64,000 nt of DNA, from positions 1 to 64,000 of the forward strand of contig JAFRXM010000001.1 in assembly GCA_017443515.1 (NCBI GenBank), written 5' to 3'. Below are positions 1 to 64,000 of the stretch, in pieces. A model generated the notes under the pieces. It searched no databases, had not been told where the DNA came from, and was given only the letters and a program-made list of their open reading frames with translations. The position numbers were made by a program, and so were the translations under genes. The number at the start of each line of letters is the position of its first letter. Position 1 is the stretch's first letter. The stretch is from Bacillota bacterium. GTDB lineage: Bacteria; Bacillota; Clostridia; Peptostreptococcales; Anaerovoracaceae.

Positions 1-1
1 C

Positions 2-856
2 ACCTACGACTTCCCCGGCGACGATACTCCTATCATCGTTGGGTCCGCTCTGGCTGCTCTTGAGGCTCCCGAGGATATCAATGATCCCGCTTACAAGCCG
101 ATCCTCGACCTCGTAGAGATGGAAGTTCGTGAACTCCTCAGCTTCTACGATTTCCCGGGAGACGACCTTCCGATCATCAGAGGTTCCGCTCTTATGGCAC
201 TTCAGGATCCGAACGGTCCCTGGGGTGACAAGATCATGGAGCTTATGGATGCTGTTGATGAGTACATCCCGCAGCCCGAGCGTCCGACCGACAAGCCGTT
301 CCTGATGCCTGTTGAGGACGTATTCTCCATCACCGGACGTGGTACAGTTGCTACCGGCCGTGTTGAGAGAGGCGTTGTAAAGGTCGGCGATACCGTTGAG
401 ATCGTAGGACTTACCGAAGAGAAGAGAAGCGTAGTAGTTACCGGCGTTGAGATGTTCCGCAAGCTGCTCGATCAGGGCGAAGCCGGAGACAACATCGGCG
501 TTCTGCTCCGCGGCGTTCAGAGAAACGAGATCGAAAGAGGTCAGGTTCTCGCTAAGCCGGGCAGCATTCACCCGCACACCAAGTTCAGCGGTCAGGTCTA
601 CGTTCTGAAGCAGTCCGAAGGCGGACGCCACACTCCGTTCTTCAACGGCTACAGACCGCAGTTCTACATCAGAACAACTGACGTTACCGGTACCATCTCC
701 CTGCCCGCAGGCACCGAGATGTGCATGCCTGGCGACCACGTAACCATGGACATCGAGCTCATCACTCCTGTTGCTATCGAGCAGGGAATGAGGTTCGCTA
801 TTCGTGAAGGCGGCCGTACAGTTGCTTCCGGTGTTGTTTCCGCTATCAACGAGTAA
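2..856 (+). CDS. tuf: Elongation factor Tu, C-terminal part, with internal duplication
   Basis: EF-Tu carries aminoacyl-tRNA to the ribosome as a GTP complex. The reading frame is open from base 2, so the 5' end (P-loop and most of the G domain) lies outside the window. Visible are the end of domain 1, the [20 protein letters not shown] start of domain 2, and domain 3 ending in VVSAINE. The odd part is before domain 2: the YDFPGDD...GSAL segment occurs twice, at bases 5-64 and 146-205, offset by exactly 47 codons and joined by [12 protein letters not shown]. Ordinary EF-Tu has this once. The two copies match at about 43 of 60 bases over their first 20 codons, so they are diverged rather than a fresh duplication. 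An internal ATG at 119 should not be taken as the start. A strong terminator follows. The identity is certain; the effect of the duplication is unknown. Confidence 0.97.
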
Positions 857-875
857 TCAACTCCACAAACACTTT

Positions 876-905
876 AAGGGTCAGGTCAAACCTGACCCTT
901 TTTTT
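876..905 (+). terminator. Rho-independent terminator after tuf
   Basis: A perfect 11-bp stem (AAGGGTCAGGT, loop CAA, ACCTGACCCTT) is followed directly by a run of T. It lies 20 bases after the tuf stop and before the plsX promoter region. Confidence 0.95.
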
Positions 906-921
906 CTGCCGGGAATTATTG

Positions 922-927
922 TATAAT
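922..927 (+). promoter_or_regulatory. Probable -10 box for plsX
   Basis: A consensus TATAAT stands 48 bases before the chosen plsX start. No good -35 is visible; the expected position falls in the T-run of the tuf terminator. The call is therefore tentative. Confidence 0.45.
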
Positions 928-974
928 TACAGTTACAGCATTAGTAAATGGCAGAACATACCGGAGGAAGAGTT

Positions 975-1934
975 TTGAGAATCATACTGGACGCAATGGG
1001 AGGCGACAACGCTCCGCTGGCTATCGTAAAAGGCGCGCTTGAGGCGGCGCCCGAGATAGGCGACAACAAGATCGCGCTGGTAGGGCCCAAGGAAAAGCTC
1101 TACGAGATCCTCTGCGAGCAGAGCCCGGAGGGGCTTCCTCACAACATGATGATATTCGGGGCCAACGACGTCATCACCAACAACGACCACCCCGTAAAAG
1201 CAATAAAGAGCAAGCCGGAATCCACCATAGTCACCGGCCTTACCATACTCAAAGACGAGCTCGGGGACGTCTTCGTTTCCGCAGGAAACACCGGAGCGCT
1301 TCTGGTCGGCGGCCTTATGATATGCGGCAGGATCAAGGGCGTTGAAAGGCCTGCGATCTGCTCTATCTACCCGATAATCGGCGGAAAAGCCTCGCTTCTT
1401 GTGGATGCCGGCGCCAACGCGGAGTGCAAGCCCAGGAACCTCTACGAGTTCGCGATCATGGGCAGCGTGTACATGGAAAAGGTCCTCGGCCGCGAAAACC
1501 CGAAGGTAGGGCTCCTTAACATAGGCGCCGAGGCTGAAAAAGGAACTTCCATCACCAAGAAGGCCTACGAGCTGCTGTCCGAAAGCGATCTTAACTTTAT
1601 CGGAAACGTTGAGGCAAGGGATATCCCCGACGGCGTCTGCGATGTGATAGTTGCCGACGGTTTTACAGGAAACGTGGTCCTAAAGCTCACAGAAGGCCTT
1701 GCAGGGCACCTTTTCAGGTCCCTGGCGCACAAGATCCCCAAGGACGCTCTCAACGGTATAATGGGAGATCTGGACTACTCCGTGCACGGCGGAGCGCCAA
1801 TACTGGGCGTCACAAGGCCCATCATAAAGATGCACGGCTCTTCCGGCCCCAGGGCGGTAAAGAGCGCTATCCTCAAGGCTATAGATTTCGTTGAAACAGA
1901 CGTTGTTGGCACTATCAAGGACCAGGTGCGCTGA
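975..1934 (+). CDS. plsX: Phosphate acyltransferase PlsX
   Basis: PlsX makes acyl-phosphate from acyl-ACP, the first step of the PlsX/PlsY route to lysophosphatidate at the membrane. The N-terminus reads LRIILDAMGGDNAP, the family hallmark, and the protein continues with typical segments (VSAGNTGALLVGG, VADGFTGNVVLKLTEG). I chose the TTG at 975 because GGAGGAAG (963-970) is well placed before it and the family begins exactly at MRIILDAMGGD. The in-frame ATG at 948 would add nine unconserved residues and lacks a ribosome site. The length of 319 residues is usual. Its stop overlaps the plsY start (TGATG), so the two are translationally coupled. Confidence 0.95.
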   Translation: MRIILDAMGGDNAPLAIVKGALEAAPEIGDNKIALVGPKEKLYEILCEQSPEGLPHNMMIFGANDVITNNDHPVKAIKSKPESTIVTGLTILKDELGDVFVSAGNTGALLVGGLMICGRIKGVERPAICSIYPIIGGKASLLVDAGANAECKPRNLYEFAIMGSVYMEKVLGRENPKVGLLNIGAEAEKGTSITKKAYELLSESDLNFIGNVEARDIPDGVCDVIVADGFTGNVVLKLTEGLAGHLFRSLAHKIPKDALNGIMGDLDYSVHGGAPILGVTRPIIKMHGSSGPRAVKSAILKAIDFVETDVVGTIKDQVR

Positions 1935-2506
1935 TGTTCTATGTGTTTATAATAATCGCATATCTTCTGGGAAGCATCTCCATGTCCATAATCCAGGGAA
2001 AGCTCGCCGGCGTGGACATCAAGAAGGAGGGAAGCGGCAACGCAGGCACCACCAACACCCTGCGTGTCCTTGGGAAGAAGGCTGCCGTGATAACCCTGGT
2101 CTGTGACGTTGCAAAAGGCGTCATCGCGGTGCTTCTCGGGCGCATCTCCGGTGATACCTGTGCGTACATCTGCGCTCTTGCGGTATTCGCGGGGCATATC
2201 TGGCCGGTGTTCTTCAAGTTCAGGGGCGGAAAAGGCGTCGCCACTGCGTTCGGTGCGGTGCTGGCCGTCAACTGGAAGCTGGCGCTTCTGTGCCTTGCGG
2301 TAGTCGCGGTCCTGACTGTCGTAACAAAGCGCATGTCTGTAGGCTCCCTTTTCGGAGCAGCAGCGCTTCCGGTGCTTTCGGTCTTCCTCGAAAGGCCGTT
2401 CTGGCCCTATGCGGCGGTCATAGGAATAGTCATAATAATCAAGCACCGCAGCAACATAAAGAGGCTCATAAAGGGCGAAGAGCCGCCGATCAGCTTTAAA
2501 AAATAG
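1934..2506 (+). CDS. plsY: Glycerol-3-phosphate acyltransferase PlsY
   Basis: PlsY is an integral membrane enzyme that transfers the acyl group from acyl-phosphate (made by PlsX) to glycerol-3-phosphate. The three family motifs are visible: GSISMSIIQGKLAGVDIKKEGSGNAGTTN near residues 13-41 (the conserved S and GSGNxGxTN), GHIWPVFFKFRGGKGVAT around 87-104, and the C-terminal IVIIIKHRSNIKRLIKGEE. There are several hydrophobic membrane segments. At 190 residues it has normal length. It overlaps plsX by one base, and a hairpin terminator follows. Confidence 0.95.
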   Translation: MFYVFIIIAYLLGSISMSIIQGKLAGVDIKKEGSGNAGTTNTLRVLGKKAAVITLVCDVAKGVIAVLLGRISGDTCAYICALAVFAGHIWPVFFKFRGGKGVATAFGAVLAVNWKLALLCLAVVAVLTVVTKRMSVGSLFGAAALPVLSVFLERPFWPYAAVIGIVIIIKHRSNIKRLIKGEEPPISFKK

Positions 2507-2550
2507 CCCCCCTCTGACGTGACCAAAACAGTTAGCTATATATTATAGAA

Positions 2551-2590
2551 AAGACCTTGGCATAAAGACAGGGTCTTGCTTTGTTTTTTG
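2551..2590 (+). terminator. Probable terminator after plsY
   Basis: AAGACC (2551-2556) pairs with GGTCTT (2572-2577) and is followed by GCTTTGTTTTTTG. The stem is short with a long loop. Position and T-tract fit a terminator for plsX-plsY. Confidence 0.55.
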
Positions 2591-2663
2591 AAACAAAAAA
2601 TCGCGGATATTTCAATGATTATGTGTGTTAAACACAAAAAATAAACGCCATTAACAATTTCAC

Positions 2664-2693
2664 TTGACAAAATGTTACATATTAAGGCATAAT
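2664..2693 (+). promoter_or_regulatory. Promoter of the first peptide-importer operon
   Basis: A perfect -35 TTGACA (2664-2669) and a -10 CATAAT (2688-2693) are separated by 18 bases. The start codon at 2741 is preceded by a strong TAGGAGG (2724-2730). The rest of the 2507-2740 gap holds the plsY terminator and AT-rich sequence. Confidence 0.8.
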
Positions 2694-2740
2694 ATAGACC
2701 GTTATTAAGTCAAGATCGACTTATAGGAGGTTTTTAAAAA

Positions 2741-4888
2741 ATGAAGAAAACAACAAAGATCCTTAGTGTTGTTCTCGCGCTGATCATGGTGATCGGTCTT
2801 GCTGCCTGCGGCGGCAACACACCGGCCAACAACAATACAGCACCGGCTAACAACACTAACAATGCGGACAACACTACACCACCCGCTGTAGTAAGGCCCG
2901 ACAGCTATGCAAGGCTCGACGAGGAAAAGGTCTACTCCGAAGTACTCGGAAAGTATGCAGAGCTCAGCGCTGCTGCTAAGGCTGCAAAGAGCGACGACGA
3001 AAGATTCGTACTCTATGCACAGGCAGAAGCTTACCTGCTCGATTCTGCAGTCATGCTCCCCACCACCACTCAGGGCGGTGCATACGCTATGTCCAGAATC
3101 GCTTACAGGACTGTTCCCTATGTTAACTGGGGAAATGATGATGACAGATGGAAGGGCGTAATAATCTCCTCCGACCTCATCACCAAGGAAGAGCGTGCAG
3201 ACCTTGTTGAACAGTGGAAGAAAGCTGTTGCAGGCGAAGGCACCTATGATCCTGCTGCTTATCTGACCAGCAAGGGTCACACCATCAACCCGAACTACAA
3301 GACCACATTCTCCACAGCTCCTGTAACTCTGGATACTCTTAACACATCCAGCCAGTCTGATACAGAGATCCTGGTCAACTGCACCGACAACCTCGTACAG
3401 TACAACAACCTCGGACAGATGATCCCGGCAATGGCTGAGAAGTTCGAGGCAAGCGCTGACGGAAAGACCTACACATTCACCATCCGTCAGGGTGCGTACT
3501 GGTTCGACTCCGAAGGCAAGCAGGTAGCAGAAGTTACCGCTGAAGACTTCGAAGCTGGTTTCCACCACATGCTCGACGCAGCCGCTGGTCTTGAGTGGCT
3601 CGTTGAAGGCGTTGTTGTAGGCGCTCACGAGTACCTCAACGGCGGATCCTGGGATGACGTAGGCTACAAGGCTACCGACAAGTACACCCTCACTGTCACC
3701 CTCGAGGACAACTTCACTTACTTCCCGACAATGCTCACATACAGCTGCTTCGCACCTATCTGCAAGAGCTTCTATGAGAGCCGCGGCGGCGTATTCGGAA
3801 TCGAAGAGTACGGCAAGGCATACGAAGCTGGAACGATCAAGTACGGCCTCGCTACCGACGTATCCTCTCAGGTCTACAACGGAGCATTCCTGCTCACCAA
3901 GCTGAACCCGGATTCCGAGATCACTGTTGTTAAGAACAAGGGTTACTATGATCCCGAAAGCGTAAAGCTTGACTCCATCACCTGGATCAAGGACGCTGGC
4001 GAGAACCCGACACAGTTCTATGCTGACGTTGTAAAGGGAACCTATCCCGGATGCACACTTGCTGAATCCACCGGTCTGCTCAAGCTTGCAAGAGAAGACG
4101 GCAACTTCGACAAGTACTCCTACACCTCTGATACCACTTCCACCACCTACTTCATGGGTCTGAACGTCAACAGAGGAACATTCGTACTTTCCTCCGGCGC
4201 TGCCAAGTCCACAAAGGCTGACGACGACGCCAAGAAGATCGACATCCAGCTCGCTATGCTGAACAAGAACTTCAGGAAGGCTATCGTTTCTGCATTCTCC
4301 AAGCAGAAGTACAATGCTGTTACCTACGGCGAAGAGATGGCTCTCATCTCCGTAAGAAACATGTACACCATGCCTGGATTCGTACAGCTCTCCTCCGCAC
4401 AGAAGGATGCTGACGGCCACGAATTCGCAGCTGGTACTCCGTACGATGAACTCGTTCAGTACTATTGCGACAAGCTCGGCGCTGGAATAACCGTTAAGGA
4501 CAGCGTTGATGGCTGGTACAACCCCGAAGCAGCAAAGAAGTACATCGCTGCTGCTAAGGAAGAGCTCGGTTCTGCAGTCAACTGGCCGATCGAACTCGAC
4601 GTAGTTTACTACTCCGCTTCCAAGAGCCAGGTTGCTCAGGCTAACGCTGTAAAGCAGTTCATGGAAGAGAACCTCGGTAAGGAAAACGTAGTCATCAACC
4701 TCGTTGAGACTACCACCACCGATGACTTCTATGCTTGCGGCTACAGAGCATCCAACGGCGAAGCCGAGAACGCAGACCTGTTCTACGGTTCCGGCTGGGG
4801 CCCGGACTTCGGTGATCCTTGCACCTACCTCGATACCTTCCTCCCGAACGGCGAAGGTTACATGACCAAGACCATCGGTCTGTTCTAA
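2741..4888 (+). CDS. Peptide ABC transporter substrate-binding lipoprotein, apparently circularly permuted
   Basis: This is an SBP_bac_5-type binding protein of an Opp/Dpp-like importer, anchored outside the membrane. It has a lipoprotein signal with LAAC and lipid Cys23, then an Asn/Thr-rich linker (about 24-48). Residues 84-140 (DDERFVLYAQAEAYLLDSAV, then a Gly-rich strand and a WKGV end) resemble what is normally the C-terminal end of this family. The usual family start (TLDTLNTSSQSDTEILVNCT, then MAEKFEASADGKTYTFTIRQ) only appears at about residue 197. The protein stops at 715, soon after the GWGPDFGDPCTYLDTF motif, where other family members still have their C-terminal helix region. I infer a circular permutation rather than truncation. 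A strong RBS and promoter precede it; a hairpin follows before the permease. Confidence 0.85.
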   Translation: MKKTTKILSVVLALIMVIGLAACGGNTPANNNTAPANNTNNADNTTPPAVVRPDSYARLDEEKVYSEVLGKYAELSAAAKAAKSDDERFVLYAQAEAYLLDSAVMLPTTTQGGAYAMSRIAYRTVPYVNWGNDDDRWKGVIISSDLITKEERADLVEQWKKAVAGEGTYDPAAYLTSKGHTINPNYKTTFSTAPVTLDTLNTSSQSDTEILVNCTDNLVQYNNLGQMIPAMAEKFEASADGKTYTFTIRQGAYWFDSEGKQVAEVTAEDFEAGFHHMLDAAAGLEWLVEGVVVGAHEYLNGGSWDDVGYKATDKYTLTVTLEDNFTYFPTMLTYSCFAPICKSFYESRGGVFGIEEYGKAYEAGTIKYGLATDVSSQVYNGAFLLTKLNPDSEITVVKNKGYYDPESVKLDSITWIKDAGENPTQFYADVVKGTYPGCTLAESTGLLKLAREDGNFDKYSYTSDTTSTTYFMGLNVNRGTFVLSSGAAKSTKADDDAKKIDIQLAMLNKNFRKAIVSAFSKQKYNAVTYGEEMALISVRNMYTMPGFVQLSSAQKDADGHEFAAGTPYDELVQYYCDKLGAGITVKDSVDGWYNPEAAKKYIAAAKEELGSAVNWPIELDVVYYSASKSQVAQANAVKQFMEENLGKENVVINLVETTTTDDFYACGYRASNGEAENADLFYGSGWGPDFGDPCTYLDTFLPNGEGYMTKTIGLF

Positions 4889-4921
4889 TCATCACTGCAA
4901 GAATTCGCTTAGTTTATATAT

Positions 4922-4949
4922 CGGAGCGTGCGGGTACCCGTGCGCTCCG
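4922..4949 (+). promoter_or_regulatory. Intercistronic stem-loop between binding protein and permease
   Basis: CGGAGCGTGCGGGT (4922-4935) pairs with ACCCGTGCGCTCCG (4936-4949) through 14 positions, two of them G-U in RNA, around a GGTACC centre. No T-run follows. A similar hairpin sits at the same place in the second importer operon (28734-28768). It probably protects the binding-protein mRNA or lowers expression of the downstream genes. Confidence 0.6.
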
Positions 4950-4990
4950 GTATTAGTCATTACAGAAGTTCGTAATTAGAAAGTCCCGCC

Positions 4991-6571
4991 ATGAAAAAAT
5001 ATCTTTTAAAGAGAATAGGATTTTCGATCTTCTCGCTTATAGTTGTTGTGATTGCCGTCATGCTGCTGGTGTATTCGCTCATCGACAGAAATGTAATATT
5101 CCAGATGGACGACGTCTGGAACAAAAGAAGCAACAACAGCAGGACGTACTACGAGTACACCATGTACCAGAAGTACGGCTATCTTACATTTGTAGACTAT
5201 ACTACATATCTGTCCGGAAAATATTCGGAAAAGTATGGACCCAAGTATACTGAGCAAGCGGAATTCGCCACCGCAAAAGTTGCCATCCAGTATGAAAAAT
5301 CATACCTGGAGAATCCCGATGTTCAGGAGTTCATATCAAAGTACGATGGTAAAGATGGTTATAAGATCGTTTACCTTACCCCGATGAAGTATTCCAACGG
5401 GAAGACAAAACCCGGCGGAGACGGATATCTTCTCGCCACCAGGGAGAAGAGCGTATTCAGCCGTCTCTGGGATTACGCAAAGGGGCTCATCACCGTTGAA
5501 ACTAAAAATGATGTCCAGGATGAAAGGCTTACAGAGCGCTACACCAGATGGGAGAAAGATCCCTACAGCGGCCTGTTTGCCCACGTAGGATCCGGCACTA
5601 CACACAAGTATCTTTTGTATTTCAACGGGCGGTTCCCGTTCATACACCAGAACCGCATCCACCTGCATCTTGGCGTATCCTTCACCAAATACAGAGGTCA
5701 GGAAATAACTGATGTAATCACTCAGCCGACCGGTGAAATGAAGTACGTCAGGACACAATACCCCGCATATATCGGTACAGACCGTTACGATGAGACGGCC
5801 ATCGATTTCCACGAAGTGACTTATAACTACGGAGAACCGACGGAAGCTCAGAAGGAACTGTTTACCGACAATTATACAAACATATCCTATCAGAGGAAGG
5901 GCCTCTCAATGATAGAGAACTCCTTCGTGATAGGAGTAATCGCTACGATCCTGGCATACATGATCGGTCTTCCGCTCGGAGTGCTCAATGCCAGAAAGAA
6001 GGACAAGCTGCCCGACAAGATCGGTATGTGGTACATAATATTCATAATGGCAGTTCCGTCGCTGGCATATATTTTCATGTTCGCAGCCATCGGAACAAGG
6101 CTCTTCGGCCTGCCTTACGCATTTGCCAACGCCAAGGTGCCCATCCTCGCGTACATACTTCCTATCATCTCGATGGCGCTGCCTTCGATAGGAGGCCTCA
6201 TGAAGTGGATGCGCCGCTACATGATCGACCAGATGAACTCGGACTACGTAAAGTTCGCCCGTGCTGAGGGCCTCTCCGAAAGCGAGATCTTCAGCAAGCA
6301 CATCTCCAGGAACGCTGTAATTCCTATCATCCACGGTATTCCCGGAAGCATACTGGGCTGCCTCGTCGGCGCGATCATCACAGAGCGTGTATACGCCGTT
6401 CCCGGTGTCGGCAATCTGCTGACAGCGGCTATCAACGGACACGACAATGCCATAATAGTGGCCTGCACCGTGTTCTACACCACGCTGTCCATCATATCCC
6501 TGATACTGGGTGATGTGCTGATGGCCAAGTGGGATCCGCGCATCTCGTTTGAAAGCAAAGCAGGAAGGTAA
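4991..6571 (+). CDS. Opp/DppB-type permease with enlarged extracytoplasmic domain
   Basis: This is the first membrane subunit of the importer. Residues 9-30 form one membrane helix. The stretch 32 to about 307 is hydrophilic, rich in Tyr and charged residues, and by topology lies outside the cell. Only then come the remaining helices (from about 310) and the coupling loop DYVKFARAEGLSESEIFSKH with the family EAA pattern, ending in MAKWDPRISF. Ordinary DppB proteins are about 310-340 residues with a much shorter loop; this one has 526. The extra domain could dock the unusual binding protein. The RBS is weak (AGAAAG about 10 bases upstream). The gene is followed closely by the second permease. 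Confidence 0.88.
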   Translation: MKKYLLKRIGFSIFSLIVVVIAVMLLVYSLIDRNVIFQMDDVWNKRSNNSRTYYEYTMYQKYGYLTFVDYTTYLSGKYSEKYGPKYTEQAEFATAKVAIQYEKSYLENPDVQEFISKYDGKDGYKIVYLTPMKYSNGKTKPGGDGYLLATREKSVFSRLWDYAKGLITVETKNDVQDERLTERYTRWEKDPYSGLFAHVGSGTTHKYLLYFNGRFPFIHQNRIHLHLGVSFTKYRGQEITDVITQPTGEMKYVRTQYPAYIGTDRYDETAIDFHEVTYNYGEPTEAQKELFTDNYTNISYQRKGLSMIENSFVIGVIATILAYMIGLPLGVLNARKKDKLPDKIGMWYIIFIMAVPSLAYIFMFAAIGTRLFGLPYAFANAKVPILAYILPIISMALPSIGGLMKWMRRYMIDQMNSDYVKFARAEGLSESEIFSKHISRNAVIPIIHGIPGSILGCLVGAIITERVYAVPGVGNLLTAAINGHDNAIIVACTVFYTTLSIISLILGDVLMAKWDPRISFESKAGR

Positions 6572-6577
6572 GGCGTC

Positions 6578-7549
6578 ATGAACATAAACGAAAACATACT
6601 CGTCAATGAAAATGATCTCTTTACCTTCATTGACCACGACTCCATAGAGTCCGAGAAGATAATCGCTCCCAGATACTCCTACTGGAGATCCGTGTTCCGC
6701 GTGTTCTTTAAAAAGAAGATCAACTGGGTGCTGATAGGGCTGTTCGTGTTCATCCTTGTCTTCTCATTCATATTCCCGCTCATCTGCCCGTACAATGCGG
6801 TGGAGAACGTTCTCCAGGCGACATCATTCAACCTCAGCCCGTCGGCAGCGCAGAAGTACTTCAACGACGGAACGATCCTTAAGTGGATGTTCGGAACAGG
6901 CCCGCAGGGCAACTCCATATTCTACGGCATCTGGGCATCCGCCAGGACATCCCTGCTGCTGGCTATAATATGCGCGGCCATCAACATGGTAGTGGGTATC
7001 ATCATCGGCGCGGTCTGGGGCTACTCCAAGGGCCTGGACCAGGTAATGATGGTCATCTACAACATCATAGCCAACGTACCGTACATACTGGTAATAACGG
7101 TATTGGTCTACGTTATAGGTTCCGGATTCGGAAGCTTCATATTCGCGCTGACCATAACGGGCTGGCTGGGCATAGCGTACTTCTTCAGGACTCAGGTCCT
7201 TATAATAAGGGACCGCGAATACTCGCTGGCTTCCAGGTGCCTTGGCACTCCCACCGGACGCATAGTAAGCAAGAACATACTTCCGTTCCTCACATCTGTA
7301 ATAGTTACGCTTCTTGCTACAGAGCTGCCTTCCTACATCTCCATGGAAGTGTACCTCTCCTACATAGGTGTAGGTCTTTCGGCCAACATCGCATCCCTTG
7401 GCCGCATGATCCAGGAAGCTCAGACGACCTTCCTCATCTACCCCTGGGAGTTCTGGCCGCCGGTAGCGATAGCGTCCATAATCACTATAATACTCTACGT
7501 ACTTGGTCAGAACCTGGCAGACGCCACTGACCCGCGTACACATATGTAA
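6578..7549 (+). CDS. Opp/DppC-type permease
   Basis: This is the second membrane subunit of the importer, pairing with the preceding permease to form the channel. A cytoplasmic N-tail of about 50 residues precedes the first helix (WVLIGLFVFILVFSFIFPLI). Family landmarks follow: FGTGPQGNSIFYGIWASART (usual GTDxxGRDxxSR), the coupling segment around YSLASRCLGTPTGRIVSKNI, and LSYIGVGLSANIASLGRMI near the end. It has 323 residues, a normal length. It starts 7 bases after the previous stop and is followed by TAAGGAGG for the ATPase, so it is one operon. The canonical aspartates of the GTDxxGRD motif are replaced, showing that the system is divergent. Confidence 0.88.
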   Translation: MNINENILVNENDLFTFIDHDSIESEKIIAPRYSYWRSVFRVFFKKKINWVLIGLFVFILVFSFIFPLICPYNAVENVLQATSFNLSPSAAQKYFNDGTILKWMFGTGPQGNSIFYGIWASARTSLLLAIICAAINMVVGIIIGAVWGYSKGLDQVMMVIYNIIANVPYILVITVLVYVIGSGFGSFIFALTITGWLGIAYFFRTQVLIIRDREYSLASRCLGTPTGRIVSKNILPFLTSVIVTLLATELPSYISMEVYLSYIGVGLSANIASLGRMIQEAQTTFLIYPWEFWPPVAIASIITIILYVLGQNLADATDPRTHM

Positions 7550-7561
7550 GGAGGCGGAACA

Positions 7562-9358
7562 ATGGCAGAAGAAAAGAAAGTCATTCTCTCGCTGAAAGAC
7601 GTAGAGGTAAAATTCAATGTAAGAGGAAGGATACTCACCGCAATACGCGGAGTGTCCCTCGACATATTCGACCACGAATCCCTTGCTATAGTAGGGGAGT
7701 CCGGTTCGGGTAAATCCGTCCTCACCAAGACCTTCGCAGGCATGCTGGATTCCAACGGATTCATCTCCAACGGAACCATAATCTTCTCCGACGATGACCT
7801 GTCCAAGACCGACGTCGTTCTGGACAGCAAGCTCGAGGCTGAACTTGCAAGTGCCAGAGACATGCTCAACAAGCACAGCAAACTTGAGCGCGGCGCCGGG
7901 TACTACAACAAGTACCTTGCGAAGAAGGACGAGATAGAGCATCTTCAGTCGCTCTCCAAAGAGGAAGAAGAAGCATATTCCAAGAAGATCAAAGACCTTA
8001 CGGACAAGTCCGTAAGCCTTAAGAACTTCATCCAGACCCTCGACAGGAAGAACGCCGAGGACAAGGCCAGGATGGAGGCATCCGAGGCTCAGGTCCGCGA
8101 ATACGAAGCGCAGCTGGAAGCCCTGTCCAAGGAAATGACAGAGAAGGCAAAGGCCCGCGCAGCCGAGTACCAGAGCCAGACTGAAAAGGTGGCTTCCGAC
8201 AAGGCTGAGCTCGAAAAACTGCTGGCTCTGAGCAAGGAAGCCGCAGAGACCGTCGATGTGGAAGGCAATCCCAACGGACTTTCCGACGCCGTCCTTGAAA
8301 GGAACGAGATCATAGCCCGCGAGATCATCCTCTCCATAGGCCGTTATTCCGCAAGGGATCAGAAGAAGTTCCTCGCCATACTCGACAAGGGCTTTGAGGA
8401 AGCATGCCGCATCGGCAGGGATCTCAACGACCCCGAAGTCAGGAACGACATCTTCGATGAAGCCACATTCAGAGTGCGCTACGACAGCTACGATGAAGCC
8501 ACAAAGACTCTCCACGGCTACGCCATCATAGACTGCGCAAAGGTAAAGAGAGCAGGCGACTGGCAGCAGATCCGCGGCCGCAAGATAGCCACGGTCTTCC
8601 AGGACCCGATGACGTCCCTCAACCCGGTAATAACCATAGGCAAGCAGATCATGACGGTCATCCTCAAGCACCAGAAGTGCAGCCAGGAAGAAGCCAGGAA
8701 GAGGACCATAGACATCATGGCCAAGGTAGGAATACCCGAGCCTGAACAGCGCTTCGACGACTACCCGTTCCAGTATTCCGGCGGTATGCGCCAGCGTATA
8801 GTAATAGCTATCGCGCTGTCCTGCCAGCCCAGGATACTCATCTGCGACGAGCCTACCACAGCTCTGGACGTTACCATCCAGGCCCAGATACTGGAGCTCA
8901 TAAAGCAGCTGCAAAGGGATCTCGGCTTTACGGTAGTCTACATCACCCACGACCTTGGCGTCGTTGCAAACGTAGCAGAGCGCGTAGCGGTGCTTTACGC
9001 AGGCCAGATAGTGGAGATCGGCACAGTAGAAGAGATCTTCTACGAGCCGCGCCACCCGTATACCTGGGCGCTTTTAAGCTCGCTACCGCAGCTGTCCGAG
9101 AAGGGAACGGATCTGTTCTCCATCCCGGGCACGCCGCCATCGCTGTACAATAAGATCGTCGGCGACGCATTCGCTCCGCGCAATCAGTACGCCATGGCAA
9201 TAGACCTCAAGGAGACTCCTCCGATGTTCAGGATCACTGATACGCACTTCGCCAGGACCTGGCTGTGCGATCCCAGGGCTCCCAAGGTCGATCCGCCGGC
9301 AAACATACTCGATCTTCACGAAAAGATGAAGAAATCTCACGTCGAGATACAGGATTAG
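7562..9358 (+). CDS. Opp/DppD-type ATPase with a large coiled-coil insertion
   Basis: This is the first ATP-binding subunit. Walker A GESGSGKS is at 45-52. The normal strand [12 protein letters not shown] (71-82) should lead within some 20-30 residues to the Q-loop, but [19 protein letters not shown] with Gln347 comes only after about 250 extra residues (83-335). The insertion is charged and helix-forming (runs of E, K, A, L with heptad spacing at about 85-225), followed by a more mixed part (230-330). Downstream features are normal: signature YSGGMRQR (405-412), Walker B ILICDEP (425-431), His463. In the C-tail the Cys cluster common in Dpp/Opp ATPases is mostly gone (FAPRNQYAM). It has 598 residues against about 330 usually. 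A strong RBS precedes it. Confidence 0.9.
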
Positions 9359-9371
9359 GAGGCAACAGCAT

Positions 9372-10322
9372 ATGTCAAATGAAGAGAAAAAAGTGCTGCT
9401 TTCCATAAGGAATCTTGACGTAGTCTTCAAGAACGGCAAGCAGAGCTTCAAGGCTGTCGAAAACGTCAGCTTCGACATCTACAAGGGCGAGACTCTTTCC
9501 CTGGTAGGCGAGTCCGGCTCCGGAAAGACCACCATAGGCCGCGCGATAATCAGGATCAACCCCTGCTCCGCAGGCGAGATCATTTACGACGGCAAGCGCA
9601 TCTCCGGCAAGATCTCCAAGGCCGAGGACCGCGAGGTGGTAAGGAAGATCCAGATGATCTTCCAGGACCCGGCAGCTTCGCTCAACGAGCGTGCTACGAT
9701 CGAATACATCATCTCCGAAGGCCTGTACAACTTCCACCTCTACAAGGACGAGAAGGACAGGATGGAGAAGGTCATGAACGTAATAGAGTCCGTAGGCCTC
9801 CTGCCGGAGCACCTCACAAGGTACCCGCACGAGTTCTCCGGCGGACAGCGCCAGCGCGTTGGTATCGCAAGGTCCATAGTAATGGATCCGGAATTCATCA
9901 TCGCGGACGAGCCGATCTCCGCTCTGGACGTATCCATAAGAGCCCAGGTCCTCAACCTGCTCAAGAAGTTCCAGAACGAAAGGGGCCTCACCTATCTGTT
10001 CATAGCTCACGACCTTTCCATAGTAAGGTTCATTTCGGACAGAATAGTGGTAATCTACAAGGGCAGGATAATGGAGATAGCAGAGACGGAAGAGCTCTTC
10101 GCACATCCGATGCATCCCTACACCAAGTCACTCATGTCGGCTATTCCTATCCCGGATCCCATCCTGGAGAAGAACAAGAAGCTCTTCGTTTACGAGCCCG
10201 ACAAGATCCACGATTACTCCAAGGAAGGCCCGGAACTGAGAGATCTCGGCAACGGCCACATGGTGTTCTGCAACACAGAGGAATTCGAAAGATACAAGGA
10301 AAAGCGTTTTGGGCAAGCTTAA
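9372..10322 (+). CDS. Opp/DppF-type ATPase
   Basis: This is the second ATP-binding subunit of the importer and would form the ATPase dimer with the preceding gene product. It shows Walker [10 protein letters not shown]-loop [11 protein letters not shown], signature FSGGQRQR, Walker B FIIADEP and the switch His in IAHDL. The oligopeptide-family C-terminal region is present ([19 protein letters not shown]) but, unlike most members, without a cysteine cluster. It has 316 residues, a normal length, and no insertion, so only the partner ATPase is enlarged. An RBS (TTAGGAGG) is placed before the ATG. Its last codons overlap the next gene by 14 bases. Confidence 0.9.
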
Positions 10323-11484
10323 ACTAAATTTCGGCGACGATCCAAAAGAGAAAAAGAAGAACATAGCAAGGGCGATAATTTTCGTCCTTGCTCTTGTAAT
10401 TGCCGTGTTCGCGATAACAAACGGCGTGCTGGCCATAGGCGACAAGGATCCTGGTTACTACACTCTGGAGGCCGCGCGCGACGTGAACATACCGAAATAC
10501 AGCCTGGGTGTGACTTACACCGAGTACTTCGAGGGGAGCACCAACGAGATCAAGCAGCTTCTTAGGACAGCCGAGAAAGTCTATTCTGACGCGCTTTTGT
10601 GGTCCTATAAGATGTTCGACGCAAAGGAAGAGTTCGAAGGCTTCGTGAACCTCGCAAGCGTCAACAATTCGGTAAAAAGCTGGACGCTGGGGGTGGAGGC
10701 CGATGGGCCTGCCGGGGACCTGGCTGCTTCTGTCTACAGGAGCCCGGAGTTCCAGTTCGCGCCGCAGGTGTACAATGCCATAATGGACGCCTACGAAAAG
10801 ACCTGCGAAAAGGCCGGCTACAACCTCTTTGCCGGGGCTTTGTACGATGTCTGGAAGGAGATCCTGGTGCTGGATGACGCAGAAAAGTACGATCCGCAAA
10901 ACGACAGCTACCAGAAGGAGCGCATCGAAAAACTCGCGCAGGCGTCTTCGGAGTTGGACAACTTTAAAGTGGTGGTCGTCAGCGCTTCGGAGTGCAGGCT
11001 GCGCTTTGAAGTGAAGGAAAGCTACGTCAAGCTCCTCGAATCGCTGGAGTGCCCCATCAACATCATAGATCTCAACCTGCTGCACGACACCTACATGATG
11101 CAGGAAGTGTACGCGCGCATGGAAGCCGCCGGTTTTAACGACTGCGTCATACAGACATCAAGCGGCATCCTGGCGCTTAACGGCAGGAATGTGGGTTCGC
11201 AGAGCAGCTTTTACAGAGCGGCTGTAGAAGGCGGAGATGTTTATCACTATGTTTTAAAGGACGCAGACGGCAGGGAGCATCTCAGGAGCCTGTATTTCAA
11301 CGTGTATACAGGGCAGCAGCACGATCTTGCGGAATTCACCAAGGTGGATATGGTGGGCCAGTTCGACCTGATGAAACCGGTATGGCTCAATCTTCAGCTC
11401 ATGAACGCCCAGACCGAAGCGGAACTGCAGGCGCTCATCACAAAGGTCAACGCCCTCGACGGCGTTCAGACAGAGATCAGGTAA
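10309..11484 (+). CDS. Membrane-anchored protein with divergent ApbE-like domain
   Basis: I do not recognise this as a named family with certainty. The start is TTG at 10309, inside the end of the preceding ATPase gene, which implies translational coupling. Residues about 20-42 form a membrane anchor, so the remainder is predicted to lie outside. The order of segments resembles ApbE (FAD:protein FMN transferase): a start like [20 protein letters not shown], then [20 protein letters not shown] followed by [13 protein letters not shown], then [20 protein letters not shown] and [13 protein letters not shown], where ApbE has its AxGGNI segment. The catalytic and flavin-binding signatures are degenerate, so it may be a non-enzymatic relative. 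It is the sixth gene of the importer operon, and no such gene follows the ordinary importer at 27 kb. Confidence 0.55.
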
Positions 11485-11492
11485 AAAACTGC

Positions 11493-11521
11493 TTGAACAT
11501 GTTCGGCGGCTGGTATATACT
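11493..11521 (+). promoter_or_regulatory. Promoter of the FMN-riboswitch transcript
   Basis: TTGAAC (11493-11498) and TATACT (11516-11521) are separated by 17 bases, a near-consensus sigma-A promoter. It lies about 25 bases before the FMN aptamer. Confidence 0.8.
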
Positions 11522-11545
11522 GTTTGCATAAGTTAATACAAGATC

Positions 11546-11675
11546 TGTTTCAGGGCGGGGTGAGATTCCCCACTGGCGGTAAAGGGCACAGCATTCCGCA
11601 AAGCCACAAGTCCGCGAGCCTTCGGGCCGAGCCGGTCAGATCCCGGCACCAACGGTATAGTCCGGATGAAAGAAA
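11546..11675 (+). promoter_or_regulatory. FMN riboswitch (RFN element)
   Basis: The conserved RFN segments are all present in order: CAGGGCGGGGTGAGATTCCC, CACTGGCGGTAAAGG, the AAGTCCGCGAGCC/GGTCAGATCCCGGC arms, and ACCAACGGTATAGTCCGGAT closing with GAAAGAAA. It binds FMN and, with the terminator hairpin just downstream, should switch off transcription of ribU and the genes behind it when flavin is plentiful. Confidence 0.97.
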
Positions 11676-11695
11676 CCAGCTTTTTATTTTGCTGC

Positions 11696-11723
11696 ACGCC
11701 CCGTGTTTTCGGCGGCGTTTTTA
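11696..11723 (+). terminator. Riboswitch-controlled terminator
   Basis: ACGCC (11696-11700) pairs with GGCGT (11714-11718), extended inward by CCG/CGG, and is followed by TTTTTATTT. It lies between the FMN aptamer and ribU, as expected for the expression platform of a transcription-terminating riboswitch. Confidence 0.7.
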
Positions 11724-11771
11724 TTTCACACCTGGCAGGTCCCGCGTGATCATCAAAACGGAGGGATCAAA

Positions 11772-12419
11772 ATGAAAAACTCAAAAACGATTGCAACACT
11801 GGGCATGCTCTGCGCGATAGCTTTCGTGGCAAAGCTCATCTCGAATGTGTTCCCGACGGTGTCGGGCTTTCTGTCATTCGACCTTAAGGACGTGATCATC
11901 GTCATAGGCGGCTTTATCAGCGGACCGCTGGCGGCACTGGCCATAACAGTGGTGGTGTCGCTGATCGAAATGGTGACCGTAAGCTCTACAGGCGTCATCG
12001 GTTTTGTCATGAACGTTCTTGCAAGCGGCACATTCGCCTGCATAGCAGCCGGCATCTACCACAGGGACCGCAGCATGAAGGGCGCCATCACAGGCCTTAT
12101 CGCGGGCGTCCTGTGCATGACTGCTATAATGATACTCTGGAACTGGCTGATAACGCCGCTGTACATGAAAGTGCCAAGAGACGTGGTCGTGAAGATGCTC
12201 ATCCCGACCTTCCTGCCGTTCAATCTGGTAAAGGGCGGCATCAACGCTTCGCTGGCGATGCTTTTGTATAAGCCGGTGGTAACAGCGCTGAGGAGGGCTC
12301 ATCTGGTGCCGGAGTCTTCTTCCGGAGCCAGGCACGCGAAGATTGGCGTAGTGATAGTATCCGTGGTTCTGCTGATAAGCTTCGTGCTGCTTGCACTGGT
12401 ACTGGCAAAGGTGATATAA
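11772..12419 (+). CDS. ribU: Riboflavin ECF transporter S component RibU
   Basis: RibU is the membrane substrate-binding subunit of an energy-coupling-factor importer for riboflavin; the shared EcfA/EcfT parts are not in this window. The protein begins MKNSKTIATLGMLCAIAFVA and has about six hydrophobic segments, with FLSFDLKDVIIVIGGFISGP after the first, typical of ECF S components. I start at ATG 11772, preceded by GGAGG; upstream in-frame codons lie in the riboswitch terminator. The 215 residues fit the family. Control by the FMN riboswitch supports riboflavin as substrate. The next gene starts at the base right after its stop. Confidence 0.92.
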   Translation: MKNSKTIATLGMLCAIAFVAKLISNVFPTVSGFLSFDLKDVIIVIGGFISGPLAALAITVVVSLIEMVTVSSTGVIGFVMNVLASGTFACIAAGIYHRDRSMKGAITGLIAGVLCMTAIMILWNWLITPLYMKVPRDVVVKMLIPTFLPFNLVKGGINASLAMLLYKPVVTALRRAHLVPESSSGARHAKIGVVIVSVVLLISFVLLALVLAKVI

Positions 12420-12902
12420 ATGAGTGTATTCAAACTCTCGAAAAACAGGGAAGAGCTCGAGGCTCACATGAAGCAGTACATCGCGATCTCCGAGGAGAGC
12501 TGCGAGCTGTACAGGCGCTTTAAGATGGACTTTAAGGACGCGGACTATGACGCGGGCTGGGTGGAGTTCACCCATGTGGTGAACGATTTCGAAAAGAATC
12601 GCTACGGCAACATGCACGGCGGAGCGATAACCGCTATCCTTGACACCTCAATGGGACTTGTGGCGTTCGAGCTGGGAACCGGGAATTCGTCGCCCACCAT
12701 GGACATTCAGGTGAATTTCATCAAAGGCATGAAGCTGGGCGATGAGCTCACCATCAAGGCCGAGGTGATAAGCGCCGGAAAGCACAGCGCGGTTCTTAGG
12801 GCTGTGATGAGTCGTAGCGGAGAGGTTACAGCCATCGCCACGGGGACCAACAGACTCTATACAACAACGGTGCCGGACAGGCTCCCTTTTGTGACAAAGT
12901 GA
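12420..12902 (+). CDS. PaaI-family hotdog thioesterase
   Basis: This is a hotdog-fold acyl-CoA thioesterase of the PaaI/YbgC-like group. The signature region is NMHGGAITAILDTSMGLVAF (about residues 63-82), with the HGG motif and the following acidic residue used in catalysis, then PTMDIQVNFIKGMKLGDELT, the typical second half. An N-terminal helical stretch of about 45 residues precedes the fold. It has 160 residues. The start abuts the ribU stop and the gene overlaps tsaE by one base, so it is part of the same transcript. The acyl substrate cannot be told from the sequence. Confidence 0.85.
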   Translation: MSVFKLSKNREELEAHMKQYIAISEESCELYRRFKMDFKDADYDAGWVEFTHVVNDFEKNRYGNMHGGAITAILDTSMGLVAFELGTGNSSPTMDIQVNFIKGMKLGDELTIKAEVISAGKHSAVLRAVMSRSGEVTAIATGTNRLYTTTVPDRLPFVTK

Positions 12903-13318
12903 TGGACAGGATCATTCTCAAAAACACTGAAGATACCGCGGCGCTGGGGCAGAGGATAGCGGACGGCCTAAAACCCGGAAGCATCATAGCCCTGGTCGGG
13001 CCGCTCGGCGCCGGAAAGACCACCCTTGCTCAGGCAATAGCAAGGGGCCTTGGCGTGAGTGAAAGGATGTCCAGCCCCACTTTTACCATAGTGCAGGAGT
13101 ACGAGAGCGGGCGCCTGCCGCTTTACCACTTCGACGTTTACAGGGTGTCGGATGAGGACGAGCTGTTTGAGATAGGCTTCGAGGAGTACCTGCATTCCGG
13201 CGGGGTCTGCCTCATAGAGTGGGCGGACCTGATAGATGACATACTGCCGGAAGAGACCGTGTGGGTGAGGCTCGAGTACGGAGAGCACGAAGACGAAAGG
13301 ATCTGCGCGATAGAATGA
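12902..13318 (+). CDS. tsaE: tRNA t6A biosynthesis ATPase TsaE
   Basis: TsaE is the small P-loop ATPase of the TsaBDE complex that makes threonylcarbamoyl-adenosine at position 37 of ANN-decoding tRNAs. Walker A GPLGAGKT is at 33-40, followed by the family segments MSSPTFTIVQEYESG and LYHFDVYRV, and CLIEWADLIDDILPEE near the end. It has 138 residues, a normal length. I start at ATG 12902, whose A is the last base of the previous stop (TGATG); the GTG at 12899 adds only one residue. It overlaps tsaB by four bases. Confidence 0.95.
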   Translation: MDRIILKNTEDTAALGQRIADGLKPGSIIALVGPLGAGKTTLAQAIARGLGVSERMSSPTFTIVQEYESGRLPLYHFDVYRVSDEDELFEIGFEEYLHSGGVCLIEWADLIDDILPEETVWVRLEYGEHEDERICAIE

Positions 13319-14103
13319 CTATACTTGCGATAGAAACTACCGGGCCGCTGGCTTCGGCAGCGATAAATAAGGACGGCAAGGTTCTGTATACCATAAACGA
13401 CAAAGGCTTTTCGCACCTCCAGGAGTGCGTGCCTATGGTCAAGGCGCTCATGGAAGAAGAGGCTGTGCGTCCGGAGGACCTGGACGCAATAGCGGTCTCC
13501 AGAGGGCCGGGATCGTTTACGGGAATACGCATAGGCATGGCTACCGCAAAGGGGCTGGCTCAGGTGTGGGATAAGCCTATAGTTGAGGTGCCTACGCTTG
13601 AGAGCTTTGCGTACGCTGATATGCCTTACACAAACAGCGTGCTTATATGTCCGGTGTTCGACGCAAGGCGCAGCCAGGTCTACGCAGCGGCTTTCAGAAG
13701 GTCCGCGGGGCAGGCGGAGGCGTGCTGCGTTCCGATGAAGGGCAGTGAGCCAGAGGTGCGCGCCATAGTTCCTGAAGGGGCGTACGCACTGGAGGAATAC
13801 CTTGAGCTTCTGGCGGAGGCTGCCTGGGACGGCGACACTCTGTTCTTCCTGGGAGACGGCAGCAGAAAGTTCGAGGAGCAGATAAGGACCTGCCTGGATG
13901 GGCCTTGCTGCGGGGAAGGACCCTCCTACAGCGTGGAATTCGCAGCGGACGAGCACTACCTGCAGAGGGCGGACAGCGTTGCCGTGCTTGGCGCTAAGCT
14001 GTTTGCCGAGGGCAAGATCAAGGACTGCTTTACCGCGCAGCCTAATTACCTCAGGGCGGCGGAGCCGGACAGGAAGAAAAAGTTGCCTGCCGGAGGAAAG
14101 TGA
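13315..14103 (+). CDS. tsaB: tRNA t6A biosynthesis protein TsaB
   Basis: TsaB is the non-catalytic partner of TsaD in t6A synthesis. It begins MTILAIETTGPLASAAI, matching the ILAIDTS-type start of the family, and has the ASKH/HSK-fold segment AIAVSRGPGSFTGIRIGMATAKGLA. I start at ATG 13315, which overlaps the tsaE stop (ATGA); upstream in-frame codons would read into tsaE. The 262 residues are slightly longer than many TsaB proteins, with a variable middle segment (about 150-215). It overlaps rimI by one base. Confidence 0.95.
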   Translation: MTILAIETTGPLASAAINKDGKVLYTINDKGFSHLQECVPMVKALMEEEAVRPEDLDAIAVSRGPGSFTGIRIGMATAKGLAQVWDKPIVEVPTLESFAYADMPYTNSVLICPVFDARRSQVYAAAFRRSAGQAEACCVPMKGSEPEVRAIVPEGAYALEEYLELLAEAAWDGDTLFFLGDGSRKFEEQIRTCLDGPCCGEGPSYSVEFAADEHYLQRADSVAVLGAKLFAEGKIKDCFTAQPNYLRAAEPDRKKKLPAGGK

Positions 14104-14576
14104 TGGCGGATGTTTTCTACAGGCTGGCTAAGCCCGAAGACATAGAAGAGATAGTAAGGCTCGAGGCCGTGTGTTTTCCCACAGAGCCCTGGAGCAGGCA
14201 GATGTTCCTGGAGGAGCTTGAAAACGACCTGGCGCTGTTCGTGGTGGCGGAAGACGCCGGAGCCGGTGAAGGCAGTAGCCGCGGCAGGATAGCCGGGTAC
14301 CTCATCGCATGGGTCATCGCGCCGGTAGAATGCCAGATCGGAAGCATAGCTGTGCTGCCGGAATACAGAAGGCGCGGCATAGCGCGGCAGCTTCTTGAGA
14401 TCCTGCTTGAGACCTGCAGAAAAACAAAAACGCCGGAGACGTACCTGGAAGTACGGGTGTCCAATGCGGCGGCCATAGAACTGTACAGGAGCCTGGGTTT
14501 TGAGACGGATGGCCTGAGGAAGAGCTATTATCAGGACGGCGAGGACGCGCTTACGATGGCGCGGCATGAAGAATGA
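14103..14576 (+). CDS. rimI: Ribosomal protein S18 alanine N-acetyltransferase RimI
   Basis: This is a GNAT-fold N-acetyltransferase, placed as in many Bacillota between tsaB and tsaD. Its likely substrate is the N-terminus of ribosomal protein S18. It starts like RimI (FYRLAKPEDIEEIVRLEAVC, then PWSRQMFLEEL), and the acetyl-CoA binding motif is IGSIAVLPEYRRRGIARQLL (about 80-99). YLEVRVSNAAAIELYRSLGF completes the C-terminal signature. It has 157 residues. ATG 14103 overlaps the tsaB stop, and its own stop overlaps the tsaD start. Confidence 0.93.
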   Translation: MADVFYRLAKPEDIEEIVRLEAVCFPTEPWSRQMFLEELENDLALFVVAEDAGAGEGSSRGRIAGYLIAWVIAPVECQIGSIAVLPEYRRRGIARQLLEILLETCRKTKTPETYLEVRVSNAAAIELYRSLGFETDGLRKSYYQDGEDALTMARHEE

Positions 14577-15616
14577 AAGACGGAAAACACATAACAATGG
14601 GGATAGAATCGTCCTGCGACGAGACAGCGATAGCGGTTCTGGCGGACGGCAGGGAGATACTTTCCAATGTAATTTCATCGCAGATAGAGATACATAAGGA
14701 ATACGGCGGAGTGGTCCCTGAGATCGCTTCGAGGCATCATTTGAACAATATACCCTTTGTGTTCCAAAAAGCGCTCAGAGAGGCGAATTTGGGCCTTACA
14801 GAGGTAGACGAGATAGGGGTGACGGCCGGGCCCGGGCTTGCAGGAGCGCTCCTGATGGGAACAGCTTTTGCGAAGGCTGTTTCCGCGGCCAGCGGGGTAC
14901 CTCTGGTGGGGGTGCACCACATACAGGCGCACATACTCGCCAACACTATAGAGCACCCGGATCTTGAGCCGCCTTTTTTGTCGCTGGTGGTAAGCGGCGG
15001 GCACACGCACCTGATAGAGGTGCTGGGCTACAACGAGTTTAAGATACTTGGAGCGACTCGCGACGACGCTGTGGGCGAGGCCTACGACAAGGTGGCCAGG
15101 GTGATAGGCCTGGGGTACCCGGGAGGGCCCAAGGTGGACAGGCTGGCCAAAGAGGGCGACCCGCACGCGATAGAGTTCAAGAGGGTGTACCTGGAGAAGG
15201 ACAGCCTGGACTTTTCTTTCAGCGGCACGAAGACCGGGGTAATTAACTACCTGCATTCCGCGCAGCAGCGGGGGGAGGAAGTGAAGGCGGCCGATGTTGC
15301 GGCTTCTTTCCAGCAGGCTGTGATAGACGTGATAGTGGACAAGGCCATGTGGGCGCTTGATAGGACAGGGTACGCGGGCCTTGCGGCAGCAGGCGGAGTC
15401 GCCTGCAACAGCGCGCTGCGCGCGGCTCTGGCGGCGGCGCTTGAAAGCCGCGGCAAAAAGCTCTGGATACCTTCGCCGATCCTCTGCACGGACAACGGAG
15501 CCATGGTGGCGGCCGCCGCCTACCGCAAGGCCCGCCTCGGGCTGTTTGCGACAGACCGGCTGGACTGCTTCCCAGGCCTGAACATAGAGACCCAGCTTTA
15601 CAAGCTTGATGAATAG
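14573..15616 (+). CDS. tsaD: tRNA t6A threonylcarbamoyltransferase TsaD
   Basis: TsaD is the catalytic subunit that moves the threonylcarbamoyl group from its AMP carrier (made by TsaC/Sua5, not in this window) to A37 of tRNA. The start MGIESSCDETAIAVL and the metal-binding HHIQAH motif (about 115-120) are intact, followed by VSGGHTHLIEV, ATRDDAVGEAYDKVARV and AAGGVACNSALR. It has 347 residues, a normal length. ATGA overlap with rimI. Its TAG stop touches the first arm of a REP-like inverted repeat that probably ends the transcript. Because no promoter or terminator is seen back to ribU, this operon may be under FMN-riboswitch control. Confidence 0.96.
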   Translation: MKDGKHITMGIESSCDETAIAVLADGREILSNVISSQIEIHKEYGGVVPEIASRHHLNNIPFVFQKALREANLGLTEVDEIGVTAGPGLAGALLMGTAFAKAVSAASGVPLVGVHHIQAHILANTIEHPDLEPPFLSLVVSGGHTHLIEVLGYNEFKILGATRDDAVGEAYDKVARVIGLGYPGGPKVDRLAKEGDPHAIEFKRVYLEKDSLDFSFSGTKTGVINYLHSAQQRGEEVKAADVAASFQQAVIDVIVDKAMWALDRTGYAGLAAAGGVACNSALRAALAAALESRGKKLWIPSPILCTDNGAMVAAAAYRKARLGLFATDRLDCFPGLNIETQLYKLDE

Positions 15617-15680
15617 GTGGAGAGGGACGGTTCTTCTCCACCAATAATAAAACGGTGGAGAAGAACCGTCCCTCTCCACC
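15616..15680. repeat. Head-to-head pair of REP-like hairpins
   Basis: Two 27-base arms (15616-15642 and 15654-15680) are perfect reverse complements around an 11-base AT spacer. Each arm alone can fold, since GGTGGAGA and TCTCCACC flank a GGGACGGTTCT core. The right arm recurs exactly at 34222-34248, and a related GGGACGGTTCT core is in the element at 40556-40799. Located between the converging tsaD and CoA-transferase genes, it may act as a two-way terminator. Confidence 0.9.
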
Positions 15681-15704
15681 GTTCCCGGTTTCATCGTTTT
15701 TTGA

Positions 15705-16943
15705 CTAGATCGTGCCTTCGGCTTTGTACGCGGAGAGCTGTTCGTCGGTCAGGCCGAGCAGGCCTTTGTAGATCTCCTCGGTGTGCTGCCCCAGGGTGGG
15801 GGATGCGGTCACTTCGCAAGGAGAATCCGAAAGGTGCCATGCGCTGCCCAGCGTCAGGTGCTTTCCGAGCACCGGGTGCTCAACTTCCACGACAGCCTTT
15901 GTCTCGCGGTAGAAGGGCTCGGTGGCGACATCCTTGGTGCTGGTCACCATTCCGCAGGGCACGCCTGCCTCGGACATGATGCGCATTACCTCTTCTTTGT
16001 CGTGCTGGCTGGTCCATGCGGTTATCACGGAATCGATCTCTTCCCTGTGCTTTGCCCTCTCCATCGGGTCGGACATGACCGGGTCGTTCGTCCACTCGGG
16101 CTTTCCTATGATGTCGCAGAACTCTCCCCACTGTTTGGAGCCCGGCACCGGGGAAACGTAGATCATCACGTAGTCGTTGATCGAATCCTCGGAGCGCTTT
16201 TTGCACGCGTACATGTTGTGCGGCGCCCTGTTGGGGAACTTGATGTTGCCCCAGCGGACGTTCTCCTGGTCGTCGTCGAACTGGCAGACGAAGGCTCCGC
16301 GGCAGGTCTGCATAACGACTTCCTGCATGTTGACACGAACCATCTGTCCCTGTCCGGTGAACTCCCTCTGGTACAGCGCGGCCAGAACTGAAGTGGCCAT
16401 GTATATACCGGAGAGGTTGTCGGCGAGGTTGGGTCCTGTCATCATCGGGGGACCGTCGTGGTTTCCTGTTATGGAGCACACAACGCCCATGGCCTGCGCC
16501 ACGCCGTCGAAGCACGGGTACTTGGCGAAGGGACTGCGGTCATCGTAGCCTTTTATGGTGCCGTAGATGATGCGGGGGTTTATCTCGTGGATCTTCTCCC
16601 ACGGAAAACCGAGGCGCTCCATGGTGCCTGCGGCAAAGTTTTCGATAATTACATCGCCCTTTTTGATGAGCTCGGTGAGGAGCTTCTTGCCGTTTTCGGT
16701 CTTGGCGTTAAGGGTGATGCTCTTCTTGTTGGGGTTGAGCAGTGCGAAGTGTATGGAATCCGCTCCGGGTCCCTGCGTGCCGCGGCTGCTGCGGGCTCCC
16801 ATCCTGGCCTGTTCGCCGTATTTGGGACGCTCTATCTTTATGACTTCCGCGCCCATCTGCGCGAGCGTAAGTGTCGAGACCGGCCCGGCCTCAAACTGGG
16901 TCATATCTATGACCCTGATCCCTGAAAGCGCTTTTCTCTCCAT
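15705..16943 (-). CDS. Family III (CaiB/BaiF-type) CoA-transferase
   Basis: Family III CoA-transferases move CoA between carboxylic acids through a glutamyl/aspartyl-CoA intermediate. The N-terminus (LSGIRVIDMTQFEAGPVST) and GAEVIKIERPKYGEQAR are typical, as is VIIENFAAGTMERLGF. The candidate catalytic aspartate is Asp175 in GPNLADNLSG. It has 412 residues, a normal length. It resembles the 2-hydroxyacid group (Frc, HadA, FldA) but the substrate cannot be fixed. It starts three bases after the acyl carrier protein gene, so the two are co-translated, an unusual pairing. A second family member at 62781 shares Asp175. Confidence 0.9.
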   Translation of the reverse strand: MERKALSGIRVIDMTQFEAGPVSTLTLAQMGAEVIKIERPKYGEQARMGARSSRGTQGPGADSIHFALLNPNKKSITLNAKTENGKKLLTELIKKGDVIIENFAAGTMERLGFPWEKIHEINPRIIYGTIKGYDDRSPFAKYPCFDGVAQAMGVVCSITGNHDGPPMMTGPNLADNLSGIYMATSVLAALYQREFTGQGQMVRVNMQEVVMQTCRGAFVCQFDDDQENVRWGNIKFPNRAPHNMYACKKRSEDSINDYVMIYVSPVPGSKQWGEFCDIIGKPEWTNDPVMSDPMERAKHREEIDSVITAWTSQHDKEEVMRIMSEAGVPCGMVTSTKDVATEPFYRETKAVVEVEHPVLGKHLTLGSAWHLSDSPCEVTASPTLGQHTEEIYKGLLGLTDEQLSAYKAEGTI

Positions 16944-16946
16944 GTT

Positions 16947-17174
16947 TTATGCCTTTTCTTCCAGGAAGTTTACGATGTTGGAGACGAGCTTGAACTCCTC
17001 AGCTCTTTCGTCGGGGACTTCCACATCGAACTCGCTCTCTATGGCCATGATTATCTCAACAGCGTCCAGAGAATCGGCCTCGAGGTCCTTCATGAGGTCG
17101 GTGTCCATGGTGATCTCTTCCTTGTCGACGTCGAGCTGGTCGGCTATGATCTCCTGCAGCTTTTCAAATACCAT
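16947..17174 (-). CDS. acpP: Acyl carrier protein
   Basis: A small acidic carrier protein of 75 residues with the phosphopantetheine attachment motif EADSLDAVE (Ser35) and the usual helix pattern ending in IVNFLEEKA. I start at the ATG of MVFEKLQEII because AAAGGAG lies eight bases before it; an ATG six codons upstream would swallow that ribosome site. The start region overlaps the end of the upstream membrane-protein gene. It is not within a fatty acid synthesis cluster here. It sits between a membrane protein and a CoA-transferase, so it may serve a dedicated pathway, although it could also be the cell's main ACP. Confidence 0.93.
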   Translation of the reverse strand: MVFEKLQEIIADQLDVDKEEITMDTDLMKDLEADSLDAVEIIMAIESEFDVEVPDERAEEFKLVSNIVNFLEEKA

Positions 17175-18633
17175 TTTGAATGCTCCTTTCATTTACAGAA
17201 AAACGTTCGTTGATATCCAGTGAGGCCGTTCCGGCGCCTAAAAGCACGCAGAACAGCGGAAGTGCCGTATAGTCCGGGCTGCACATGATGAGCGCGGCAG
17301 CCATCGCGAAAACGCCCTTGAGCGAAGCGGCGGCCTCGAAGCCTGCCGGAAGCTTTTCGGGATCCCTCCAGAACAGCTGCGCGGCGCAGCGGATCAGGAA
17401 GATCAGCAGCAGTGCAGCCACCGGAACTGTCTGCACCCAGGAACTGTTGGCGCCCTGGGCAGCGAAGCGGAGCCCGCTTTCCGACGGCGCGAATCTCCAG
17501 CTCTTTTCAGCTGTTGCTATCTGCAGACAGTAATTATCATGATTCTTAATTATACACAATCTGAAGGTGCTTTTGTAGGGTTCGTCGGAAAAAATATACT
17601 CTTTTTCGGCCTGGCCGGAGGCTTCTATTACCAGCGGCGTCCCTTTTCCGTCGGTGAAGACCGCGCTGCTTATGCGTCCCTGGCTGTCCGAAAGGACCTC
17701 AGCGTTAAGCACCAGGCCGTCCTGCCCGAAACTTATTGACACTGTATCGCCCTCGGTCCTGATGCTGTTTATACAAGGACTGGTCTCGGCTGCGGATATC
17801 CTGCCAAGACCGGAAACGAGGCGGTGCCCAAGCGTATCGATATTCGCGGGCCAGGTCTTGCTGGTAGCGGTAAGGAGCACTGCGACGACGATGCCAAGCA
17901 CCACCAGAGCCCTGGACCAGGCACGCAGCTTTTTCGTAAAGAAGAGCAGGGTGATGAGCACGGCGGCGGCAATGGCCGGGATCCCCGCGGAGATGTCGGT
18001 AAGGAATAGCTGGGCAAACAGCGCCGCGAAGATGATCAGAAGAAGCGGCAGCTTTATTATCCGGCGCTTAAGGTAGCTTCTGTCCTCGCGCACGAAGAGA
18101 GTTGCGCAGACCGGGATGAGCGCGCTTATGAAAAGGAACCTGGCGTTTTCGTCAGGGAGGCCTTCTATGTTCCAGAGTTTTATGACGCGGCCTGCGTCCA
18201 TAAGGGCGAGGACTATGACGGCAGCGAAAATGCCGCCCATGATCCAGCGCACGCTGCGGACGGAGGCTGCGGTGTTCATGATGTAGAAGAGCATGAACAC
18301 GAAGCTGAGCTTTATAAGGAAGCTCTGCGCATCTTCAAAAGCGCCGAGGACCGCAGTGTTTTCAGCGCTGCAGGATATGAAGGCTGCGGCGAGCATGACG
18401 AGGTAGCAGGCCATTGGCGCATATTCTATGAAGCCTCGGATATGCAGCTTTTTGCGCAAAGCGTCTGCGATAAGGAGAAGGAGAGCGAGCAGCGCAGGCG
18501 CCAGCACAGCCCACATCCGCGCGTTTGGAAACAGCCCTTCCGGAGTTATCATAGGAAGCGCGGCGTAGAGGATCGCGGGCAGCAGCCTGTACCAGGGCGT
18601 ATCATTCAGTTTTGAGCTGTTTTCGTTCTGCAT
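17164..18633 (-). CDS. Polytopic membrane protein with extracytoplasmic domain, function unknown
   Basis: I do not recognise this protein. It has about ten hydrophobic segments in the first 265 residues, then a soluble stretch (about 270-410) rich in beta-forming residues that is probably outside the cell, and three further hydrophobic segments at the C-terminus. The first part has the look of O-antigen ligase/polymerase-like membrane proteins, but I see no diagnostic motif. I start at ATG 18633; a TTG directly before it is the alternative. A TATAAT on the minus strand (18655-18650) is a likely -10. The gene's 3' end overlaps the ACP ribosome site, so the three minus-strand genes form one operon. 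Confidence 0.7.
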   Translation of the reverse strand: MQNENSSKLNDTPWYRLLPAILYAALPMITPEGLFPNARMWAVLAPALLALLLLIADALRKKLHIRGFIEYAPMACYLVMLAAAFISCSAENTAVLGAFEDAQSFLIKLSFVFMLFYIMNTAASVRSVRWIMGGIFAAVIVLALMDAGRVIKLWNIEGLPDENARFLFISALIPVCATLFVREDRSYLKRRIIKLPLLLIIFAALFAQLFLTDISAGIPAIAAAVLITLLFFTKKLRAWSRALVVLGIVVAVLLTATSKTWPANIDTLGHRLVSGLGRISAAETSPCINSIRTEGDTVSISFGQDGLVLNAEVLSDSQGRISSAVFTDGKGTPLVIEASGQAEKEYIFSDEPYKSTFRLCIIKNHDNYCLQIATAEKSWRFAPSESGLRFAAQGANSSWVQTVPVAALLLIFLIRCAAQLFWRDPEKLPAGFEAAASLKGVFAMAAALIMCSPDYTALPLFCVLLGAGTASLDINERFSVNERSIQNGI

Positions 18634-18714
18634 CAACTCTATATTTTACATTATAATCGATAATTTGCCAAGTCCTGCGCAAAAGGGCATCTGCATCACC
18701 AGTCTGAATAAGTT

Positions 18715-18847
18715 GTTCTGCTCCGCGGGTCTGCAGGCCGCCAGCTCACCGCTCTTTGATCTCATCGGGCCTTCCTGCCGTCAGGCCTGCTTCAATCAAG
18801 CGCTAGCCCGAGTTCGCCTTGCGGCCTGCAGACCCGCGGAGCAGAAC
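18715..18847. repeat. 133-bp element bounded by 27-bp perfect inverted repeats
   Basis: The arms at 18715-18741 (GTTCTGCTCCGCGGGTCTGC...) and 18821-18847 are exact reverse complements with about 79 bases between. No protein is encoded. It fills most of the 18634-18961 gap between divergent genes, just before the kinase promoter. Its layout resembles the longer element at 40556-40799 but the sequence differs. It could be a small non-autonomous mobile element or a structured RNA. Confidence 0.8.
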
Positions 18848-18871
18848 TGTACCATTCCACTGTTGTCACTC

Positions 18872-18900
18872 TTGCACCTTTGCGGAAGGTAGGTTATAAT
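18872..18900 (+). promoter_or_regulatory. Promoter of the kinase/nuclease operon
   Basis: TTGCAC (18872-18877) and a perfect TATAAT (18895-18900) with a 17-base spacer. Transcription would begin near 18907, about 55 bases before the kinase start. Confidence 0.8.
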
Positions 18901-18961
18901 AATAACGAGGGGCGTAGGCCTTTGTTTGCCGCGTAGAACACGATGCATCAGGAGATACACC

Positions 18962-19948
18962 ATGCATGATATAATCTTAGAAAATGGTCTGGAAGTCGAA
19001 AGGCAGTGGAGAGAATATCTCGGCCTCGACAAGCTCGCCGACCTCAACGAACAGCAGAAAAAGGGCTACATGTCCGAGATCATACAGATCTGTGAAGCCA
19101 TGCACGACCGCCGCATGGTCCAGATCGCCTACGGCATACACCGCAGCAAAAAGCGTCTGGTGCTTCTGGCCGGGCCTAGTTCCTCGGGGAAGACCACCTG
19201 CGCCAAGAAGCTGTGCATACAGCTTCACGCCGAAGGCTTAAAACCCGTGTACATAGGCATAGACGACTACTATAAGGACCGCGACGAGATCCCCGCCGGC
19301 CCGGACGGGCTGCAGGATTTCGAGTCCATCACCGCCATAGATACGGAGCTTTTCAACAAGCAGATGGCGCAGCTTCTGGACGGGAAGACCGTGGACGTTC
19401 CGCGTTTCGATTTCCTGCTGGGGCACAAGGTGTTCGGCGAAAGGCACGTAAAGGTCTCGGCCGGCCAGCCCATCGTAATAGAAGGCATTTTGGCACTCAA
19501 GCCGGAGCTCACTGCGCACCTTCCGGAGTCCGAAAAGTTCCGCATCTACGCCTGCCCGCTGTCGACTCTTAAACAAAACGACGGCAGCCACACAAAGCGC
19601 GGCGACATAAGAAAGCTGCGCCGCATGGTGCGCGACCACGCCAAGCGAGGCTGGGGCCTGGAGCAGACCTTCGAGATGTGGCCAAAAGTAAGGGACGGCG
19701 AGGACGTCAACATCTTCCCCTACAGCAAGGATGCGGACGAGATCTTCAACTCGTCGCAGCCTTATGAGCTTGCTGCGCTCAAAAAACACGCGATGCCGCT
19801 GCTTTTGGACATCAAGCCTGAAAGCAGATTCTATAAAGAGGCCCTAAGACTCAAAAAACTGCTGGACCAGGTCGACGAACTGAAGGACGAATCCTATATC
19901 GAAGCAGATTCCGTCATCAGGGAGTTCATCGGCGGAGGCGACCTGTAA
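18962..19948 (+). CDS. Uridine kinase / phosphoribulokinase-like nucleoside kinase
   Basis: A P-loop kinase of the uridine kinase group. An N-terminal helical part of about 65 residues precedes Walker A GPSSSGKT (71-78). The substrate loop YIGIDDYYKDRDEIP, the segment VDVPRFDFLLGHK and IVIEGILALKPEL are characteristic. I chose ATG 18962 because AGGAG lies seven bases before it; an ATG 36 bases upstream has none. At 328 residues it is longer than ordinary Udk (about 210), as in a clostridial subgroup where Udk follows an N-terminal extension. The genes for a nucleoside phosphorylase and deaminase downstream suggest nucleoside salvage, but the substrate is not proven. Confidence 0.85.
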   Translation: MHDIILENGLEVERQWREYLGLDKLADLNEQQKKGYMSEIIQICEAMHDRRMVQIAYGIHRSKKRLVLLAGPSSSGKTTCAKKLCIQLHAEGLKPVYIGIDDYYKDRDEIPAGPDGLQDFESITAIDTELFNKQMAQLLDGKTVDVPRFDFLLGHKVFGERHVKVSAGQPIVIEGILALKPELTAHLPESEKFRIYACPLSTLKQNDGSHTKRGDIRKLRRMVRDHAKRGWGLEQTFEMWPKVRDGEDVNIFPYSKDADEIFNSSQPYELAALKKHAMPLLLDIKPESRFYKEALRLKKLLDQVDELKDESYIEADSVIREFIGGGDL

Positions 19949-19967
19949 AACATTTCGGAGGCTATCT

Positions 19968-21611
19968 ATGAAGATACAATTCTGCGGCGCTGCTACAGGA
20001 GTCACCGGTTCCTGTCACCTCGTCAGCACGGACAAATACAAAGTGCTGCTGGACTGCGGCCAGTTTCAGGGCGGGGACGACCCTGACGCCGCCAACCGCG
20101 CGGACTTTCCGTTCAACCCCGCTGAAATAGACTGCGTGGTGCTGACTCACGCGCACATAGACCACTGCGGAAGACTGCCGGTGCTTATAAAGCGCGGCTT
20201 TAAGGGGCCTATATACTGCACCGATGCCACTGCGGACCTGCTGGACGTAATGCTAAAAGACGCGGCACACATCTGCGAACAGGACGCGGAGCGCGACAAC
20301 CGCAAGAACCAGCGCGCCGGAAGGACGCTGGTGGAGCCGCTGTTCGACACCAACGACGCCCTGGCCACGCTCACGCACGTAGATCCTTGCATCTACGATA
20401 CACTCATCGTTCTCAACGAGCAGATGAAGGTGGTGTTCAACGACGCAGGCCACATACTGGGTTCTGCTATAGTCGAGCTCTGGGTGGAAGAAGGCGAGCG
20501 CACCAGCAAGCTGGTCTTTTCCGGAGACATAGGTATGGGCGGCCGCCCGATAATCAACAACCCCACAAAGATCAAGAAGGCAGACTACCTCATAATGGAA
20601 TCCACCTACGGCAACAGGATGCACGAGCCGAGCCGCGAGAGCGTGGAAAAGCTGCTGCAGATCATATACGCGACCACAAAGAACGGTGGAAACGTCGTCA
20701 TACCCAGCTTTGCCGTGGGCCGCACCCAGGAGCTTTTGTACGAACTCAACAAGGTCTACGACGGCAACACGCCCTACACGGAAAAGCTGAGGGACGTGCC
20801 TGTCTACGTGGACAGCCCCATGGCGGTGGACGCCACCGAGGTCTTCCGCGCCAACGCCCAGGCCTACAACCAGGAGATGAAGGACTACATTCTTTCCGGA
20901 GACCATCCCCTGGATTTCCGCGGTCTTCACTACGCAAGGACATCCGAAGAGAGCCAGCGCATAAACGTGGACATGGTGCCCAAGGTCATAATCTCCGCCA
21001 GCGGCATGTGCGACGCGGGGCGCATCAGGCATCACCTTAAGCACAACCTCTGGAACGAAAAATGCGCAGTGGTCTTCGTCGGCTATCAGGCCGAAGGAAC
21101 GCTGGGCCGCACGCTTTTAGACGGCGCCAAGGAGGTAAAGCTCTTCGGCGAAGCCATAGCCGTAAACGCGCAGATCTACAACCTTCAGGGCTTTTCCGGC
21201 CACGCGGACCAGGGCGGGCTTTTCGACTGGCTGTGCGGATTTCAGAAGATGCCCCAGAAGATTTTTCTCGTCCACGGCGAAAAGGAAGCCAAGGAGGACT
21301 TCGCGAAGTTCGTTAAGAGCCGCCTCGGCTGGGACTGCACTGTCATAGACCGCGTCTGTGAATACGAGCTGGGCGAAAACGAGACTGTAACAGCTTTCGA
21401 TACCGCCGAGGAGGAGTTCGCCGGGCAGGAGAGCGTGCAGGAGATAAGGGACCGCTTAAAGAACGCGCTCTCAGATGTTTCCGATGTCATAGACAACGCG
21501 GAGGCTGCCACCGACAAGAAGCTCACCGAAGACGAGCTGGTGGCCTTAAAGAACCGCATAGCGGCCCTCGAAAAAGAGATCATAAACCTTGGCGCCACGG
21601 TGTCAAAGTAA
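19968..21611 (+). CDS. Beta-CASP metallo-beta-lactamase-fold RNA nuclease
   Basis: This belongs to the CPSF73-like branch of zinc nucleases. It starts MKIQFCGAATGVTGSCHLV and has the metal motif HAHIDH (61-66), then DAGHILGSAIVEL and VFSGDIGMGGRPI, and the beta-CASP segments VVIPSFAVGRTQELLYEL, ISASGMCDAGRIRHHL and FSGHADQGGL. Family members process RNA; some are exonucleases. It has 547 residues, with a C-terminal tail after about 450 that contains predicted helices (last part LVALKNRIAALEKEIINLG, coiled-coil-like), not part of the core. It follows the kinase by 19 bases with a GGAGG site. Confidence 0.92.
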   Translation: MKIQFCGAATGVTGSCHLVSTDKYKVLLDCGQFQGGDDPDAANRADFPFNPAEIDCVVLTHAHIDHCGRLPVLIKRGFKGPIYCTDATADLLDVMLKDAAHICEQDAERDNRKNQRAGRTLVEPLFDTNDALATLTHVDPCIYDTLIVLNEQMKVVFNDAGHILGSAIVELWVEEGERTSKLVFSGDIGMGGRPIINNPTKIKKADYLIMESTYGNRMHEPSRESVEKLLQIIYATTKNGGNVVIPSFAVGRTQELLYELNKVYDGNTPYTEKLRDVPVYVDSPMAVDATEVFRANAQAYNQEMKDYILSGDHPLDFRGLHYARTSEESQRINVDMVPKVIISASGMCDAGRIRHHLKHNLWNEKCAVVFVGYQAEGTLGRTLLDGAKEVKLFGEAIAVNAQIYNLQGFSGHADQGGLFDWLCGFQKMPQKIFLVHGEKEAKEDFAKFVKSRLGWDCTVIDRVCEYELGENETVTAFDTAEEEFAGQESVQEIRDRLKNALSDVSDVIDNAEAATDKKLTEDELVALKNRIAALEKEIINLGATVSK

Positions 21612-21644
21612 AAACAATAAAGCTAAGAGTACAACTAAGGTATC

Positions 21645-23099
21645 ATGGAGAAAGTAACAACTTACTCAGCCCGCAGAAGCAATGTCTTTGTGGGGCTCGC
21701 TGTCCTGCTGATGCTAGTATCTGCAGTGACCCGCATCATCTGGCTCTGCCAGACCGCCGAGAGCGGATTCTTCTTAGTAGTTTGCGGAGCGGTGCTCCCG
21801 CTCCTTGCGTGTCTTTTCATTGCGGTGCGCCTGCCGCTCAGGGGAGAAAAATATTTCTACCTGACGGTAAGGCCTGTGATGATGCTCACGCTGCTTTTCA
21901 TCTACCGTATCGTTATGGCGTTCCGCGGCATAGAGATGACCTCGCCGTACGTCCTGGTGATGATATCGTATCTGCTCATCTGCATAGGGCAGGGGTTCCT
22001 GTTCTATTACACGTTTTCCGGAAGATCCGGATCAAAGTGGCCGGTGCTTGTGGGATACCTGGTGCCGATGGTGATCATGTGCTTCGACAAGCTGTTCCGT
22101 ACTGTGGTCTTCGCAAATCTGCACGGGGTGTGGGCCGGCACGGTGTCCGATCTTGCGGCCGCTCTCGGAGTGCTTTGCGTCATACTTTCTGCGAAGAAGC
22201 TTCCGCCCTGGAAGCCTGGCGATCCCTACCGCTTCCGCTACGGCGACCGCATGGACGGCAGGCTGGTGCGCGGCGGGGAGCCTCTGGACAAGGTGTCTCC
22301 TTACATAATGACGCACCGCAACGGCGCGAGCAACTTCATCGCGGATACCGTGGAAGTGTCGGCGATGGAAAAGTACATACATAAAAAGAGGCGCGAGGGC
22401 TTAAAGCACTTCGGCATCACCCACGTCATAATCGCGGCCTATCTCCGGGCGTGCGCAGCGTACCCGGGTATCATGCGTTTCCTTTCCGGGCAGAAAGCCT
22501 ACCAGCGCATGTACGTAACGATGAAGATGGCTGTAAAGAAGGACCTCAAGCTCAACAGTCCCGAGACAATAATCTCCGTGGACCTGCTGCCTTCGGACGG
22601 CCCGGAGGAGATATACCGCAAGTTCGACGAACAGCTCAAAGCCTCGCAGGAGAGCGCCGAGCTCGACAGCAGCTTCGACAAGCTTGCAGGCATCATAAAC
22701 ATGATCCCCGGCCTGTTCCTGAAGTTTATGATATGGTTCCTCAAGACACTGGACTACCTGGGCCTGCTGCCTCCGGAACTGCTGGCCTTAAGCCCGTTCC
22801 ACGGCTCGATGTTCATAACGTCTATGGGATCTTTGGGCATACCTCCCATCTATCACCACCTGTACGATTTCGGCAACATCCCGGTGTTCATAGCCTTCGG
22901 CGCCAAGCGCACTGAGTACGGCGTGAACGCGGAAGGTACCGTTGAGCGCAGAAAATACATCGACTACAAGTGCGTAACGGACGAGCGAATAGTGGACGGC
23001 CACTACTATGCCACGGCGTTCAAGCTCATCCGCTCGCTGCTGCAGCACCCGGACCAGCTGGATATCCCGCCGGAAGAGGTAAAGGAGGACATTTACTGA
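21645..23099 (+). CDS. Membrane protein fused to an E2-like acyltransferase domain, catalytic His replaced
   Basis: The first 190 residues contain about six hydrophobic segments. The rest (about 200-484) resembles the catalytic domain of 2-oxoacid dehydrogenase E2 / chloramphenicol acetyltransferase: PYIMTHRNGASNFIADTVEV, then THVIIAAYLRACAAYP, a central FITSMGSLGIPPIYHHLYDF, and a C-terminal segment DERIVDGHYYATAF. In true E2 enzymes this last motif is HxxxDG with an active His; here the position is Glu447, so classic acyl transfer is doubtful. No lipoyl domain is present. The start at 21645 has a weak ribosome site (GGTATC). Its stop overlaps the PNP start by one base. It may be a binding or inactive homologue. 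Confidence 0.7.
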   Translation: MEKVTTYSARRSNVFVGLAVLLMLVSAVTRIIWLCQTAESGFFLVVCGAVLPLLACLFIAVRLPLRGEKYFYLTVRPVMMLTLLFIYRIVMAFRGIEMTSPYVLVMISYLLICIGQGFLFYYTFSGRSGSKWPVLVGYLVPMVIMCFDKLFRTVVFANLHGVWAGTVSDLAAALGVLCVILSAKKLPPWKPGDPYRFRYGDRMDGRLVRGGEPLDKVSPYIMTHRNGASNFIADTVEVSAMEKYIHKKRREGLKHFGITHVIIAAYLRACAAYPGIMRFLSGQKAYQRMYVTMKMAVKKDLKLNSPETIISVDLLPSDGPEEIYRKFDEQLKASQESAELDSSFDKLAGIINMIPGLFLKFMIWFLKTLDYLGLLPPELLALSPFHGSMFITSMGSLGIPPIYHHLYDFGNIPVFIAFGAKRTEYGVNAEGTVERRKYIDYKCVTDERIVDGHYYATAFKLIRSLLQHPDQLDIPPEEVKEDIY

Positions 23100-23923
23100 T
23101 GAAATACGATAAAATATACTACACTGCCAGCGCGGAGTATTTAAAGGCAAGGACGGGCGGGTTTGAGCCGGAGCTCGGAATGATCCTTGGCACGGGGCTT
23201 GGCGGGCTCGCCGCTCAGATAGAAGACCCTGTAGAGGTCCTGTACAGGGACATCCCGAACTTTTTGGTATCCACCGCGCCTGACCACGCGGGCAAGTTCA
23301 TATTCGGGACGCTGTGCGGCAAAAAGATCATGTGCATGTCCGGGCGCTTCCACTTCTACGAAGGCTACGATTATCAGGATCTGGTGGCTCCGGTGAGGGT
23401 CATGAAGCTGATGGGTGTTAAAAAGCTGATCGTTACCAACGCTGCAGGCGCGGTAAACGAGAGCTACCGTCCCGGGGATCTGATGATGATCAAGGATCAC
23501 ATAAAGATGACAGGCGCGAGCCCTTTGTGCGGCCCCAACGATGAGGCTTTCGGGCCGAGGTTCTTTGACATGACCGACGCCTACAGCAAGGAGATGCGCT
23601 CTGTTGCAAGGGAATGCGCTAAAAGGCACGAGATAAAGGTGCACGAGGGCGTGTACTTCTTCTTCACAGGTCCGCAGTTCGAGACCCCGGCGGAAGTGCG
23701 TGCCGCAAGGATCCTTGGCGGCGACGCCGTTGGCATGTCCACGGTAACAGAGGTGCTCACCGCGGCTCACTGCGGCATTCCGGTACTGGGCTTTTCCATG
23801 ATATCCAACATGGGAGCGGGCATACTGGACCAGCCGCTTTCGGGCGAGGAAGTGACAGAGATAGCGCAGAAAGCCGGGCCGATGTTCGCGGAATACCTGG
23901 CTGATGTAATAAGGAGTTTGTAA
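23099..23923 (+). CDS. Purine nucleoside phosphorylase
   Basis: This splits purine (deoxy)nucleosides with phosphate to free base and (deoxy)ribose-1-phosphate. The trimeric PNP family pattern is clear: GMILGTGLGGLA, GRFHFYEGYDYQDLVAPVRV, LIVTNAAGAVNESYRPGDLM, FTGPQFETPAEVR and VGMSTVTEVLTAAHCGI, ending in FSMISNMGAG. I use ATG 23099, which overlaps the previous stop (TGATG) and gives 274 residues, the usual length; an upstream in-frame start would run deep into the preceding gene. It overlaps the deaminase gene by one base, so both act in purine salvage. Confidence 0.93.
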   Translation: MKYDKIYYTASAEYLKARTGGFEPELGMILGTGLGGLAAQIEDPVEVLYRDIPNFLVSTAPDHAGKFIFGTLCGKKIMCMSGRFHFYEGYDYQDLVAPVRVMKLMGVKKLIVTNAAGAVNESYRPGDLMMIKDHIKMTGASPLCGPNDEAFGPRFFDMTDAYSKEMRSVARECAKRHEIKVHEGVYFFFTGPQFETPAEVRAARILGGDAVGMSTVTEVLTAAHCGIPVLGFSMISNMGAGILDQPLSGEEVTEIAQKAGPMFAEYLADVIRSL

Positions 23924-25305
23924 TGGATATACTTTTTAAAGGCGGAAGCGTTCTGGTCCGCGATAAGGACGGCTACAACGTGCTGGACGGCGCGTACCTG
24001 GGCGTCCGCGGTGACAGGATAGACTATATAGGGTTCGACGAGCCGTCAGAGCCTTACAAGGAGACCCGCAGCATGCGCGGAATGCTGCTGATGCCGGGCC
24101 TTGTTAACGCGCACGGGCATTCTGCCATGACGCTGGTAAGAGGCGCTGGCTCGGGCCTGCCGCTGGACCGCTGGCTCAACGAGGCGATCTTTCCGGTAGA
24201 GGCGAAGATGACGCCCGAAGACATTATCGCAGGCGATACCTGGGCCATCATGGAGATGCTTTCTTCTGGCACCACGCTGGTAGCGGACATGTACGATTTC
24301 CCGTTCGCCGGGGCGCTTGCCTACGCTAAGGTCGGCATGAAGGTCAACCTCTGCAGGGTGGGGCTGTGCTTTGACCCGTACCTTGAACCCGGAGAGTGGG
24401 GCCGCACCGCGGAGTGCATCAATTTCATAAACGTGATGAACGGCAAGGCGGCTATAAACCCGGAAGCCATAAAGGAGCTAAAGCTTGAAGGCGAAGGCGC
24501 TACGCTGCCGCAGGTTATAAGGGACGCGGTGGAGAGCGGCCTTATAAAGGCGGACTTCTGTCTGCATTCGGAGTACCTTACGACGAGGAAGTTCGTGAAG
24601 GCCATAAGCGAGGCCAATTCCGTGATGCACGCGGGCATGCATGTACACGTGTCTGAGACCGAAAAGGAGCACAAGGAATGCAAGCAGCGCCACGGAAAGA
24701 CGCCGACGGCATACCTTGCGGACATGGGAATACTGGACAACCCCTCGTATCTGGCGCACTGCGTATGGGCTACCGATGAGGACTTCGCGATAATGGCGAA
24801 GAAGGGCGCTACGATAGTGCACAACCCCAGCAGCAACCTCAAGCTGGGCAGCGGCATCGCAAGGATAGCAGACGCTGTGGCGGCGGGGGTCAACGTGGCT
24901 CTGGGCACCGACGGCGTTGCGAGCAACAACAACCTCAACATGTTCGAGGAGATGCACATAGCGGCGCTGCTGCAAAAGGGCGCGGGGCACGACCCGACGC
25001 TGCTTACCGACGCGCAGGTTTTGGACATGGCGACCGTGAACGGCGCTAAGGCACTGGGACGCCCCGACACGGGAGTGCTGAAGGAAGGTTATAAGGCGGA
25101 TATTATAGCCGTGGACATGACAGGACCGCACATGGTGCCGGCTCTGGATCCTGTGGCGCTTCTTGTCTGGAGTGCGCAGGCCTCCGACGTTAAGATGACC
25201 ATGGTGGACGGCCGCATCCTCTACGACAACGGCAAATACACCACCATAGACGCGGTCAAAGCCCGCAACGACCTGCGAGCCTCAGTCACCCGCCTGTTCG
25301 AATAG
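23923..25305 (+). CDS. Amidohydrolase, MTA/SAH deaminase-like
   Basis: This belongs to the SsnA/MtaD/TrzN branch of the amidohydrolase superfamily. Metal-ligand motifs are visible: PGLVNAHGHSAMTLVRG (HxH), CLHSEYL region, MHVHVSETEKE, LAHCVWATDED and LGTDGVASNNNLNMFEEM. In this branch the last motif and the HAH pattern are typical of 5'-methylthioadenosine/S-adenosylhomocysteine deaminases. It has 460 residues, a normal length. The start overlaps the PNP stop. Next to PNP, a nucleoside or nucleobase deamination role is likely; guanine-deaminase-like use cannot be excluded. Confidence 0.82.
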   Translation: MDILFKGGSVLVRDKDGYNVLDGAYLGVRGDRIDYIGFDEPSEPYKETRSMRGMLLMPGLVNAHGHSAMTLVRGAGSGLPLDRWLNEAIFPVEAKMTPEDIIAGDTWAIMEMLSSGTTLVADMYDFPFAGALAYAKVGMKVNLCRVGLCFDPYLEPGEWGRTAECINFINVMNGKAAINPEAIKELKLEGEGATLPQVIRDAVESGLIKADFCLHSEYLTTRKFVKAISEANSVMHAGMHVHVSETEKEHKECKQRHGKTPTAYLADMGILDNPSYLAHCVWATDEDFAIMAKKGATIVHNPSSNLKLGSGIARIADAVAAGVNVALGTDGVASNNNLNMFEEMHIAALLQKGAGHDPTLLTDAQVLDMATVNGAKALGRPDTGVLKEGYKADIIAVDMTGPHMVPALDPVALLVWSAQASDVKMTMVDGRILYDNGKYTTIDAVKARNDLRASVTRLFE

Positions 25306-25310
25306 ACGAT

Positions 25311-25333
25311 CCGGGGATCTTCCCCGGTTTTTT
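25311..25333 (+). terminator. Terminator between converging genes
   Basis: CCGGGGA (25311-25317), loop TCT, TCCCCGG (25321-25327) and TTTTTT. It ends the 18.9-25.3 kb operon and touches the stop of the convergent regulator gene. Confidence 0.92.
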
Positions 25334-26894
25334 ATTGGCTCTGGCGGTCCATGTCGGAGGCGGGGGTGTAGATGGTCTTGCGCTGCTGGTAGGTCTCTAT
25401 GTAGTCCAGGGCGATAAGGGACATCAGCATTCGGAGCTTTTGCATCGGGTCTTCGAGGTCGGTGCCTATGATCTGCTGTATCTTTTCAAGCCTGTACATA
25501 AGTGTGTTGCGGTGCAGGCCGAAATCCGCCGCGGTGCGCGTGGTGTTGCAGTCGTTCATCAGGTAGTATTTCAGCAGCTGCGCGTTGTTGGTGCCGTGCC
25601 TGTTGTCGTAGTAGTTCAGGGTTATGGCACCCGGGCAGCAGAGCTTGATGTAGTCGCCGTGGTATTCGTTCTTCGCGGCGTTGTAGCAGATGTCGATCAG
25701 CGCGTAAATGGCGTAATCTTCGGCTCTGAAGATGCGCCTGTTCTTATCTTCGCAAAAAGTCCTGGCAAAGGTCAGGCACTTCGAGGTCTTGTCGTAATCC
25801 GTGCGCAGTGACAGCAGGTTCCTGGTGATGTTGCTGATGCAGGCGCAGAGCCTGTATTCCTCCAGGCAGTGCATCAGGGCAGTCTCGTCCAGCTGCGGCA
25901 CCGGTGCGTATTTTTCTACCTGCAGGAGCACCGCCAGCTTGTTGTCGTACTGAATGGGGAAGGCTCCCGGGAAGATCGCGGTTATGGCCGGCAGTACCTC
26001 CGCCGGCACGCGGTCGGTGATGTCATCGGCTTCTATCAGTATCATGAAATAGTAGCCGGTGAGGGTGTTGGGAATGCGGCGCAGGCGTTCTTTGAGCATC
26101 TCGCGGTCGGTTATTTTGCCGTCGATCAGATCCATTGCCAGTGTCGTAAAGCGGGAATCCGAAACGGATCTGTCGGAAAAGCTCATCCTGAGGTATTCCA
26201 GCATGCTCGATCGCAGCAGGTCGAGCAGCTCTGTGTTGAATCTTTCCCTCGAATTTTTGTGCATAATGACGAGAAGATATCCAGATGTGCGATTTTCGAA
26301 TTCCAGCGGCGCGAGCCTTACTGTAAGATCGCCGAGGCTCTGCCACTCGTCTTTAAGAACCGATGCGTGCTCCGAGCTTAAGTGCTCGTTTACCGTAAGA
26401 TATGCGAACTCTTCGCTGTTTATAGTCCTGCAGACCGAGATGACGCGCAGCCTTCCGGAAAGGTACGCGACGTCGGCTTTCATGGCCCTTGCGGCGCCTT
26501 CTATCATGGGATCCGATACCGAAACGGCGCTGCGAAGATGCCGCTTCAGCGAGTAAATGCTGGCGTATTCGTCGGAAAGCTCGCTGAGATTGTTGATAAT
26601 TGAGGTCATACCGAGGTCCGTGGTGATTATATGGAAGTTCGGGGACTCGATATAAAAGCCCATCACCTCATCGCCGTCGGTTATTACGACTGTGTAGATC
26701 TCGTCTCTGTTCCACTCGTTTCGGGTGGCGCTGTAGAACGCCTGGGCGCGCCCCAGGTGCAGGCGGCCACTCTGCAGCATGCAGTTTTCCTCGTCGATTA
26801 TCTTGAAGCTGTCAAAGCTGTCGGAGTGATCCGGCATGTTGTCTGACAGGATGTGGCCTTCCAGGCAGGCGCTTAGAATATTGGTCGTGAACAT
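25332..26894 (-). CDS. PucR-family transcriptional regulator
   Basis: The C-terminal domain is the PucR/CdaR helix-turn-helix: LLKYYLMNDCNTTRTAADFG followed by LHRNTLMYRLEKIQQIIG (about 436-475 of 520). The N-terminal 270 residues look like a sensory part of PucR regulators, and 275-400 form a GGDEF-like PucR middle region. Such proteins control uptake or catabolism genes in response to a metabolite. A strong ribosome site (AAAAGGAGC on the minus strand) precedes ATG 26894. It is divergent from the dpp-like operon across a 210-base gap, so it probably regulates that operon. The ligand is unknown. Confidence 0.87.
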   Translation of the reverse strand: MFTTNILSACLEGHILSDNMPDHSDSFDSFKIIDEENCMLQSGRLHLGRAQAFYSATRNEWNRDEIYTVVITDGDEVMGFYIESPNFHIITTDLGMTSIINNLSELSDEYASIYSLKRHLRSAVSVSDPMIEGAARAMKADVAYLSGRLRVISVCRTINSEEFAYLTVNEHLSSEHASVLKDEWQSLGDLTVRLAPLEFENRTSGYLLVIMHKNSRERFNTELLDLLRSSMLEYLRMSFSDRSVSDSRFTTLAMDLIDGKITDREMLKERLRRIPNTLTGYYFMILIEADDITDRVPAEVLPAITAIFPGAFPIQYDNKLAVLLQVEKYAPVPQLDETALMHCLEEYRLCACISNITRNLLSLRTDYDKTSKCLTFARTFCEDKNRRIFRAEDYAIYALIDICYNAAKNEYHGDYIKLCCPGAITLNYYDNRHGTNNAQLLKYYLMNDCNTTRTAADFGLHRNTLMYRLEKIQQIIGTDLEDPMQKLRMLMSLIALDYIETYQQRKTIYTPASDMDRQSQ

Positions 26895-27104
26895 AAAACC
26901 ATGGCTCCTTTTGTATCGTCATTGTATTGTCAACATGATTCTACTACTTTTTTTATGAAAATGGCAACATTTTTTAGTGCACTTTGCACAATATGCCATT
27001 GTCTATCTTTTAACAAACATGATAATTCACGAACAAGCTCCCTTGCACTTGTGTTAAACTATAATCAATCAGTAATATCATGATATCATTATAGGAGGGA
27101 AATC
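26895..27104. promoter_or_regulatory. Divergent control region of PucR gene and dpp-like operon
   Basis: AT-rich 210-base gap. On the plus strand, TATAAT (27060-27065) is a likely -10, without a well-spaced -35, which would fit an activated promoter. The ribosome site TAGGAGG precedes ATG 27105. Possible operators are an inverted repeat GTGCA-CTT-TGCAC (26977-26989), a related TTGCACTT (27043-27050), a 12-base palindrome ATATCATGATAT (27075-27086), and two AACATGAT copies. Which protein binds is not known. Confidence 0.55.
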
Positions 27105-28709
27105 ATGAAAAAGATTTTAGCCGTACTCCTCGTCCTTGCAATGGTCATCGGCCTTGCTGCATGCGGCGGCGGAACAACTCCGGCAAACAACAACACTGCT
27201 CCTTCCAACAACACAACTCCGGCCAACAACACGGAGCCTGTTGCTGAGAAGAAGGTATTAAATGTAGCATTCCGCGGAGACCCGAACGGTCTTTGCCATG
27301 TATCCATCGCTGTAGGAAGCGCAAACACTCCTGCTCACGAGCTGATGATGGACCGTCTGTTCGAATATGATTACAAGACAGGTCAGCCGACTCCGATGCT
27401 CGCTACCAAGTGGGAGCCGATCGACGGAACACACTTCCGCGTCACACTCCGTGACGACGTATATTCCTGGAACGGCGACAAGTTCACCGCTGCGGACGTC
27501 AAGTACACCGTCAAGGCAGCTATCGACTCCGGAAAGCACGCCAGATACTACGGCAACTTCGACGTTGACAACTTCGTAGTTGAAGACGACACCCACCTCA
27601 TCTTCGTTCTTAAGAAGGTAGACCCGTTCATCCAGACGACCCTGTCCAACATTCCTTACGGCATGATCGTACAGAAGTCTGTTGAAGCTGGCGGCGGCCT
27701 TGAGAAGATGGACGGCCAGGGCGGCAACATGCCGAACTGCTACACCGGTCCGTACAAGCCCGTTGAATGGAGCACCGGTTCCTTCATCAAGTTCGTCAAG
27801 AACGAAAAGTACTGGGGCGGCGAGCCGTACTTCGATGAGATCGTGATCCACTCCATCGCAGACGCTCAGTCCCGTACACAGGCTCTCGAAGCTGGCAACG
27901 TAGACCTTGTTCTCGAGCCTTCCGAAGCTCAGGCAAGCCTCATCAAGGACAACAAGGATCTTGCTGTCTACAACTATCCTACCACCAACCACCACACCCT
28001 GTTCACCAACACCCAGAAGGCTCCGTTCGACGATGTGAACGTCCGTATCGCATGTGCGCTTGCGCTCAACTACGATGCTAACATCCAGAGAGCTCTCGGC
28101 GGATACGGAAAGCACTCCGACGACATACTGCCTATCGGTAACCCGCAGTACGAGAAGCCGGCAGAGTCCTTCTACAAGTTCGACCTCGCTCTTGCCAAGG
28201 AGTACATGGCTAAGTCCAAGTACGCCACCAACTGCCCGGAAGTTGAGATCTACTACACACCGCAGCACGCAGAGTATGTACCTCTCATCCAGCAGCAGTG
28301 GAAGGAGATCGGCATCACTGTTAAGCCGACCCCGATCGCACAGGCAGAGTTCTACAACACCATGGCTACTGGTGAAAAGCAGGCATGGATAGTCAACAAC
28401 TCCAACCCGAACCCCTATGAACAGCTGAAGTTCTACGATGGCGAGCACTTCAACTACAAGGACCTCAACGGCGGCCCGGGATGGAACGGCGGAGCTGAAG
28501 TTACCGCTCTGTTCGACAAGATCACTTCCGAGCCTGATATGGCTAAGGCCACTCCGTACTATCAGGAGCTGAGAAAGATCATCAACGCTCAGGTTCCGTC
28601 CATTCCTCTCTTCGTATATGAGAGACTGGCATTTGCTACCAGCAAGCTCGATGGTCTCATCCTCACCGAGGTCGGTGACATCAACTTCTCGAAGTGCAGA
28701 TTCAAGTAA
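27105..28709 (+). CDS. Peptide ABC transporter substrate-binding lipoprotein (DppA-like)
   Basis: An ordinary SBP_bac_5 binding protein of 534 residues. The signal peptide ends LAAC with lipid Cys20, followed by an Asn/Thr/Pro linker like that of the protein at 2741. The mature domain is in normal order: LNVAFRGDPNGLC at the start, MLATKWEPIDGTHFRVTLRD, then a middle domain, and the C-terminal YYQELRKIINAQVPSIPLFV segment. This normal order makes it a useful comparison for the permuted protein at 2741-4888. It is the first gene of a dppABCDF-like operon, followed by a hairpin before the permease. Confidence 0.92.
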   Translation: MKKILAVLLVLAMVIGLAACGGGTTPANNNTAPSNNTTPANNTEPVAEKKVLNVAFRGDPNGLCHVSIAVGSANTPAHELMMDRLFEYDYKTGQPTPMLATKWEPIDGTHFRVTLRDDVYSWNGDKFTAADVKYTVKAAIDSGKHARYYGNFDVDNFVVEDDTHLIFVLKKVDPFIQTTLSNIPYGMIVQKSVEAGGGLEKMDGQGGNMPNCYTGPYKPVEWSTGSFIKFVKNEKYWGGEPYFDEIVIHSIADAQSRTQALEAGNVDLVLEPSEAQASLIKDNKDLAVYNYPTTNHHTLFTNTQKAPFDDVNVRIACALALNYDANIQRALGGYGKHSDDILPIGNPQYEKPAESFYKFDLALAKEYMAKSKYATNCPEVEIYYTPQHAEYVPLIQQQWKEIGITVKPTPIAQAEFYNTMATGEKQAWIVNNSNPNPYEQLKFYDGEHFNYKDLNGGPGWNGGAEVTALFDKITSEPDMAKATPYYQELRKIINAQVPSIPLFVYERLAFATSKLDGLILTEVGDINFSKCRFK

Positions 28710-28733
28710 TCGATAAGTAAACTTTAAATTTCA

Positions 28734-28768
28734 GCATTGCCCGGGGCATATACTGCCCCGGACAATGC
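28734..28768 (+). promoter_or_regulatory. Intercistronic stem-loop after the binding-protein gene
   Basis: GCATTGCCCGGGGCA (28734-28748) pairs with TGCCCCGGACAATGC (28754-28768) with a single mismatch, loop TATAC. No T-run follows. It matches the position of the hairpin at 4922-4949 in the other importer operon. Confidence 0.7.
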
Positions 28769-28795
28769 ATATTATCAGACAGTCAGGAGCATATC

Positions 28796-29812
28796 ATGGT
28801 AAGGTATATCATAAACAGAGTGCTGTGGATGATCCCGGTAATACTGGGAGTTCTTCTCATAGCATTCTTCCTGAGTTCTGTAGCTCCGGGCAGAGTCGCG
28901 GATTCGATCCTCGGCTACGATGCCCCCGAAGAAGCAAAACAGGCTCTGGAAGAAGAACTGGGCCTCAACGATCCATTCCTGATAAGGTATGTGAGATACG
29001 TTAAAGGCATCGTCACCAAGGGCGATCTGGGAAATTCCTACAAGACCAGACAGCCCGTTTTCGGCGAGATCCTTTCGAAATTCCCGAACACCCTTAAACT
29101 CACGTTCTTTGCGGTGCTCGTTGCACTTATAATCGGAATACCGCTGGGCGTTATCGCGGCTGTGAAACAATACTCAGCCATCGATAACGCGACGATGGTA
29201 TTCGCTCTGTTCGGCGTATCAGTGCCGCAGTTCTGGTTCGCCCTGATGATGATGCTGATCTTCTCGGTAAAGCTCAAATGGCTCCCCGCAATCACTACCG
29301 GAAACGGCGCACTCGGCTGGATACTGCCGGTGGCCATGGTCGGCATCGCCAACGTCGGTATGATAGCAAGGACCACGCGTTCTTCCATGCTTGAGGTAAT
29401 ACGTCAGGACTACATCAGGACAGCAAGGGCAAAGGGACAGAAAGAGGGCAAGGTCATTTTCAGGCATGCTCTGCGCAACTCCCTCATCCCGGTAATTGCC
29501 ACACTGGGCAATACCATAGCTTCCTCGCTGGGCGGCTCCATAATCGCTGAATCCATTTTCTCCGTCAACGGCGTAGGCCTCTACATGCTCAACGCCATAA
29601 ACGGCAGAGACTGGCCTGCGGTACAGGGCGGACTTGCGTTCCTGGCCGTTGTATTCAGTATCGTAATGCTGTTCATAGACCTTCTCTACACGGTCGTCGA
29701 CCCGCGTCTTAAGGACGAGTTCAACGCAAAGAACAAGATGGCCGCCAACAGAAGAGCTATGAAGAAGCAGGCCCGTGCGACTGCTAAGGCAGCCAATCAG
29801 GCTCAGGCATAG
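28796..29812 (+). CDS. DppB-type peptide permease
   Basis: First channel subunit of the second importer. It begins MVRYIINRVLWMIPVILGVL, a typical DppB start, and has about six membrane segments. The outside loop between helix 1 and 2 is of ordinary size (about residues 30-95), unlike the enlarged loop in the paralogue at 4991. The coupling segment is DYIRTARAKGQKEGKVIFRHALRN. The C-terminal 30 residues are a basic, Ala-rich tail after the usual VDPRLKDE end. It has 338 residues. A short, G-rich ribosome site precedes ATG 28796; the hairpin lies just upstream. Confidence 0.93.
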   Translation: MVRYIINRVLWMIPVILGVLLIAFFLSSVAPGRVADSILGYDAPEEAKQALEEELGLNDPFLIRYVRYVKGIVTKGDLGNSYKTRQPVFGEILSKFPNTLKLTFFAVLVALIIGIPLGVIAAVKQYSAIDNATMVFALFGVSVPQFWFALMMMLIFSVKLKWLPAITTGNGALGWILPVAMVGIANVGMIARTTRSSMLEVIRQDYIRTARAKGQKEGKVIFRHALRNSLIPVIATLGNTIASSLGGSIIAESIFSVNGVGLYMLNAINGRDWPAVQGGLAFLAVVFSIVMLFIDLLYTVVDPRLKDEFNAKNKMAANRRAMKKQARATAKAANQAQA

Positions 29813-29822
29813 GAGGTGCGGA

Positions 29823-30746
29823 ATGGCAAAACTATACACACCTGCTATGGCTAAGATCGACAAGAGAAAAGCCAGGGAAATGGCCAGGCACCATGGTAAG
29901 GAAGTCAAATCTACACCCACAAGAGAAGCCTGGAAAAGACTTAAGAGAAACAAATTGGCTATTGTGGGTATGATCATTCTTATAATCATATTCATCGTAG
30001 CTATCATCGGTCCGTGGATAGCGCCGTATGACTATACGGCTCCGGACTACGCTAACTGGAACCAGAAGCCCAGCGCAGAGCACATCATGGGTACCGACCC
30101 CTACGGAAGAGATATCTTCTCCAGACTCATAATCGGTACCAGATACTCCGTGCCTATCGGATTCCTGGTAGTTATATTCGCCTTCGCGGTCGGCGGAACG
30201 CTCGGCGCTATCGCTGCGTACTACGGCGGCAAGGTGGATATGGTAATAATGCGTATACTGGACGTATTCCAGTCTATACCGCCCATGCTGATGGCCATCG
30301 CTGTCGTTGCGGTGCTCGGCGGCGGTATAGCCAACCTGGTAATATCCATAGTTATAAGCTCGCTGCCTGCAAGAGCCCGTATAGTCCGTGCTTCCATACT
30401 TACAGTAAAGAGGAACGACTACATCGAGTCCGCCAAGGCAATGGGCGCCAGCAAGAAGAGGCAGCTGATAAAGTTCATGCTTCCCAATGCTTTGGGCCCC
30501 ATACTCACGAGCTTCACGTTCAGCGTGGCTACAGCAATCCTTACGATCTCATCGCTGAGCTACATAGGTCTTGGTATCACGGAGCCTGCTCCCGAATGGG
30601 GCGCTATGCTCTCCGCAGGCAAGGCTTATCTGCGTACAGCGCCGCACGTGCTGCTGTTCCCGGGTCTTGCGATAATGATCACGGTTCTGGCTCTGAACCT
30701 CTTCGGCGACGGCATCCGCGATGCCCTCGACCCGAGGCTCAAGTAG
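29823..30746 (+). CDS. DppC-type peptide permease
   Basis: Second channel subunit. I start at ATG 29823, ten bases after the dppB-like stop, because TAGGAGGTGCGG precedes it; an in-frame ATG at 29775 lies inside the previous gene. A basic N-tail of about 50 residues leads to the first helix (LAIVGMIILIIIFIVAIIG). The family motif GTDPYGRDIFSRLI is intact, in contrast to the paralogue at 6578, and the coupling loop is DYIESAKAMGASKKRQLIKF. It ends GIRDALDPRLK. It has 307 residues, a normal length. Confidence 0.93.
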   Translation: MAKLYTPAMAKIDKRKAREMARHHGKEVKSTPTREAWKRLKRNKLAIVGMIILIIIFIVAIIGPWIAPYDYTAPDYANWNQKPSAEHIMGTDPYGRDIFSRLIIGTRYSVPIGFLVVIFAFAVGGTLGAIAAYYGGKVDMVIMRILDVFQSIPPMLMAIAVVAVLGGGIANLVISIVISSLPARARIVRASILTVKRNDYIESAKAMGASKKRQLIKFMLPNALGPILTSFTFSVATAILTISSLSYIGLGITEPAPEWGAMLSAGKAYLRTAPHVLLFPGLAIMITVLALNLFGDGIRDALDPRLK

Positions 30747-30759
30747 GGAGGTGGGAAAC

Positions 30760-31926
30760 ATGGATGAAAATAAAGTTTTCGAGACTGTTCCCGAAATGGC
30801 TCCCGAACCAAAGGCCAAGACTCCTGTGCTGGAGCTCAGAGATCTTGTAGTCCACTACGAGACTCCTGAAGGTGTTGCCGAGGCGGTAAACGGCATCAGC
30901 TTCACCGTAAACGAATCCGAGACCATAGGCCTCGTAGGCGAGACCGGCGCCGGAAAGACCACGATAGCGCTCACCACCATGGGCCTGCTTCCGGATGCGG
31001 GTCACGTCATAAGGGGCGAGGTGCTTCTTGACGGCGTGAACATAGTCACAACATCCCGTAAAAAGCGCGATAAGAAGAGACACGACAGAAAGATGCGCCA
31101 CCTGCGCGGCGGCACCATGGGCATGATCTTCCAGGATCCTATGTCTGCGCTCAACCCGGTGCAGTACGTAGGCGATCAGATCGCCGAGGTAGTCAGCCTG
31201 CACAATCCGGTCAGTAAGTCCGAGGCAAAGGCCCGCGCCATCGAGATGATGGAGACCGTAGGTATCCCCGGCGCCCGCTACGCCGAATATCCGCACCAGT
31301 TCTCGGGCGGTATGAAGCAGCGTATAGTCATCGCTATGGCTCTCGCCTGCAACCCAAGGCTTCTCATAGCTGACGAGCCTACCACCGCTCTGGACGTTAC
31401 CATCCAGGCCCAGGTACTGGATCTTATGAGAAAGCTCCAGGAGCAGTTCCACACCGCGACGATCATGATCACCCACGACCTTGGCGTCGTTGCCGAGACC
31501 TGCGACAAGGTGGCCGTCATCTACGCCGGCGAGGTAGTGGAGTACGGTCCGATAGAAGCAGTGTTTGAGCACACCAGCCACCCGTACACCAAGGCTCTGT
31601 TTGAAGCTCTTCCAAGCCTCGACACTGAGGTGGACAGGCTGCGCTCCATCGAAGGTCTGGTATCCGATCCCATGGATCTTCCGACATACTGCTCGTTCTG
31701 CGACAGGTGCCCGGAAAAGACCGAAGACTGCCATATCATAGACCCCATAACCAAAGAGATCGCTCCGGGTCACCTGGTCAAGTGCATCAAGTTCATGACC
31801 CCGGAAGAGATCGAACTGATAAAGAATCCTCCAAAGGAAGAAGACGAAGAAGTCCCTGCAGACGCAACGGATATCTCGGCAACTGTAATGGAAACGGAGG
31901 AGAAAGGAGAGGCAGCCAATGAGTGA
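30760..31926 (+). CDS. DppD-type ATPase
   Basis: First ATP-binding subunit of the second importer, with normal spacing of all motifs: Walker A GETGAGKT (60-67), Q-loop IFQDPMSALNP (Gln125), signature FSGGMKQR, Walker B LLIADEP, and His in ITHDLG. The C-terminal cysteine cluster is present (CSFCDRCPEKTEDC, then KCIKF), as in Dpp/Opp ATPases that hold an iron-sulfur cluster. After it follows an acidic tail of about 45 residues. I start at ATG 30760 with GGGAGGTGGG before it. Its 3' end overlaps the next gene by eight bases. Confidence 0.93.
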   Translation: MDENKVFETVPEMAPEPKAKTPVLELRDLVVHYETPEGVAEAVNGISFTVNESETIGLVGETGAGKTTIALTTMGLLPDAGHVIRGEVLLDGVNIVTTSRKKRDKKRHDRKMRHLRGGTMGMIFQDPMSALNPVQYVGDQIAEVVSLHNPVSKSEAKARAIEMMETVGIPGARYAEYPHQFSGGMKQRIVIAMALACNPRLLIADEPTTALDVTIQAQVLDLMRKLQEQFHTATIMITHDLGVVAETCDKVAVIYAGEVVEYGPIEAVFEHTSHPYTKALFEALPSLDTEVDRLRSIEGLVSDPMDLPTYCSFCDRCPEKTEDCHIIDPITKEIAPGHLVKCIKFMTPEEIELIKNPPKEEDEEVPADATDISATVMETEEKGEAANE

Positions 31927-32884
31927 TGCTCTTCTTCAGGTAGAAAACCTAAAAAAATACTTCATGGTCCCGGACGGAATGCTGCACGCCGTAGACGACG
32001 TCAGCTTTACCTTAGACATGGGCGAGACCCTCGGCGTAGTAGGCGAGTCCGGCTGCGGAAAGTCCACCCTCGGTAAGACCATACTCCAGCTCATATCACC
32101 CAGCAGCGGCAAGATCATCTTCGACGGAGAAGACATCTCCAAGGTGGATGCCAGGAAGTTCGTGGAGCTGCGTCCCAAGATGCAGATGATATTCCAGGAT
32201 CCGCTGTCCTCGCTTAACCCGCGCATGAGCGTCAGCGAACAGATCGCTGAACCGCTGCTCATACACAAGGTCTGCCATGACAAGGAATCCCTGGACAAAC
32301 GCGTGCTTGAGCTGATGGACACCGTAGGACTTGCGAGACGCTACGTGGACACTTACCCGCACGAACTGGACGGCGGACGCCGCCAGAGAATAGGTATCGC
32401 AAGGGCTCTGGCTCTGGAACCAAAGATGATCATCTGCGATGAGCCGGTCTCGGCTCTGGACGTACTTATCCAGGCGCAGATACTCAACCTCCTTCAGGAT
32501 CTTCAGAAGGAGAAGGGCATGGCTTACATGTTCATTACGCACGACCTGTCCGTAGTAAAGCACATCTCGGACCACATCAGCGTAATGTACCTGGGCCAGA
32601 TGATAGAAAAGGCTCCCACGAAGGAACTCTTCAGCCACACCTGGCACCCTTACACAAAGGCGCTGCTGTCGGCTATTCCTGTTCCGTCGCTTAAGAACAG
32701 GAAGCAAAGGGAGCTCCTCAAAGGCGAGCTCACGAGCCCCATCAACCCGCCTGATGCCTGCAGATTCGCTCCGCGCTGCAACTACGCGTGCGAGGAGTGC
32801 TTCAAAGGCACGCCGAAGCTTGAAGAGCTTTCCAAGGACCACTTCGTGGCCTGCAAACGCGTAAGGGAGCTCAACAACCTTTAA
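31919..32884 (+). CDS. DppF-type ATPase with altered signature motif
   Basis: Second ATP-binding subunit. Walker A GESGCGKS (42-49), Gln93 in IFQDPLSSLNP, Walker B IICDEP (171-176) and His208 are intact. The ABC signature reads LDGGR (150-154) instead of LSGGQ, replacing the serine that contacts the ATP gamma-phosphate. The rest of the neighbourhood (RRQRIGIARALALEP) is normal, so this looks like a subfamily trait rather than decay. A C-terminal cysteine cluster is present (CRFAPRCNYACEEC). It has 321 residues. It overlaps the dppD-like gene, ending the five-gene operon; no clear terminator follows. Confidence 0.92.
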   Translation: MSDALLQVENLKKYFMVPDGMLHAVDDVSFTLDMGETLGVVGESGCGKSTLGKTILQLISPSSGKIIFDGEDISKVDARKFVELRPKMQMIFQDPLSSLNPRMSVSEQIAEPLLIHKVCHDKESLDKRVLELMDTVGLARRYVDTYPHELDGGRRQRIGIARALALEPKMIICDEPVSALDVLIQAQILNLLQDLQKEKGMAYMFITHDLSVVKHISDHISVMYLGQMIEKAPTKELFSHTWHPYTKALLSAIPVPSLKNRKQRELLKGELTSPINPPDACRFAPRCNYACEECFKGTPKLEELSKDHFVACKRVRELNNL

Positions 32885-32910
32885 GCAAAAAGTTTTTCAT
32901 GATATGCCCG

Positions 32911-32965
32911 GAAGGACTGCAGTTGTATCTTTTTGATGCATTCACTGCAGTTCTTCTGTTATAAT
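32911..32965 (+). promoter_or_regulatory. Inverted repeat with adjacent -10 before CapA-like gene
   Basis: GAAGGACTGCAGT (32911-32923) and ACTGCAGTTCTTC (32944-32956) are reverse complements with one mismatch. A perfect TATAAT follows at 32960-32965. The repeat covers the -35 area, so it may be an operator, or a weak terminator for the importer operon. The gene at 33025 has a strong AGGAGG site. Confidence 0.5.
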
Positions 32966-33024
32966 GATGTTGTGCCCGGTGGGCCGCATCGCATCAGCAA
33001 TAACCATTACAGGAGGTATATATA

Positions 33025-34164
33025 ATGTCGGAAAAGATCAGCATATGCTGCGTCGGCGACCTGATACTGGACGAGCCGGGTCCCGCTGAACCGTACTTTG
33101 AGGGCTGCAAGGACGTGCTGCGTGCGCAGGACGTCATGATCGGCCACATAGAGACCCCGCACACCACCAAGGAGCGCACCGAGCCTTCGTGCGTGGAGAT
33201 CCAGGCTCCGCCTTCCCCTCCGCAGCACCTGGAGTGCCTGCCTTCGATGGGCTTCAACGTGGCGACAAACGCCGGAAACCACGCCTACGACTGCGGCCCG
33301 AACGGTGTCTTGGATACCATTGCAAAACTTGATGAGATAGGCCTTTCGCACTGCGGCACAGGAAAAAATCTCGAAGACGCGAAAAAGGCTGTATTTATAG
33401 AAAAGAAGGGCGTAAAGGTGGGCGTTTTGTCCTACAATGCCACCGGTCCGAAGCTCGGCTGGGCTACCTCGCAGAAACCCGGCGCCAACTACGTAAAGGT
33501 CGAGACGGCCTACACGCCCAAGTTCGACATGCCGGGCTGCCCCTGCAGAACGGATACCTACCTGCTGCCGGAGGCAAGAAAGCAGCTGGCAGAAGAAGTT
33601 GCGGCACTAAAAGCTGCGTGCGACATAGCGGTCATAGTCTTCCACAAAGGCAATGGCGGCGACATCCCCAGGCTCGACGACTACGAACAGGAGATGAGCT
33701 ATCTGGCTATAGACGCCGGCGCGGATATAATCTTCGGCGTTCACCACCACGTGCTGAAGGGCGTGGAGTACTACAAGGGAAAACCGATATACCACGGGCT
33801 TGGCAACTTCGTGTGCTTCACCTACGCCATGACGGCTGGCTACAACGACACTCCTGAGATGATCGCGTATCTTAAGGAACGCGCCAGGCAGGGCCGCGGA
33901 GGCGGACACTACAAGGTGGATTTCTACCCCTGGTCCGAAAAGTCCAGGCTAACGATCATCGCGAAGGTGCTTGCGGATAAAAACGGGGTCGTAGAGTGCG
34001 GCTTCATTCCGGCTTACATAGAGGACAGCGGCAACGTCGTCGTAAAGAACCGCGAAAACGGCGGCCAGGAGGTTCTGGATTTCATGCGCGCTCAGACGGA
34101 CGGCGCAGATCTTGGCGTAAAGCTCGAGTGGTCCGATGACGGGACCTTCGTGAGAATGCTGTAG
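33025..34164 (+). CDS. CapA-like metallophosphoesterase-fold protein, no signal peptide
   Basis: It resembles the CapA domain of poly-gamma-glutamate synthesis proteins, with the metal-site motifs in order: VGDLILDE (about 8-15), HIETPHT, TNAGNHAYDCG, VIVFHKGNGG and GVHHHVLKGVEYYKGKPIYH, then a GLGNF segment. Canonical CapA has a membrane anchor; this protein begins MSEKISICCVGD without one, so it should be cytoplasmic. It follows the dpp-like operon. The C-terminal segment (VLDFMRAQTDGADLGVKLEW) is shared with the two proteins at 56337 and 59051, marking one subfamily. Its substrate is unknown; hydrolysis of an imported compound is a guess. A REP-like hairpin follows its stop. Confidence 0.8.
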   Translation: MSEKISICCVGDLILDEPGPAEPYFEGCKDVLRAQDVMIGHIETPHTTKERTEPSCVEIQAPPSPPQHLECLPSMGFNVATNAGNHAYDCGPNGVLDTIAKLDEIGLSHCGTGKNLEDAKKAVFIEKKGVKVGVLSYNATGPKLGWATSQKPGANYVKVETAYTPKFDMPGCPCRTDTYLLPEARKQLAEEVAALKAACDIAVIVFHKGNGGDIPRLDDYEQEMSYLAIDAGADIIFGVHHHVLKGVEYYKGKPIYHGLGNFVCFTYAMTAGYNDTPEMIAYLKERARQGRGGGHYKVDFYPWSEKSRLTIIAKVLADKNGVVECGFIPAYIEDSGNVVVKNRENGGQEVLDFMRAQTDGADLGVKLEWSDDGTFVRML

Positions 34165-34221
34165 AATACATAGGGGCTATGCCCTGACGGAAGATCACGC
34201 CGCGTAACAATAACTGAAAAT

Positions 34222-34248
34222 GGTGGAGAAGAACCGTCCCTCTCCACC
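34222..34248. repeat. Single REP-like hairpin acting as terminator
   Basis: Identical over 27 bases to the arm at 15654-15680. Here flanking AAAAT and ATTTTT extend the stem and supply a T-run, so it probably ends the CapA-like gene's transcript. Confidence 0.85.
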
Positions 34249-34280
34249 ATTTTTATTTTACAGAAATGCCAAATTATGGG

Positions 34281-34308
34281 TTGACTTTTTGCGCCATAGA
34301 TGTATAAT
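34281..34308 (+). promoter_or_regulatory. Promoter of the Tad-like operon
   Basis: TTGACT (34281-34286) and TATAAT (34303-34308) with a 16-base spacer. The first gene follows at 34339 with CGGAGGG as ribosome site. Confidence 0.8.
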
Positions 34309-34338
34309 TTTACCATCTAGAAAAACGGAGGGCTACGG

Positions 34339-34899
34339 ATGAGGTGGAGGCAGTGGGCAGGCGTCGGCCTGATCGTTTTAAGCATAGCGGCAATGTTCCT
34401 GTGGGAGACGCAGCTTAGGGAAAAGCTGGTCTTCCGCAGGGCTGCGGTGTGTGCTGCGGACATCCCGGCCGGAGAGGTCTTTACCGAGGACATGGTAAAG
34501 CTCGTGCGGATCACGCCGGAATCTGCCGTGTACGGGGCGGCGGAGGACGATGCCGCCGAATACATCGGGCTTAAAACGACGTTGCCGCTCCACGAGAACC
34601 AGCAGCTTCTGCCGGAATATTTTTCATCGGAGGGGCCGGCCGCAGAAGGCACGGCAAGCTTTGTCATAGACGGCAGCTGGATCTGTTCGCAGAGCAGTCT
34701 GGACGAGGTGGGCGATACCGTAAGCCTGCGCCTCGTAAAAAGCGGGGAATATCTGGGCTCATATAAGATCAGCGCGCTGCCGGGTCCTAAAAGCAGCCTG
34801 GAACTGTGTGCGAGTTTTGAGGATTACATGCTCGTACGCAGCGCAGCCGAGGAAAACGGTCCGGGCAGCATCATAGTCATAAACACAAAAGCCAGGTAA
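34339..34899 (+). CDS. SAF-domain protein, CpaB-like
   Basis: First gene of a Tad/Flp-type locus. An N-terminal anchor (WAGVGLIVLSIAAMFLW) is followed by a SAF domain: RRAAVCAADIPAGEVFTEDM and later TTLPLHENQQLLPEYF match the usual VVVAARDIPAGxxI and xxIxAGxPLxxxxL pattern of CpaB/RcpC. The rest (about 100-186) is a beta-rich region without clear signature. It has 186 residues, shorter than typical CpaB. CpaB-like proteins assist the assembly of Flp pili; in a cell without an outer membrane the job is unclear. It has a -35/-10 promoter and is followed after 13 bases by the TadZ-like gene. Confidence 0.75.
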   Translation: MRWRQWAGVGLIVLSIAAMFLWETQLREKLVFRRAAVCAADIPAGEVFTEDMVKLVRITPESAVYGAAEDDAAEYIGLKTTLPLHENQQLLPEYFSSEGPAAEGTASFVIDGSWICSQSSLDEVGDTVSLRLVKSGEYLGSYKISALPGPKSSLELCASFEDYMLVRSAAEENGPGSIIVINTKAR

Positions 34900-34912
34900 G
34901 GGGAGAGAAATA

Positions 34913-35671
34913 ATGAAAAAAGTATTCACATTTCACGGGGCGGACCACAAGTGCGGCTGCTCCATGCTCAGCCAGTGCGTGGCCGAACGCATAGCGCAGG
35001 AAAACAGCAGCTTAAGTGTGCTTCTGATACACGCGGAGCAGTCCGAAGGCACAGGCTATTCGCCGCACGTGCGCGAGTCCATGGAGCGCATCAGGCCTTA
35101 CCTTGCGGAGCGCCTGCTGGACATAAGCGATATCGTGCAGCGTTCCGGCTACAGGGACAATCTTTCCATAATAGCAGGTACTGACCGCCCCGGAAGCTCG
35201 GAGCTGTTCCACCCGGACATGGCGGAATTCTTCCTGGGCAGTATGGCTCAGAACTTCGACATCGTGGTCTGCGACAGCGGCGCCAATATGGAGCATGGCC
35301 TTTCCCTTGGGGCGCTGTTCGCGTCAGACAGCATTTACATGGTCTTTGAGCAAAAAGAGAACGCCTTCAAGCACTACGAATGGCTGCTCCCTTTGTACGG
35401 AAAGCTCGGGCTGAACATCTCCGGTTTTGTCATAAACCGTTTCACCGCAAATTCCGCGTACACCAGGGAATACGTAAAAAAGCGCCTCGGCACGACGCGG
35501 GACAGGCTTTTTACAGTGCGCGGATCGGACTTCGGCATACTTGCGGAGATAGACGAAAAGAGCCTTCTTTGCTACAAGGATCCGGGCTTTACGAAGGACA
35601 TAGACATGCTCGCCAGGGACATTATAAGCCAGGCTGCTGTCCCGGCTGCAAAGAAGGCCGCGAATGGATAG
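34913..35671 (+). CDS. TadZ/CpaE-like MinD-type ATPase with degenerate P-loop
   Basis: A MinD/ParA-fold protein in the place of TadZ, which localises Tad machinery at the pole. The deviant Walker A reads FHGADHKCGCSMLSQ: the signature Lys is kept but the P-loop GKT is lost, so ATP binding may be weak or absent. Later segments are ParA-like (FDIVVCDSGANMEHGLSLGA and LNISGFVINRF). It has 252 residues and no N-terminal receiver domain of the sort found in CpaE. GGAGAG precedes ATG 34913. It overlaps the next gene by eight bases. Confidence 0.78.
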   Translation: MKKVFTFHGADHKCGCSMLSQCVAERIAQENSSLSVLLIHAEQSEGTGYSPHVRESMERIRPYLAERLLDISDIVQRSGYRDNLSIIAGTDRPGSSELFHPDMAEFFLGSMAQNFDIVVCDSGANMEHGLSLGALFASDSIYMVFEQKENAFKHYEWLLPLYGKLGLNISGFVINRFTANSAYTREYVKKRLGTTRDRLFTVRGSDFGILAEIDEKSLLCYKDPGFTKDIDMLARDIISQAAVPAAKKAANG

Positions 35672-37034
35672 GTTCAGTTTCGCAAGCTACGTGAGCAGCT
35701 TTTGCGCTGAAGAAGGCTCTGAAACAGAGCGTTCCGTGGAAGGATTCTACAGGCTCTGCGAGAGGGTCCGGGCCGCATTTTACAAGGACTGGGACGCCCT
35801 CGGGGACAGCGGATCCGCCCTTGAGATCCAGAAAAAAGCGATAACCGGCTGCGAACGCGAGAAGACCTTCTTCAAGACCCGCATACTACAGATCGTGGAT
35901 TCTCTGGATGCGCGCGGTACGGCTTTTCCGTCCTGGTATTCCGAGCTTTCCGATGCGGTGTATCACGAGAACTGGGGGCTTGCCGGGCTTGCGGAATGGT
36001 TCTCTCCGGCGTTTTGCGGCAGCAGTTCCGCCAAGATAGTTGCGGACCGAATATATTTCATGGACGGCGGGCGGATGCGGCTCATGCCGCAGCGCATAGA
36101 GCGCAGCAGGCTGGACCAGATGATACGCGCCTTTCTGCTGCTTAGCCCAAGAGAGCGCATGGACCGCAGCTATTACGAGACTTACATGCTGGACGGCACC
36201 AGGGTCACCATCTACACCGAGCCCATGGTTAAAGCCGATCAGCCCTGCATAGTCCTGCGGCGCTACCTGATACCAAAGCTCAGCTTCGAGGAACAGGCAG
36301 CGCGCGGCACCATACCCAAAGCCGCGATACCGCTTTTCAAGGCTATGGTCGAGATAGGTTTCAACGTCGCCTTCATAGGGGCTGTGCGCACAGCCAAGAC
36401 CACCTTTCTTTCGACCTGGCAGAGCTGCGAGGATCCGCACCTTGAAGGCGTGATGGTGGAGACGGACCCGGAGATACCGCTGCACAGGATACTGCCGGAC
36501 TCCCCGATAATGCAGCTGATCGCCGACGGCGAAGAGCTGCGGGGCATTTCAAAGAATCTGCTTCGAAGCGACGCGGATTATTTCATACTGGCCGAAGCCA
36601 GGGACGGCATAGCCCTGGACACGGCAGTAAGGCTTGCCGCAAAAGGCACGAAGCGCATGAAGATGACCTTCCACTCAAGACGTCCGGATCATTTTGCCCT
36701 GGAAGCGGCAACGGAGATCGTAAAATCCACCGGCGGAGACCTTGGCCTTACCATGTGCATGGTGGCCTCAAGCTTCGATTATATCTTCCATTTCGTAAGC
36801 CCGGGATCGGACCGCAGTGTAAAAAAGCTGGACAGCATATACCAGATGAGCTGCGGAAAAAACGGTGCTGCGGAATATAAAAAGATATGCAGCTACGATT
36901 ACGAGAAGGGCTGCTGGTACTTTACGGACTACATCGGGGAGGACAAGCTGCAGTACGCGAAAAGCTCGTCGCCGGAAGGGCTTGAGCGCATGAAGCAGGC
37001 TCTTTCCCAGCTCTCCGGGCGGGAGGCGGTGTAA
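35664..37034 (+). CDS. TadA/CpaF-type secretion ATPase, divergent
   Basis: The motor ATPase for Tad pilus assembly. The N-terminal part (1-150) is divergent. The nucleotide site reads GAVRTAKTT (239-247): the usual Gly before Lys245 is Ala. Walker B and catalytic regions are RSDADYFILAEARDG, and the His box is TFHSRRPDH, both recognisably of the CpaF/VirB11 type. The arginine and GISKNLLRS segments are also in place. It has 456 residues, as in the family. It overlaps the TadZ-like gene and is one base short of the TadB-like start, so one operon. Confidence 0.85.
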   Translation: MDRFSFASYVSSFCAEEGSETERSVEGFYRLCERVRAAFYKDWDALGDSGSALEIQKKAITGCEREKTFFKTRILQIVDSLDARGTAFPSWYSELSDAVYHENWGLAGLAEWFSPAFCGSSSAKIVADRIYFMDGGRMRLMPQRIERSRLDQMIRAFLLLSPRERMDRSYYETYMLDGTRVTIYTEPMVKADQPCIVLRRYLIPKLSFEEQAARGTIPKAAIPLFKAMVEIGFNVAFIGAVRTAKTTFLSTWQSCEDPHLEGVMVETDPEIPLHRILPDSPIMQLIADGEELRGISKNLLRSDADYFILAEARDGIALDTAVRLAAKGTKRMKMTFHSRRPDHFALEAATEIVKSTGGDLGLTMCMVASSFDYIFHFVSPGSDRSVKKLDSIYQMSCGKNGAAEYKKICSYDYEKGCWYFTDYIGEDKLQYAKSSSPEGLERMKQALSQLSGREAV

Positions 37035-37035
37035 C

Positions 37036-37929
37036 ATGGAAAAGCTCGCTTTTGCCGTAAATATCACGATATACGCGCTTTATCTTCTGGGGACCGTGAT
37101 GGCAGCAAGCCGGACCGCAGCCGTGATAGCCAACAGGATAAAACTGCGGCACCGCCTTGCCTTTGCGGGCAAGTATAAGGACAGTTTCCCTGATCAGAAG
37201 ACGCTGCGCCTGCTGATCTTGTGCGGCCTGCTCTTTCTGGCTTCGCTGGCGATGGCTCTGAAGAGCTTCTCCTTCTTTTCCGCTATTATAGTGTCGGTCA
37301 TCTGCGGGCTGCTGCCGCTTCTTGTGCACCTTGCGGGAAGAGGCCGCAGCAGGAGGCTGGCGGGGCGCGAGGGCGCGAGCCTGGTCTCAGAACTCGGCAG
37401 GCAATACCGCATGAAGAACTGCAATATCTATGAAGCGATCGAAGGATCGCTTGCAGCAGCTTCGGGTTTTCCGGTCTGCAGGAAGAGCCTTTCGGTGCTG
37501 CTCTTAAAGCTCCGGGAGGCATCCGGAAGGCCTGCTGTGCACACAGCGTGCTCGGCGTTCGGGGGCTCGTGCGGCAGCCTTTGGGGCAGGATGCTTTCCG
37601 GCTGCATAGAGACCGCAGTCCTTACCGGCGCGGACATCTCGGCTGCTCTGGAGGATCTTTCCGAGCAGCTGTCTTCGGCGAACAAGCTCCGCGAGGAGCG
37701 GAAAAGGCTCAACAGCGAGGCCGCCAGGATGACGGTCTTTCTGGTGCCGCTGCTGTACGCAGGCACCATGATAGTTGCTTCCAGGTTCCTCGGCGTGGAG
37801 CTGTCTGACCTTCTGCGCAACCAGTTTGCAAGCCCGGAGGGGATCATGCTGCTGCTCATATCGGTGTTTCTTTTTCTTGTGGATATTATAGTGCTGCAGG
37901 CTGTGGAGAACAGCGCAGCGGACATCTGA
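37036..37929 (+). CDS. TadB-like membrane protein (T2SSF type)
   Basis: An inner-membrane platform protein of the Tad system, similar to type II secretion F proteins. A helix at the N-terminus (about 5-28), a pair at 55-105 and a pair near the C-terminus (235-255 and 270-292) flank a cytoplasmic middle containing GREGASLVSELGRQYRMKN, IYEAIEGSLAA and SGCIETAVLTGADISAALEDL, which follow the T2SSF pattern. It has 297 residues. ATG 37036 follows the TadA stop at once; the GGGAGG site lies within the TadA end. Support is position plus pattern rather than a strong signature. Confidence 0.72.
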   Translation: MEKLAFAVNITIYALYLLGTVMAASRTAAVIANRIKLRHRLAFAGKYKDSFPDQKTLRLLILCGLLFLASLAMALKSFSFFSAIIVSVICGLLPLLVHLAGRGRSRRLAGREGASLVSELGRQYRMKNCNIYEAIEGSLAAASGFPVCRKSLSVLLLKLREASGRPAVHTACSAFGGSCGSLWGRMLSGCIETAVLTGADISAALEDLSEQLSSANKLREERKRLNSEAARMTVFLVPLLYAGTMIVASRFLGVELSDLLRNQFASPEGIMLLLISVFLFLVDIIVLQAVENSAADI

Positions 37930-37932
37930 CTC

Positions 37933-38577
37933 ATGAAACAGGCGGTTCCATACATTTTACTTGTTCTGTTCTGGTGCGGAACAGGCCTCATATTCTTCAA
38001 TATAAAGGCGGCAAAGCGCCGCATAAGCGCTCTTGCAGGCAAAGGCCTTCGCGCGGCGGAAAACTCAAGGCCCGTAAGGTCGCTGAGAACGGCGGCGGCC
38101 GGACGGCGCAGGGACAAGCTTAAGGACGAGCTTGCGGAAAGCCTTTCGTACACCAGGAACATAGCGGTCCTTGGAAGCAGGACGCACATCAGCGCAGGAA
38201 TGCTGCTTTCCTCTCTTGCGGAGCAGTCCGTGCTTTTAAAGCCGGTATTTCTGGACATGGCGCACGCCATGAACGTCAACGACCGTAAAAGAACTTCGGA
38301 GGCGCTGTATTCGGTGCTGAAGGAACCCTACGCAAAGGACATTGGCGGCATGTTTGCATCGTGGGAGGATATAGAGCCCGGCGGGCTGCTCCAGACACTC
38401 GAAGTGTACCGAAGCATGCTGAGGGAGGAGCGCATCACCCGGATAAGGAAGAGGGACGAGCTGGTCTCGGACCTGATATACTTTCCCGTGGTGCTGAACT
38501 GCATGGTGGTGCTCCTTAACTTCCTTTACGTGGCTTATTTCCTGCAGCAAAAGGAGCTTATGGAACTGTTCTTTTAG
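37933..38577 (+). CDS. TadC-like membrane protein
   Basis: The likely second platform subunit. It has one hydrophobic N-terminal segment (about 5-24), a basic stretch, a cytoplasmic helical middle (AGMLLSSLAEQSVLLKPVFL; SEALYSVLKEPYAKDIGGMF; GGLLQTLEVYRSMLREERIT), and a C-terminal hydrophobic hairpin (YFPVVLNCMVVLLNFLYVAY). It has 214 residues, shorter than usual TadC. The assignment rests mostly on its place after a TadB-like gene; I see no decisive motif. The start is three bases after the previous stop. A GGAGGTGCGGG site after it serves the first pilin-like gene. Confidence 0.62.
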   Translation: MKQAVPYILLVLFWCGTGLIFFNIKAAKRRISALAGKGLRAAENSRPVRSLRTAAAGRRRDKLKDELAESLSYTRNIAVLGSRTHISAGMLLSSLAEQSVLLKPVFLDMAHAMNVNDRKRTSEALYSVLKEPYAKDIGGMFASWEDIEPGGLLQTLEVYRSMLREERITRIRKRDELVSDLIYFPVVLNCMVVLLNFLYVAYFLQQKELMELFF

Positions 38578-38600
38578 GATTTCCCTACAGGAGGTGCGGG

Positions 38601-38774
38601 ATGAAGCAATTGATAGTCATGATAGCCATGATAATTCTGGGCATTGCCATAGGCGCCCTTATCTTGGGCTTTTCGGATACTGCCGGCAGAATAAAGGACA
38701 GCACCAACGAACGCATCATAAACAGCGTAGACGGATGGATGCGCTCGGATGCGGCAGTGGAGGCGGCGGCATGA
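38601..38774 (+). CDS. Small membrane-anchored pilin-like protein 1
   Basis: A 57-residue protein starting MKQLIVMIAMIILGIAIGAL, with a single hydrophobic segment right at the N-terminus and a polar tail (TAGRIKDSTNERIINSVDGW). GAGGTGCGGG lies just before ATG 38601. It resembles Flp-type pilins in layout and location, but there is no leader peptide before the hydrophobic helix, no Gly cleavage site with Glu at +5. The start overlaps nothing; its stop overlaps the next gene (ATGA). Function as pilin subunit is an inference from context. Confidence 0.65.
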   Translation: MKQLIVMIAMIILGIAIGALILGFSDTAGRIKDSTNERIINSVDGWMRSDAAVEAAA

Positions 38775-38926
38775 AACAGCTCATAGTTCTTGCAGCCTCC
38801 GTGATACTGGGGCTGGCGCTGTTCGGCATGATAGCAGGCAGTGAAAACAGCCTGTATTCCACGGTCAGAAATGTCTGGGAGAAGGAAGCGGATCTTCGGA
38901 TCTTTGCGGATGAGCCTGCGAGGTAA
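38771..38926 (+). CDS. Small membrane-anchored pilin-like protein 2
   Basis: A 51-residue protein, MKQLIVLAASVILGLALFGM at the start, whose first residues match the preceding protein (MKQLIV), so the two probably arose from one another. A polar tail follows (SENSLYSTVRNVWEKEADLR). The ATG lies in the stop codon of the previous gene. No prepilin peptidase site is apparent. Same role is assumed as for its neighbour. Confidence 0.62.
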   Translation: MKQLIVLAASVILGLALFGMIAGSENSLYSTVRNVWEKEADLRIFADEPAR

Positions 38927-38941
38927 GACGGAGGAGGGCGC

Positions 38942-39388
38942 GTGAAACAGTTCATAGTCATGGCTGCGGTGCTGCCGCTGCTTTTGGTCTTTCTCATCAG
39001 TTTTTCCGAGATACAGGAATACAACTTTCTTACTGCGGCGGCTGACGACGCGGTGTATGCTGCCAAGGAAATGGCAAAGCAGGAGGGCTGTTTTTCCGAG
39101 AAGATACAGGACTGGCTCAGGGCGGAGCTGTGCAAGAGGATACGGGGCATAAGCCGGGAAGACATAATAATTGGCAGCAAGACAGATACCAGGCCTGTTC
39201 CGCGGGCAGGAAGCGCCGAAGGCTCTTCCGGGCTCATACGCTACCAGATCAGCATTCCCATGCCCAAAAGAAGTTCCGGCACGCTGCTTGGAGTAAAGCA
39301 GAAAAGCGGGCCGTTCTACTACATAATAGACAGCTATACTACCAGCGAATACCTGCCGCCGGGCTCTTACCGGCAGGGAAACTCATGA
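38942..39388 (+). CDS. Pilin-like / TadE-like membrane-anchored protein
   Basis: The start is GTG 38942, preceded by GAGGAGG. The N-terminus (MKQFIVMAAVLPLLLVFLIS) again shares MKQ-IV with the two preceding proteins. A 120-residue extracytoplasmic part follows, with NFLTAAADDAVYAAKEMAKQ, which resembles the helical segment after the anchor in TadE-like minor pilins. It has 148 residues. Cys residues (50 and 64 region) could form a disulfide. Its stop overlaps the next gene. No clear family assignment. Confidence 0.6.
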   Translation: MKQFIVMAAVLPLLLVFLISFSEIQEYNFLTAAADDAVYAAKEMAKQEGCFSEKIQDWLRAELCKRIRGISREDIIIGSKTDTRPVPRAGSAEGSSGLIRYQISIPMPKRSSGTLLGVKQKSGPFYYIIDSYTTSEYLPPGSYRQGNS

Positions 39389-39753
39389 AGGTCTTTCTGG
39401 TGTTTCTGGCGCTGGTGATAGTGTTCACCGGCGCCCTGGCGTTCGCTTCGGACAGCCTGCGTTTCGTGCTGCTTCAGAAAAGGCTCAAGGTTCTGGCCGA
39501 AGAGTGCGCAGAGGCTGCCGCGCTGTGCATCGACGAGGAAGAGAGTCAAAAACAGGGGAGAATATGCATCGATCTCGCACGCGGACAGGCTGCCGCGGAG
39601 AGTTTTCTTGCGCAAAGTTCGTATCTTAAAACGTTCGGAGAAGCTTCTCTTGGCGTCAGGATCAGTTCTTTCGGAAGCAGTGGAGTGCGAGCGGAGCTCG
39701 TCTGGAAAAACAAGGCGGCAAGAGCTGCCGCCTACGAATGGGTCAAAAGGTAA
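39385..39753 (+). CDS. TadE-like membrane-anchored small protein
   Basis: A 122-residue protein beginning MKVFLVFLALVIVFTGALAF. The ATG at 39385 overlaps the preceding stop (ATGA), which is why I prefer it to in-frame codons far upstream. The helix after the anchor (LLQKRLKVLAEECAEAAALC) is like that of minor pilins of the TadE type. It is the last gene of the Tad-like run and converges with the next gene; the gap of 26 bases contains a CTGCCGGCAG palindrome but no clear terminator. Confidence 0.6.
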   Translation: MKVFLVFLALVIVFTGALAFASDSLRFVLLQKRLKVLAEECAEAAALCIDEEESQKQGRICIDLARGQAAAESFLAQSSYLKTFGEASLGVRISSFGSSGVRAELVWKNKAARAAAYEWVKR

Positions 39754-39779
39754 TAAGTACTGCCGGCAGGATCTGGGCC

Positions 39780-40526
39780 TTACATGGTCTGCATGGCTTT
39801 TTTATCGCGCGACTTTTTGATGAAGTGCACCGATACCGGAACCACGGACAGTATCACTATAAGCAGTCCTGCCGTAAACTTGAACACGTCCGCCCACTTG
39901 CGGTAGTCGCTGAACACCAGAGGCATGGCCTTGTCAAGAAGAGCCAGCACCACGACGGCCAAAAGCACGTACAGGAAGTTCTTAAGCGTAAATATCTTGC
40001 TGAAAGGTATATCCGGGAAAATGGCTTTTATCAGAAGGCCTATCGCAAGGAAGACTACGAGTGCGAATATGACCCACTTCAGCACTGCCGCCAGCACCGG
40101 AGCCATCACTGTCGTAAAGAACGCCCCCAGCACCTTTGTCAGCACCATACCGGCAGCGTACATAGGCAGTACTACCCCGATGCGCACAGCGGAAGGAAGC
40201 GCCTGGATCTTTTCCTTTACGGAAGCTTTCAGGCCTTTTTTGCGTGCCTTGTGCTTTTCGGCCTCGGGAGCTGCATCCAGGGCTTCGTCCATAGTCAGGG
40301 TATCCACAACCGGGGTGGGGCTTAGAATCTCCGGAGAAACTATCTCGGACGGAGAGTCGAACGCCCCGCTTATCGTAAGGCACGCCACGGCAACAGCAAG
40401 CCCCAGGCCCGCGAGTATGCCGCCCTTGACGTTCGCCTGCGCAAGACCCTTGCCGTGCGCCTGGTCCTTGCCTTTGCTGCGCTTTTTATTCAGTTCAACT
40501 ATCTTATCTGCCAGTGTTCTCTTCAT
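39780..40526 (-). CDS. Membrane protein of unknown function
   Basis: I do not recognise a family. I start at the ATG of MKRTLADKIVELNKKR (40526), since an earlier in-frame ATG would begin in the inverted-repeat element. A basic N-tail with KKRSKGKDQAHGKG is followed by a membrane segment (about 35-55), a Pro/Glu-rich linker, and four more hydrophobic segments (about 115-240) with a basic end (KKSRDKKAMQTM). The 248-residue protein might be a stress- or envelope-related protein, but no motif supports this. It is transcribed towards the Tad-like genes and divergent from thrS. Confidence 0.6.
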   Translation of the reverse strand: MKRTLADKIVELNKKRSKGKDQAHGKGLAQANVKGGILAGLGLAVAVACLTISGAFDSPSEIVSPEILSPTPVVDTLTMDEALDAAPEAEKHKARKKGLKASVKEKIQALPSAVRIGVVLPMYAAGMVLTKVLGAFFTTVMAPVLAAVLKWVIFALVVFLAIGLLIKAIFPDIPFSKIFTLKNFLYVLLAVVVLALLDKAMPLVFSDYRKWADVFKFTAGLLIVILSVVPVSVHFIKKSRDKKAMQTM

Positions 40527-40555
40527 AGCTGCATAATAACACAAATATTCAAAGG

Positions 40556-40799
40556 TGACAAGGGGACGGTTCTGTGTCACGCCGCCTGGGGCGCCTGTGC
40601 GTTCGGGCACTTTCATCCGCCCGCTTCGCGGCTTCACGCCGAGCCTTTTTCGAAGCTCGCTGCCGTTCTGATCGTACTGCGTCCGTCCTTACGGGCTCGC
40701 TTTAGCGTAAAGTCTCTTCTACCGCTCCGCAGAGGGCTCTGAAAGTGTCCGAACGCACAGGCGCCCCAGGCGGCGTGACACAGAACCGTCCCCTTGTCA
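40556..40799. repeat. 244-bp element with 59-bp terminal inverted repeats
   Basis: The outer arms (40556-40614 and 40741-40799) are reverse complements with only one mismatch that I can find. They contain the GGGGACGGTTCTGTGTCAC type core that resembles the REP-like repeats at 15616 and 34222. The 126-base middle has no reading frame. It fills most of the 40527-40880 gap between divergent genes, directly next to the thrS promoter. It looks like a non-autonomous mobile element of the REP/MITE kind. Confidence 0.88.
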
Positions 40800-40810
40800 G
40801 CAATTACTGA

Positions 40811-40840
40811 TTGCAAAGTGTATACGTATAGTAGTATAAT
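40811..40840 (+). promoter_or_regulatory. Promoter of thrS
   Basis: TTGCAA (40811-40816) and TATAAT (40835-40840), spacer 18 bases. The transcript leader would be only about 35 bases, ending in AAGGAGGA before ATG 40881, so there is no room for a T-box. Confidence 0.75.
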
Positions 40841-40880
40841 ATCGAAGTATTTTAGCCTTGACGTATAAGGAGGAATAGTA

Positions 40881-42659
40881 ATGGCAGAGGATAATAAATA
40901 CACCTTTGAAAACGAGGAGTACCGCCAGACGTATTGGCATACTTGCTCCCACATCATGGCGCAGGCCGTAAAGAGGCTCTGGCCGGAAGTAAAGCTGGCT
41001 ATAGGCCCGTCCATCAAAGAAGGATGGTACTACGACATGCTCGCTCCGTTCTCGTTCACACCCGAGCACATGGAGCAGATAGAAGCCGAGATGAAGAAGA
41101 TATGCAAGGAGAACCTTCCCCTGGAACGCTTCGTGCTTCCAAGAGATGAAGCCCTTGCTTTCATGAAGGAAAAGGAAGAACCCTTTAAGGTCGAGCTCAT
41201 AAACGACCTTCCGGAGGGCGAGGAGATATCCTTCTATAAACAGGGAGAGTTCACGGACCTTTGCGCAGGCCCGCACCTAGACCGCACAGGCCGCGTAAAG
41301 CATAACGCTTTCAAGCTGCTCACCTGCAACGCCGCCTACTGGCGCGGAGATTCCAGCCGCGAGACCCTTCAGAGGATCTACGGAATAGCCTTCCCCAAAA
41401 AAGAAGAGCTGGACGAGTATATCAAAAAACTCGAAGAGGCAAAGCTCCGCGACCACCGCAAGATAGGCAAGGATATGTCGCTGTTCATGACCGACGAGCT
41501 CGTAGGCCGCGGCATGCCGATGTTCCTTCCCAAGGGCTACACGCTCTGGCGCATACTTGAGAACTACATCAGGGACAAGGAGATAAAACTTGGCTATCAG
41601 CACGTGCTCACACCCTGTGTAGGCACCGTACAGCTCTACAAGACCTCCGGTCACTGGGATCACTACAAGGAGAATATGTTCCCGGCCATGCAGGTGGACG
41701 AAGAGACCTACGTGCTGCGCCCGATGAACTGCCCGCACCACATGCGCATATACGCTAACCAGCCGCACTCCTACAGGAACCTGCCGGTAAGGATAGGCGA
41801 GATAGCCCACGACTTCCGTTACGAAGCTTCCGGAGCTCTTAAGGGCATTGAAAGAGGCAGGCACTTCTGCCAGAACGACGCCCACCTCTTCGTAACACCG
41901 GACCAGATCAAGGACGAGTTCAAGAGGGTAGTGGATCTGATCTTCGACACCTACAAGGACTTCGGCATCACCGATTACCGCATGGTGCTGTCGCTGCGCG
42001 ATCCTGCTGACAAGGTCAAGTATCACGACGATGACGAGATGTGGAACACCGCTGAGAACGCTCTTCGCGACGTGCTCAACGAGCTCGGCCTGGATTACAC
42101 CGAAGAGATTGGCGAGGCCGCGTTCTACGGCCCCAAGCTGGATGTAAACGTAAAGCCCGCGGTAGGCGCCGAGTACACGCTCTCCACCTGCCAGCTGGAC
42201 TTCTGCCTGCCGGCAAAGTTCAACCTGGTCTACATGGATAAGGACAGCGTTGAGCGCACACCCGTGGTCATACACAGGGCCATCCTCGGATCTTTGGACC
42301 GCTTCATGGCCTACCTCATAGAAGAGACCATGGGCGCTTTCCCGACCTGGCTTGCTCCGGTGCAGGTAAAGATCCTGCCCGTTACGGACCGCGCCTGCGA
42401 GTACGCCGTTGATATCTGCGAAAAGCTCGAGGCCCTTGGCTACCGCGCCGAGGTCGACAACCGCAACGAGAAGACCGGCCGCAAGATCCGCGACGCACAG
42501 ATCGAAAAGGTACCGTACATGATAGTCGTCGGCGACCGCGACATGGAAAACTCCACGCTTGCCCCGCGCCACCGCGCAGAAGGCGACCTCGGGACCATGA
42601 CCTACGATCAGTTCCTGGCCATCTTAAAAGACGACGTCGACAACAAGAAGATAAAGTAA
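40881..42659 (+). CDS. thrS: Threonyl-tRNA synthetase lacking the TGS domain
   Basis: It charges tRNA-Thr. The protein starts directly with the editing (N2) domain: EYRQTYWHTCSHIMAQAVKR, then LAIGPSIKEGWYYDM. The catalytic core has ILENYIRDKEIKLGYQHVLT, MNCPHHMRIY with the zinc Cys, GRHFCQNDAHLF and PVVIHRAILGSLDRFMAYLI, then the anticodon-binding domain to the end. At 592 residues it is about 50 shorter than the common form because the N-terminal TGS/N1 domain is missing. Such short forms exist in some bacteria. The start ATG has a strong AAGGAGGA. A terminator follows. Confidence 0.95.
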   Translation: MAEDNKYTFENEEYRQTYWHTCSHIMAQAVKRLWPEVKLAIGPSIKEGWYYDMLAPFSFTPEHMEQIEAEMKKICKENLPLERFVLPRDEALAFMKEKEEPFKVELINDLPEGEEISFYKQGEFTDLCAGPHLDRTGRVKHNAFKLLTCNAAYWRGDSSRETLQRIYGIAFPKKEELDEYIKKLEEAKLRDHRKIGKDMSLFMTDELVGRGMPMFLPKGYTLWRILENYIRDKEIKLGYQHVLTPCVGTVQLYKTSGHWDHYKENMFPAMQVDEETYVLRPMNCPHHMRIYANQPHSYRNLPVRIGEIAHDFRYEASGALKGIERGRHFCQNDAHLFVTPDQIKDEFKRVVDLIFDTYKDFGITDYRMVLSLRDPADKVKYHDDDEMWNTAENALRDVLNELGLDYTEEIGEAAFYGPKLDVNVKPAVGAEYTLSTCQLDFCLPAKFNLVYMDKDSVERTPVVIHRAILGSLDRFMAYLIEETMGAFPTWLAPVQVKILPVTDRACEYAVDICEKLEALGYRAEVDNRNEKTGRKIRDAQIEKVPYMIVVGDRDMENSTLAPRHRAEGDLGTMTYDQFLAILKDDVDNKKIK

Positions 42660-42672
42660 GCTGGCATCAGCG

Positions 42673-42709
42673 CCGCGCAGGTCCAAAAGGGCTTGCGCGG
42701 TCTTTTGCT
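42673..42709 (+). terminator. Terminator after thrS
   Basis: CCGCGCA (42673-42679) pairs with TGCGCGG (42694-42700), followed by TCTTTTGCTCTTT. Good stem, slightly broken T-run. Confidence 0.75.
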
Positions 42710-42733
42710 CTTTGTATTTCACAAGTCTTTTAC

Positions 42734-42762
42734 TTGCTTTAAGGGGCTGTTGGATTTATAAT
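42734..42762 (+). promoter_or_regulatory. Promoter very close to the next start codon
   Basis: TTGCTT (42734-42739) and TATAAT (42757-42762) with 17-base spacing. The ATG is at 42771, so a transcript beginning at the usual distance would have almost no leader. Confidence 0.65.
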
Positions 42763-42770
42763 TAAGTGAT

Positions 42771-44123
42771 ATGAGGATTTTAACAGCTATAGCAGGATTA
42801 CTTATCTGCGCTACAGGAGCTTTTAGTTTTGTGGTCTACAGCAACCCGTTCACGGATATTGCGTTCGTGGTAGGGGTCGTAATGATGATCGCAGGCGTGC
42901 TCCACACTGTAGCATATCTCGTTTCCGGACGCGGAGCAAACCGCCTCACGGATACAGCGCTCGTAGAAGGTCTGGTAACGTTCTTCTACGGTTTTGCAGT
43001 GCTCAACAACCAGGTCACGGACCAGAGTCTTACGATGTTCTTCGGCACCTGGCTTACGATCTGCGGTGTAACAAGGATATCGCAGAGCTTTTACGTAAGC
43101 CGCTTCAACCCCAGGGACTGGGCCAAGATAATGCCTTTAGGGCTGGTCGCTACCATGCTCGGCGTCGTGATGATGATGCCAAGCCTTCTTTCGGCTGTGA
43201 TGCCCCTGATGCTGGTAGGCGGAGCCTTCCTTATCGACGGCCTCAGCATACTGGTCTACGCCATGTTCATGCGCAGAAAGGACGCTGAAAAGGGAAGAGC
43301 CGAAACCGAGGCCCGACAGAGGGCGGAGGCCAAAAAGCAGCTGCAGCGCACCAAAAGGGAGCAGCGCGACAAGCTCCGCAGCCTCAACAAACAGGAGCGC
43401 GATGCCGCGCAGGCAAAGCTTCTTGCGGATCAGCGCGCTTACGAGGAGGCCAAAAAACAGGAGAAGCTGGCCAAGCGCCAGGCGCGCAGCGCAATGGTGG
43501 AAGCCCAGAGCGCAACCATACCTATGACAAAAGAAGAAGTTGCAGAGGTGGTAGAGGGCGCTCCAAAAGAGCAGCTCGAAGAGGACGCAAGGGTCCTTGC
43601 TGAAGCAAAGGCCGAAGCCGAAAAGGCAGCTGAGCCCGAAAAGCCGCTCTCCGAAGGCGAAAAGGCCGTTGAGGGGCTCGCCCAGAGCGTAGCCGAGCTC
43701 GATGCCGCCTCGAGGGTCAGCTTCAAGGCCCCCGAAGAGATCCCGGTCATAAACGTGGACGACATCCTTAAGGAAAAGAAGTCCAGAAGGGACGCTTCCG
43801 AGGGCGAACAGAAGCTCGGCGCCGTAAACCTCGAAGAGGTCGAGAACGGCAGCCGCGTGGTCTTCGAAAAGGTGGAGCTCCCGCAGCCCGAACTTGCTTC
43901 CGCGACTGAAAAGAACGTCAGCAGGGAAGATGTCCTGCAGAAGATAGAAAGCGAAAAGCTCCCGCAGCTCGAGATCGTCGACTATTCGCCGATAGATTTT
44001 GACGAGTCTGAACCGGAGCCTTCGGAAAAGGTACAGGACGCGGCCCAGGCCGAAAAAAACGTAAAGGACGATAAGTTCTTCACCCAGGTCCTGGATCTTA
44101 CATGGAAAGATGAAGAGGTATAG
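42771..44123 (+). CDS. HdeD/DUF308-like membrane protein with long charged coiled-coil tail
   Basis: The first 170 residues hold six hydrophobic segments with the repeated pattern of HdeD/DUF308 proteins (AGLLICATGAFSFVVY; VVGVVMMIAGVLHTVAYLVS; MFFGTWLTICGVTRISQSFY; VGGAFLIDGLSILVYAMF). From about 172 to 450 there is a very charged, Ala/Glu/Lys/Gln-rich region, with strong coiled-coil features at 172-240 and an acidic disordered part thereafter. This tail is not part of HdeD. No ribosome binding site is visible before ATG 42771, and the -10 box is nine bases upstream, so the mRNA may be leaderless. It is followed by gpmI after one base. Confidence 0.75.
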   Translation: MRILTAIAGLLICATGAFSFVVYSNPFTDIAFVVGVVMMIAGVLHTVAYLVSGRGANRLTDTALVEGLVTFFYGFAVLNNQVTDQSLTMFFGTWLTICGVTRISQSFYVSRFNPRDWAKIMPLGLVATMLGVVMMMPSLLSAVMPLMLVGGAFLIDGLSILVYAMFMRRKDAEKGRAETEARQRAEAKKQLQRTKREQRDKLRSLNKQERDAAQAKLLADQRAYEEAKKQEKLAKRQARSAMVEAQSATIPMTKEEVAEVVEGAPKEQLEEDARVLAEAKAEAEKAAEPEKPLSEGEKAVEGLAQSVAELDAASRVSFKAPEEIPVINVDDILKEKKSRRDASEGEQKLGAVNLEEVENGSRVVFEKVELPQPELASATEKNVSREDVLQKIESEKLPQLEIVDYSPIDFDESEPEPSEKVQDAAQAEKNVKDDKFFTQVLDLTWKDEEV

Positions 44124-44124
44124 C

Positions 44125-45699
44125 ATGAACAGACCAGTGATGCTGCTTATAATGGACGGTTTCGGGATAGCCCCTCCGGGTCCCGGAAACGCCATATACG
44201 CTGCAAAGACTCCGAATCTGGATGAGCTTCTCAAAAGCTGCCCCAACGCGCAGCTTCAGGCAAGCGGCAGGTTCGTGGGGCTTCCCGACGGCCAGATGGG
44301 TAACTCCGAAGTCGGGCATACCAACATGGGCGCCGGCCGCGTAGTCTGGCAGGAGCTCTCAAAGATCACAAACGAGATAGAAAACGGCGAATTCTTCAAG
44401 AATCCGGACCTTGCCGCTGCCATGGAGCACGCGAAGGAAGGGCACGCTCTGCACCTTATGGGGCTTCTTTCCGACGGCGGAGTGCATTCGCACAACACCC
44501 ACCTATACGCGCTGCTTAGGATGGCCGCGCAGTACGGTCTTAAGGAAGCCTACGTGCACTGCATATTGGACGGAAGGGACGTTCCTCCCGCCTGCGCAGA
44601 AAAATACATCGCAGAGCTTCAGGAAGAGATGACCAGGATCGGCTGCGGCGAGATAGCCACCATTGCAGGCCGCTTCTACACCATGGACCGCGACAAGCGC
44701 TGGGAGCGCGTGCAGCTCTCCTACGACTGCTACACCCTTGGCGAAGGCTATAAAGAGCTCACGCCCGAGGCCCTCATGGAGCGCGCCAGAAAAGACGGCG
44801 AAAACGACGAGTTCGTAAAGCCGGGCATCGTAGCCGAGTGCTCCGTGTGCGAAGGCGGCAGGGAAGCTGACTGCAGCGTCGCGAAACACACCATCCACGA
44901 CGGCGATTCCGTCATCTTCTTCAACTTCCGTCCCGACAGGGCAAGGGAGATAACCCGCTGTTTCGTGGATCCGAACTTCGACGGTTTCGAGCGCAAAGTG
45001 ATACTAAAGGACCTTTGCTACGTGTGCTTTACCACCTATGACGCTACCATACCCAACGTGCGCATAGCGTTCAAGCCGCAGTCGCTTAAGAACACCCTGG
45101 GCGAGTACGTTTCGGGCCTTGGCTTAAAGCAGCTTCGCATAGCAGAGACGGAAAAATACGCCCACGTGACCTTCTTCTTCAACGGCGGCCTTGAGGCCCC
45201 GTACGAAGGCGAGGAGCGCATACTTGTGCCGTCTCCAAAGGTCGCAACTTACGATCTTCAGCCGGAGATGAGCGCCTATACAGTCACCGAAAAAGTGCTC
45301 GAACGCATAGAAAGCGGCGAGCTCGACATGATAATAATGAACCTGGCCAACTGCGATATGGTAGGCCACACAGGGGTTTTCGACGCCGCGGTAGCAGCTG
45401 TGGAAACGGTAGATACCTGCGTCGGAAAGATCGCAAAAGCCATTAAGAAGGCTGGCGGACGCCTCATCGTCACCGCGGACCACGGCAATGCTGACGAGAT
45501 GCTGGACGCGGAAGGCAACATTGTCACCGCCCACTCCACCAATCCGGTGCCGGTAATACTTGTGAACGGTCCGGCAGGGGCGGACGGCACACCGGCAGGC
45601 ATCAGGTCCGGCGCGCTGTGCGATCTTGCGCCGACACTGCTTGAGCTTATGGAACTGCCCGTCCCTAAAGAGATGGAAGGGCACAGTCTGTTAGTATAG
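44125..45699 (+). CDS. gpmI: 2,3-bisphosphoglycerate-independent phosphoglycerate mutase
   Basis: Interconverts 3- and 2-phosphoglycerate in glycolysis using a Mn-dependent phosphoserine. The N-terminus MNRPVMLLIMDGFGIAPPGP with metal ligand Asp11 and the nucleophile region GQMGNSEVGHTNMGAGR with Ser61 are clear, as are CILDGRDVPP, GRFYTMDRDKRWER and VTADHGNADEM. It has 524 residues, slightly longer than usual. I start at ATG 44125 with GAAGAGG before it; upstream in-frame codons lie in the preceding gene. It starts two bases after the previous stop. Confidence 0.97.
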   Translation: MNRPVMLLIMDGFGIAPPGPGNAIYAAKTPNLDELLKSCPNAQLQASGRFVGLPDGQMGNSEVGHTNMGAGRVVWQELSKITNEIENGEFFKNPDLAAAMEHAKEGHALHLMGLLSDGGVHSHNTHLYALLRMAAQYGLKEAYVHCILDGRDVPPACAEKYIAELQEEMTRIGCGEIATIAGRFYTMDRDKRWERVQLSYDCYTLGEGYKELTPEALMERARKDGENDEFVKPGIVAECSVCEGGREADCSVAKHTIHDGDSVIFFNFRPDRAREITRCFVDPNFDGFERKVILKDLCYVCFTTYDATIPNVRIAFKPQSLKNTLGEYVSGLGLKQLRIAETEKYAHVTFFFNGGLEAPYEGEERILVPSPKVATYDLQPEMSAYTVTEKVLERIESGELDMIIMNLANCDMVGHTGVFDAAVAAVETVDTCVGKIAKAIKKAGGRLIVTADHGNADEMLDAEGNIVTAHSTNPVPVILVNGPAGADGTPAGIRSGALCDLAPTLLELMELPVPKEMEGHSLLV

Positions 45700-45713
45700 A
45701 ACAAAGGGGAAAT

Positions 45714-46595
45714 ATGGAATCAGGGAGCGCAGTAAATACAAGGAGCGCAAAACACAGGAAGGCAAAGAAAGGCGGCGGTCTGGGGCCCGTCCGCTGGGTC
45801 CTGTTTGCAATATGCATATGTGTTTTCTGCTTCAGCGGGTACAAGCTGTACGACAAGTACAAGATGTACAAGGAAAACAAGGAAGCCTACGCCGAGATCA
45901 ACGAGGTGGTCATCCAGCCGGCAAGCTACAACATCCCCAGCATCGAGCAGGAAGGCGAAAGCACGGGGCCTCTTCCCCAGCGCCTTGCCAACCCGATACC
46001 GGAGATCGATTTTGCAGTGCTTGCCGACATGGACAAGAACGCCTTCGGCTGGCTCTACATACCGGACACCGTCATGAACTACCCGGTGGTAAAGGGCAAG
46101 GACAACGATTATTATCTCAACCACGCCCTGGGCGGCAAGTGGAACAACGGCGGCTGTCCTTTCGTGGACTACAGGAACAAGGACGGTTTTGAGGACTACA
46201 ACACGGTCATCTACGGGCACCATCTGCGCAACGGCATGATGTTCGCGTGCCTGGACGACTACGCAAAGCAGGAGTTCTACGACGCCCACCCGGTGGTCTA
46301 CTTCACCACGGAAAGCGGAAAGTACATACTCAGGATCTTTGCGGCGTACACAACGCACTCCACCTCGGACGCCTACAACAGGTCGTTCAAAAACGAAGAG
46401 GCCTTCATGAACTGGGTGGACAAAGCACTGGAGCAGTCCAAGATCAAGACCGATGTCGAGATCACAGCACAGGACAAGGTGCTGACGCTTTCCACCTGCG
46501 CCTACAACTTCAGCGGCGCAAGGTTCGTGGTGCACTGCAGGCTCGACAAGTGCCCGCAGGACAACTGGTACGAAGACGAATGGAATCTGATCTGA
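45714..46595 (+). CDS. srtB: Class B sortase
   Basis: A membrane-anchored transpeptidase that attaches surface proteins to the peptidoglycan. A basic N-terminus leads to the transmembrane segment (WVLFAICICVFCFSGYKLYD, about 28-47), and the extracellular catalytic domain follows. The active site is visible: YGHH with His169, TLSTC with Cys262, and Arg270 in GARFVVHCR. The segment LYIPDTVMNYPVVKGKDNDY (114-133) is typical for class B. It has 293 residues. No sorting substrate with an obvious NPQTN-type motif is in the window. Confidence 0.94.
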   Translation: MESGSAVNTRSAKHRKAKKGGGLGPVRWVLFAICICVFCFSGYKLYDKYKMYKENKEAYAEINEVVIQPASYNIPSIEQEGESTGPLPQRLANPIPEIDFAVLADMDKNAFGWLYIPDTVMNYPVVKGKDNDYYLNHALGGKWNNGGCPFVDYRNKDGFEDYNTVIYGHHLRNGMMFACLDDYAKQEFYDAHPVVYFTTESGKYILRIFAAYTTHSTSDAYNRSFKNEEAFMNWVDKALEQSKIKTDVEITAQDKVLTLSTCAYNFSGARFVVHCRLDKCPQDNWYEDEWNLI

Positions 46596-46606
46596 AAGGA
46601 TAAGAT

Positions 46607-48298
46607 ATGGACTATAAAAAACTGGCTGAGCTTCTCTTTGCGGACATAAAGAAGACTCCGCAGGATTACGAGGCCGAATACCCAAAAAGAGGGCTTTCTG
46701 AAGGCGCGCTGGTAACAAGGCTTGCGCCCAGCCCCACGGGTTTCATACATCTGGGCAATCTCTACGGAGCGCTTGTGGACGAAAGGCTGGCCCATCAGGG
46801 CGGCGGCGTCTGCTACCTGCGCATAGAGGACACAGACGAAAAGCGCGAGGTCGAAGGTGCGGTCCCCGTGCTTTTGGATGTTCTCAGCTATTTTGGAATA
46901 GAGTTCGACGAAGGAGCCTGCAAGGCGGACAAGCCCGGCTGCAGGCCCAGTTCTGTTGAGCCAAGCGCTGGCGAGACCGGTGCCTACGGGCCCTACTGGC
47001 AGAGCATGCGCAGCGAGATATACAAGGCCTGCGTAAAGCAGCTGGTGGCCGAAGGAAAAGCCTATCCCTGCTTCATGAGCGAAGAGGAGATAGCAGCCAT
47101 CAGGGAAGAGCAGAGCGCAAACAAGATAGACCCGGGCATCTACGGAAAGTACGCAAAGCACCGGGATCTTTCCTTTGAGGAAGTCGAGCAGCGCATAAAA
47201 GAAGGGCAGCCCTGGGTGGTCCGCTTCCGCTCTGAAGGCGATCCTTCGCGCTATTTTACCGCAAAGGACGCTATACGCGGGGATCTTTCGATGCCTGAGA
47301 ACATCCAGGACGTCGTGATCCTTAAAAAGAACGACCTTCCCACATACCACTTCGCGCACGTGGTGGACGACCACTTCATGCGCACAGATATAGTGGTGCG
47401 CGGCGAGGAATGGATGGCCAGCCTTCCCATACACGTGCAGCTGTTTGAGGCCATGGGCTGGGAACTTCCGCTCTACTGCCACACCACCTCGCTCATGAAG
47501 ATAGACGAAGCCACCGGCCAGAAGCGCAAGCTCTCAAAGCGCAAGGACCCGGAGCTGGGCCTTTCGTTCTACAAGGAGCTGGGCTACTTCCCCGAGGCCG
47601 TGCGCGAGTATCTGATGACCATACTGTGCTCCGATTTCGAGGAGTGGCGCATAGCCAACCCGGAAACGGATTACAACGAGTTCGTCTTCTCGCCCGAAAA
47701 GATGAGCGATTCGGGCACGCTGTTCGATATCAACAAGCTGAACGATGTGTCCAAGGACGTCCTTGCCAGAAAGAGCGCCGAAGAGATCTACGATTTCATG
47801 CTCGGCTGGGCAAAGGAGTTCGATCAGGAAAAATACGCGCTGATAGCGGAAAACAGGGATATGCTGCTTAAGGTCTTCGACATAGACCGCGGCGGCGAAA
47901 AGCCCAGAAAAGACCTTGTCTACGCCCAGCAGATCTTTGCATTCATAAAGTACTTCTTCGACGAGACCTTTGAGTACGAGTCCGAGTGGCCCGCGGAAGT
48001 CAGTGCCGAAGACAGAAAAGAGATACTGCGCCGCTATATAGAAGGCTACGACCCAGCGGATGACAATTCCGCCTGGTTCGAGAAGATCCGCGGTATAACA
48101 GCGGATCTGGGCTACGCGGTAAAGCCCAAGGATCACAAGAAGAACCCCGACAGTTACAAGGGCCACGTCGGCCACGTCAGCGGGGTCATAAGAATAGCCA
48201 TCACCGGAAGGGCCAACAGCCCGGACCTTTGGACCATACAGCAGATCATGGGCCAAAAGATGGTAAAAGCCCGCATAGAAAGAGCCGCAAACGCTTAA
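46607..48298 (+). CDS. gltX: Glutamyl-tRNA synthetase
   Basis: Charges tRNA with glutamate. The class I signatures are HIGH-type FIHLGN (46-51, after TRLAPSPTG) and KLSKRKD around residue 305. An N-terminal extension of about 35 residues precedes the Rossmann fold, and the central part contains LPTYHFAHVVDDHFMRTDIV. It belongs to the longer clostridial GltX form of about 550 residues; here 563. The C-terminal domain (about 330-563) is the anticodon-binding part. The start at 46607 has GAAAGGATAAG. It follows the sortase after 11 bases. Confidence 0.93.
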   Translation: MDYKKLAELLFADIKKTPQDYEAEYPKRGLSEGALVTRLAPSPTGFIHLGNLYGALVDERLAHQGGGVCYLRIEDTDEKREVEGAVPVLLDVLSYFGIEFDEGACKADKPGCRPSSVEPSAGETGAYGPYWQSMRSEIYKACVKQLVAEGKAYPCFMSEEEIAAIREEQSANKIDPGIYGKYAKHRDLSFEEVEQRIKEGQPWVVRFRSEGDPSRYFTAKDAIRGDLSMPENIQDVVILKKNDLPTYHFAHVVDDHFMRTDIVVRGEEWMASLPIHVQLFEAMGWELPLYCHTTSLMKIDEATGQKRKLSKRKDPELGLSFYKELGYFPEAVREYLMTILCSDFEEWRIANPETDYNEFVFSPEKMSDSGTLFDINKLNDVSKDVLARKSAEEIYDFMLGWAKEFDQEKYALIAENRDMLLKVFDIDRGGEKPRKDLVYAQQIFAFIKYFFDETFEYESEWPAEVSAEDRKEILRRYIEGYDPADDNSAWFEKIRGITADLGYAVKPKDHKKNPDSYKGHVGHVSGVIRIAITGRANSPDLWTIQQIMGQKMVKARIERAANA

Positions 48299-48317
48299 AA
48301 CCCCACCGGAGAACCAC

Positions 48318-49799
48318 ATGAATTACAACAGTACAAGAGGACAGGCCCCGCAGATGAACGTCTGCAGCGCCATAATAAAGGGTATAGCCTCCGACAAGGG
48401 GCTGTATGTTCCTGAAAGCTTCCCTAAGCTTACGAAAAGCTGGGAAGAACTTTCGATGCTCAATTACAAGGAGCTTGCCTACACCGTGCTCGCGCCGTAC
48501 ATCCCGGAGTTTACCGAAGAAGAGCTCAAAGCCTGCATTTCCGGAGCCTACGACGGAAAGTTCTCCGAAGAGGAGATAGTACCCGTAAGAAAGGCCGGCG
48601 GAGCCTGGTTCATAGAGCTCTACCACGGCCCAACGGCGGCTTTTAAGGATATGGCCCTGCAGCTGATGCCGTGGCTTCTTACCAAGAGCGTTGAAAAGCA
48701 GCACGAGGACAAGACCGTGGTAATACTGGTCTCCACCTCGGGCGACACCGGAATGGCCGCCTTAAAAGGCTTTGAGAACGTCCCCGGCACCCAGATCGTG
48801 GTCTTCTTCCCAGACGGAGCCGTAAGCCCCGTCCAGGAGCAGCAGATGCGCACGGCCAGCGGGAACAACGCCCATGTGTTCTCCATCCTTGGCAACTTCG
48901 ACGACGCTCAGACCACCCAGAAACAGATACTTAACGATAAGGAGCTTTCGGAGCGCATGGCTGAAAAGGGCTACACCTTCAGCGCCGCAAACTCCATGAA
49001 CATAGGAAGGCTCATTCCCCAGATCGTCTATTACGTATGGGGCTACTCCAGGCTCGTGGCGAACGGCACCGTAAAGGCCGGCGATCCTGTCAACATCTGC
49101 GTTCCGTCCGGAAACTTCGGAAACATACTCTCGGCCTACTACGCCATGCGGATGGGAGTGCCTGTAAAGAGGCTCATCTGCGCTTCCAATAAAAACAAAG
49201 TCCTCACGGACTTCATAAATACCGGCACTTACGACGCCAACAGGGAGTTCTTCGTCACCAACTCCCCGTCCATGGACATACTCATCTCCAGCAACCTGGA
49301 AAGGCTTTTATACCACCTTGCTGGCAACGACGCCGAAGAGGTGAGAAGCCTCATGGGCCAGCTTACGGAAAAGGGCAGATACACCGTGGGCGCTAAGGTG
49401 CGCGACGGGCTCGAGGCACTGTTTTCCGCCGGCTACGCCGACGAGGACGAGATCTGCGCAGCCATAGGTGAACTTTACAACAGCGAAGGCTATCTGATGG
49501 ATACCCACACCGCCGTAGGATACAAGGTCTGGAAGGACTATGCAGCAAACGAGAACGACTACACTCCCGCGCTGATAGCCTCCACCGCAAGCCCCTACAA
49601 GTTCGCAGCTACCATTGCCGACAGTATAGGCATAGGGCAGGGCGCGGACCAGTTCGACACCATAGACAGGCTCATGATAGCCACCGGCTATCCGATCCCT
49701 GAGGGCCTAAAAGACCTCCGCAGCCGCAAGGTCATCCACACCGAATCCATAAGAAGAGAGGATATGAAGCAGCGCGTAGAGCAGCTTCTGGGGTTATAA
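48318..49799 (+). CDS. thrC: Threonine synthase
   Basis: Converts O-phosphohomoserine to threonine with PLP. The start MNYNSTRGQAPQMNVCSAII matches the longer threonine synthases of the yeast/E. coli type. The PLP lysine is in HGPTAAFKDMALQLMPWLLT, and the phosphate loop is near VSTSGDTGMAAL. The catalytic part includes ANSMNIGRLIPQIVYYVWGY and PSGNFGNILSAYYA. It has 493 residues, a normal length for this type. The gap to gltX is 19 bases. Since thrS is upstream, this group bears on threonine use. Confidence 0.95.
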   Translation: MNYNSTRGQAPQMNVCSAIIKGIASDKGLYVPESFPKLTKSWEELSMLNYKELAYTVLAPYIPEFTEEELKACISGAYDGKFSEEEIVPVRKAGGAWFIELYHGPTAAFKDMALQLMPWLLTKSVEKQHEDKTVVILVSTSGDTGMAALKGFENVPGTQIVVFFPDGAVSPVQEQQMRTASGNNAHVFSILGNFDDAQTTQKQILNDKELSERMAEKGYTFSAANSMNIGRLIPQIVYYVWGYSRLVANGTVKAGDPVNICVPSGNFGNILSAYYAMRMGVPVKRLICASNKNKVLTDFINTGTYDANREFFVTNSPSMDILISSNLERLLYHLAGNDAEEVRSLMGQLTEKGRYTVGAKVRDGLEALFSAGYADEDEICAAIGELYNSEGYLMDTHTAVGYKVWKDYAANENDYTPALIASTASPYKFAATIADSIGIGQGADQFDTIDRLMIATGYPIPEGLKDLRSRKVIHTESIRREDMKQRVEQLLGL

Positions 49800-49802
49800 A
49801 AC

Positions 49803-51188
49803 ATGGATCTTAAGCAGTTCAGGCACATACATTTTCTCGGGATAGGCGGAATAGGCGTATCCGGAATAGCTCAGATCATGAACGACCGCGGCGTAGAGGT
49901 TTCCGGCTCCGACATGAAGATGAGCACAGTAACAGAGCACCTGGAAAAGGAAGGCATAAAGGTCTTCATAGGCCACGACGCCGAAAACCTTGGCGACGCC
50001 GACCTTCTGGTGTATTCCAACGCGGTCTCCATGGAGAACCCCGAGATCGTAAAGGCCAGGGAAAACGGCATCCCCGTCATCTCAAGAGCCCAGGCTCTTG
50101 GCATGCTCATGGACGAGTATCCGGTGTCCATAGCCATCTCCGGAACCCACGGAAAGACCACTACTACTTCCATGGTCTCCCTTATTCTTGAGAACGCCAA
50201 GAAAGATCCTACCATACTGGTCGGCGGCATACTCAACGAGTTCCACGGAAACGTGCGCGTAGGCGGCAGCAAGTACATAGTCTCCGAGGCCTGCGAGTAC
50301 ATGGACAGCTTCCTTGAGCTGCGTCCGAACATGGAGATAATACTCAACATAGACTCTGATCACCTGGATTATTTCAAGGACATCTACCACATAGCAAGGT
50401 CTTTCGATAAGTTCGCCTCGGCAGTCCCCAAGGACGGAACAGTCATCGCGTACGATTCCAACCCCTTCGTAAAGTCCGTAACAGACGGCCTTAGCTGCAA
50501 CGTTGTAACGTTCGGCTACAGCGAGTCCTCGGACTACTACGCCATGAACATAGCCTTCGATTCCATGGGGCATCCGTCCTACGACCTGTTCGGAAAAGAG
50601 GGTCTCATAGACCGCATAACGCTTTCCGTTCCCGGAGAGCACAACGTCACCAACAGCCTCGCTGCCATAGCGGCCTGCATGACGCTCGGCGTGGACATCG
50701 ATGTGATAAAGGAAACGCTCGAGGCCTTCAGGGGCACGCAGCGCAGGTTCGATATAATAGGCCGCACTAACGGCTTTCTGGTAGTGGACGACTACGCCCA
50801 TCATCCCACGGAGATAAAGGCTACGCTGGCGGCGGCTCAAAAACTGGAGCACAACAGGGTATGGTGCCTGTTCCAGCCGCACACCTACACCAGGACATTG
50901 GCCCTTATGGACCAGTTCGCGGACGCCTTTGCGGACGCCGACATAGTCTGCCTTGCGGAGATCTACGCGGCCAGAGAAAAGAACATATACAAGCTTTCGT
51001 CATCCAGGCTCATGGAGGACATAAGGAAGCGCCATCCAGAAAAGGAAGTGTGCTTCTTCGACAACTTCGACAGCATGGCTGAGTTCGTTCTGAACAACGC
51101 TGCAGCCGGAGACGTGGTCATCACCATGGGCGCCGGAGATATATATAAAGTCGGCGAGATCATACTCGAGAAAGGCCAGAAGAGTTGA
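49803..51188 (+). CDS. murC: UDP-N-acetylmuramate--L-alanine ligase
   Basis: Adds the first amino acid of the peptidoglycan stem peptide in the cytoplasm. The protein starts with a Rossmann segment (IHFLGIGGIGVSGIAQIM), followed by the ATP loop GTHGKTTTT (114-122), SEACEYMDSFLELRPNMEII and the C-terminal VVDDYAHHPTEIKATL with FQPHTYTRT. It has 461 residues, a normal length. It begins three bases after the thrC stop. Its last four bases overlap the purR start (TTGA). Confidence 0.97.
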   Translation: MDLKQFRHIHFLGIGGIGVSGIAQIMNDRGVEVSGSDMKMSTVTEHLEKEGIKVFIGHDAENLGDADLLVYSNAVSMENPEIVKARENGIPVISRAQALGMLMDEYPVSIAISGTHGKTTTTSMVSLILENAKKDPTILVGGILNEFHGNVRVGGSKYIVSEACEYMDSFLELRPNMEIILNIDSDHLDYFKDIYHIARSFDKFASAVPKDGTVIAYDSNPFVKSVTDGLSCNVVTFGYSESSDYYAMNIAFDSMGHPSYDLFGKEGLIDRITLSVPGEHNVTNSLAAIAACMTLGVDIDVIKETLEAFRGTQRRFDIIGRTNGFLVVDDYAHHPTEIKATLAAAQKLEHNRVWCLFQPHTYTRTLALMDQFADAFADADIVCLAEIYAAREKNIYKLSSSRLMEDIRKRHPEKEVCFFDNFDSMAEFVLNNAAAGDVVITMGAGDIYKVGEIILEKGQKS

Positions 51189-51991
51189 AGAGGGCACAGC
51201 GCGCCTGCGTAATAACTCAGATACTCACAGAGAACCCGAACCGGGATTTCCCGCTCGGGTATTTTGCGGAGCGCTTCGGATGCGCAAAATCGAGCATTTC
51301 CGAGGATCTGCAGATAGTAAGGGCTTCGTTCGAGGAAGCCGGCCTGGGCTACATAGAGACCACCTCCGGGGCTAAAGGCGGCGTGCGCTACGTACCGTAC
51401 ATCAGCAAGGAGCTTTCGGTCCCGGCGATCACCAAGTTCGGCGAGGCTCTGGCAGCTCCGGAAAGGGTTCTTGGAAGCGGTTTCGTCTACACCACGGACC
51501 TCATGTCCGACCCCGAGTTCGTCAGCATGGCTGCAAGGCTCTTTGCAAAGCGCTTCGCGGCCACAGAGGCCGACATAGTAGTCACAGTCGAGACCAAGGG
51601 CATAGGCGTAGCCATGGAAGCCGCAAGGCTCCTCAACATGCCACTCATAGTTATTCGCCGCGAGGCAAAGGTGTCCGAGGGCTCCACGATAAGTATCAAC
51701 TACTTCTCAGGCTCGGCGGACAGGATACAGAAGATGAGCCTTTCGAAGAGGGCGGTAAAGCCAGGCTCGAGGGCAATAATCATAGACGATTTCATGCGCG
51801 GAGGCGGTTCTGTAAAGGGGATGCAGGACATGCTGGCGGAGTTCGACGCGAAGTCCGTAGGCGTTGGGGTCGTAATAGCCGCGGGGCAGAATGCGCAGAA
51901 GAAGATAGGCGGGTATTTCCCGATCTTCCTCTACGATGACAACGACGCGGAATGCAGGGTGCGTCCGAACCCGGAGATATTGGGAGAATAA
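51185..51991 (+). CDS. purR: Purine operon regulator PurR (PRPP-dependent)
   Basis: Bacillota PurR represses purine genes, and PRPP relieves repression. An N-terminal winged helix (ACVITQILTENPNRDFPLGY, then FGCAKSSISEDLQIVRASF) precedes a phosphoribosyltransferase-like domain with the PRPP motif AIIIDDFMRGGGSVKGM. It has 268 residues, a normal length. The start is TTG 51185, which overlaps the murC stop; the next genes, prs and the murC/pth cluster, fit the usual purR neighbourhood of Clostridia. prs, 47 bases downstream, produces its effector PRPP. Confidence 0.95.
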   Translation: MKRAQRACVITQILTENPNRDFPLGYFAERFGCAKSSISEDLQIVRASFEEAGLGYIETTSGAKGGVRYVPYISKELSVPAITKFGEALAAPERVLGSGFVYTTDLMSDPEFVSMAARLFAKRFAATEADIVVTVETKGIGVAMEAARLLNMPLIVIRREAKVSEGSTISINYFSGSADRIQKMSLSKRAVKPGSRAIIIDDFMRGGGSVKGMQDMLAEFDAKSVGVGVVIAAGQNAQKKIGGYFPIFLYDDNDAECRVRPNPEILGE

Positions 51992-52038
51992 ATACGGTTC
52001 CATTAAATTTTGAATGATATAGCGGAAAGGCAGAAAAA

Positions 52039-52989
52039 ATGAGCGGAATGTACAAAGATTATGCTATCTTCGCAGGCAACGGAAATCTTCCTCTTGCAAA
52101 AGAGATCTGCAAGTATCTCGGAAAGCCCCTGGGCGATGCGACAGTCAAGAAATTCAGCGACGGCGAGGTAGCTGTAAACATCAACGAGAGCGTAAGAGGA
52201 AAGGACTGCTACATCATCCAGTCCACTTCCGACCCTGTAAACGACAACCTCATGGAGCTTTGCATCCTCATAGACGCCATGAAGAGAGCGTCCGCCGGCA
52301 GGATCAACGCCGTCATCCCTTACTTCGGATACGGCAGGCAGGACAGGACGGCACGCCCCAGAGACCCCATCACGGCAAGGCTCGTTGCTGACATCATCTC
52401 CGTGGCAGGCGCCGAGAGAGTCATAACCATGGACCTTCACGCACCGCAGATCCAAGGATTCTTCAACATCCCCACGGACCACCTGCTCGGCAGCCCCATC
52501 CTGGTGAACTACTTCAAGTCCCAGCCTCACGAAAATGTCGTAATAGTCTCTCCGGACCACGGTTCCGTAAAGAGAGCCAGGGATATGGCAGCTCCGCTCG
52601 ATGTGCCAATCGCAATTATAGATAAGCGCCGTCCGAAGCCGAACGTCTCCGAGATAATGAACATCATCGGCGATATCGAAGGCAAGGACTGCATACTCAT
52701 AGACGACATGGTCGACACCGCAGGCACCATCTGCAACGCCGCCAACGCCCTTAAGGAGCGCGGAGCAAAGAGCGTCAGAGCCTGCGCTACCCACGGCGTG
52801 CTTTCAGGCCCGGCCATCGACAGGATCCAGGCTTCTGCAATCGAAGAGATGGTCTTCCTCAACACCATAGAGATCCCTGAAGAAAAGCACATCGCCAAGT
52901 TCAAGTACCTCTCCGTGGCCAGGGTATTCGGCGAAACTATCAGAAGAGTGTACCACAACGAGCCGCTCAGCTCGCTGTTTGAAAAGTAG
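52039..52989 (+). CDS. prs: Ribose-phosphate pyrophosphokinase
   Basis: Makes PRPP from ribose-5-phosphate and ATP for nucleotide synthesis. Conserved parts include [80 protein letters not shown] and the PRPP loop [21 protein letters not shown]. It has 316 residues, a normal length. The ribosome site is GCGGAAAGGC, somewhat weak. It follows purR, whose effector it makes, and is followed by pth. Confidence 0.97.
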
Positions 52990-53004
52990 GATCAGTAAAT
53001 ACCG

Positions 53005-53568
53005 ATGTATATTATCTGCGGACTGGGCAATCCCGGCAGGCTGTACGCGCACACACGTCACAACATGGGCTTTCTTACCATAGACGTGCTTTCGGACAGG
53101 CTCGGGATACCTGTTAACAAACTGAAGTTCAAGTCCCTCATAGGCGAGGGGCGCATTGGCACCGAAAAGGTGGTTCTGGTAAAGCCCCAGACCTACATGA
53201 ACCTTTCCGGCGAGGCTCTGCGCCCTCTGGTGGAATTCTACAAGCCCGAACACAGCAAGCTGGTTCTGGTCTACGACGATGTGGATCTTCCGCTGGGCCG
53301 CACGAGGGTGCGCGCTTCCGGAAGTTCAGGCACCCACAACGGCATGCGCTCTGTCATCTACCAGCTGCAGTTCGACGACTTTCCGAGGGTGCGCATAGGC
53401 CTTGGCCCGCACGGCGACATCCCGCTGGACAAGTTCGTAATAGGGCACTGGACCAGCCAGGAGCAGCCGGCGCTGGCAAAAGCCGTGCTGCGCGCCGCCG
53501 ACGCCTGCGAAACGATAGTTCGCGAAGGCCTGGACGAAGCCATGCAGAAATACAACGGGATAGTGTAG
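53005..53568 (+). CDS. pth: Peptidyl-tRNA hydrolase
   Basis: Recycles peptidyl-tRNA released from stalled ribosomes. The start MYIICGLGNPGRLYAHTRHN contains the catalytic His of the TRHNxGF motif, followed by GTEKVVLVKPQTYMNLSGEA, VYDDVDLPLGRTRVRASGSS and GTHNGMRSVIYQL. It has 187 residues, a normal length. It follows prs after 15 bases and is closed by a strong bidirectional hairpin. Confidence 0.96.
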   Translation: MYIICGLGNPGRLYAHTRHNMGFLTIDVLSDRLGIPVNKLKFKSLIGEGRIGTEKVVLVKPQTYMNLSGEALRPLVEFYKPEHSKLVLVYDDVDLPLGRTRVRASGSSGTHNGMRSVIYQLQFDDFPRVRIGLGPHGDIPLDKFVIGHWTSQEQPALAKAVLRAADACETIVREGLDEAMQKYNGIV

Positions 53569-53605
53569 CAGAAAAGATCAACGCAGGAAAACTGAAGCAG
53601 TATAA

Positions 53606-53632
53606 AAAAGAGAGCCGGAAAGGCTCTCTTTT
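53606..53632. terminator. Bidirectional terminator between pth and the LysR gene
   Basis: AAAAGAGAGCC (53606-53616), loop GGAAA, GGCTCTCTTTT (53622-53632). A-run and T-run on the two sides allow termination from both strands. Confidence 0.93.
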
Positions 53633-53655
53633 GACAGTAGGTATAAAACAGCGGA

Positions 53656-54585
53656 TCATTGGTCGCGAAGCTCAGGATATGCTTCATACATTTGTTTCTG
53701 GAGGACGCTGAAATACTGGACGACGTTCTTTAGTATTTCATTTGTTGAATCCTTGCAGTCGCCTTCATTCAGTGCGCAGAAGTAAGTGGCCCAGTTTGTG
53801 CATTTTCCCAAAATGGGGATGATTTTTAATTGCGAAGTTCGCATTGAGATATCGCTGTACAATCTTGATACAGGCAGTATAAGAGCATACTGTCCGGACC
53901 GTGCTGCCGCGAGCATATCTTCGATATGCGTTCCTTCGTATTGAACGTTCGGCACAAATCCAAGTTCTATACACTTTTTTTCTATATTGCTTCTGATCAC
54001 GGTTCCCTTTTCATGACCGGCATATTTGAGTTTCGACAGATCATCAGCTTTTACATATTTGGAATCCGAAAGATGATGCTTCTCAGATACAGCAAGAACC
54101 AAAGGAGATTCTATGAGCTTTATGCATCTGATCCGGACATCGTTCATCTCTATCGGTCCAAGGTAAAAATCTATCTTGCCGGAAAGCAGGTGCTGTCTGG
54201 CGTTTTTCATATCGTTCCTGATATAGTTTATGGATATGTTCGGATTGGTCTCGATGATCTTTTCCATCAGCCCGGGAAATGAGTAAAGAGGCCTTGAAAT
54301 TGCGGTAAGCCTGCAGTTTTCCGTATGCTTTAATTCTGCTATCTCTTTCTTTGCCAGGTTCAGGTGTTCCAGTGCAGGATCGACGTGTTCAAGAAGGATC
54401 TTGCCATATTCAGTAAGCTCGATATTACGACCCCTCTTTTTAAACATAGGTGCATCGAACTCCTCCTCCAGCTTTTTCATTGCATGAGTCAGGGCAGGCT
54501 GTGAAATAAAAAGCTCTGCTGCAGCCTGTGTAAAGTGCTGCAACTCTGCGGTTTTTTGAAAATAAACCAGCTGATCCAGTTCCAT
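53656..54585 (-). CDS. LysR-type transcriptional regulator
   Basis: The N-terminal helix-turn-helix is typical: MELDQLVYFQKTAELQHFTQ, then SQPALTHAMKKLEEEF. A linker leads to a type 2 periplasmic-binding-fold effector domain to residue 309. Such regulators sense a small molecule, often of the neighbouring pathway. A GAGG site precedes ATG 54585 on the minus strand. It is divergent from the permease/CapA cluster across 400 bases with palindromes, so it is the likely regulator of that cluster. Its base composition is AT-rich relative to the housekeeping genes before it. Confidence 0.9.
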   Translation of the reverse strand: MELDQLVYFQKTAELQHFTQAAAELFISQPALTHAMKKLEEEFDAPMFKKRGRNIELTEYGKILLEHVDPALEHLNLAKKEIAELKHTENCRLTAISRPLYSFPGLMEKIIETNPNISINYIRNDMKNARQHLLSGKIDFYLGPIEMNDVRIRCIKLIESPLVLAVSEKHHLSDSKYVKADDLSKLKYAGHEKGTVIRSNIEKKCIELGFVPNVQYEGTHIEDMLAAARSGQYALILPVSRLYSDISMRTSQLKIIPILGKCTNWATYFCALNEGDCKDSTNEILKNVVQYFSVLQKQMYEAYPELRDQ

Positions 54586-54612
54586 TGTGTTTTCCTCGAA
54601 TGATAAAAGTTA

Positions 54613-54683
54613 TGAATCGATTCAAATAAATTATACCAAATAAAAAGACAAAAAAACAAATGAAAGTGCATTGGTCGATTCAA
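54613..54683. promoter_or_regulatory. Two candidate operator sites near the LysR gene
   Basis: TGAATCGATTCA (54613-54624) is a perfect palindrome. A related TTGGTCGATTCAA (54671-54683) lies about 58 bases away. Both share TCGATTCA. They sit just upstream of the LysR gene, a usual place for LysR-type binding. Confidence 0.5.
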
Positions 54684-54741
54684 GTTGTCTATCAATTTTC
54701 GCATTGATATTTATGGATCAATGATGATGTTTTGCATGCAT

Positions 54742-54770
54742 TTGATTTGCATTAGACCAGGCAGGATAAT
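54742..54770 (+). promoter_or_regulatory. Probable promoter of the permease/CapA cluster
   Basis: TTGATT (54742-54747) and GATAAT (54765-54770), spacer 17 bases, on the strand of the permease. The first coding start would be about 210 bases downstream, giving a long leader with a small reading frame. Nothing else is clear in the 54586-54987 gap. Confidence 0.6.
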
Positions 54771-54812
54771 GTTATTGGAATAACAATATATAGCATTTTG
54801 AGGAGGAATAAA

Positions 54813-54851
54813 ATGCATTGCAGAAGTCCCGGGGAAGAATTGTCAGAATAA
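54813..54851 (+). CDS. Possible 12-codon leader peptide
   Basis: ATG 54813 follows a strong GAGGAGGAATAAA and reads MHCRSPGEELSE before TAA at 54849. The excellent ribosome site suggests translation. After its stop, about 135 bases remain before the permease. It may be a leader peptide, or the 5' remnant of a lost gene, since another frame stays open through to about 54920. No attenuator hairpins are obvious. Confidence 0.35.
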   Translation: MHCRSPGEELSE

Positions 54852-54987
54852 ATGCGCTGGAATAATCGCAAAAGCCTGCGGTACCAATATGACTTATAGC
54901 CTCAAAACTATTTGGACATAAGCGAAAAATAACTCTTAGAGAAAAAGAACCGCAGAAACAAATAAATTTTTAGAAAGGAGAATTATC

Positions 54988-56319
54988 ATGGGTATGAATG
55001 TTGCGATCTTTGTCATTGCTATTGTGCTTTCAATAGTAATAGGCATGAAACTTAAGACCAATATTGGTCTTATTGCTTTGGCGTTTGCATTTATTTGCGG
55101 ACCTTTTCTTTGGGGAATTGGGCCATCAAAGGTGATCAACTATTTCCCTGTCAGCACGTTCTTAATGATCTTTTGTGGAACATATTTCTATGGCTTTGCG
55201 ATAGATAATGGAACATTTAAGAACATTGCAGGAAAGATACTTTGGAAATTTAGAAATAAGACAAAGATAATGCCAATTATTCTTTATATTACTGCAGTGC
55301 TCGTTTGCTTCTTAGGCGCTAATAGTGGATCATGCTGCATATTCTTCTCACCTATAGTTTTTTCAATACTCACTGAAATGGGTGTAAACCCATTAATGGG
55401 CGTATTTATTGTGTATTGTGGCGCCACTGGTGGCAGCATGATGCCCTGGACTTCAGATTTCGCAAGAAAAGAGGCTATGTGGGTTCCTCAGTTTGGTGAT
55501 TCCGCTCATGGTGTCATGTCCGCATATTCTGTTTTCCAGTTTGTGTTTATGACTATCGCTGTTCTGGTTGTATTCTTTATAACCAAGTCATATAAAGGCA
55601 GAGCTGCAGTGAGCATAACCGAGCCTGAGCCGTTAAACAAAAAACAGAAACAGAATTTGGTCATTATAGTAATATTCTCGCTTGCCCTTCTTCTTCCGCC
55701 TATTATTGGAATGCTTGTTCCAAACAAGATCTGCAAGTTCCTACAGTCCAATGTTACGATCTATGTACTATCTACGGTGGGTGCTGTTGTTTGTCACGCG
55801 CTAAAGCTTGGTGATATCGATACCATAGTGACTAAAAGAATACCCTGGAAATCGATGTGGATAGTTGCTGGTATGGGTACTCTTATGGGAATGGCAAACG
55901 ATATTGGTGTTACTGAAGTTATTGGAAAGTTCATGGGTGAGAGCATTCCAAAGTGGCTTGTTCCTGCAGTGCTCGTAATTTGCTGCGGTCTCCTTTCTTC
56001 TGTAGTACACGGAGCTGTTGTTCAGCCAATGATGAACAGTTTCGTCCCAATTCTTGCAGGCGTATCGGGAGCAAATATATTTGGTCTGGCGTTCTGTGTT
56101 CAGGCAGCGCTTTCGCTTTCTGGAATAAGCCAGTTCTCTGCTGGTGGAAATGTAGCAGTTGTAGGTTGCACGGACGATAAAGTAAAAGCAAAACTGGTAA
56201 TGCCGCAATTCTATACATCACTTATCTTCATAGCAGTGATAGCAGTGTTGGCGGCAGTAGGGTTCTTTGACATGATTGGTGGCCTTCTTGGCCCTGGAAC
56301 TGAGTTTATCACACAGTAA
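54988..56319 (+). CDS. MatC-like (SLC13/ArsB-type) anion permease 1
   Basis: An integral membrane protein with about 12 hydrophobic segments. The N-terminus resembles the MatC dicarboxylate carrier: LKTNIGLIALAFAFICGPFL, then NYFPVSTFLMIFCGTYFYGF and GTFKNIAGKILWKFRNK. A second half begins after about residue 235 (LNKKQKQNLVIIVIFSLALL). A C4-dicarboxylate or related acid is a reasonable substrate but unproven. It has 443 residues. AAAGGAG precedes ATG 54988. It is AT-rich. It is followed after 17 bases by a CapA-like gene and has a paralogue at 57755. Confidence 0.68.
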   Translation: MGMNVAIFVIAIVLSIVIGMKLKTNIGLIALAFAFICGPFLWGIGPSKVINYFPVSTFLMIFCGTYFYGFAIDNGTFKNIAGKILWKFRNKTKIMPIILYITAVLVCFLGANSGSCCIFFSPIVFSILTEMGVNPLMGVFIVYCGATGGSMMPWTSDFARKEAMWVPQFGDSAHGVMSAYSVFQFVFMTIAVLVVFFITKSYKGRAAVSITEPEPLNKKQKQNLVIIVIFSLALLLPPIIGMLVPNKICKFLQSNVTIYVLSTVGAVVCHALKLGDIDTIVTKRIPWKSMWIVAGMGTLMGMANDIGVTEVIGKFMGESIPKWLVPAVLVICCGLLSSVVHGAVVQPMMNSFVPILAGVSGANIFGLAFCVQAALSLSGISQFSAGGNVAVVGCTDDKVKAKLVMPQFYTSLIFIAVIAVLAAVGFFDMIGGLLGPGTEFITQ

Positions 56320-56336
56320 TCATACGGAGGTAACTT

Positions 56337-57533
56337 ATGGATAATAGAGAAATAACACTGCTCTTTGGTGGGGATATTTGCTTTGAAGATAATGGAGAAA
56401 GGTTTTTTGTAGATCTCGGTCCATTACTTGAAAAAGCGGATTTCCGGATGGCAATGCTTGAAAATCCATATATTATAAACCCTGATGAGCCAAAGTATAT
56501 GAAAAGGGACGCCAGATTTCTGGATCCGCTTGTTGGCAGGCTTGATCTGGTCACACTTGCAGGGAATCACATTTACGATTTTGAAGAACGGGGTGTGAAA
56601 GACACTATACAATGGTGTGAGAATGTAGGGATAAAGCACTGCGGCGCAGGCCCAGACATCGTGGCTGCTTCAAAACCGGCGTTTGTAGAAAAGAAGGGCC
56701 TTAAGGTAGGTGTTCTTGCATATAACGTCATCGGTGGGACAACAAAGTGGGCTGGAGAACCTGGATCAGGAAAATCCGGATGTTCGTACGTGCGCTTCCA
56801 CAGAGCATACAAACCTCTTGATGAGATAGATCAGGAGATGAATATAAAGTTTGAACATGATGTTTGGCAGATCAAGAAGCCCATAAAGATGGATAAGGAA
56901 TTTATGGGGTACAATTTCCTTGATCACGAAAGCCTGATAAAGATGGGGCGGGAAGTATATGAGGCAAAAAAACAATGTGACATACTCATTACCTATTTCC
57001 ACAAAGGGTATGTACACAGACCGATCGAGGTAGCTCCATTTGAAAAGCTTGTTTCGTATATTGCAATAGATAACGGAGCAGATGTTGTAATGGCTTCGCA
57101 TTCGCATGTAATGCACGGTATTGAAATGTACAAAGGCAAAGCTATATACCATGGCCTTAACAACTTTATCATGTATGTCCCATCACTTTCACCGAAGTAC
57201 ACAGATAGAGCCCATGCATCTCAGACTGAGTTAGAGTGGGTCAAAAATAGAATTGATAGATTCGGTTTCGTTCCTGATCCTGAGTATCCGTCGTATCCGT
57301 TCCACCCGGAATCCGTTTACACTGCTACAGCAAAACTTGTTATCAGAGATAAGAAAATTGTTGAGAACAGGGCAATAATGATGAAGGTCGAAAAAGACGG
57401 CATCCCATATGTTCATGGTAATACACCAGTTGGTAATGAGTGTCTGGATTATCTGAGAAAGATCACTGATGGTGCAGGCCTTAACTGCAAATATGACTGG
57501 TGTGGTGACGAGGTGGTTATTTCAGAGAAATAG
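56337..57533 (+). CDS. CapA-like metallophosphoesterase-fold protein, no signal peptide
   Basis: It carries the CapA motifs in order: LFGGDICFED, MLENPYI, LAGNHIYDF, YFHKGYVHRP, ASHSHVMHGIEMYKGKAIYH, but no leader or anchor at MDNREITLLFGGD, so it should act inside the cell. It has 398 residues. GGAGG precedes ATG 56337, and it follows permease 1 by 17 bases, so both are translated together. It is closely similar to the protein at 59051, with long shared runs in the C-terminal half (GFVPDPEYPSYPFHPESVYT type). The base composition is AT-rich. Function is unknown; a phosphatase- or amide-hydrolase-like activity on an imported compound is possible. Confidence 0.78.
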   Translation: MDNREITLLFGGDICFEDNGERFFVDLGPLLEKADFRMAMLENPYIINPDEPKYMKRDARFLDPLVGRLDLVTLAGNHIYDFEERGVKDTIQWCENVGIKHCGAGPDIVAASKPAFVEKKGLKVGVLAYNVIGGTTKWAGEPGSGKSGCSYVRFHRAYKPLDEIDQEMNIKFEHDVWQIKKPIKMDKEFMGYNFLDHESLIKMGREVYEAKKQCDILITYFHKGYVHRPIEVAPFEKLVSYIAIDNGADVVMASHSHVMHGIEMYKGKAIYHGLNNFIMYVPSLSPKYTDRAHASQTELEWVKNRIDRFGFVPDPEYPSYPFHPESVYTATAKLVIRDKKIVENRAIMMKVEKDGIPYVHGNTPVGNECLDYLRKITDGAGLNCKYDWCGDEVVISEK

Positions 57534-57546
57534 ACCAGTGTATTTG

Positions 57547-57580
57547 ATGCAAGCATACTGGCAGTAAAGTATGCTTGCAT
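57547..57580 (+). promoter_or_regulatory. Hairpin after the first permease/CapA pair
   Basis: ATGCAAGCATACT (57547-57559) and AGTATGCTTGCAT (57568-57580) form a perfect 13-bp stem with an eight-base loop. No T-run follows, so it may be an mRNA processing or stabilising element. The rest of the 57534-57754 gap shows a GAGGAGGTGAGTG sequence with only very short frames and a GGAGG before the next gene. Confidence 0.55.
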
Positions 57581-57754
57581 TATCTGAGGAGGTGAGTGTA
57601 AAGAAAAAAGGATGATCTTCACGCAGCTTGAATGCTGCCGGTTCAGGTCTATAGCAGCAACGTCCTGAATCAGATATTTACAGGTAAACAAGATGATTAT
57701 TTCTTAGTTTTATCATATAGCTGCTGCAATTGTTGTATGGAGGTTCATTGAACT

Positions 57755-59038
57755 ATGACGAATCTGATTATTTTCTTTCTTGCCGTTATACTCGCGATAG
57801 TTATCGGCTCCAAGACAAAGACCAATATGGGTCTTTGGGCGATTTGCTTTGCGCTCCTTATAGGTTATCTGGTGATCAACAAATCCCCTGCCAGATTGCT
57901 TGCAGGCGCATTCCCGGTATCAATTTTCTATAATGTATTTTGCGTTACGATGTTCTTTGGCTTCGCCAATTCCAATGGGGCGATCATACTCTTTGCGCAG
58001 AAATTAAGATATGCTATGCGCAATGCTCCTAACTGGGCGGGCACATTAACTATATTCCTGATCTCCATAGTGATCTCGCTTTGCGGCGGAGGCACAGGCG
58101 TCGTATCCCCGATCGTCTATCCTATCGCAGTTGCTATGGGTCTGCATCCGTTTATCGCAGCTGCCGGCACAAGCCTGGTACAGTCGATGGTCCGCCTTTT
58201 CCCGTTCCTCTCCACCGGTGCCACAAATGTCGGTATTGCTGAGAAATACGTCTCTCAGGAGCAGGCGATGGCTGCAGGTTATTTCACCGGAATCAGCGCA
58301 TTCGTGTTCTTCGGACTTGAATTCCTCGTAATAGCTATCATATTTGGAAGAAGAAACAAGGCAGAGAGTGTTGGCATTCAGTATGAAAAACCAGCTGATT
58401 TCAATCCTGTACAGAAGAAGACACTTATTGTCATGCTGGTCGTTTTCATTCTGCTCCTTGTTCCGTCTCTTATTCAGGTAATAGCTCCCAATAAGGTCAC
58501 AAAGCTGCTTACTAATGTACTGAGCATGCAGTTCCTGTGGACGTTTGGTTCGATACTTCTCGCTATTCTGGGATGCGCAGACCTCAAAGAGGTCATTTCC
58601 AAGCGAGTATCCTGGAATACTATACTCATGGTCTGCGGTATGTCCATCCTGTTTGGAATAGCTTCGGATCTGGGTGTTGCAGATACGCTCAGCAATTTCG
58701 TTCAGACAGTACCTAAGTGGATGGTCGTTCCTGCACTTGCAGCTGTTTGCGGAGTATTGAGCTTCTTCGTATCCGGCTCTGTAATAAACCCGATGTTCAT
58801 GGGGCTGGCGTCCATGTTTATGGAGACGACAGGCGTAAGCTTCAATGTTATTTATACGGCTATCGCCCTTGGATCGATGTTCTCCAGCATTTCCCCGATA
58901 TCTCAGGGAGGCGCAGGAACCCTCATCGGTATTGCGGAAAAGGATCACCCAGTCTGCATGAAGTGGATGGCAATAACTGCTATCGTCAGTGTTCCGCTTG
59001 GATTCTTCTATATACTCGTGCTCTCCAAACTGTTCTAG
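57755..59038 (+). CDS. MatC-like (SLC13/ArsB-type) anion permease 2
   Basis: Similar layout to the permease at 54988: starts MTNLIIFFLAVILAIVIGSK, then KTKTNMGLWAICFALLIGYL and GAFPVSIFYNVFCVTMFFGF, with about 12 hydrophobic segments and a hydrophilic linker near 205-230. It has 427 residues. The substrate is unknown. It has a more GC-rich base composition than the first copy, so the two pairs did not arise by a recent tandem duplication. GGAGG lies 12 bases or so before ATG 57755. It is followed after 12 bases by a CapA-like gene. Confidence 0.68.
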   Translation: MTNLIIFFLAVILAIVIGSKTKTNMGLWAICFALLIGYLVINKSPARLLAGAFPVSIFYNVFCVTMFFGFANSNGAIILFAQKLRYAMRNAPNWAGTLTIFLISIVISLCGGGTGVVSPIVYPIAVAMGLHPFIAAAGTSLVQSMVRLFPFLSTGATNVGIAEKYVSQEQAMAAGYFTGISAFVFFGLEFLVIAIIFGRRNKAESVGIQYEKPADFNPVQKKTLIVMLVVFILLLVPSLIQVIAPNKVTKLLTNVLSMQFLWTFGSILLAILGCADLKEVISKRVSWNTILMVCGMSILFGIASDLGVADTLSNFVQTVPKWMVVPALAAVCGVLSFFVSGSVINPMFMGLASMFMETTGVSFNVIYTAIALGSMFSSISPISQGGAGTLIGIAEKDHPVCMKWMAITAIVSVPLGFFYILVLSKLF

Positions 59039-59050
59039 AGGAATAAAACC

Positions 59051-60229
59051 ATGGCAAAACAAGATGTAACACTATTTTTCGGCGGAGACACTTCACTTTC
59101 CACGCCTGATGAGAACTTTTTCAAGAGCGTGGATACCGTGTTGAACAATTCCGATATCAGGATGACTCAGCTCGAAAACGCGTTTATGGACGGCGTCACT
59201 GATCCGGGCCTTATGCATCGCGACAATAAGTGCATAGCTCCGCTCATCGGAAGATTTGAACTTGTAACTCTGTCCGGAAACCATTTCTACGATTACAAGG
59301 AAAAGGGTGTAAAAGATACTCTGGACTGGTGCCACCGCAATAACATAGCCTGCTGCGGCGGCGGAATGAATATAGAAGAAGCGGTAAAACCCGCATTCGT
59401 GGAAAAATGCGGTGTTAAAGTCGGTGTTCTGGCCTACAACGTTATCGGACCCAAGTCTTCGTTCGCGGGAGAGGATAAGGCAGGAACAGCTTTCGTGGAT
59501 TTCCACCGCGCCTATATCCCACTCGACGAGCTTCAGGAAAAGTATCCCAGACTCGAGCACGACACCTGGCAGATGAAAGAACCTGTTCAGCTCGATAAAG
59601 AGTGCATGGGCTTCAACTATCTCGACGATGAGAGCTGCATGAAGATGGCAGGCGAAGTTGCGGACGCAAAGAAACAGTGCGACGTGCTGCTTGTGTACTT
59701 CCACAAAGGGTATGTGCACCGTCCGGTTACGGTCGCTCCGTTCGAAAGGGTAGTTTCCCATATCGCTATCGATAACGGCGCTGACGCTGTTGTATCTTCA
59801 CACTCCCACATTATGCACGGCATAGAAGTATACAAGGGCAAAGCGATCTATCATGGACTGAACAACTTTGTAATGTGTGTTCCGATGCTTTCCCCCAATT
59901 ACAAAGGGAAGATAACGACAGACAAGGACAGAGACGACTGGGTGAAGAACCGCGTAAAGAGATTCGGTTTCGTTCCGGATCCAGATTATCCGACATATCC
60001 TTTCCATCCGGAATCGATATATACTGCGGCGGCCAAGTTTGTTATCAGGGACAAAAAGATCGTTTCCAACCGCGCGATACTTATAAAGGTTGAAAAGGAC
60101 GGCGTGCCTTATGTCCACGGCAACACCAAGACCGGAAACGAGGTCCTCGATTATCTGAAAAAGATCACCGAAGGCGCCGGGCTGAATGCAAAGTACGAAT
60201 GGGACGGAGACGAGATCGTCATCAGCTGA
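59051..60229 (+). CDS. CapA-like metallophosphoesterase-fold protein, no signal peptide
   Basis: Paralogue of the protein at 56337: FFGGDTSLS, QLENAFMD, LSGNHFYDY, YFHKGYVHRP, SSHSHIMHGIEVYKGKAIYH, and the shared C-terminal GLNAKYEWDGDEIVIS. No signal peptide is visible at MAKQDVTLFFGGDTS. It has 392 residues. AGAGG precedes ATG 59051, and it follows permease 2 by 12 bases. Together with the 2-hydroxyacyl-CoA dehydratase-like genes downstream it may belong to one catabolic unit. The substrate is unknown. Confidence 0.78.
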   Translation: MAKQDVTLFFGGDTSLSTPDENFFKSVDTVLNNSDIRMTQLENAFMDGVTDPGLMHRDNKCIAPLIGRFELVTLSGNHFYDYKEKGVKDTLDWCHRNNIACCGGGMNIEEAVKPAFVEKCGVKVGVLAYNVIGPKSSFAGEDKAGTAFVDFHRAYIPLDELQEKYPRLEHDTWQMKEPVQLDKECMGFNYLDDESCMKMAGEVADAKKQCDVLLVYFHKGYVHRPVTVAPFERVVSHIAIDNGADAVVSSHSHIMHGIEVYKGKAIYHGLNNFVMCVPMLSPNYKGKITTDKDRDDWVKNRVKRFGFVPDPDYPTYPFHPESIYTAAAKFVIRDKKIVSNRAILIKVEKDGVPYVHGNTKTGNEVLDYLKKITEGAGLNAKYEWDGDEIVIS

Positions 60230-60283
60230 TTCGTTGAAACTAATTGGAATAATACATTTTATGGCCGAAAGGAGGTGCCTGTT

Positions 60284-61450
60284 ATGAAAGTCAGAGGCTG
60301 TGCAAAAAAAAGCAAGGCCTTCACGTCATTATTGGATGTATACACTAATAGGGATCAGTATGCTGTAGAAGCAAAGAAAAAAGGCAAGACTGTTATAGCC
60401 GTGTTTGGTTCCGATGTTCCAGTCGAGATACTGCATGCTGCAGGAATGCTGCCTGTTCAGGTATACGGCGGCAAAAACCTGGATCTTACGGCTGCAGATA
60501 AGTACCTGGAGTATGCATTCGATCCGTGCATACGTTCACAGTTTGAAAAAATGGTCGACGGGACATACAGCAATCTGGTCGATTTCGTAGTCATGTCGCG
60601 CTCTTCGGATGCGCTTACCCGCGTGTTCTATTATCTCAGAGAGATAAGACTGACTGAGCCGGATGTGCCTGTTCCTCCGGTATACTTCATAGAACAGTTC
60701 TTCCTGCGCAACTTCGACAACCAGAGGAAGAACATCACCCGCTTCAACAAGTTCAGGAAAGTTGTCGAGGCATGGGCCGCAAGGGAACTGCGCGATGAGG
60801 AGATCTGGGAATCCTGCAGACTCTACAACGAGGACAGGCAATATCTTCGCGATTTCTCCGCATTAAGGCACGGCGAGCATCCGACGGTTCTTGGAAGTGA
60901 GTTCCTTGTCGCTGTAGGCGCTTCGATGTTCATGCCTGTAGAAAAGCACATCGAGCTCATGAAGCAGCTCCTTGAAGATGCAAAGGCATGGGACGAGGTA
61001 AAGGCCGTCAACATCTTCCTCACAGGAAGTGCGCAGGAAGACACGGATCTGTACGAGCAGATCGAAGCCCTTGGCGGAAATGTTACCGCTGAGGACCACG
61101 ACTGGGGCGACAGGTATGCTGCAATGGATATAGATCTGAACATGATCACCCCCGAAAGAGCGCTTGTCGACAGATACTGGCTCAGAACGCCCAGCACCAA
61201 GCATGCCCTGATCAGGGACAGAGTAGCATCGGTGGTTGCGGATTCCGAAAGAGGCGAAGTATCCAAGGGACTCATATTCGTCCATCAGTATGAAGAATCT
61301 CCGTCGTGGGATTATCCCAGCCAGATCAAGGCCCTGAAGGACCGCGGCATTGAATGTCTCGCTCTGACAAAACAGAAGTACAGAATAGAGGACAATGCCG
61401 AACTTAAGGAAAAACTTGGCAGCTTTCTTAAAGGAGGTGACATACAGTAA
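60284..61450 (+). CDS. 2-hydroxyacyl-CoA dehydratase-like subunit, cysteine-poor
   Basis: Belongs to the HgdB/FldB/FldC-type family that removes water from (R)-2-hydroxyacyl-CoA, related to benzoyl-CoA reductase subunits. The start of the fold is VIAVFGSDVPVEILHAAGML, followed by DPCIRSQFEKM with Cys82. In the next conserved site, where relatives have a Cys in SCD, it reads SRSSDALTRV (105-114), and the late QYEESPSWDYP lacks the usual Cys. So two of three cluster-ligand cysteines seem to be missing, and this subunit may hold no [4Fe-4S] cluster. I start at ATG 60284 with AAAGGAGG; 388 residues. It overlaps the next gene by one base. Confidence 0.78.
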   Translation: MKVRGCAKKSKAFTSLLDVYTNRDQYAVEAKKKGKTVIAVFGSDVPVEILHAAGMLPVQVYGGKNLDLTAADKYLEYAFDPCIRSQFEKMVDGTYSNLVDFVVMSRSSDALTRVFYYLREIRLTEPDVPVPPVYFIEQFFLRNFDNQRKNITRFNKFRKVVEAWAARELRDEEIWESCRLYNEDRQYLRDFSALRHGEHPTVLGSEFLVAVGASMFMPVEKHIELMKQLLEDAKAWDEVKAVNIFLTGSAQEDTDLYEQIEALGGNVTAEDHDWGDRYAAMDIDLNMITPERALVDRYWLRTPSTKHALIRDRVASVVADSERGEVSKGLIFVHQYEESPSWDYPSQIKALKDRGIECLALTKQKYRIEDNAELKEKLGSFLKGGDIQ

Positions 61451-62757
61451 TGGAGAAGAATGAAAAAGGCCTCAGGTCTGTAAAGACTCTTGAAAGCGCA
61501 AAGATCGCAACAAAGCATCAAAAAGAGTGGTTCTTCAACATGAAGGAAAAGGTAAAGAACGGCGCGATGTTTGCTTACACAGACGGCGTTCCAGTACTCA
61601 TCCTTCAGTCTATGGGCATAGAAACGGTAAGCAGCCCCTGGTGGTCGGCTATCTGCTCAGCCAAACAGATGTCTGCTGAATACTTCGGCCTGCTCAGAGC
61701 TAACGGCTACCGCGACGACCTGTGCTCATACTGCGCCACTGCACTTGCCTGCTCTATGGACGAGACTCACGCTGCTGCAGCGTGGGGCGGACTTCCGACT
61801 CCTCAGATAGTTGCAGCAAGATCGCTCTGCGATTCGACGGCTAAGATATTCGAGCTCATCGCCCAGCAGTACGGCGCAAAGCTTTATCTGATGGAAGGAT
61901 CCGTACAGCACAAGATCCCGCCACGGTGGTTTGAAAACGTAGCTCACAACTGGCCGACATGGTGCGATAACGAAGTCCTCGATGAGATCGAAGAAGAACT
62001 GCGCGGGTTCATTGCTCGTATCGAAGCCGACACAGGGCTCATGTTCAATGAGAACGAGCTGCGCACACGCATGAACAGGATGAACGAGCAGCAGGAGTAC
62101 TACAGAAAGATAAGAGACCTTATTGCAAGCACATACCCGGCTCCGGTCTCCATCGCAGATACAGTAAACTCCGTAATGCTTGCGCAGTGGCATCAGGGAA
62201 CTCAGTGGGCTGTAGACCACGCGAAGATGTTCTACGAGGAGATCAAGGCAAAGGTCGATAAAGGCGAGAGCGCCTGCCCGAATGAGAAGGTCCGCCTTAT
62301 GTGGATAGGAAGAGGCCTCTGGTTCAACGTAGGATTCTACCAGTACTTCCAGGAGAAGTACGGCGCGGTATTCGTCTGGTCCATGTACCTGGCAATGGGT
62401 GCTGACGCGCATGCAAGATACCACGTCGATGAGAATCCTCTCAGAGCTATCGCGGCAAAGGAGATCCTCAACACCGATATCATCCACATGCCTCCCTGGG
62501 ACTGCGAGTGGTTCGTAAATCAGGCTAAGCAGAACGGTATCGACGGCGTAGTCTATCTGGTGCCCGAAAACTGCATCCTCAATGTTGAAGGTTCCTACTT
62601 CACGGAACGCGATCTGGAGAAGGCCGGCATACCTGTCCTAAAGCTCAGAGCGGATCCCGTGGATGCAAGAAAGTGGAATCAGGAGACTATGACCAAAGCT
62701 GTCGGTGATTTCATTGAACAGCGCATCTATCCCAAGAAGGGATTGAAGGTGGAGTGA
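61450..62757 (+). CDS. 2-hydroxyacyl-CoA dehydratase-like subunit with intact cysteines
   Basis: The partner subunit of the previous one. After an N-terminal helical part, VPVLILQSMGIETVSSPWWS begins the fold. Candidate iron-sulfur ligands are Cys92/Cys95 in DDLCSYC, Cys127 in ARSLCDSTAK and Cys375 in VPENCIL, the three places where family members bind a [4Fe-4S] cluster. It has 435 residues. The ATG overlaps the stop of the previous gene (TAATG). The ATP-dependent activator (HgdC type) that this enzyme class needs is not in the window; it may lie downstream or elsewhere. Confidence 0.82.
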   Translation: MEKNEKGLRSVKTLESAKIATKHQKEWFFNMKEKVKNGAMFAYTDGVPVLILQSMGIETVSSPWWSAICSAKQMSAEYFGLLRANGYRDDLCSYCATALACSMDETHAAAAWGGLPTPQIVAARSLCDSTAKIFELIAQQYGAKLYLMEGSVQHKIPPRWFENVAHNWPTWCDNEVLDEIEEELRGFIARIEADTGLMFNENELRTRMNRMNEQQEYYRKIRDLIASTYPAPVSIADTVNSVMLAQWHQGTQWAVDHAKMFYEEIKAKVDKGESACPNEKVRLMWIGRGLWFNVGFYQYFQEKYGAVFVWSMYLAMGADAHARYHVDENPLRAIAAKEILNTDIIHMPPWDCEWFVNQAKQNGIDGVVYLVPENCILNVEGSYFTERDLEKAGIPVLKLRADPVDARKWNQETMTKAVGDFIEQRIYPKKGLKVE

Positions 62758-62780
62758 TCTGTCAGAAAGAGGTGCAAAAA

Positions 62781-64000
62781 ATGAGTGAAAACAAAGCATT
62801 ATCCGGTGTAAGAGTGCTTGATCTTACACAGATGGCAGCAGGACCGATCTGTACTGAAAAACTCGGTATGCTCGGCGCTGATGTAATAAAGGTCGAGCAG
62901 CCGATAATCGGAGAGCGCGGCCGCAATGACAACCTGAAAAAGTATCCGGATGGAAAGATCCCGCAGAGCTATAAGTGGGCGCTGCTCCATTCGAATAAAA
63001 AATCGGTAACTCTTGACCTTAAGCTGGAAGAAGGCAAAAAGCTTCTGGAAGAATTCATTAAAAAATGCGACGTGATGATCGAGAATTTCGGCCCGGGTAC
63101 GATAGAGCGCCTAGGCTTCCCCTGGGAACGCATCCATGAGATCAATCCGAGGATCATATTCTGCCAGATAAAGGGCTACGGAAAGTTCAGCCCGTTTGCT
63201 AAATTCGGCGGAATGGACGCTCTCATTCAGGCGAGCGGCGGACTTGCGGCTCAGACCGGTCTTAAGGATTCGCCTCCGGTAATATCCAATGTTGCTCTTG
63301 CTGATATCCCGAGCGGAGACTATGCTCTTGCGGGTATCCTGGCTGCACTCTACCAGAGGGAGCATTCCGGACGCGGCCAGAGAGTAGAGATCAACATGCA
63401 GGAAGTAGTCATGTCTATTTCCAGGCTCAGTCTGTCGAACACTTCTCAGAGAAGAGGCGTTCCGATGCAGTTTATAGGCGCAAATGGTCCGAAGAACCTG
63501 TTCCGCTGCAAGCCCAGGTACGAAAACGATGAAAACAACTACTGCTTCATCGCTATCCGCGATACTCCGGGTCAGAAGATGTGGAAGACTTTCTGCGGGA
63601 TAATGGAAAGGCCCGACCTTGCTGAGGACGAGCGTTATGCTACCGGCCCGCAGAGAAGCGGCAATCAGGAGCTTGAAGAGGAAGTTACAAAATGGACTAT
63701 TCAGCACGACAAGCTGGATGTCATGAAGGTCCTCTGCGAGCACGGGATCAACGCGGGCGCAACTCTTTCCATCGAAGAGCTTGCTCAGATGCCGGATATG
63801 AAGGAATCTGGATTCCTGCGCGACTACGATCACCCCAAGCTTGGAAAGATCGTCCTGCCGACAATGGCTATCAGGCTTTCCGATTCCAAGATAGATATCG
63901 AGCCTTCCCCGGATCTGGGTGAACAGACTGAAGAGATCTACAAAGAGGTCCTTGGCCTGACTGATGAGCAGATCGCAGATCTCAAGGCAAGAAAGGTGAT
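62781..64000 (+). CDS. Family III CoA-transferase, runs off window end
   Basis: It is the second CaiB/BaiF-family CoA-transferase in the window, with start MSENKALSGVRVLDLTQMAA, LGADVIKVEQP and MIENFGPGTIERLGF, and candidate catalytic Asp175 in NVALADIPSGD. Residues to about 406 are in the window and only the last codon(s) are cut off. AAAGAGG precedes ATG 62781, and the gap to the dehydratase gene is 23 bases. In FldA/HadA-type systems this enzyme activates a 2-hydroxyacid by CoA transfer so that the dehydratase can act, which fits this place. The particular acid is not known. Confidence 0.88.
   Translation, partial: MSENKALSGVRVLDLTQMAAGPICTEKLGMLGADVIKVEQPIIGERGRNDNLKKYPDGKIPQSYKWALLHSNKKSVTLDLKLEEGKKLLEEFIKKCDVMIENFGPGTIERLGFPWERIHEINPRIIFCQIKGYGKFSPFAKFGGMDALIQASGGLAAQTGLKDSPPVISNVALADIPSGDYALAGILAALYQREHSGRGQRVEINMQEVVMSISRLSLSNTSQRRGVPMQFIGANGPKNLFRCKPRYENDENNYCFIAIRDTPGQKMWKTFCGIMERPDLAEDERYATGPQRSGNQELEEEVTKWTIQHDKLDVMKVLCEHGINAGATLSIEELAQMPDMKESGFLRDYDHPKLGKIVLPTMAIRLSDSKIDIEPSPDLGEQTEEIYKEVLGLTDEQIADLKARKV

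What the first reader, a model, noticed from the sequence alone, without database searches (positions are those of the whole stretch)
2741..4888. Substrate-binding protein looks circularly permuted
The lipoprotein's residues 84-140 (LYAQAEAYLLDSAV and following) look like the usual C-terminal end of SBP_bac_5 proteins, while the usual N-terminal strand order starts only near residue 197. The chain ends soon after GDPCTYLDTF, where relatives continue. The normal-order paralogue at 27105 in the same window ends with YYQELRKIINAQVPSIPLFV, the region that seems to have moved here to the front. Natural circular permutation of a peptide-binding protein would change where the termini sit relative to the membrane anchor.
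Basis: partly seen in the sequence, partly recalled or inferred. Interest (0 to 1): 0.75.

Follow-up and report, generated by a model that had tools for sequence, protein, structure and literature searches.

The report
Circularly permuted peptide-binding lipoprotein
A nutrient-capturing surface protein of a rumen-type gut bacterium, and a whole family of its relatives, has the usual end of the protein moved to its front, so that by its alignment the greasy anchor that holds it to the membrane is attached to the opposite half of the clam-shell from normal.

Summary
Window 2741-4888 encodes a 715-aa AmiA/AliB-type oligopeptide-binding lipoprotein. Residues 56-161 are homologous to the last ~110 residues of pneumococcal AmiA, AliB, AliC and AliD; residues 183-715 match their first ~500, and the chain stops where that tail would begin. 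The break lies between AliD residues 525 and 528. An AlphaFold model of the mature chain (pLDDT 96, pTM 0.92) fits AmiA 33-533 with model residues 134-667 at 2.1 A. A curated OppA model (NF043077) gives the same swapped order. It is not a misassembly: 84 open frames in many independent Bacillota and Spirochaetota assemblies, including a second, 42%-identical gene in this genome, have this order. Permuted proteins form one clade; normal-order relatives occur in the same genus. Nearly every permuted gene heads an Opp/Ami operon. By AliD's domain map the lipid-anchored end moves from lobe 1 to lobe 2. The only published precedent found is the sugar-binding TpMglB-2 of Treponema, another fold class. 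A new variant of a known kind. What the permutation does for transport is untested.

The parts
2725..2730 (+). ribosome-binding site AGGAGG, 10 bases before the ATG
   Evidence: sequence
2741..2809 (+). lipoprotein signal peptide with lipobox LAAC; Cys23 is the lipidation site (residues 1-23)
   Evidence: sequence
2810..2905 (+). Asn/Thr/Pro-rich tether (residues 24-55)
   Evidence: sequence
2906..3223 (+). moved block (residues ~56-161), equivalent to AliD 528-636: end of domain III, third segment of domain I, first part of helix alpha-19
3224..3286 (+). connector (residues ~162-182) joining the old C-terminus to the old N-terminus, ordered in the model
3287..4885 (+). core (residues 183-715), equivalent to AliD 31-525
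4796..4807 (+). WGPD motif; W686 and D689 correspond to AliB W500 and D503, which hold the peptide's N-terminus
   Evidence: alignment; residue roles from PMC11192437
4991..6571 (+). permease 1 (OppB/AmiC type, 526 aa, long region before the transporter domain)
6578..7549 (+). permease 2 (OppC/AmiD type)
7562..9358 (+). ATPase OppD/AmiE type, 598 aa, with a ~240-residue insert at about residues 83-323
9372..10322 (+). ATPase OppF/AmiF type

Best explanation
The gene encodes a naturally circularly permuted oligopeptide-binding lipoprotein of the Ami/Ali (cluster C, SBP_bac_5) type. Shown by computation: the old C-terminal ~110 residues now lie first; a ~20-residue connector joins them to the old N-terminus; new termini were opened in domain III between the equivalents of AliD residues 525 and 528; the fold is otherwise kept; and the permuted order is shared by one clade. 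Inferred: it works as a Venus-flytrap receptor that catches oligopeptides at the cell surface (the residues that grip the peptide's N-terminus are kept as W686 and D689) and hands them to the two permeases and two ATPases encoded next to it. Inferred consequence: the lipid tether now holds lobe 2, the lobe that grips the peptide first, instead of lobe 1. Inferred origin: one ancient event, most likely duplication, fusion and trimming, in a line whose permease already had the long AmiC-type region.
For: Two-block swapped homology to four solved pneumococcal proteins and to an independent curated model. Clean de-permuted alignment with normal-order relatives. Model with pLDDT 96 and pTM 0.92 that fits AmiA 33-533 with residues 134-667 at rmsd 2.1 over 495 residues, Z 30.7, and AliD 29-526. 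84 permuted open frames, 14 in normal order, none with the block twice. The permuted set is one side of a branch with support 97 on the core tree, from which the moved block was left out, and 99 on the moved-block tree. Adjacent permease and ATPase genes in nearly every permuted locus that extends far enough. Ligand-residue roles and domain limits from PMC11192437.
Against: No experiment: neither peptide binding nor transport is shown. No topology-independent superposition was possible, so the packing of residues 56-161 is inferred from sequence homology and model confidence. Nearly all named sequences are from metagenome assemblies. The moved block is more diverged than the core (about 24% versus 29-32% identity to normal-order relatives), so capture of the block from a paralogue rather than a strictly internal permutation is not excluded.
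Confidence: 0.9

Rival explanations
1. Fusion rather than internal permutation: the front block came from the C-terminal end of a paralogous binding protein and the original C-terminal end was then lost. The end product and its working would be the same.
For: The moved block is more diverged than the core and is equally far from both normal-order groups (23.7% and 23.9%), while the core is nearer the Ami group (32.2% versus 29.4%). Lipoprotein leaders in this genome are very alike over residues 1-50, which would make leader exchange easy. A similar origin was discussed for TpMglB-2 (PMC4990184).
Against: Equal distance to both normal-order groups points to faster change after the event rather than to a particular donor. 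No donor and no intermediate with two blocks was found.
Confidence: 0.2
2. Residues 56-161 are a separate added N-terminal domain and the binding protein behind it is complete.
For: Pfam SBP_bac_5 covers 227-705 nearly end to end (2-365 of 368), which at first sight looks complete.
Against: The front block is homologous to the C-terminal end of AmiA, AliB, AliC and AliD and to the end of NF043077. The core stops at AliD 525 of 652, so it is not complete. PF00496 models the middle of these proteins only.
Confidence: 0.02
3. Assembly artefact: two pieces of a normal gene joined in the wrong order.
For: The window genome is a draft in 73 contigs.
Against: Same order in a second gene of the genome (42% identity, another contig) and in 84 open frames from many assemblies and sampling projects, with a shared connector and chain end.
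Confidence: 0.005

Closest known systems
AmiA / AliB / AliC / AliD, oligopeptide-binding lipoproteins of the pneumococcal Ami transporter (8a42, 8qlj, 8qlh, 8qlc; PMC11192437)
   Same: Fold, about 30-34% identity, three-domain layout with helix alpha-19, peptide-gripping W and D, lipoprotein, operon with a long AmiC-type permease
   Different: Order of the chain: here AliD 528-636 comes before 31-525; new termini in domain III; alpha-19 is followed by a connector instead of the chain end; tether on lobe 2
TpMglB-2 (Tp0684) of Treponema pallidum, 'Type Ic / Cluster Bc' (PMC4990184)
   Same: Naturally circularly permuted, membrane-tethered substrate-binding lipoprotein with relatives in spirochaetes and Gram-positive bacteria; binding and closing kept there
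   Different: Type I / cluster B sugar-binding fold with a different break and three strands moved; here cluster C, peptide-binding type, with the C-terminal ~110 residues moved to the front and clear sequence homology of the moved part
Mycoplasma-type OppA/OppB/OppC/OppD/OppF (NCBIfam NF043077-NF043081)
   Same: Closest curated models for permease 2 and both ATPases; the OppD model covers the long insert found here
   Different: Their OppA model has the normal order; all window proteins score below the curated cut-offs

Membership tests
SBP_bac_5 / cluster C substrate-binding proteins | Pfam PF00496 above its gathering score | tested here: met
   128.9 bits against a cut-off of 32.4
SBP_bac_5 / cluster C substrate-binding proteins | cluster C fold with the extra domain | tested here: met
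   model fits AmiA over 495 residues at 2.1 A, Z 30.7, and OppA/DppA structures at Z 20-26; the order-dependent aligner leaves the front block untested
Ami/Ali oligopeptide-binding proteins | sequence similarity along the whole chain | tested here: met
   both blocks match AmiA, AliB, AliC and AliD
Ami/Ali oligopeptide-binding proteins | canonical chain order, N-terminal strand first and alpha-19 last | tested here: not met
   order is reversed in this protein and in 84 open frames; it is therefore filed as a permuted branch, not as a canonical member
Ami/Ali oligopeptide-binding proteins | lipoprotein signal | tested here: met
   LAAC lipobox, Cys23
Ami/Ali oligopeptide-binding proteins | encoded with two permeases and two ATPases of the Opp type | tested here: met
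Ami/Ali oligopeptide-binding proteins | Trp and Asp that hold the peptide's N-terminus (AliB W500, D503) | tested here: met
   W686 and D689 align with them
Ami/Ali oligopeptide-binding proteins | binds and delivers oligopeptides | not testable with these tools
   needs binding or uptake experiments
TpMglB-2 type ('Cluster Bc') | circular permutation of a tethered substrate-binding protein | tested here: met
   order reversed, lipobox present
TpMglB-2 type ('Cluster Bc') | Type I / cluster B sugar-binding fold | tested here: not met
   the protein carries the cluster C family PF00496 and all its listed best fold matches are cluster C proteins

The most novel reading that the evidence does not exclude
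A family of permuted peptide receptors spread across rumen bacteria of two phyla in which the membrane anchor was moved by circular permutation from lobe 1 to the peptide-gripping lobe 2, changing how the receptor docks on its permease, together with another rebuilt part of the same transporter (the ~240-residue insert in OppD, present in 58 of 59 permuted operons and in 0 of 10 normal-order ones).
Probability: 0.25. Interest if true: 0.8.

Novelty: new variant of a known kind. Interest (0 to 1): 0.62.

Why it matters
Natural circular permutation of substrate-binding proteins was found described only once in the papers I could search (TpMglB-2). Its authors suggested that tethering might favour it and could see no clear advantage. 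A second, independent case in another fold class, again in tethered proteins of Gram-positive bacteria and spirochaetes, lets that idea be tested by comparison. It also supplies natural permuted scaffolds with new termini in the peptide-gripping lobe, which may be useful for peptide sensors. And it warns that Pfam-style annotation hides such rearrangements, because SBP_bac_5 covers only the middle of the chain.

Tried and rejected
Single-sequence AlphaFold gave a useless model (pLDDT 37) and was discarded. Search for intermediates with the block at both ends: none among 98 classified open frames. Test for a chimeric origin from the distances of core and block to two normal-order groups: the block shows no preference for one group. 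Papers: the searches and look-ups found TpMglB-2 and no report for peptide-binding or cluster C proteins; subscription papers are missing from that library. VIA-align 2 rows did not cover model residues 1-120, as expected for an order-dependent aligner; this is not read as lack of a known fold.

Full report
What was claimed.

Check of the observation. The open frame (715 aa, + strand) has a good ribosome-binding site, a lipobox (LAAC, Cys23) and an Asn/Thr/Pro-rich tether. Pfam sees SBP_bac_5 only at 227-705. Against the sequences of solved structures, two blocks appear in swapped order: residues 186-710 match AmiA 16-506 (2e-71) and residues 71-164 match AmiA 526-623; AliB, AliC and AliD behave alike. 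A profile of 63 relatives makes this firm: profile 11-121 matches AliC 512-626 (2e-11) and 134-663 matches AliC 12-506. For AliD the last core residue corresponds to residue 525 and the first residue of the moved block to 528 (an offset of 25 was fixed with W498 and D501 named in PMC11192437). An independent curated model (NF043077, Mycoplasma-type OppA, 896 positions) hits the window in the order 783-881, 39-135, 261-355, 651-737. The moved block is residues ~56-161, the connector ~162-182, the core 183-715.

Is it an artefact? No. A second gene in the same genome, on another contig and 42% identical, has the same order. A scan of GTDB genomes gave 69 loci, nearly all in Bacillota and Spirochaetota assemblies and most from rumen or other gut samples. 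In all, 84 open frames are in permuted order and 14 in normal order, none with two copies of the block; a few of the 84 are the same gene reached by two searches. Complete permuted proteins mostly end at the same place (...GYMTKxIGLF). De-permuted, they align cleanly with normal-order relatives.

Structure. With the family alignment, AlphaFold gives pLDDT 96 and pTM 0.92 for the mature chain, residues 49-715; the front block and connector are as confident as the rest. Foldseek and VIA-align 2 find AmiA and AliB-D first. Model 134-667 fits AmiA 33-533 at 2.1 A over 495 residues, and AliD 29-526. The chain thus ends well before the end of the normal chain. By the AliD domain map (domain III 297-582, domain I third segment 583-617, alpha-19 622-652; PMC11192437) the core alone lacks the end of domain III, a segment of domain I and alpha-19, which the front block supplies up to about residue 636. 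A topology-independent superposition could not be run here.

Evolution. On a tree of the core alone, the 65 permuted proteins are one side of a branch with support 97; the 13 normal-order ones are on the other. The moved block gives the same split, support 99. Normal-order Ami-type proteins exist in the same genus, so the permuted ones are a separate line rather than a local rearrangement. Spirochaetota sequences nest among Bacillota ones, which suggests transfer between phyla; one such contig is 401 kb, but binning errors in single assemblies cannot be excluded. The moved block has changed faster than the core (about 24% versus 29-32% identity to normal-order relatives) and shows no preference for either normal-order group.

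Context and working. The gene heads an operon: permease (526 aa, AmiC type, with a long region of ~300 aa before the transporter domain), a second permease, and OppD-type and OppF-type ATPases. The same order follows nearly every permuted gene whose contig extends far enough. The normal-order group nearest in the core (probable Streptococcus AmiA and same-genus genes) also has the long AmiC-type permease, while the other normal-order group has the short type. The residues that grip the peptide's N-terminus in AliB (W500, D503) are kept as W686 and D689. The best reading is therefore an oligopeptide importer that works like Ami. The step with a likely physical consequence is the anchor: in Ami proteins the lipidated N-terminus leads into domain I (lobe 1); here it leads into domain III (lobe 2), through a tether that tends to be longer (rough medians 43 and 20 residues, from a simple lipobox pattern). 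That the anchor point has moved follows from the alignment; that this changes docking or uptake is inference.

Comparison with known systems. By similarity, fold, operon and binding residues it belongs with the Ami/Ali proteins, but it fails the canonical chain order, so it is a permuted branch beside them and not a canonical member. It resembles TpMglB-2 in being a permuted tethered receptor (PMC4990184) but is not of that fold. I found no earlier report of a permuted cluster C or peptide-binding protein, within the limits of the library.

Verdict. Observation confirmed; interpretation supported; new variant of a known kind.

Noticed in passing
window 7562-9358 (insert about 7808-8530): The OppD-type ATPase has a ~240-residue insert, rich in charged, coiled-coil-like sequence, between the Walker A region and the Q-loop. 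It is present in 58 of 59 permuted-SBP operons and in 0 of 10 normal-order ones (exception L137); the Mycoplasma OppD model MMSYN1_0167 covers it end to end.
   Followed up: partly
L002 1405-4863 (G000:C38, from about 18871): A second permuted binding protein in the same genome has a signal peptide without a lipobox, is fused at its new C-terminus to leucine-rich repeats (open frame 1423 aa), and has no transporter genes in the stretch held.
   Followed up: partly
window 4991-6571: Permease 1 has about 300 residues before its transporter domain with no Pfam match in the part tested; long permeases of this kind accompany permuted and Ami-type normal-order receptors, short ones the other normal-order group.
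   Followed up: partly
window 10309-11484: ORF of 391 aa (TTG start) directly after and overlapping the OppF gene, with one N-terminal membrane-like segment and no Pfam or NCBIfam match.
   Followed up: no
window 2741-2890 and L003-L019: The first ~50 residues (signal, lipobox, Asn/Thr/Pro tether) are much alike in 17 further open frames of this genome (up to 72% identity), which hints at leader exchange or convergence.
   Followed up: no
L026, L028, L029, L030, L031, L077 versus window: Permuted genes of Sphaerochaetaceae/Spirochaetales assemblies are among the nearest relatives of the window gene (up to 74% identity in the core) although a locus that matches the same-genus gene is labelled Bacillota; transfer between phyla is likely.
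   Followed up: partly
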